Positions 1 to 32,237 of a stretch of DNA of 32,237 bases are shown here, one piece after another. The stretch is from positions 1-32,237 of the forward strand of contig CAJXJF010000013.1 of the NCBI GenBank assembly GCA_913054475.1, written 5' to 3'. Both the position numbers and the translations under genes were made by a program. Source of the DNA: an uncultured Nitratifractor sp. Lineage in GTDB: Bacteria; Campylobacterota; Campylobacteria; Campylobacterales; Sulfurovaceae. The notes under the pieces are model-generated. The model was given only the letters and a program-made list of their open reading frames with translations, had not been told where the DNA came from and made no database searches. Position 1 is the stretch's first letter, and each line of letters begins with the position of its first letter.

Positions 1-126
1 ATTGGGAGATGGAAAGAAGCTACAGGAGGTGATGGAAATTTACGAGGTGCGGCTGGATGTTGCTCGTGAACATTTCTTGACATTATCCTCCCATGTGGTA
101 TTCTGCTGTGTTCCGAGACCTAATCT

Positions 127-2295
127 TTATGAAGATTTAAGTGGCATTGAATGTATGATCTGTATTTGTATATCGGAAGATACTTCCGCTATACCATTTT
201 TTAATTCTATCAGTTTTTCTATTGAAACAGCGTCGTTGAATTCGATTTCTAAATCTTGAACACCCGGAAGCAGATAAGCCTCGTAGTTGGATGGAAATCC
301 GATATTGTCCATTACACTTTTCCAATTTGAATCTAATTGCAATCTGATTTTGAATCTAATTTTTGTATCGGAATCGTTATCGTATAGAGGAGTATTAGCT
401 TTCGGATTTCCTGAATACACCACTATCGGGTGGGTTCTTTGAATATCGATTTCCGATGATTTACTCGATGATGCGTTTGCAAAATGCTTTTCGATCTTCC
501 AGATATCGTCTATAGTAATAGAGTTGAAATATATAAGATAATCCTTCGGGCCAAGCATTTTGTATATCTCTATCTTTATCTTTTCGTGATTAAGTCCTAT
601 GGCCTTTATTTTATTTTCAAGTTTTTCCAATTTATTCGTTATATCATTAGTGTTACAATTATCCTTGAAACCCACGAAGAGCAAAAGATCAAAAACGGCG
701 TTGTCGCTCTCTTCGTGGATGCCCATCTCTTTCCATTTAACAAGAGAATATTTCCTTTCGTAATAGCTGCCATCATCGCTTTGATTATTAGATGAAGATA
801 TCTTATTTTTTATTTCTTCAAGCCCATCTTTCTCTTCTAAACTCATAAAATTATATATTCCAAATACCATTTTTTTGCCATTATTTATCATTTTTGAAAC
901 AAAATCTTTTTCTGCTTTTCGAAGATTTACTTTGTATAGATGCAAAACATAAGGTTTGCAGCACCCATCTTCTGATTTTTCATCTATCAAGTATCTTCTA
1001 AAAAGACTTTTATGAGGTATTTGATCGTTTTTTAGAGATTCGATTTTTTTATTCCAGAAATTGCAGTATGCTTTTGTGATTTTATCTTCCCGACTATCTC
1101 CCCCCTTCTTCTTGGGCAAAATATCGTCATCGGCAAAATCTTCGAGAGACTCTATGATTTTTACAGTTAAATTCGTTATGGCATCGCTAAAATCTCTATA
1201 CTCTCTTCTATATATTTCGGATACTCTATATTTCTCCTCGAGTTTATCAAAAATGGCTCTTATAAGATAAGTGCCGATTGATAGAGGTTCTTCGGAGAGA
1301 TTCTTTTCGGAAACTCTCTTTTCCATCAAATCAAAAAGAACGAAGAGGCGAATCAACGCACTTGCAGCTTTGTCCAGTCCACTAAGGGGGCATAATCCGG
1401 GAGAACGATAATCTGCAATCGGATCGTAAAAAAACTCTTTGGCCAACCCTACGCCCGCTATCTCCTGAAAGGCGGCGTAGAGATAGGACTCTTCGTGCAG
1501 ATTGAAGGCAAAGATGTCCGATGCTATCTCTTCAGCAAGATTTTCCAAATCGGAGATAACACCTCTTGCATATTCATTTTTTGATAAGGTTTCAAATATT
1601 TTTCTCTTTATCTCCATAATCTTCGTTTTGTCGTTTTTCAAGAGCAAATGCCCAATCTCATGTGCTATTATTGGCAGAATACTTACGAGGTCATGATGAT
1701 AGAAGGAGAGTCTGATATAGTTTGCAGAAGTATTCCTGTCCTCTATGGAGCCGCTTTTGATATTAAAAAATTCATCATAAGCCCAATAGAAGAGGATGGT
1801 TGGCGTACTGCCGTCTTCGGACTTTCCAAAATACATCTTGAAGATTTCGTTGTAATAGGTCTGTAAAATATCGGTAAATGCTTTACTGGAAAAACGCTTG
1901 TTTATCTTAGGATAAGGTATATATTGGTTTAGATTGTCTTCCAAAAGCTGAAAAGTCTTGAAGCCGACATTCTCGAGAAATTTTTGAGTACTTTTGGCAA
2001 TTTCCCTGAAGACATCATAATACAAAAGGGCTTCAAATTCATCGACATTTTCCATATGAGAGAAGAGGCTTTCATATTTCTTATTGAATTTTGTTTGATT
2101 GAGCTCTAAATTTTTAAACAGGACTTCACATGTCTTTTTAATATCAAAGCAATCACCTTCTGATTCGTTTATACCAGCCATCTTATAGAAGCTCAATATC
2201 TTCTCTAAATTGTTCATTTCTTTGTTAAGCACTTCTGCCTTTTCATACATGGCCGCTTTGAAAAAAGTCTTTATATCACTTATATTATCAGACAT
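127..2295 (-). CDS. Predicted membrane-partnered zinc metalloprotease (gluzincin-like) with C-terminal ferredoxin-like repeats; unknown function
   Basis: 722-aa ORF; contains IIAHEIGHLLLKND (HExxH) followed about 40 aa later by NLAEEIASDIFAF, a plausible third Zn ligand Glu plus Asp. AT-rich compared with neighbouring genes. No family recognised. Confidence 0.8.
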   Translation of the reverse strand: MSDNISDIKTFFKAAMYEKAEVLNKEMNNLEKILSFYKMAGINESEGDCFDIKKTCEVLFKNLELNQTKFNKKYESLFSHMENVDEFEALLYYDVFREIAKSTQKFLENVGFKTFQLLEDNLNQYIPYPKINKRFSSKAFTDILQTYYNEIFKMYFGKSEDGSTPTILFYWAYDEFFNIKSGSIEDRNTSANYIRLSFYHHDLVSILPIIAHEIGHLLLKNDKTKIMEIKRKIFETLSKNEYARGVISDLENLAEEIASDIFAFNLHEESYLYAAFQEIAGVGLAKEFFYDPIADYRSPGLCPLSGLDKAASALIRLFVLFDLMEKRVSEKNLSEEPLSIGTYLIRAIFDKLEEKYRVSEIYRREYRDFSDAITNLTVKIIESLEDFADDDILPKKKGGDSREDKITKAYCNFWNKKIESLKNDQIPHKSLFRRYLIDEKSEDGCCKPYVLHLYKVNLRKAEKDFVSKMINNGKKMVFGIYNFMSLEEKDGLEEIKNKISSSNNQSDDGSYYERKYSLVKWKEMGIHEESDNAVFDLLLFVGFKDNCNTNDITNKLEKLENKIKAIGLNHEKIKIEIYKMLGPKDYLIYFNSITIDDIWKIEKHFANASSSKSSEIDIQRTHPIVVYSGNPKANTPLYDNDSDTKIRFKIRLQLDSNWKSVMDNIGFPSNYEAYLLPGVQDLEIEFNDAVSIEKLIELKNGIAEVSSDIQIQIIHSMPLKSS

Positions 2296-3331
2296 CTACA
2301 CCTTTCAATTCATATTTGACAGATGTTGCATTGCTCTCAATCGATAAAACTGTTTTCTTAGAAGAGGGGTTGTCCAGTTGCATGACAATCATGGTAATTA
2401 GAATCAATAAAATATTTACAATAGTGCCTATATCCAGAGGAGGAGCAAAATAGTCGATTTTTGAAAAATCCTCTTTTTTCTCTTTTGTTTTATCTTTCGA
2501 ATCATAACTCACATTGATTCTTTTGTGAATCACTCTATAAGATATCTTTTCTAAAAGTTTTCTATCATCTATAAGTATGCTATCTACACCTATTGATTTC
2601 TTGCTTTCCATAATGTTAATCACTCTTTTATACAAAATAGAGTCTTTATGGTATTGCCTGACAAATACAAGAAAGAATATCAAGACTATAGATTCATCTA
2701 TCACGAAATTCCAGACGGTTCCTTGAAGAAAGGTATCGAATAAAGTTCTATGTATAATTATCAGCGGCAATGCCATAACTATAAAAGAGACAAGCGGCCA
2801 TGTGGAGACAAAAAGAGAATTTTCATAAAGAGCGTCGTTTATCGATATGCGGGCAAACAGTGATTCCAATTTATTGTTTATTTTTTCCGAAGGATTCGTA
2901 ACCGTGAATATATAGTATATGGGGGAGAAATTTTTAAGCATTTTGAATCGATCACTCTCGATACTCAGTTCATAGATATGTCTTTCAATCAGATTTTCGA
3001 TCTTGTCACCAAGTATAAGTACATCGTTATAGCGGAAAACCATAGGGCGTAATCCTATAAAATTCGCATAGTATATTTTTGAAATCTCCCAGATACATTT
3101 ATAGTACAAGATGAAAAATAGTAAAAGAGTCAAAGAGATGATTTTGATTGGATCTACCGATGTATTAAAGAACAGAAAGATACAAATGTAAAGCATGGGA
3201 ATTAATGCATCTCTTTTACCGCATCTCTCTTCTTTCAGGGAGCAAATCAGATCTCGAAAATTGGAGTCATTTGTCTTTTTTTTATCTTGTCGCTCCGAAA
3301 AAAACGAGAACAATACCCTATTCTTGTGCAC
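2288..3331 (-). CDS. Multi-pass membrane protein of unknown function, translationally overlapping the metalloprotease gene
   Basis: 347-aa ORF with hydrophobic segments (LYICIFLFF..IISLTLLLFFILYY; SFIVMALPLIII; SIVLIFFLVFV; IGTIVNILLILITMIVM). GTG start preceded by GGGAAG. 8-bp overlap with the next ORF. Confidence 0.75.
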   Translation of the reverse strand: MHKNRVLFSFFSERQDKKKTNDSNFRDLICSLKEERCGKRDALIPMLYICIFLFFNTSVDPIKIISLTLLLFFILYYKCIWEISKIYYANFIGLRPMVFRYNDVLILGDKIENLIERHIYELSIESDRFKMLKNFSPIYYIFTVTNPSEKINNKLESLFARISINDALYENSLFVSTWPLVSFIVMALPLIIIHRTLFDTFLQGTVWNFVIDESIVLIFFLVFVRQYHKDSILYKRVINIMESKKSIGVDSILIDDRKLLEKISYRVIHKRINVSYDSKDKTKEKKEDFSKIDYFAPPLDIGTIVNILLILITMIVMQLDNPSSKKTVLSIESNATSVKYELKGVDV

Positions 3332-3376
3332 AAATCTTCCCTTTTTCGTCCTTGGACAGATTCGATCGTCGAACTA

Positions 3377-3580
3377 TCAAAATTTGAAATTGGTGGAAAT
3401 GGCAAGAGAACGGACTCCGCCGAGTTTGACTTTTTTTCCACCGTCGATACTGCTCATATCGTATTTGTATCGAATTTCACTTTTGCTTATTTCGACAATC
3501 CTCTCATCTCTTTCTCCAGCATTCTGTTCTCTTTTTTTCAGATAAGAATAGATTCTCGATTTTTTTCTTCCCTTTTTCAT
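3377..3580 (-). CDS. Possible small basic protein (67 aa) at the head of the accessory operon
   Basis: ATG lies just 6 nt downstream of a TATAAT box on the minus strand; Lys/Arg-rich product; ends 45 bp before the membrane protein gene. May instead be 5' UTR. Confidence 0.3.
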   Translation of the reverse strand: MKKGRKKSRIYSYLKKREQNAGERDERIVEISKSEIRYKYDMSSIDGGKKVKLGGVRSLAISTNFKF

Positions 3581-3586
3581 AGAAAG

Positions 3587-3592
3587 ATTATA
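3587..3592 (-). promoter_or_regulatory. Predicted -10 element (TATAAT) for the accessory module
   Basis: Minus strand reads gaaatttttaaTATAATctttctATG; T/A-rich upstream with no clear -35, typical of epsilonproteobacterial sigma70 promoters. Confidence 0.5.
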
Positions 3593-3808
3593 TTAAAAAT
3601 TTCCTTAAATTAAGCAAAAGATAAGAGCTTATTGTCCGAATTTTTCTTGTTAGCAGAATCAAAGATTGTAAGGCAAATATGTCGAAAAATCTTCTCGTTT
3701 CATATGGTGCACCCTTGTGTAGATAAGCTCTACCCCAAGGGGACTTTAGCACTCTTGCGATCTTGGCGCGGATGAGCTTATCCGCGACGAGTCTTTGCGC
3801 TTGTGAAA

Positions 3809-12494
<8,686 letters not shown>

Positions 12495-12532
12495 TTATAT
12501 TTGGTTGTGGTGTATGAATGGTGTAGATACAC

Positions 12533-12555
12533 AAAAAAACTATTCATGAATAGTT
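12533..12555 (-). terminator. Attenuator or intrinsic-terminator-like hairpin between rplL and rpoB
   Basis: Minus strand AACTATTCATGAATAGTTTTTTT: perfect 18-nt palindrome followed by a T run. Confidence 0.55.
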
Positions 12556-12606
12556 CATCTCTATATCACCCTCAGGGAGAGATACCGGGCAAAGGCCCGG
12601 CATGTG

Positions 12607-12978
12607 TTATTTGAGTTCGACAGTTGCGCCGGCCTCTTCGAATTGCTTCTTGAGTTCTTCCGCTTCCTCTTTGGATACGGCTTCTTTGATAGTGGTAGGT
12701 GCCTCTTCGACAGCCGCTTTGGCCTCCTTGAGTCCGAGACCCGTAACGGCACGAACGACCTTGATAACATTGATCTTCTTCGCGCCCACACCTGTAAGTA
12801 CAACATCGAATTCAGTCTGTTCTTCAACCGCTTCGGCAGCACCTGCACCGGCAGCTGCAACTACGGTAGCCTGTGCGGATACGCCGAACTTCTCTTCGAA
12901 CTCTTTTACCAACTCGCTAAGCTCGAGCACAGTAAGATTGGAGATATATTCAAGAACATCTTCTTTCGTACATGCCAT
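12607..12978 (-). CDS. rplL: 50S ribosomal protein L7/L12
   Basis: 123 aa; Ala-rich hinge and [16 protein letters not shown]-terminal domain. Confidence 0.98.
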
Positions 12979-13041
12979 TTCTTTTCCTTTTTGACTATAT
13001 TGTTTGATAGATAAAGACTCCCGGAAGAGTCCACATATGGA

Positions 13042-13527
13042 TTACGCCTCTTCTTCGCGCTTCTGTCTGAGGGCATCGAGTCCGATAGTGAAGTTTCGCA
13101 CCGGGGCCATCCAGACATTGAGAAGCATACCGATAAGCTCGTCGCGGCTTGGAAGCTTCGCCATCGCGACAAGAGTTGCGAGCTCGACACTTTTGCCTTC
13201 GAGAGCACCGGCTTTCATGACGAATCTATCTTTATACTCGATAGCCGCCTTGTCGGCAACCTTGCAGGTAGAGATCTGATCTTCTCCCCAAACGAAGAGA
13301 TTATTCTCTTTGAGTTCCAGATCGTCTATGCCCGCATTGGCAAGAGCGATGCTTGCAAGAGTGTTCTTCACAACTCTGACATGTGCACCATTCTCGGCCG
13401 CACTCAGGCGTACCTGCTCGAGCTCTTGACATTTCATACCTTTGTAGTCGCATACCACGATAGCATTCGACTCCTTGAAGGCATCGGTCAACTCAGCTAC
13501 AAGCTCTTCTTTCTCTGCTCTGGTCAT
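13042..13527 (-). CDS. rplJ: 50S ribosomal protein L10
   Basis: 161 aa; MTRAEKEELVAELTDAFKESNAIVVCDYKGM; located between rplA and rplL. Confidence 0.97.
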   Translation of the reverse strand: MTRAEKEELVAELTDAFKESNAIVVCDYKGMKCQELEQVRLSAAENGAHVRVVKNTLASIALANAGIDDLELKENNLFVWGEDQISTCKVADKAAIEYKDRFVMKAGALEGKSVELATLVAMAKLPSRDELIGMLLNVWMAPVRNFTIGLDALRQKREEEA

Positions 13528-13636
13528 TTCTACTCCTTTCAGACTTCAGAAGGGGTCTCCGCAACGGAGAGGTACAAAACCAGATTAAGCTTTCGCCCCC
13601 AACCTCTTCAGTCTAAGATAAAGGCGCAAGGCCTCT
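13528..13636 (-). promoter_or_regulatory. Candidate L10 leader (autoregulatory mRNA element) upstream of rplJ
   Basis: 109-nt gap before rplJ with hairpins and the segment GAGGTTGGGGGCGAAAGCTTAATC, resembling L10(L12)4-binding leaders; assigned by position and appearance only. Confidence 0.45.
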
Positions 13637-14341
13637 TTATTTAAGCTCCATCAACTCGTTGGTATCGAGCTTGACAGAGGGGCTCATAGTCAGCGATAGT
13701 ACGGCATTTTTGATATATCTACCCTTCGCACTGGCGGGTTTTGCTCTATTTATCTTCTCGACGAATGTTACGAGATTCTCTTTGAGTTTGTCGCTCTCGA
13801 AGCTCACCTTGCCAATTCCAGCATGGATGTTACCCTTCTTGTCAACACGGAAGTTCACCTGACCGCCCTTGGCATTTTTCACCGCCTGGGCCACATCCAT
13901 TGTTACCGTCCCTGTCTTGGGATTGGGCATCAGACCCTTGGGGCCGAGTATCCTAGCGACCTTGCCAAGCACACCCATCATATCGGGGGTAGCGATTACG
14001 ATATCGAAATCTATCTTACCCTCCTGGATATTGGCTATGAGCTCATCGTTGCCGACAAGATCAGCGCCCGCCTCTTTGGCTTCGTCTATCTTGGCACCCT
14101 TGGCGAAAACGGCGACTCTAACCGTCTTTCCAGTTCCGTTGGGCAGAACCACCGAACCCCTTATCATCTGGTCAGCATGTCTGGGATCGACATTCAGATT
14201 CAGGGCCACCTCGACAGTCTCATCGAACTTGGCTGATTTGAGAGACTTTACAGTCTCTATGGCTTCATCTATACTGTAGGCCTTCTTTCTATCTATCTTC
14301 TCGAGAAGAGACTCTTTTCTTTTGTTAAGTTTTTTAGACAT
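13637..14341 (-). CDS. rplA: 50S ribosomal protein L1
   Basis: 234 aa; [28 protein letters not shown]. Confidence 0.99.
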
Positions 14342-14397
14342 TTTTCACTCCGCTTTATTTGCTCCCACTTTCTTTTGAATCTTGGTGGTAAAAAGAT

Positions 14398-14823
14398 TTA
14401 ATCTGTAATTTCGACTCCCATACTCTTGCATGAGCCGGCTATAATCTTGGCCGCCTGCTCTTTGTCGTTGGTATTGAGATCCTCTATCTTGAGCTCCACG
14501 ATTTTCATCAACTGCTCCTTGCTGATTTTGGCAACTTTGTTCAACAGAGGATTGCTACTACCCTTTTTGATGCCAGCCTCTTTCATTATGAGGTCGCTCG
14601 CTGGGGGCTGCTTCGTCTCGAAAGTGAAGCTCCTGTCGGAATAGACCGTTATAATTACAGGGACCTTGAAGCCCATCTTGTCTTTGGTCTTTTCGTTGAA
14701 TGCCTTGCAAAACTCCATGATATTAACACCGCGCTGTCCGAGCGCAGGTCCTACCGGAGGAGAGGGGTTGGCCTGTCCGGCAGGTATCATAAGTTTGAAT
14801 TTTTCAGTCACTTTTTTTGCCAT
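14398..14823 (-). CDS. rplK: 50S ribosomal protein L11
   Basis: 141 aa; [33 protein letters not shown]. Confidence 0.99.
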
Positions 14824-14844
14824 GAACTGTCCTTCTTAATAGAG

Positions 14845-15375
14845 TTAGATTATTTTTTCGACCTGTGTATACAGTATTTCGACGGGTGTGTTTCTTCCGA
14901 AAATCGATACATTCAGCTTCAGTTTTCCATGATCCAGATCATACTCCTCCACCATACCGGTAAAGTTTGCGAAAGGACCATCGACGATTCTGACCATCTC
15001 TCCCGTTTCGAAATCGACTTTCGGTCTCGGTGCCGATTTCTTTTCCAATTTTTCCAAAATCACCTTGATGTCGGCTTCACTAAGAGGAGTGGGTGTCTTA
15101 TGCTCGCCGATAAATCGGGAAACTCTCGGAAGCGACTGAATCCTGTGCCATAGGTCGGTATCCAGATCTATGCGGGCGAAGACATAGCCCGAATAGAGCG
15201 ATCTTTCGCTTATCTTCTTCTGCCCGTCTTTGACTTCGATCACCTCTTCCGTAGGCACTACAACCTGATCTATCTTATCCTCCAGAGCATAATCGACAGC
15301 CATCTGCTCTATGGCTCTCTTTACCGATCTTTCACTGCCGGCATATGTCTGTATTGCATACCATTGATGTGCCAT
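14845..15375 (-). CDS. nusG: Transcription termination/antitermination protein NusG
   Basis: 176 aa; MAHQWYAIQTYAGSE, NGN and KOW domain (GEMVRIVDGPFANFTGMVEE). Confidence 0.98.
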   Translation of the reverse strand: MAHQWYAIQTYAGSERSVKRAIEQMAVDYALEDKIDQVVVPTEEVIEVKDGQKKISERSLYSGYVFARIDLDTDLWHRIQSLPRVSRFIGEHKTPTPLSEADIKVILEKLEKKSAPRPKVDFETGEMVRIVDGPFANFTGMVEEYDLDHGKLKLNVSIFGRNTPVEILYTQVEKII

Positions 15376-15383
15376 CTGTTACC

Positions 15384-15572
15384 TTATATGGATGAAGATA
15401 CTATAGTGGACATAAGAAAATCCACAATCGCCAGGAATATCGATATCACAGTTACAACCATAATCACCGCCACAAAGGCCTGGCGCACCTGTATCTTCGT
15501 TGGAAAGATTACCTTATCCAGTTCCCGTTTCGCATCGTTGAAAAAATTAGAAATATTAGAAAAAAATTCCAT
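15384..15572 (-). CDS. secE: Preprotein translocase subunit SecE
   Basis: 62 aa; REL.KVIFPTKIQVRQAFVAVIMVV typical of SecE; immediately upstream of nusG. Confidence 0.93.
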   Translation of the reverse strand: MEFFSNISNFFNDAKRELDKVIFPTKIQVRQAFVAVIMVVTVISIFLAIVDFLMSTIVSSSI

Positions 15573-15584
15573 GCTACCTTCTTA

Positions 15585-15660
15585 TGGCAGGCCAAGAGGG
15601 ACTCGAACCCCCGACACCTGGTTTTGGAGACCAGTGCTCTACCAACTGAGCTATTGGCCT
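15585..15660 (-). tRNA. tRNA-Trp (CCA)
   Basis: Cloverleaf on minus strand AGGCCAATAGCTCAGTTGGTAGAGCACTGGTCTCCAAAACCAGGTGTCGGGGGTTCGAGTCCCTCTTGGCCTGCCA; encoded CCA end. Confidence 0.97.
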
Positions 15661-15686
15661 ATATTATTGCTAAAGCGAGAAGAGCT

Positions 15687-15839
15687 TTACAGCTTCATCT
15701 CTTTGTGTACTGTGTGCTCTTTGCACCATTTGCAATATTTTTTAAGAGCAAGCTTCTCAGTGGTATTCTTCTTGTTTTTAACAGTATGATAATTTCTTCT
15801 GTTGCACTTTTCGCAACCAAGATGGACTGTTTCTCTCAT
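15687..15839 (-). CDS. rpmG: 50S ribosomal protein L33 (four-cysteine form)
   Basis: Translated by eye: [50 protein letters not shown] (50 aa). Absent from the ORF track, which appears to list only ORFs of about 60 aa or more. Confidence 0.95.
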
Positions 15840-15888
15840 CTAATACTCCCTTTTGTCAAATTCCGGGCGCAAGCCCGGTGGTAGAGAA

Positions 15889-17097
15889 TTACTCTACGAT
15901 TTTCGTTACAACTCCAGCACCTACGGTACGACCACCTTCACGGATAGCGAAGCGTGTACCCTCCTCGAGAGCGATAGGAGCTATGAGTTCGACATTGAGT
16001 TTTACATTGTCGCCGGGCATTACCATCTCCGTTCCTTCGGGAAGGATTACGGAACCGGTAACATCTGTCGTTCTTACATAGAACTGAGGGCGATAGTTGT
16101 TGAAGAAAGGTGTATGACGACCACCTTCCTCTTTTGTCAATACATAGACCTCTGCCTCGAACTTGGTGTGTGGTGTGATAGAACCAGGTTTACAAAGAAC
16201 CATACCTCTTTGAACTTCATCTTTGCCGATACCGCGCAGAAGTACACCAACATTGTCACCGGCCTCACCGCAATCCATCTCTTTGCGGAACATCTCGACG
16301 CCTGTTACGACAGTCTTTTGAGTATCCTTGAGACCAACGATTTCGATCTCGTCACTTACGCATACCTTACCTCTCTCGATCTTACCTGTAACGACCGTAC
16401 CTCTTCCTTGAATGGAGAAGATATCTTCGATAGGCATGAGGAAGTCTTTATCTGTCTCACGCTCGGGATCGGGGATATACTCATCTACTGCATCCATCAG
16501 AGCGATGATCTTTTCGGACCACTCTCCAAGCTGTCCTTTTTTGGCCTCTTCGAGAGCCTGGAATGCCGAGCCGGCGATGATAGGCGTATCGTCTCCGGGG
16601 AATTCATATTCGCTGAGAAGTTCACGAACTTCCATCTCTACGAGTTCGAGCATCTCTTCTTTATCCTCTTCGTCGAGTTGGTCCTCTTTGTTGAGGAAAA
16701 CGACGATATAGGGAACACCAACCTGGCGGGAAAGGAGAATGTGCTCTCTTGTCTGCGCCATCGGTCCGTCAGTGGCGGCGATAACGAGAATAGCACCATC
16801 CATCTGTGCCGCACCGGTAATCATGTTTTTAACATAGTCGGCGTGACCCGGGCAATCGACATGGGCATAGTGTCGTTTGTCGGTCTCATACTCAACATGG
16901 GAAGTAGCGATGGTTATACCGCGCTCTCTCTCTTCGGGTGCATTGTCGATCTGATCGTAGTCCATAAGTGCAGTATCGTTTTTGGTGGCGAGAACTGCAG
17001 TAATGGCTGCTGTCAGAGTAGTCTTACCATGGTCAACATGACCAATTGTACCAATGTTCACATGCGGTTTGGTACGCTCGAATTTTTCTTTTGCCAT
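15889..17097 (-). CDS. tuf: Elongation factor Tu
   Basis: 402 aa; [45 protein letters not shown]. Confidence 0.99.
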
Positions 17098-17132
17098 TCT
17101 TCTCTCCTAGCATTTGTTTGTTTGCGACCGAT

Positions 17133-17138
17133 ATTATA
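17133..17138 (-). promoter_or_regulatory. Predicted -10 element (TATAAT) upstream of tuf
   Basis: Minus strand GCCGGTATAATATCGG, 35 nt upstream of the tuf ATG. Confidence 0.5.
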
Positions 17139-17227
17139 CCGGCTTTCGCTTAGACCCTACGCCAAGGTATGGACAAGACTCCTACGCCAGCGTGAGACTC
17201 CTGTCCATATCTATACCCTTCTTGTCG

Positions 17228-17302
17228 TGGAGCCCGGAAGCGGGATTGAACCGCCGACCTCTTCCTTACCAAGGAAGTGCTCTGCCACTGAGCTATCCGG
17301 GC
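17228..17302 (-). tRNA. tRNA-Thr (GGT)
   Basis: GCCCGGATAGCTCAGTGGCAGAGCACTTCCTTGGTAAGGAAGAGGTCGGCGGTTCAATCCCGCTTCCGGGCTCCA cloverleaf. Confidence 0.97.
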
Positions 17303-17416
17303 ACTCTTTATCTGAAAAATATAAAATATTAGTGTTTGATCACATACGACTTTGATGGTAAGCTATAACTGCGAAGTTTCAATCCGTATAGACAGCTATT
17401 GTACAGCTCCCAGTTA

Positions 17417-17493
17417 TGGAGCGGGAAACGGGACTCGAACCCGCGACCCTCAGCTTGGAAGGCTGATGCTCTAGCCAACTGAGCTATTCCCGC
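17417..17493 (-). tRNA. tRNA-Gly (TCC)
   Basis: GCGGGAATAGCTCAGTTGGCTAGAGCATCAGCCTTCCAAGCTGAGGGTCGCGGGTTCGAGTCCCGTTTCCCGCTCCA cloverleaf. Confidence 0.97.
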
Positions 17494-17510
17494 ATCTCGT
17501 AGTGAGATGG

Positions 17511-17596
<86 letters not shown>

Positions 17597-17626
17597 CCAC
17601 AATACTGGTCAAACACTGATAAATTA

Positions 17627-17703
17627 TGGAGCTGGTGATGGGACTCGAACCCGCGACCTGCTGATTACAAATCAGCTGCTCTAGCCAACTGAGCTACACC
17701 AGC
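17627..17703 (-). tRNA. tRNA-Thr (TGT)
   Basis: GCTGGTGTAGCTCAGTTGGCTAGAGCAGCTGATTTGTAATCAGCAGGTCGCGGGTTCGAGTCCCATCACCAGCTCCA cloverleaf. Confidence 0.97.
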
Positions 17704-17733
17704 GCTTTCATTCCGTTCCCGAAATGGACTCGA

Positions 17734-17739
17734 ATTATA
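17734..17739 (-). promoter_or_regulatory. Predicted -10 element (TATAAT) for the tRNA-tuf operon
   Basis: Minus strand CGATTATAATTCG, about 30 nt upstream of tRNA-Thr(TGT), in an AT-rich gap. Confidence 0.5.
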
Positions 17740-17833
17740 ATCGAATTATTCTTAAATGAATATTAAAATAAGAGAAATTTTCATATTTTTTTCAAATTAA
17801 TTGCTCTTGTCGCTTTCGCAATACCAGATGATA

Positions 17834-18910
17834 CTAATATTTCTGCTTACTATATGCTTCTTTGAAGCCGATGTGGATTGCATAAAGCAGCAATAGTAGT
17901 ATCAGAGGAGGCTGGGCGAAATCGGGAGAGAGTACAGCGCTGCTACCGAGCCAGAATAGGGCGTGAAGTACTCCCCAGAGCGATAGTGTAACTCCCAGGG
18001 TGGCGGCCCAGACCAATTCCCTGCGCATAAATCTCTGATATGGCGGTATTTTGAAAAAGAAGATGACAAGCAGTGCTATCGCCGAGAGGGGCATCAGGAC
18101 TTTGTTGTAGAGTATGGATTTTATCTTGTTGGTATCGAGCTTCTGCTTTTGTAGGAGCAAAAGTGCATTCACCGCATCCGGAAGCGTGAGGGAGTGCCCT
18201 TCGTAGATGAGTTTGACCACTTTCGGTTTGTAGCCCTCGAGTATGGACATTTTCTCCTTTTTGGAAGTACGAAAGCCAGAGAGTTTGCCGTTTTCGAATA
18301 TCTTGCTTCTTGTCTCCACATCGGAGGCCACCCACTCATTCTCCCTAAATTCGGCCCTCGGAAAGGATATTATCTTCTTTACCTTTGCATCAGTGACGAC
18401 GAAAATCATCGCATTGTAAAGAATCTTCCGCACCGGGTCGAGCTTCTCGACATATACGAAATCGTCGTTATATTTGAAAAAGAGCCTCTCCATCTGCAAC
18501 TCCTCGCTTTTTTCGTGAAGTATCGCATCGGCACGCTCTTTGCTGTATGAAAAAGGGGTACATTGAAGGGCGAGAAAAAAGAGATATATAGCCACCGAGC
18601 TTATTAGAAACGGTCGAAAGAGTTCACCCCTGCTATATCCGAAAGAGAATAGTGCCACAAGCGTATTTTGGGCGATCATAGCCATCTGCGTCATTATGAG
18701 TGCGAAGACTATGACGAGCGGATATACGAGAGTCAGCATCGATTCCCATCTATAGAAGAGATAGAGAATCTTTCTGTTGACTCCTCCTGTCAGAGAGTTG
18801 ATGTGTTGGAGAAAATCTATCATGACCACTGCAAGTGAAAGGCCAATGAGCAGTATCGTAAAGTTTTTCAGATACTTTCTGGTGATATAGACAAAAGCGA
18901 GTTTCGTCAT
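17834..18910 (-). CDS. lptG: LptF/LptG (YjgP/YjgQ) family LPS export permease
   Basis: 358 aa; N-terminal and C-terminal membrane segments flanking a periplasmic domain. Adjacency to pth and rplY matches recalled Campylobacter order (Cj0311-0313). lptF versus lptG not certain. Confidence 0.8.
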   Translation of the reverse strand: MTKLAFVYITRKYLKNFTILLIGLSLAVVMIDFLQHINSLTGGVNRKILYLFYRWESMLTLVYPLVIVFALIMTQMAMIAQNTLVALFSFGYSRGELFRPFLISSVAIYLFFLALQCTPFSYSKERADAILHEKSEELQMERLFFKYNDDFVYVEKLDPVRKILYNAMIFVVTDAKVKKIISFPRAEFRENEWVASDVETRSKIFENGKLSGFRTSKKEKMSILEGYKPKVVKLIYEGHSLTLPDAVNALLLLQKQKLDTNKIKSILYNKVLMPLSAIALLVIFFFKIPPYQRFMRRELVWAATLGVTLSLWGVLHALFWLGSSAVLSPDFAQPPLILLLLLYAIHIGFKEAYSKQKY

Positions 18911-19476
18911 TGCAGAGAACCGATATCCTTGAGTGTATAGCGTGATTTGAGAATATCGAGAGATTCATGCGGTATATCGAGGCAGCATCTGCTCACATAC
19001 TCGACCCAGCGCTCCATCATACTCTCCTCCTCTTCCGAAAAGGGGTGCAGGACATAATCTGCAACCTGCGACTTGAAAAGCGGTTTGCCCACACCCATCC
19101 TCACCCTCAGATACTCCCTGCCTATGGCGGCATCTATCGATTTGAGTCCGTTGTGCCCTCCGTTGCCTCCTCCCCGCTTGATTCTGACAGCACCGAAAGG
19201 CAGGTCTATATCATCGTGTATCACCACTATATTTTCTATGGATATCTTGAAAAAATTCATTACGGGCAGAACCGATTTTCCAGATAGATTCATATATGTA
19301 AGAGGTTTGAGGAAAAAGAGCTCTCCATGGCGATATAGCTCGCCATGAAAGATACTCTTGCCGATACTTCTTGCCGAACTCTTCTCTACAAGTCGGTCTA
19401 TGACACGCCACCCTATATTGTGTCGTGTCTTCTCATATGCCGGTGTAGGATTGCCCAATCCGACAAACAGAGTCAT
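18907..19476 (-). CDS. pth: Peptidyl-tRNA hydrolase
   Basis: 189 aa; FVGLGNPTPAYEKTRHNIGW, VIHDDIDLPFGAVRIKRGGGNGGHNGLKSI. Confidence 0.98.
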   Translation of the reverse strand: MTLFVGLGNPTPAYEKTRHNIGWRVIDRLVEKSSARSIGKSIFHGELYRHGELFFLKPLTYMNLSGKSVLPVMNFFKISIENIVVIHDDIDLPFGAVRIKRGGGNGGHNGLKSIDAAIGREYLRVRMGVGKPLFKSQVADYVLHPFSEEEESMMERWVEYVSRCCLDIPHESLDILKSRYTLKDIGSLQ

Positions 19477-19477
19477 A

Positions 19478-20014
19478 TTATCTTGCTTTGATTACACCAC
19501 ATACGGAGACATCGCCGCGATCCATCAATCTACACCCGGCAGGCGCCTCTATATCGCGCACGAGAATAGAATCGTCACGGTCGAGCTCGCTCACATCGAG
19601 AGTGAAATTGGCGGGAATATCCTCTATCGCACCGCGCACTCTGAGTCTGCGCTTGGTGATTACCAAGACACCCTTGTTTTTGAGACCCTTCGGTACACCT
19701 ACCGTCTTGACGGGAACGAGATAATCCGTAACCTGTCCTGGTACCGCCACTCTGAGGTCAACATGTACGATATCGCCGGTAACAGGATGGAGTTGATACT
19801 CCTGTACCACCACATTCAACTCTTTGTCACCGACTTTTACGGCAAAGGCGAGGCTCTCTTTTCTGCGCACGGTCCTTATGAACTCACCCTGTTTGAAAGC
19901 GGCATGGATATTCTCGACACCCTTCGCATAGAGGTTGGCAATCAGATAACCATCTCGTCTGAGCTTCTTCGCATCGCTCTTTCCGATACTCTCTCTAACT
20001 ATACCTTCGAGCAT
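19478..20014 (-). CDS. rplY: 50S ribosomal protein L25/general stress protein Ctc
   Basis: 178 aa; long Ctc-type L25; VQEYQLHPVTGDIVHVDLRV. Confidence 0.95.
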   Translation of the reverse strand: MLEGIVRESIGKSDAKKLRRDGYLIANLYAKGVENIHAAFKQGEFIRTVRRKESLAFAVKVGDKELNVVVQEYQLHPVTGDIVHVDLRVAVPGQVTDYLVPVKTVGVPKGLKNKGVLVITKRRLRVRGAIEDIPANFTLDVSELDRDDSILVRDIEAPAGCRLMDRGDVSVCGVIKAR

Positions 20015-20112
20015 ATTTTATCCTTCTTTGTCTTGAAATAGGGCAGGATTTTATCCAAAATTGTTTAAAGTGAGTTTAAGTATGCTAAAGACAAATCGAT
20101 ATCGTTTTTGGT

Positions 20113-20118
20113 TACAAT
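20113..20118 (+). promoter_or_regulatory. Predicted -10 element (TACAAT) upstream of luxS
   Basis: TTTTTGGTTACAATAC 24 nt upstream of the luxS ATG. Confidence 0.4.
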
Positions 20119-20141
20119 ACATCAAAAAGAGGAGTATTTGT

Positions 20142-20657
20142 ATGCCGATAGTGGATAGTTTTATGGTAGATCACACAAAAATGATCGCTCCAGCCGTGCG
20201 AGTGGCAAAGAACATGACCACCCCCTGCAAAGAGAGCATAACGGTCTTCGATCTCCGCTTCTGTCGTCCCAATGTAGAGATGATGGGAGAGAGGGGTACT
20301 CATACCATGGAACACCTCTTGGCCGGTTTCATGAGGGAGCACCTCGATTGCAATAGCGTAGAGATTATAGATATATCTCCCATGGGTTGCAGAACTGGTT
20401 TCTATATGTCCGTAATAGGTAAGCCCGACGAGAAGAGTGTGGCGGAGGCCTGGAGAGAATCAATGCGCGATATTCTTGCCGTAGAGTCGCAAGAGGATAT
20501 ACCCGAACTCAACATATATCAGTGTGGCAGTTGTAAAATGCACTCTCTCGAGGAGGCCAAGGAGATTGCCTCCTCTGTACTCGAGAGAGGTATAGGGATA
20601 ATGGATAACGAAAAGTTGAGGCTACAGATGAGTAAATTGGAAGATGCAAGATGTTGA
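20142..20657 (+). CDS. luxS: S-ribosylhomocysteine lyase LuxS
   Basis: [14 protein letters not shown]..; Zn ligands in [14 protein letters not shown] and ECGSC-like [20 protein letters not shown] before the ATG at 20142, so the ORF-track start at 20061 is too early. Confidence 0.96.
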
Positions 20658-20962
20658 TACTTATACCTGTAGAAAAAGACAACGGTATAAACTCCACGAT
20701 CGTGCCCGAATCAAGTGCCAAAAAGTGGGCACTCGTCGATTTTGAAAGGGGAGAGATGAACTCCCTTACCTTTTACGACAAGAGAGAATCGATAGAGGCG
20801 GATTGGATAGATTTCGTAATACTGGAAAACAGATACGAAAACTATATGGACTTCATGCAAGAGGGCATGATGGTACTTGTAAGAAGAGAGGGGCAAGATA
20901 GTATCGAGCTACTTATTGAAGCCTTCAAGTTCAAAGAGTTGGACGAAGCCGGTATTATGTAA
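20651..20962 (+). CDS. Small protein overlapping the luxS end; tentative NifX/Nitro_FeMo-Co-like fold
   Basis: 103 aa; [44 protein letters not shown] resembles the N-terminal pattern of dinitrogenase FeMo-cofactor domain proteins; 7-bp overlap with luxS. Confidence 0.6.
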
Positions 20963-21200
20963 AAGAGTCCCGGTTCGAGAAGCTTTTCAAAGAGTGTGTC
21001 TCAATAGTATTTCGATCTTCGTTGCCCGTTGAAATATTCATGGCAAAGCGCAAAAAGATTCGTTTTGCCGGGGTGAATATTCCAATCGAGCCAGAAGGGT
21101 TTTGCTAGCTTGGCTCTCGCATATTATCAAGCGAAACGAATGCAAGCACTGGGGAGGTGCTTGATTGCAAAACGGGCTTTTGCCTTGCAGATGAGCTCTC

Positions 21201-22103
21201 TTAGCACTTTCCAGAGAGTATGAAGTCCACAGTATTGGTTACGAAGGCGTTGTGTTTGTTATCCTTCTGATAGATGATATAGAATTTTCTCTTCATGGTG
21301 TAGCCGTGCAGTCTCGCTTCGAAGAGCTGTCCGCTTCGTACCTCGTCCGCTATGGCGTGACATGAGATTATGGAGACGGTGGGTGTATTTTCATCCTTTT
21401 TGCTCCGTTTGATTGTCTGCAATACAGCGGTGGTATTCGTTACTTCCGAAAGAACATTGAATCTGTTGCAGCCGACTCCAAGCTCATCGAAAACTTCCGA
21501 GAGCACCCTTCTGGTTCTACTCCCCTCCTCTCGGCATACCCATTTGAACTCGTAGAGGTCTTCGGGGAAGAGCACTTTGGGTAGAGGAACATTGCTAAAT
21601 ACGACCAGTTCGTCATCTCTCCACTCCCTCGTTACCAAATCGTCATCCACAATATGCGCCTCTATCAGACCGAGGTCGAGCTTGTGCTCTCTCACCATAT
21701 CGACAATACTCTTGCTTACCTCTATCGTAAGTTTGACATCATTGTTTATCACCTCGCTGAGGGTGTTCAGACACTCTCCAGGCAAAACATAGTTTCCTAT
21801 GGTAAAAGAGGTACCGAGCCTGAATGTTATCTTCTTGTTGATTATCTTCAATACATCCGTTTCGGCCTCGTGTATGCATTTGTCGAGTTTGACCGCCACT
21901 TTGTAGAGATCTTCTCCAGAAGCAGTCAGCCTGATGCCATTTTTTTTGCGCTCTATTATCTTCGTATCCAGATAGTTTTCGAGAAATTTTATCTGCTGCG
22001 TAACCGCAGGCTGGGAGATGCCCAGCTTGGCCGAGGCTTTGGAAAAGCTCCTCTCTCTTACAACTGTCAAAAAAGTCTCTATTTTTGTAAAATCTTTCAG
22101 CAT
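21201..22103 (-). CDS. LysR family transcriptional regulator
   Basis: 300 aa; N-terminal wHTH FLTVVRERSFSKASAKLGISQPAVTQQIKFLENYLDTKIIERKK. Confidence 0.95.
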   Translation of the reverse strand: MLKDFTKIETFLTVVRERSFSKASAKLGISQPAVTQQIKFLENYLDTKIIERKKNGIRLTASGEDLYKVAVKLDKCIHEAETDVLKIINKKITFRLGTSFTIGNYVLPGECLNTLSEVINNDVKLTIEVSKSIVDMVREHKLDLGLIEAHIVDDDLVTREWRDDELVVFSNVPLPKVLFPEDLYEFKWVCREEGSRTRRVLSEVFDELGVGCNRFNVLSEVTNTTAVLQTIKRSKKDENTPTVSIISCHAIADEVRSGQLFEARLHGYTMKRKFYIIYQKDNKHNAFVTNTVDFILSGKC

Positions 22104-22341
22104 TGTCCGCCTTCCAGTCCATCTATAACAGATGGCGTAACTTTATTTATTAGAATAATAACGAATTATAGAATAAGTACAACTTATTTATGTCTGAAAG
22201 TCAACAAAAGAGACCGCCCCAAGAAGATATCACACTCTTGACGAGTATCGAAGGAAGCTCTCCATCTCTCTTTGATGCAGGATGGAAGTTATATGCGAGT
22301 TAGTCCAGTGGGGCTTCTTCGAAAGCTTAAAACAGTATAGA

Positions 22342-22347
22342 TATAAT
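22342..22347 (+). promoter_or_regulatory. Predicted -10 element (TATAAT) upstream of uvrD
   Basis: GTATAGATATAATATATT, 63 nt upstream of the preferred uvrD ATG (22411). Confidence 0.45.
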
Positions 22348-22410
22348 ATATTAACGATATGGATGAAAAAAAGTCGATATTTCAAGATTTCGAAAGAGAA
22401 TGGGAGAGAT

Positions 22411-24468
22411 ATGTTAAGCGGATTGAACGAGAGACAGAAAGAGGCGGCGACACATATTGACGGCCCGTTGCTCATACTCGCGGGTGCGGGAAGCGGAAAG
22501 ACGAAGACACTCACTACGCGTCTGACATATCTCATAGGCGAAGTGGGTATAGACCCCCTCAATACATTGACACTGACTTTTACCAACAAGGCGGCGCAGG
22601 AGATGAGGGAGAGGGCGCTTGGGATGCTTGCGACGGGCACTGGTACTTTGCCGCTTCTATGCACCTTCCACAAATTCGGTCTTCTCTTTCTGAAAATGCA
22701 TATAGAGAAGCTTGGCAGAAAGAACAATTTCGTCATTATAGACAGCGACGACAAGAAGAGACTTGTACGCTCTCTGGCCAAAGAGTTGAAAATAGACCTC
22801 AATCTCTCCTTTCTCTCCTCCGAAATATCAAAATACAAAAACACTCTTCTGACACCGCAGGAGGTCATAGCCAAGGCTGAATTGGAGGACTACAGAAAGG
22901 CCGCACTGCTCTTTGAAGCCTATCAGAACAATATAGAGGAGAACAATCTGGTCGATTTCGACGACCTTCTGATGCTCAGCTACAAAATATTGGCCGAAAA
23001 CGAAGAGCTTCGCAAAGAGACCAGCCTTCGCTACAGATATATAATGGTCGACGAGTATCAGGATACCAACGAACTGCAGTTCAAACTCCTCTCTCTGCTT
23101 GCGAGCGAACACGACAACCTCTGTGTGGTTGGAGACGACGATCAGAGTATATATGGCTGGCGGGGTGCGAATATACGAAACATTCTGGAGTTTCACGAAT
23201 GTTTCGAAAATACGAAGATAGTCAAGCTCGAAACCAACTACCGCTCCACACAGGCCATACTCGATGCCGCCAATACACTCATAGAGCACAACAGCAGACG
23301 CATCGGCAAGGTACTTGAAAGTCATAGAGGCGAGGGGAAGGAGGTGGAACTCATGCACTCCATAGACGAGAGTCATGAGGCGGGGAATATAGCTCAGAAG
23401 ATCAAAAGACTTCTCGCCGAAGGGAGCGACCCCAACGAAATCGCGGTACTCTACCGCATAAACGCCCTCTCCCGCTCTCTGGAAGAGGGATTTTCGAAAG
23501 AGGGGATAAGTTTCAAGCTCATAGGGGGCATACGCTTCTACGAGAGAGCCGAAATAAAGGATATCATCAGCTACTTCAGGATCTTCGCCAACCCGAAAGA
23601 CGACTTCTCCTTTCTGCGAATAGTCAACAAGCCCAAACGGGGTATAGGCAAGACATCCATAGGAAAACTGATAGAGGCCGCCCGCGAAAGAGATTCGTCG
23701 ATATTCGAGACCGTCGCTTCCCTCCCTACGAACGAGCTGGAATCCCTTCTCAGCAAAAGGGCGGCCAAGGCACTCGGGAGACTGGTATCCGACATCGAGG
23801 AGCTCGCGCAGGAGGCCAACGAGAACCTCTACAACTTCGTAGAGCTCTTCGAGGAGAGGATAGGCCTGAAGGAGTACTACAATGCCATGGTGGACGGTTT
23901 CGAACGGGTTTTGAACATAGACGAATTCTACGGTTACTTCAGAGACTCCATCATGAAAAATCCCGATTTGACACTCGACGAATTTCTCAACGATATATCT
24001 CTGCAGAGCGAGCAGGACCAGGTGGACGAAAGGTCGGTGAATATCATGAGTATCCATGCCGCCAAGGGGCTGGAGTTCGAACATCTCTTCGTAATCGGTA
24101 TGGAGGAGGAGTTTTTCCCGCTGCTCGGAGACGGTTGCAATATGGAAGAGGAGCGCAGACTCGGTTATGTGGCCATCACCAGAGCCAAAAGCGATCTGAC
24201 CCTCTGTTATGCCGACAGCAGATTCTACAAAGGGCGCAGAAAACAACTCGAAAAGAGCAGATTTCTCGGAGAGGCCGGGCTTGTGAAGAACAGCAGTCTC
24301 AAGGTGACCAGAAGTGCGGACTACAAAAAGGGAGACCTCGTAAAACACAAAATCTTCGGAATAGGCAGAGTACAGGCTGTCACCAAATCGGGCAAGGAGT
24401 ACAAGCTCCTCATAAACTTCGGGGGCAACAAAAAAGAGATACTCAGCTCCTTCGTAAAACCGGCATGA
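22411..24468 (+). CDS. uvrD: ATP-dependent DNA helicase UvrD/PcrA
   Basis: MLSGLNERQKEAATHIDGPLLILAGAGSGKTKTLTTRL (Walker A), VDEYQDTN, VVGDDDQSIYGWRGA. Start chosen at the ATG with GGGAGAG SD; ORF-track start is 22282. Confidence 0.95.
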   Translation: MLSGLNERQKEAATHIDGPLLILAGAGSGKTKTLTTRLTYLIGEVGIDPLNTLTLTFTNKAAQEMRERALGMLATGTGTLPLLCTFHKFGLLFLKMHIEKLGRKNNFVIIDSDDKKRLVRSLAKELKIDLNLSFLSSEISKYKNTLLTPQEVIAKAELEDYRKAALLFEAYQNNIEENNLVDFDDLLMLSYKILAENEELRKETSLRYRYIMVDEYQDTNELQFKLLSLLASEHDNLCVVGDDDQSIYGWRGANIRNILEFHECFENTKIVKLETNYRSTQAILDAANTLIEHNSRRIGKVLESHRGEGKEVELMHSIDESHEAGNIAQKIKRLLAEGSDPNEIAVLYRINALSRSLEEGFSKEGISFKLIGGIRFYERAEIKDIISYFRIFANPKDDFSFLRIVNKPKRGIGKTSIGKLIEAARERDSSIFETVASLPTNELESLLSKRAAKALGRLVSDIEELAQEANENLYNFVELFEERIGLKEYYNAMVDGFERVLNIDEFYGYFRDSIMKNPDLTLDEFLNDISLQSEQDQVDERSVNIMSIHAAKGLEFEHLFVIGMEEEFFPLLGDGCNMEEERRLGYVAITRAKSDLTLCYADSRFYKGRRKQLEKSRFLGEAGLVKNSSLKVTRSADYKKGDLVKHKIFGIGRVQAVTKSGKEYKLLINFGGNKKEILSSFVKPA

Positions 24469-24474
24469 GGATAT

Positions 24475-25308
24475 GTGTATATGAACAGGCTATTTGTGGT
24501 GAACAAACCGATATTCGTATCCTCCAACAACTATATGAGGAGCCTGCGCAGACGCTACGGTACGAAAAAGATAGGCTATTCGGGGACTCTGGATCCATTC
24601 GCCACCGGCACCCTCATCGTAGCCACGGGACAATATACCAAACTCTTCCGCTATCTGCACAAAGAGCCCAAGGTGTACAGGGCCACACTCTGGCTGGGTG
24701 CCGAATCTCCCAGTTTCGATATAGAGAATATCGTATCCGTACGCACAAGTCCCGCTCTGAGTGAAAGCCGCATAGCGGAAGTGCTGGAGAGTATGAAGGG
24801 GGAGATAGAGTATATCCCTCCCAAATATAGTGCCAAGAAGGTAAGGGGCAAAAGGGCCTACGAAGCTGCGAGAGAGGGGATGGAGATAGAGTTGTCTCCG
24901 ATACGCTCCACAATCTACGGGATATCTCTTCTGGGATACTCGCACCCCTTCATACACTTCGAGCTATCCGTCAGCGAAGGGAGCTATATCCGCTCCATAG
25001 GCCAAATGATATCTCGGAAGCTGGGTATGAAGGGGACGCTTTCGAGTCTGCACAGAGTGAGTGAGGGGAAATTTTTCTTCGAAAACGAGAGGAGTCTCGA
25101 TCCCTTCGAATATCTTCGGATTCCCAAAAACGACTATCTCGGCGACGAAGAGAATCTACATCTTGGCAGAAAGCTCGAGAGAGACGCTTGGCGCATAAAA
25201 GAGGAGGGCGAATATCTCGTGGAGAGTTCATCGTACTTTTCTATAATAAAAATCGAAAACGAAACTGTAAAATATATCCTCAACAGGCTCGAGAAACCCG
25301 ACGCCTGA
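24475..25308 (+). CDS. truB: tRNA pseudouridine(55) synthase
   Basis: 277 aa; KKIGYSGTLDPFATGTLIVATGQYTKL. Confidence 0.96.
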   Translation: MYMNRLFVVNKPIFVSSNNYMRSLRRRYGTKKIGYSGTLDPFATGTLIVATGQYTKLFRYLHKEPKVYRATLWLGAESPSFDIENIVSVRTSPALSESRIAEVLESMKGEIEYIPPKYSAKKVRGKRAYEAAREGMEIELSPIRSTIYGISLLGYSHPFIHFELSVSEGSYIRSIGQMISRKLGMKGTLSSLHRVSEGKFFFENERSLDPFEYLRIPKNDYLGDEENLHLGRKLERDAWRIKEEGEYLVESSSYFSIIKIENETVKYILNRLEKPDA

Positions 25309-25332
25309 AGCGCCTGAAATCTCCACTACACA

Positions 25333-25848
25333 CTACGAAAGCAGGGCAGCCAGCGATTTGAAGAGCAGGAGATTCAACGCCCCCGCGGCCAGTGCGGCCA
25401 GTATATCGTCGAGCATCACACCCAGCCCACCCTCGAGATTTCTATCTATCCAACCGATTGTGGAGGGTTTGAGGATATCAAAGAGTCTGAACGAAAGGAA
25501 ACTTGCAAGCAGTACGGCAGGATAGAGATATGCCGACTCTATATAACTCTGCGCATATGATGTTATCACCATCGTCAACCATATACCGGCACTCTCGTCT
25601 ATCACTATCCAGGAAGGATCGTGTCGCCTAGCAATACTCTCGTAACGGTTCACCTCCACTATCCCTATGACGGTGACGGCGAAAGTTAGCATGAAGAGGC
25701 TTTGTGCCCCCAGATAGAAGAGTACGAGCGCACCTACGGGCATGGATGCGAGCGTACCGACCGTACCGGGGGCCTTCGGCGCGAAGCCGGAACCAAAAAA
25801 ACTCAAAAAGAGCCTCCGTATCGTAGATATCCCTTCTTCTTTGTCCAC
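25333..25848 (-). CDS. pgpA: Phosphatidylglycerophosphatase A
   Basis: 171 aa; GSGFAPKAPGTVGTLASMP, WIVIDESAGIWLTM, GGLGVMLDDILAALAAG. Confidence 0.94.
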   Translation of the reverse strand: MDKEEGISTIRRLFLSFFGSGFAPKAPGTVGTLASMPVGALVLFYLGAQSLFMLTFAVTVIGIVEVNRYESIARRHDPSWIVIDESAGIWLTMVITSYAQSYIESAYLYPAVLLASFLSFRLFDILKPSTIGWIDRNLEGGLGVMLDDILAALAAGALNLLLFKSLAALLS

Positions 25849-25873
25849 TCTCTCTCCTTTTCAATCTTTCTTT

Positions 25874-27067
25874 TTATGTAAGTGAGCTCGTCTGATAGAG
25901 CATCATCAGCTTCTTATAGAACTGCTCGTCGCTCTTCTTTTCCAGCAGACCCGAACTTGGCATGAGGGAGTAGTATAGCTCCTGCAGATGTTCGAAACGG
26001 TTCGGAAAGAGTGCGGCTATTATATTGGCCGATATCTCCTTGCGCACCAGTATCGTAGGCGGAAGGATACCGTTTTGTATCAGTGTCATTATGGATTGCG
26101 AATGGTAGTGTATATGATGGTGCTGTCCGTGCGGACAGGTACGGCTACTAACCAGTGTACGGCAGGTATCGCAATATACATACTCGTCGACTGTCTTTAT
26201 CTCGATATCGATATCGCTCAATCTGTCGAAGATGGAGTTGAGTCTGTTCTGATCGTAGTATAGCCCGAGTCCCGCATGGTTCCTGCCTATTATCAGTTCG
26301 TTGCAGCCGTAGTTTCTCGCCAGCAGCGCATCGAGTATCAGTTCGTTGCAGCCCGCGAAGATGTAGCTGTTCTCAAAAGGCACCACAATCACCCTGTTTC
26401 TGGGCAGAAAATTATCTATGAAGAGGTTGAGCGCATTGAGCCTGATATCGTATCTGAGCCCCTCGTTGGTAAAGGGCTTCCTCAAAAAGAGAACCACAAT
26501 ATCGGCTTCGCTGATACTCTGACGAATCATACGCTCGTGCGCCCTGTTTATGGGATTGGCCGCCAGCACCATAGAAGCTATTCTCTTGGCTCCCGTACGG
26601 CGTATTATCTGATTGACTCTACTAATGGTATCTCTTATGAGAGGATAGTTGACGCGATACTCCCCGCTTACGGCCATATCTCCCAGTCTGGCCAGCGTAT
26701 TTCTCACACCGGGATGAGACGGGTCGGAAGTGCCGTAGATATGCTGTAGCCTCGTGGAGGGATCTATTTCAAAAACCTCTTCTACCTTCAACTCTCCGAC
26801 TTTACTCCCCTCTGAGACTAGATCGACAATCTCACCCACTTCGAGAGCTTCGAGTACCTTTTTGTTTCTCCTGCCCGTAGGTGCAAGTATGAAAGAGAAG
26901 GGGAAAGGAACACCTTTGTAAACCTTTTTGCTATCCACCTCCCTTGCGGTCGCTTCGTTCATCAATCCCGTCACGGGAGCGAGCAGCCCCTCCTGTACGA
27001 GGGCGAGAGTGGAGAGAGCCTCCGTATCTATATAGAGTGCTTTACTGTTTCTTTTTGAAGAGATCAT
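25874..27067 (-). CDS. ATP-sulfurylase-like protein with degenerate active-site motifs
   Basis: 397 aa; sulfurylase-type PUA-like N-terminus, ANPINRAHE, GRNHAG and CDTCRTLVSSRTCPHG; neighbours pgpA and the response regulator as in recalled Campylobacter Cj1609-Cj1610. Confidence 0.8.
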   Translation of the reverse strand: MISSKRNSKALYIDTEALSTLALVQEGLLAPVTGLMNEATAREVDSKKVYKGVPFPFSFILAPTGRRNKKVLEALEVGEIVDLVSEGSKVGELKVEEVFEIDPSTRLQHIYGTSDPSHPGVRNTLARLGDMAVSGEYRVNYPLIRDTISRVNQIIRRTGAKRIASMVLAANPINRAHERMIRQSISEADIVVLFLRKPFTNEGLRYDIRLNALNLFIDNFLPRNRVIVVPFENSYIFAGCNELILDALLARNYGCNELIIGRNHAGLGLYYDQNRLNSIFDRLSDIDIEIKTVDEYVYCDTCRTLVSSRTCPHGQHHHIHYHSQSIMTLIQNGILPPTILVRKEISANIIAALFPNRFEHLQELYYSLMPSSGLLEKKSDEQFYKKLMMLYQTSSLT

Positions 27068-27929
27068 ATTTTTTCCTCTTTTCCCAGAGACTTTTTCTCG
27101 AGATTCCGAGCTTCTTGCTCAACTCCGTATCAGGGAAGCGGTACTGGAAAGTACGCACGATATACTGCACATACTCATCTATCGTCAATATTTCGTTCTG
27201 GTCGTAGAGTTTGCTGCCCGAGCCCAGAGTAATCGTCTCATACGGCGTCTCCACACTCTCGGATGTATCGGTGAGAATGAACTTCTTGCCCTCGAGCAGT
27301 CCGTAGAGCTGCTCCCTTTCACTCTTTTTCAACTTCTCCAGATGGATGATATAGCCTATGCGGTCACTCTCGAGAGCCTCGACCTTCTCCTCCCACTCGT
27401 CATCCTGCAAAGAGATGAAACGAAGAATATTTCTTTTGAAGCAATTCATCTTCATAGCTACTTTGTCGGCCACTCTCTGGTAGTTGGTCCGTATGACGAC
27501 CGGCAGGCGGATATCCTGTGGTCGAATACCACACTCTATCTCTTCGTAGAGATTCCCGAGATACTCTTCGTAGAAGCTGTTTCTCTCCTGATGGAGTCTA
27601 TAAAGATGGTAGTGCTCTATCTTCCTTACCAACTCCTCTATCATAAAGGGTTTCACGATATAGTCTCTCGCTCCTCTTTTCAGAGGTTCACCGACGGTAT
27701 CGTTGTTGATATAGCTGACCATCAGAATGATATTTTTGTCGCTGAATTTCTCTATCAGAGGCAAAAAATTCTGCCCGGGCAGATTGGTGGAGAGCAGATA
27801 TACATCCGCTTCACTCTCCATAGCCTCTCTCACCGAACTGTATATCTCTGTATCGAAACTGTAGTCTCCAAGCTTCGAAGCGATACTTTGGGCCAGGTAG
27901 AGTTCGTTTTCGACTATGACTATCTTCAC
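27042..27929 (-). CDS. Atypical orphan response regulator, HP1021/Cj1608-like
   Basis: 295 aa; receiver domain with Ser at the usual Asp (DVYLLSTNLPG) and C-terminal HTH ELSKKLGISRKSLWEKRKKYDLFKKK; next to ispDF. Confidence 0.88.
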   Translation of the reverse strand: MKIVIVENELYLAQSIASKLGDYSFDTEIYSSVREAMESEADVYLLSTNLPGQNFLPLIEKFSDKNIILMVSYINNDTVGEPLKRGARDYIVKPFMIEELVRKIEHYHLYRLHQERNSFYEEYLGNLYEEIECGIRPQDIRLPVVIRTNYQRVADKVAMKMNCFKRNILRFISLQDDEWEEKVEALESDRIGYIIHLEKLKKSEREQLYGLLEGKKFILTDTSESVETPYETITLGSGSKLYDQNEILTIDEYVQYIVRTFQYRFPDTELSKKLGISRKSLWEKRKKYDLFKKKQ

Positions 27930-29053
27930 CTACTCTCTCCTTTCGTCCAGTCGAAATATCCGATGGTCGCCACGGCATATACACTGACCCCCTCTCCTCT
28001 TCCTATAAATCCCATCCCTTCGGAAGTGGTCGCTTTTATATTCACTCTCTGCACTCCTATTGCGAGAATATCGGCCACTCTCCTCCTCATCTCGCGCTTG
28101 TAGGGTGATAGTCTCGGGACTTCGGCCACTATCGTGATATCGCAACTGTATATATCCAAACCGTATCTTCTTATCTTCGAAACCGCCTCTTCGAGCAGGA
28201 GGGCGGAGTCCGCTCCCGCGTATCTGCTATCGCTGTCTGGGAAATGCTCTCCGATATCTCCCATTCCCGCCGCTCCGAGTATGGCGTCCGTCAGAGCGTG
28301 CAGAGCCACATCGCCGTCGCTATGGGCTCTGAAACCGAACTCGGCTTCAATCTCCACCCCGCACAGATACATCCGTCTGCCATCCTGGAAGGGGTGCGTA
28401 TCGATACCTATACCGCTGCGCTGTATCGAAGATGGGGCTTCGAGACAGGGGAGTCTGTGCGTATCTTCATATCTTGTGAGTTTATGTGCCACTCTGGAGC
28501 CTTCGACGAAGAGCAGAGTACCTCCGTAGGCGGCTATGGCGCTGCTCTCATCCGTAAACTCTCCCTTTTCGATAGCTTTTTGGAGTATCTCTCTTCTGCT
28601 CAGTTGAGGGGTCTGCACCATCCTCACTCTGGAGCGGTCGAGAAGTCTGTCTCCTTCGTACATCGTATCCACCGCCTCCAACACCGGGACGACACAATCG
28701 GCCTCTCCCGCTTTATGCAGGACTCTTTGCAACATTTGTAAATCCAGACAGCAACGGGCTACATCGTTTACGAGAATATATTCGCTCTCGCAATAGTTCA
28801 GAGCGTTGGCCAGCGACTCCTGACGACTTGCCCCTCCCTCCACGAAGGTATAGTCGGCAAAGAGCGACATCAGCTCCACCTCTTCGGCATCACCAGTCAC
28901 TATCGTTCGACAGAAGGGGAAGGCTTGGGAAAAATCCTCCGCCACCTTCAGCCACAATGGTCGCTCCCCCTGATAGAGCCACTGCTTTTTGACCGGAAAG
29001 GCGAAACGACTCGACGAGCCTGCCGCCAACAGTACAAGTGTAATATCTTTCAT
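27926..29053 (-). CDS. ispDF: Bifunctional IspD/IspF (MEP cytidylyltransferase / MECDP synthase)
   Basis: 375 aa; N-terminal VLLAAGSSSRFAFPVKKQW (IspD) and C-terminal RSGIGIDTHPF..HSDGDVALHALTDAILGAAGMGDIGEHFPD (IspF). Confidence 0.97.
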   Translation of the reverse strand: MKDITLVLLAAGSSSRFAFPVKKQWLYQGERPLWLKVAEDFSQAFPFCRTIVTGDAEEVELMSLFADYTFVEGGASRQESLANALNYCESEYILVNDVARCCLDLQMLQRVLHKAGEADCVVPVLEAVDTMYEGDRLLDRSRVRMVQTPQLSRREILQKAIEKGEFTDESSAIAAYGGTLLFVEGSRVAHKLTRYEDTHRLPCLEAPSSIQRSGIGIDTHPFQDGRRMYLCGVEIEAEFGFRAHSDGDVALHALTDAILGAAGMGDIGEHFPDSDSRYAGADSALLLEEAVSKIRRYGLDIYSCDITIVAEVPRLSPYKREMRRRVADILAIGVQRVNIKATTSEGMGFIGRGEGVSVYAVATIGYFDWTKGESR

Positions 29054-29281
29054 AGACTACATGAGACCTTTCATTTTCGAAAATAGTCGGAAAAGTGTGA
29101 ATTTTCGTAACGAAATTATACACAAGCAAGCTTATCGATATCACATAAGGTAACAGCTATCGAGAGGAAAAGACTCTTTTGTACCGACTCTCTGGACAGG
29201 ATGGAAAAAAGAGAGAAATATTCTCCGAAATATCCCTCTCTTTATGCTTTGTTTAAGAAATCGCTGGTATAACTCCATTAA

Positions 29282-30655
<1,374 letters not shown>

Positions 30656-30710
30656 GGTGCTCTCGACTATATAAATATACTATAGAAACAAATTTTCAAC
30701 AAAAGGAGTC

Positions 30711-31829
30711 ATGATGACAGAAGAGAAAGTTCTCGAAGCACTTAAAAATGTAATATATCCAGGTTTCACCAAAGATATAGTGAGTTTCGGTTTCGTCAAA
30801 GAGGTCGATATAGACGGTGAGAGTGTCAAGGTGAGAGTCGATATCACTTCGAGTGCCGACGAGGTGAAGGAGCAGTTGATAAAAGATGCCGAAACGGAGC
30901 TTAGGAAAATAGGCGCCAAAGAGTCGTACATAGAGATAAACGCTCCCAAAAAACCGGTAGAGAGAAGCAACTCCATGACCGGCAAGAATATAGCTCCCCA
31001 GGTGAAGAACTTCCTGATGATAAGCTCCGGAAAAGGGGGAGTGGGCAAATCGACTACGGCAGTGAACCTCTCTATAGCCATGGCCATGCAGGGCAAGAAG
31101 GTCGGACTTCTCGACGCCGATATATACGGACCGAACATTCCCAGAATGATGGGTCTGGAAGAGCAGCGTCCCGAAGTCGTCGGCAACAAAGTCATGCCTC
31201 TGAAGGCCTACGGCGTCGAGGTGATGAGTATGGGCAGCCTCATGGAGCCCGGCCAGTCTCTCATCTGGAGAGGTGCCATGATTATGAAGGCTATAGAGCA
31301 GTTTCTAAGAGATATACTCTGGAGCGAGCTCGATGTTCTCGTCATAGATATGCCTCCGGGCACGGGAGACGCCCAGCTCACACTGGCGCAGTCTGTACCA
31401 GTAACGGCCGGTGTGACCGTAACGACTCCCCAGGAGGTGAGCCTCGACGACAGTAGAAGAAGTCTCGACATGTTCCAGAAGCTTCACATTCCCATTGCCG
31501 GAATCGTAGAGAATATGAGCGGCTTCATCTGCCCCTCCTGCGGTACGGAGAGCGATATTTTCGGTATGGGTACCTCCGCACCAGTAGCGCAGGAGTATGA
31601 TACCGAGCTCATATCCAGAATACCTATAGAGCCCGAAATAAGGATAGGTGGAGATACCGGCCAGCCTGTAACCTTCTCCAAGCCCGACAGTCAAACGGCC
31701 AAAAGATTCCATGAAGCGGCTTCCAAAGTGATTGCCTTCATGGAGAAGGTAAACGAAGAGGGAGGTGCCGACAACGCATCCATCCAGCCGACAACCCCTC
31801 CCGGAGTGAGCGCCTGTAGTATGAAGTAG
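30711..31829 (+). CDS. mrp: Mrp/ApbC/NBP35 family Fe-S carrier ATPase
   Basis: 372 aa; N-terminal MIP18-like domain, ISSGKGGVGKSTTAVNLS, CPSCGTES; next to an ispDF/HP1021-like/sat block. Confidence 0.96.
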   Translation: MMTEEKVLEALKNVIYPGFTKDIVSFGFVKEVDIDGESVKVRVDITSSADEVKEQLIKDAETELRKIGAKESYIEINAPKKPVERSNSMTGKNIAPQVKNFLMISSGKGGVGKSTTAVNLSIAMAMQGKKVGLLDADIYGPNIPRMMGLEEQRPEVVGNKVMPLKAYGVEVMSMGSLMEPGQSLIWRGAMIMKAIEQFLRDILWSELDVLVIDMPPGTGDAQLTLAQSVPVTAGVTVTTPQEVSLDDSRRSLDMFQKLHIPIAGIVENMSGFICPSCGTESDIFGMGTSAPVAQEYDTELISRIPIEPEIRIGGDTGQPVTFSKPDSQTAKRFHEAASKVIAFMEKVNEEGGADNASIQPTTPPGVSACSMK

Positions 31830-31863
31830 TGAAATCTCCTCCCCTTTTCCGGGAGGTTCACTA
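31827..31863 (+). terminator. Terminator-like hairpin overlapping the mrp stop codon
   Basis: TAGTGAA-atct-CCTCCC-cttttcc-GGGAGG-TTCACTA: 6-bp and 7-bp paired segments with a 4-nt bulge. Confidence 0.55.
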
Positions 31864-31915
31864 CTTTCATCTATATTTCAGCTTTCTTTGGATAGTATTC
31901 TACTCCACTTTCAGT

Positions 31916-31993
31916 CGGGGTGTGGCGCAGTCTGGCTAGCGCGCTACCTTGGGGTGGTAGAGGTCGCAGGTTCGAGTCCTGTCACTCCGACCA
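31916..31993 (+). tRNA. tRNA-Pro (GGG)
   Basis: CGGGGTGTGGCGCAGTCTGGCTAGCGCGCTACCTTGGGGTGGTAGAGGTCGCAGGTTCGAGTCCTGTCACTCCGACCA; loop TTGGGGT gives GGG; encoded CCA. Confidence 0.97.
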
Positions 31994-32237
31994 TTCAAAA
32001 TCCCATCTTGTGGGAATTCCAAAAATTTTTCAACTCTCTCTTGACAATTTGCAGTCATGGTCGATATCGTACTACACACTCTTACGATCAGTACAGTTTC
32101 ACCATAAAACATAGCGCCTTGAAGCTGAATAATTCATCAAAAAAGTTCATTATATGTTTTGTAGTCGAGGATTTTCCTCTGATAGTGTACACTTGAGTTC
32201 GAAATTTTGAGATAGACTTCCCAATGCAAAAAAGAAA

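Follow-up and report, generated by a model that had tools for sequence, protein, structure and literature searches.

An undescribed two-gene module pairing a multi-pass membrane protein with a zincin-like protein that carries a RAM-like C-terminal region in Campylobacterota

The left end of a contig from an uncultured Nitratifractor sp., past rpoC, carries two overlapping genes that form a real two-gene module of undescribed families: a multi-pass membrane protein, followed by a 722-aa protein in which a zincin motif is joined to tandem domains resembling the RAM domain of Lrp/AsnC proteins. The window, i.e., the whole stretch of 32,237 nucleotides analyzed here, is one whole contig (C13) of its genome. 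Relatives of the large protein occur in further Campylobacterota, always with a membrane gene directly upstream where the locus is readable, and most of them have lost part of the zinc site. From these sequence patterns we favor, at about an even chance, a membrane-partnered, ligand-sensing zincin module that would be catalytic in the window and a pseudoenzyme in most relatives. The protein family is new, and searches of the literature turned up no earlier account of a comparable pair.

The gene pair and its site next to rpoC

Both genes lie on the minus strand, next after rpoC (Table 1). They overlap by 8 bp as the earlier note had claimed, the ATG of the 722-aa ORF lying 8 nt within the end of the membrane ORF, and a Shine-Dalgarno-like purine-rich stretch is found approximately 6 nt 5' of both starts (GAAAGG and AAGGGAAG). 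A frameshifted N-terminus of the membrane gene was considered and rejected: a three-frame reading of 3331-3600 revealed no hydrophobic extension, and the GTG at 3331 with its Shine-Dalgarno-like sequence therefore stands as the start. No convincing gene was found in 3332-3592, which the earlier note had included in the module (its upper limit being 3592), and the 67-aa ORF at 3377-3580 matches no family to any appreciable degree; scans of 3332-3808 for promoter-like and terminator-like sequences gave nothing above shuffles. On the other side, 126 bp are left between the end of the 722-aa gene and the contig end, the downstream neighbor lying beyond the contig. No gene was identified in positions 1-126, where a repeat may have cut the contig short. 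Flanking repeats of note that could mark the boundaries of a mobile element are absent from positions 1-4000.

Table 1. Features of the module and its surroundings in the window.
Feature	Coordinates	Strand	Description and basis
Zincin/RAM protein	127-2295	minus	722 aa, ATG start (ORF list; relatives in 12 other Campylobacterota genomes)
RAM-like region	145-939	minus	approximately residues 453-717; beta-alpha-beta modules in tandem, resembling Lrp/AsnC RAM (dimeric alpha-beta barrel fold)
EEIASD motif	1516-1533	minus	residues 255-260; E256 as the presumed third ligand of the zinc, with D260 supporting
Zincin motif region	1624-1662	minus	residues 212-224, HEIGHLLLKNDKT, HExxH at 212-216
Upstream partner membrane protein	2288-3331	minus	347 aa, GTG start, multi-pass (ORF list, hydropathy)
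Intergenic stretch between rpoC and module	3332-3808		no convincing gene (ORF list, three-frame reading)
rpoC	3809-8341	minus	

The composition of the pair agrees with its earlier description as AT-rich, its GC content being 34.3% versus 48.4% in the remaining window, and its GC3 37% versus 57-63% in the other window genes. The site itself is one of broken synteny, as had also been pointed out, since close relatives have rpsL and fusA after rpoC and the window's genome has them elsewhere, on another contig (C56, L042) and behind a NAD-synthase-like gene. The order rpoC-rpsL-rpsG-fusA, given in the earlier note, is indeed that of five of the seven same-genus genomes (rpoC, then rpsL and fusA with rpsG between, within the stretch read); in the sixth (G530) the contig end is reached after rpoC, in an apparent rpsG, and in the seventh (G003) unrelated genes follow rpoC. 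In two relatives the pair is placed after fusA, namely in G096 and in G596, where it comes directly after an intact rpoC-rpsL-rpsG-fusA row. A thiG-like gene precedes rpsL in G096.

The zincin core and the RAM-like region of the large protein

The two motifs reported earlier, HEIGH and, approximately 40 residues past it, EEIASD, are present in the 722-aa protein at the positions given in Table 1. Together they make up a gluzincin-type HExxH...ExxxD signature that is found again in a second intact member, that of G596 (L035:8163-11227, HELNH and EEITSD), the two proteins having LAEEI(A/T)SDIFA in common. Across the 12 members compared, H212, E213, and D260 are invariant, and so are the N-terminal residues E18, E26, Q116, R134, S136, W171, P208, and Y271, indicating constraint outside the zinc site. 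The gluzincin motif as a whole is not conserved in these 12: the second zinc histidine (H216) is kept only in the window and G596, the other ten members having R, E, S, Y, or L at this position, and E256 is kept in only three of these ten. Judged by its zinc ligands, the family thus consists mostly of predicted pseudoenzymes, and proteolysis is not its conserved function, because ten members lack the second histidine. The designation "zinc protease" given earlier therefore suits the window protein and one relative, and does not extend to the other ten.

In a tree of the family, the proteins of the window, G596, and G523 form long branches, with weak basal support, outside the main-type relatives, all of which are degenerate at the zinc site. 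The simplest account would be an ancestral zincin whose site the main clade and G523 have lost. For the degenerate zincin-like pair of G279 and G347 we obtained a dN/dS of 0.18, and for the membrane genes values of 0.13-0.37, dS being large or saturated in most pairs; dN lies well below dS, and the catalytically broken versions are therefore still maintained. The family thus has a function for which proteolysis is not required. A zincin fold acting only as a scaffold would fit such a pattern; the module would then sense a ligand and serve the membrane protein (a channel, a transporter, or a protein of lipid handling) as its gate or chaperone, the intact sites being an ancestral remnant with structural zinc. 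The loss of the second histidine in ten of 12 members while H212, E213, and D260 stay, the purifying selection on degenerate members, and the RAM-like region all speak for it, RAM and DABB domains being usually ligand-binding. Yet HExxH and LAEEIxSDIFA, for which a scaffold would have no use, are retained in the proteins of both the window and G596, although these two are only 24% identical overall and their partners are unrelated; we hold this explanation to be rather unlikely.

The earlier note recognized no family for either protein of the module, and searches of Pfam, NCBIfam, PADLOC, and PDB sequences likewise returned no credible match. For the zincin core, PF04298 gave the best Pfam score (E 0.0074, 16.3 bits against a cut-off of 27), and PF06114 (M78/IrrE) scored 12.7 bits against a cut-off of 22 (E 0.11). 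An AlphaFold2 (AF2) model of the 722-aa protein, built from 9 sequences and with a mean pLDDT of 63, reaches 83-90 around the HExxH helix; it places helices at residues 203-218 and 250-280 (pLDDT mostly 76-90), in a modest model for which Foldseek found no match under 1e-3.

The C-terminal third of the protein does not belong to the protease and is probably made up of tandem RAM-like domains. Four weak and concordant signals make this fold likely. Profile searches matched the archaeal Lrp protein PH1519 (E 0.039), and, below cut-off, the LysM RAM in G604 (E 0.0026) and AsnC_trans_reg in G279 (E 0.15); Foldseek retrieved tandem DABB proteins (coproheme decarboxylase, HmoB, 4ae5, and chlorite dismutase) at E 0.005-0.1. 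The modest AF2 model predicts repeated beta-alpha-beta units at about residues 453-717, with strands and helices in the order beta-alpha-beta-beta-alpha-beta. Neither the Pfam AsnC_trans_reg model nor the Lrp-type models of NCBIfam scored above their curated cut-offs.

The membrane partner and the spread of the pair in Campylobacterota

When 299 genomes of the phylum were searched with a single sequence, two relatives of the large protein were retrieved (23-26% identity), and profiles built from these two found more, giving 12 further genomes, all Campylobacterota. The protein is present in 10 of the 176 genomes of the window's own family (the window included) and in two other families of the order, with one copy per genome. 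Two other matches were discarded: that of G486 (L057) to the zincin-core profile lies in the head protein of a Mu-like prophage, where EDIASDEFAY occurs by chance, and a weak match in G029 falls in an unrelated 365-aa ORF. A weak match in G387 contains internal stops. A GTDB-wide scan with the first alignment found members in Campylobacterota only; because it relied on a pattern, distant members would have escaped it, and confinement to this phylum is therefore likely but unproven.

The persistent co-occurrence in varied contexts that had been named as support for a system was observed: a co-oriented multi-pass membrane gene lies upstream in all 12 readable loci (G605, a fragment at a contig edge, was left out), in at least eight different chromosomal contexts. 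Eleven of the 12 have the two genes within about -23 to +20 nt of each other; in the exception, G347, the membrane ORF runs on longer and the overlap reaches up to 161 nt. Beyond approximately 480 residues the large protein of G347 (L013:5697-8556) is no longer homologous, and a fragment farther on lies in a different frame; a frameshift or an assembly error is the likely cause. According to our reading of the translations, the outer neighbors are rpoC in the window, fusA in G096 and G596, msbA/pyrD in G279, the cysS region in G347 (same site as G279), rimP in G523, a lipoprotein and an SGNH hydrolase in G604, a phosphoesterase and xerH in G514, a peptidyl-prolyl isomerase in G614, and cytochrome c in G312. 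HExxH alone does arise by chance in long proteins, and the HEIGH could have been a coincidence and the overlap of two chance neighbors meaningless; this is refuted by the co-occurrence, i.e., a pair kept in 12 of 12 loci and at least eight contexts, with motif columns that align family-wide, and we consider its likelihood negligible.

The membrane partner of the window has five hydrophobic segments by hydropathy (residues 41-59, 62-80, 175-193, 206-224, and 299-317), laid out as a hairpin, a loop of approximately 95 aa, a second hairpin, a loop of approximately 75 aa, and a C-terminal transmembrane segment, and it has no match of weight in Pfam, NCBIfam, PADLOC, or PHROGs. The partners of the window, G596 (291 aa, unrelated in sequence to that of the window), and G523 cannot be aligned in sequence with the main type of partner, whose profile was found in six of the 176 family genomes, always beside the zincin-like gene and never alone. 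Homology of the window partner with the main type gained no support, the hhalign probability being under 1% and near that of reversed-sequence controls. The partners of the window and G596 nevertheless share much of the main-type hydrophobic spacing (a hairpin, approximately 90 residues, a hairpin, and approximately 70 residues, followed in the window partner by the last hydrophobic segment). Sequence similarity being undetectable, a common partner family is suggested by this spacing. The main-type partner of G279 was modeled by AF2 with a pLDDT of 69; the model matches no PDB fold and may represent a new membrane fold. A weak match to DUF4231, below cut-off (E 0.19), was seen for the G523 partner and for none of the other partners scanned.

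FusA of the window's genome is 89% identical to that of G096 and 80% to that of G596, where the large proteins are only 22-24% identical (24% between the window and G596); the large protein of G514 is 47% identical to its relative in G312, a genome of another family, and 28% to that of G096, of its own genus; and all 10 of 10 loci show a higher AT content in the pair than in the flanking DNA. These comparisons fit horizontal spread or diversifying evolution, and the accessory character earlier ascribed to the module is borne out.

Such traits are typical of conflict genes, and a role in defense, which the earlier note had considered, is possible on evolutionary grounds. An anti-phage or abortive infection system, in which the zincin/RAM protein would sense infection and unleash the membrane protein as a pore or disruptor, would account for the presence in 10 of 176 genomes, the very low identity, the AT-richness, the alleles that do not follow the genus, and the partners of unrelated sequence. 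The genomic context does not support it: no defense islands or mobile elements were found, the flanks being housekeeping genes at loci with readable neighbors (rpoC, fusA, msbA, pyrD, xerH, and rimP) with no defense or mobile genes recognized alongside; no relatives turned up when plasmids, phages, and viral contigs were searched; and PADLOC found no credible match to known anti-phage systems in the window or in the relatives, two short matches in one member each, to PDC-M02B (E 0.0032) and Csm6 (E 0.0051), being taken as chance. Membrane effectors of conflict systems usually have two to four transmembrane segments, a number exceeded by partners of 380-460 aa with about seven. We therefore regard an anti-phage function as unlikely.

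Proposed role and comparison with known systems

In the model that we favor, the ligand-sensing zincin module, synthesis of the membrane protein would come first and that of the cytosolic zincin/RAM protein would follow immediately, the translation of the two probably being coupled. A small ligand or an equivalent signal would bind to the tandem RAM-like C-terminus, and the N-terminal zincin-fold domain would change its state in response and act on or with the membrane partner, presumably through physical interaction. The output in the window and G596 would probably be proteolysis, because their HExxH...ExxxD zinc site is complete, and the substrate could be the membrane partner or a protein presented by it. 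In most relatives the same architecture would persist as a pseudoenzyme working by binding.

The closest functional parallel may be IrrE/PprI, which combines a zincin and a sensor domain and cuts the repressor DdrO in response to a signal (PMC7907104, PMC10904395). As in IrrE/PprI (M78) and ImmA-type zincins, a cytosolic gluzincin HExxH is joined to a C-terminal sensor-like domain, and the weak Foldseek matches include a model of a viral IrrE. Unlike M78 proteins, the window protein is much longer, has no significant M78 match (E 0.11) and no recognized HTH; its sensor is RAM-like rather than GAF-like, and a membrane protein takes the place of the repressor as its partner. By analogy, the module may work in the IrrE/PprI manner; membership in that type is not supported, the M78 profile staying below its cut-off. 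A similarity to PF04298 (Zn_peptidase_2, putative neutral zinc metallopeptidases of the YugP type) around HEIGH covers only approximately 50 residues, far below the curated cut-off, and is absent from the other members scanned against Pfam. The C-terminus weakly resembles the RAM of Lrp/AsnC proteins (the Lrp family is reviewed in PMC2995911) and other dimeric alpha-beta barrels (PH1519, LysM, HmoB, and 4ae5) in its beta-alpha-beta-beta-alpha-beta order, but differs in that the domains are in tandem within one chain, fused to a zincin-like part, and lack a recognized HTH. SLATT/DUF4231-like conflict effectors are brought to mind by the weak match of the G523 partner, yet the window partner has five hydrophobic segments and the main-type model has no counterpart among PDB folds.

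Two further readings concern the purpose of the module. The first, which we advance only tentatively, is a new class of conflict or stress system made of two genes: a zincin that senses a ligand through its RAM-like part, often catalytically dead, would switch a co-encoded and rapidly replaced membrane effector, and the system would have spread in Campylobacterota without visible mobile elements. The second is an accessory trait of the envelope-stress or nutrient response, with no link to conflict, that would regulate the membrane protein by proteolysis; chromosomal positions among core genes, a single copy per genome, and the absence of recognized mobility genes are in line with it, but a core stress response should be less rare and less divergent than this pair, which makes this quite improbable.

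If the ligand-sensing zincin module holds true, a sensor-protease architecture combining a zincin with tandem RAM-like domains and tied to a membrane partner would be added to those described. The family would form a natural series, running from complete zinc sites to broken ones while the partner stays in place, in which the role of the protein besides proteolysis could be addressed directly, and Campylobacterota, where many such genes remain nameless, would gain an undescribed accessory module.
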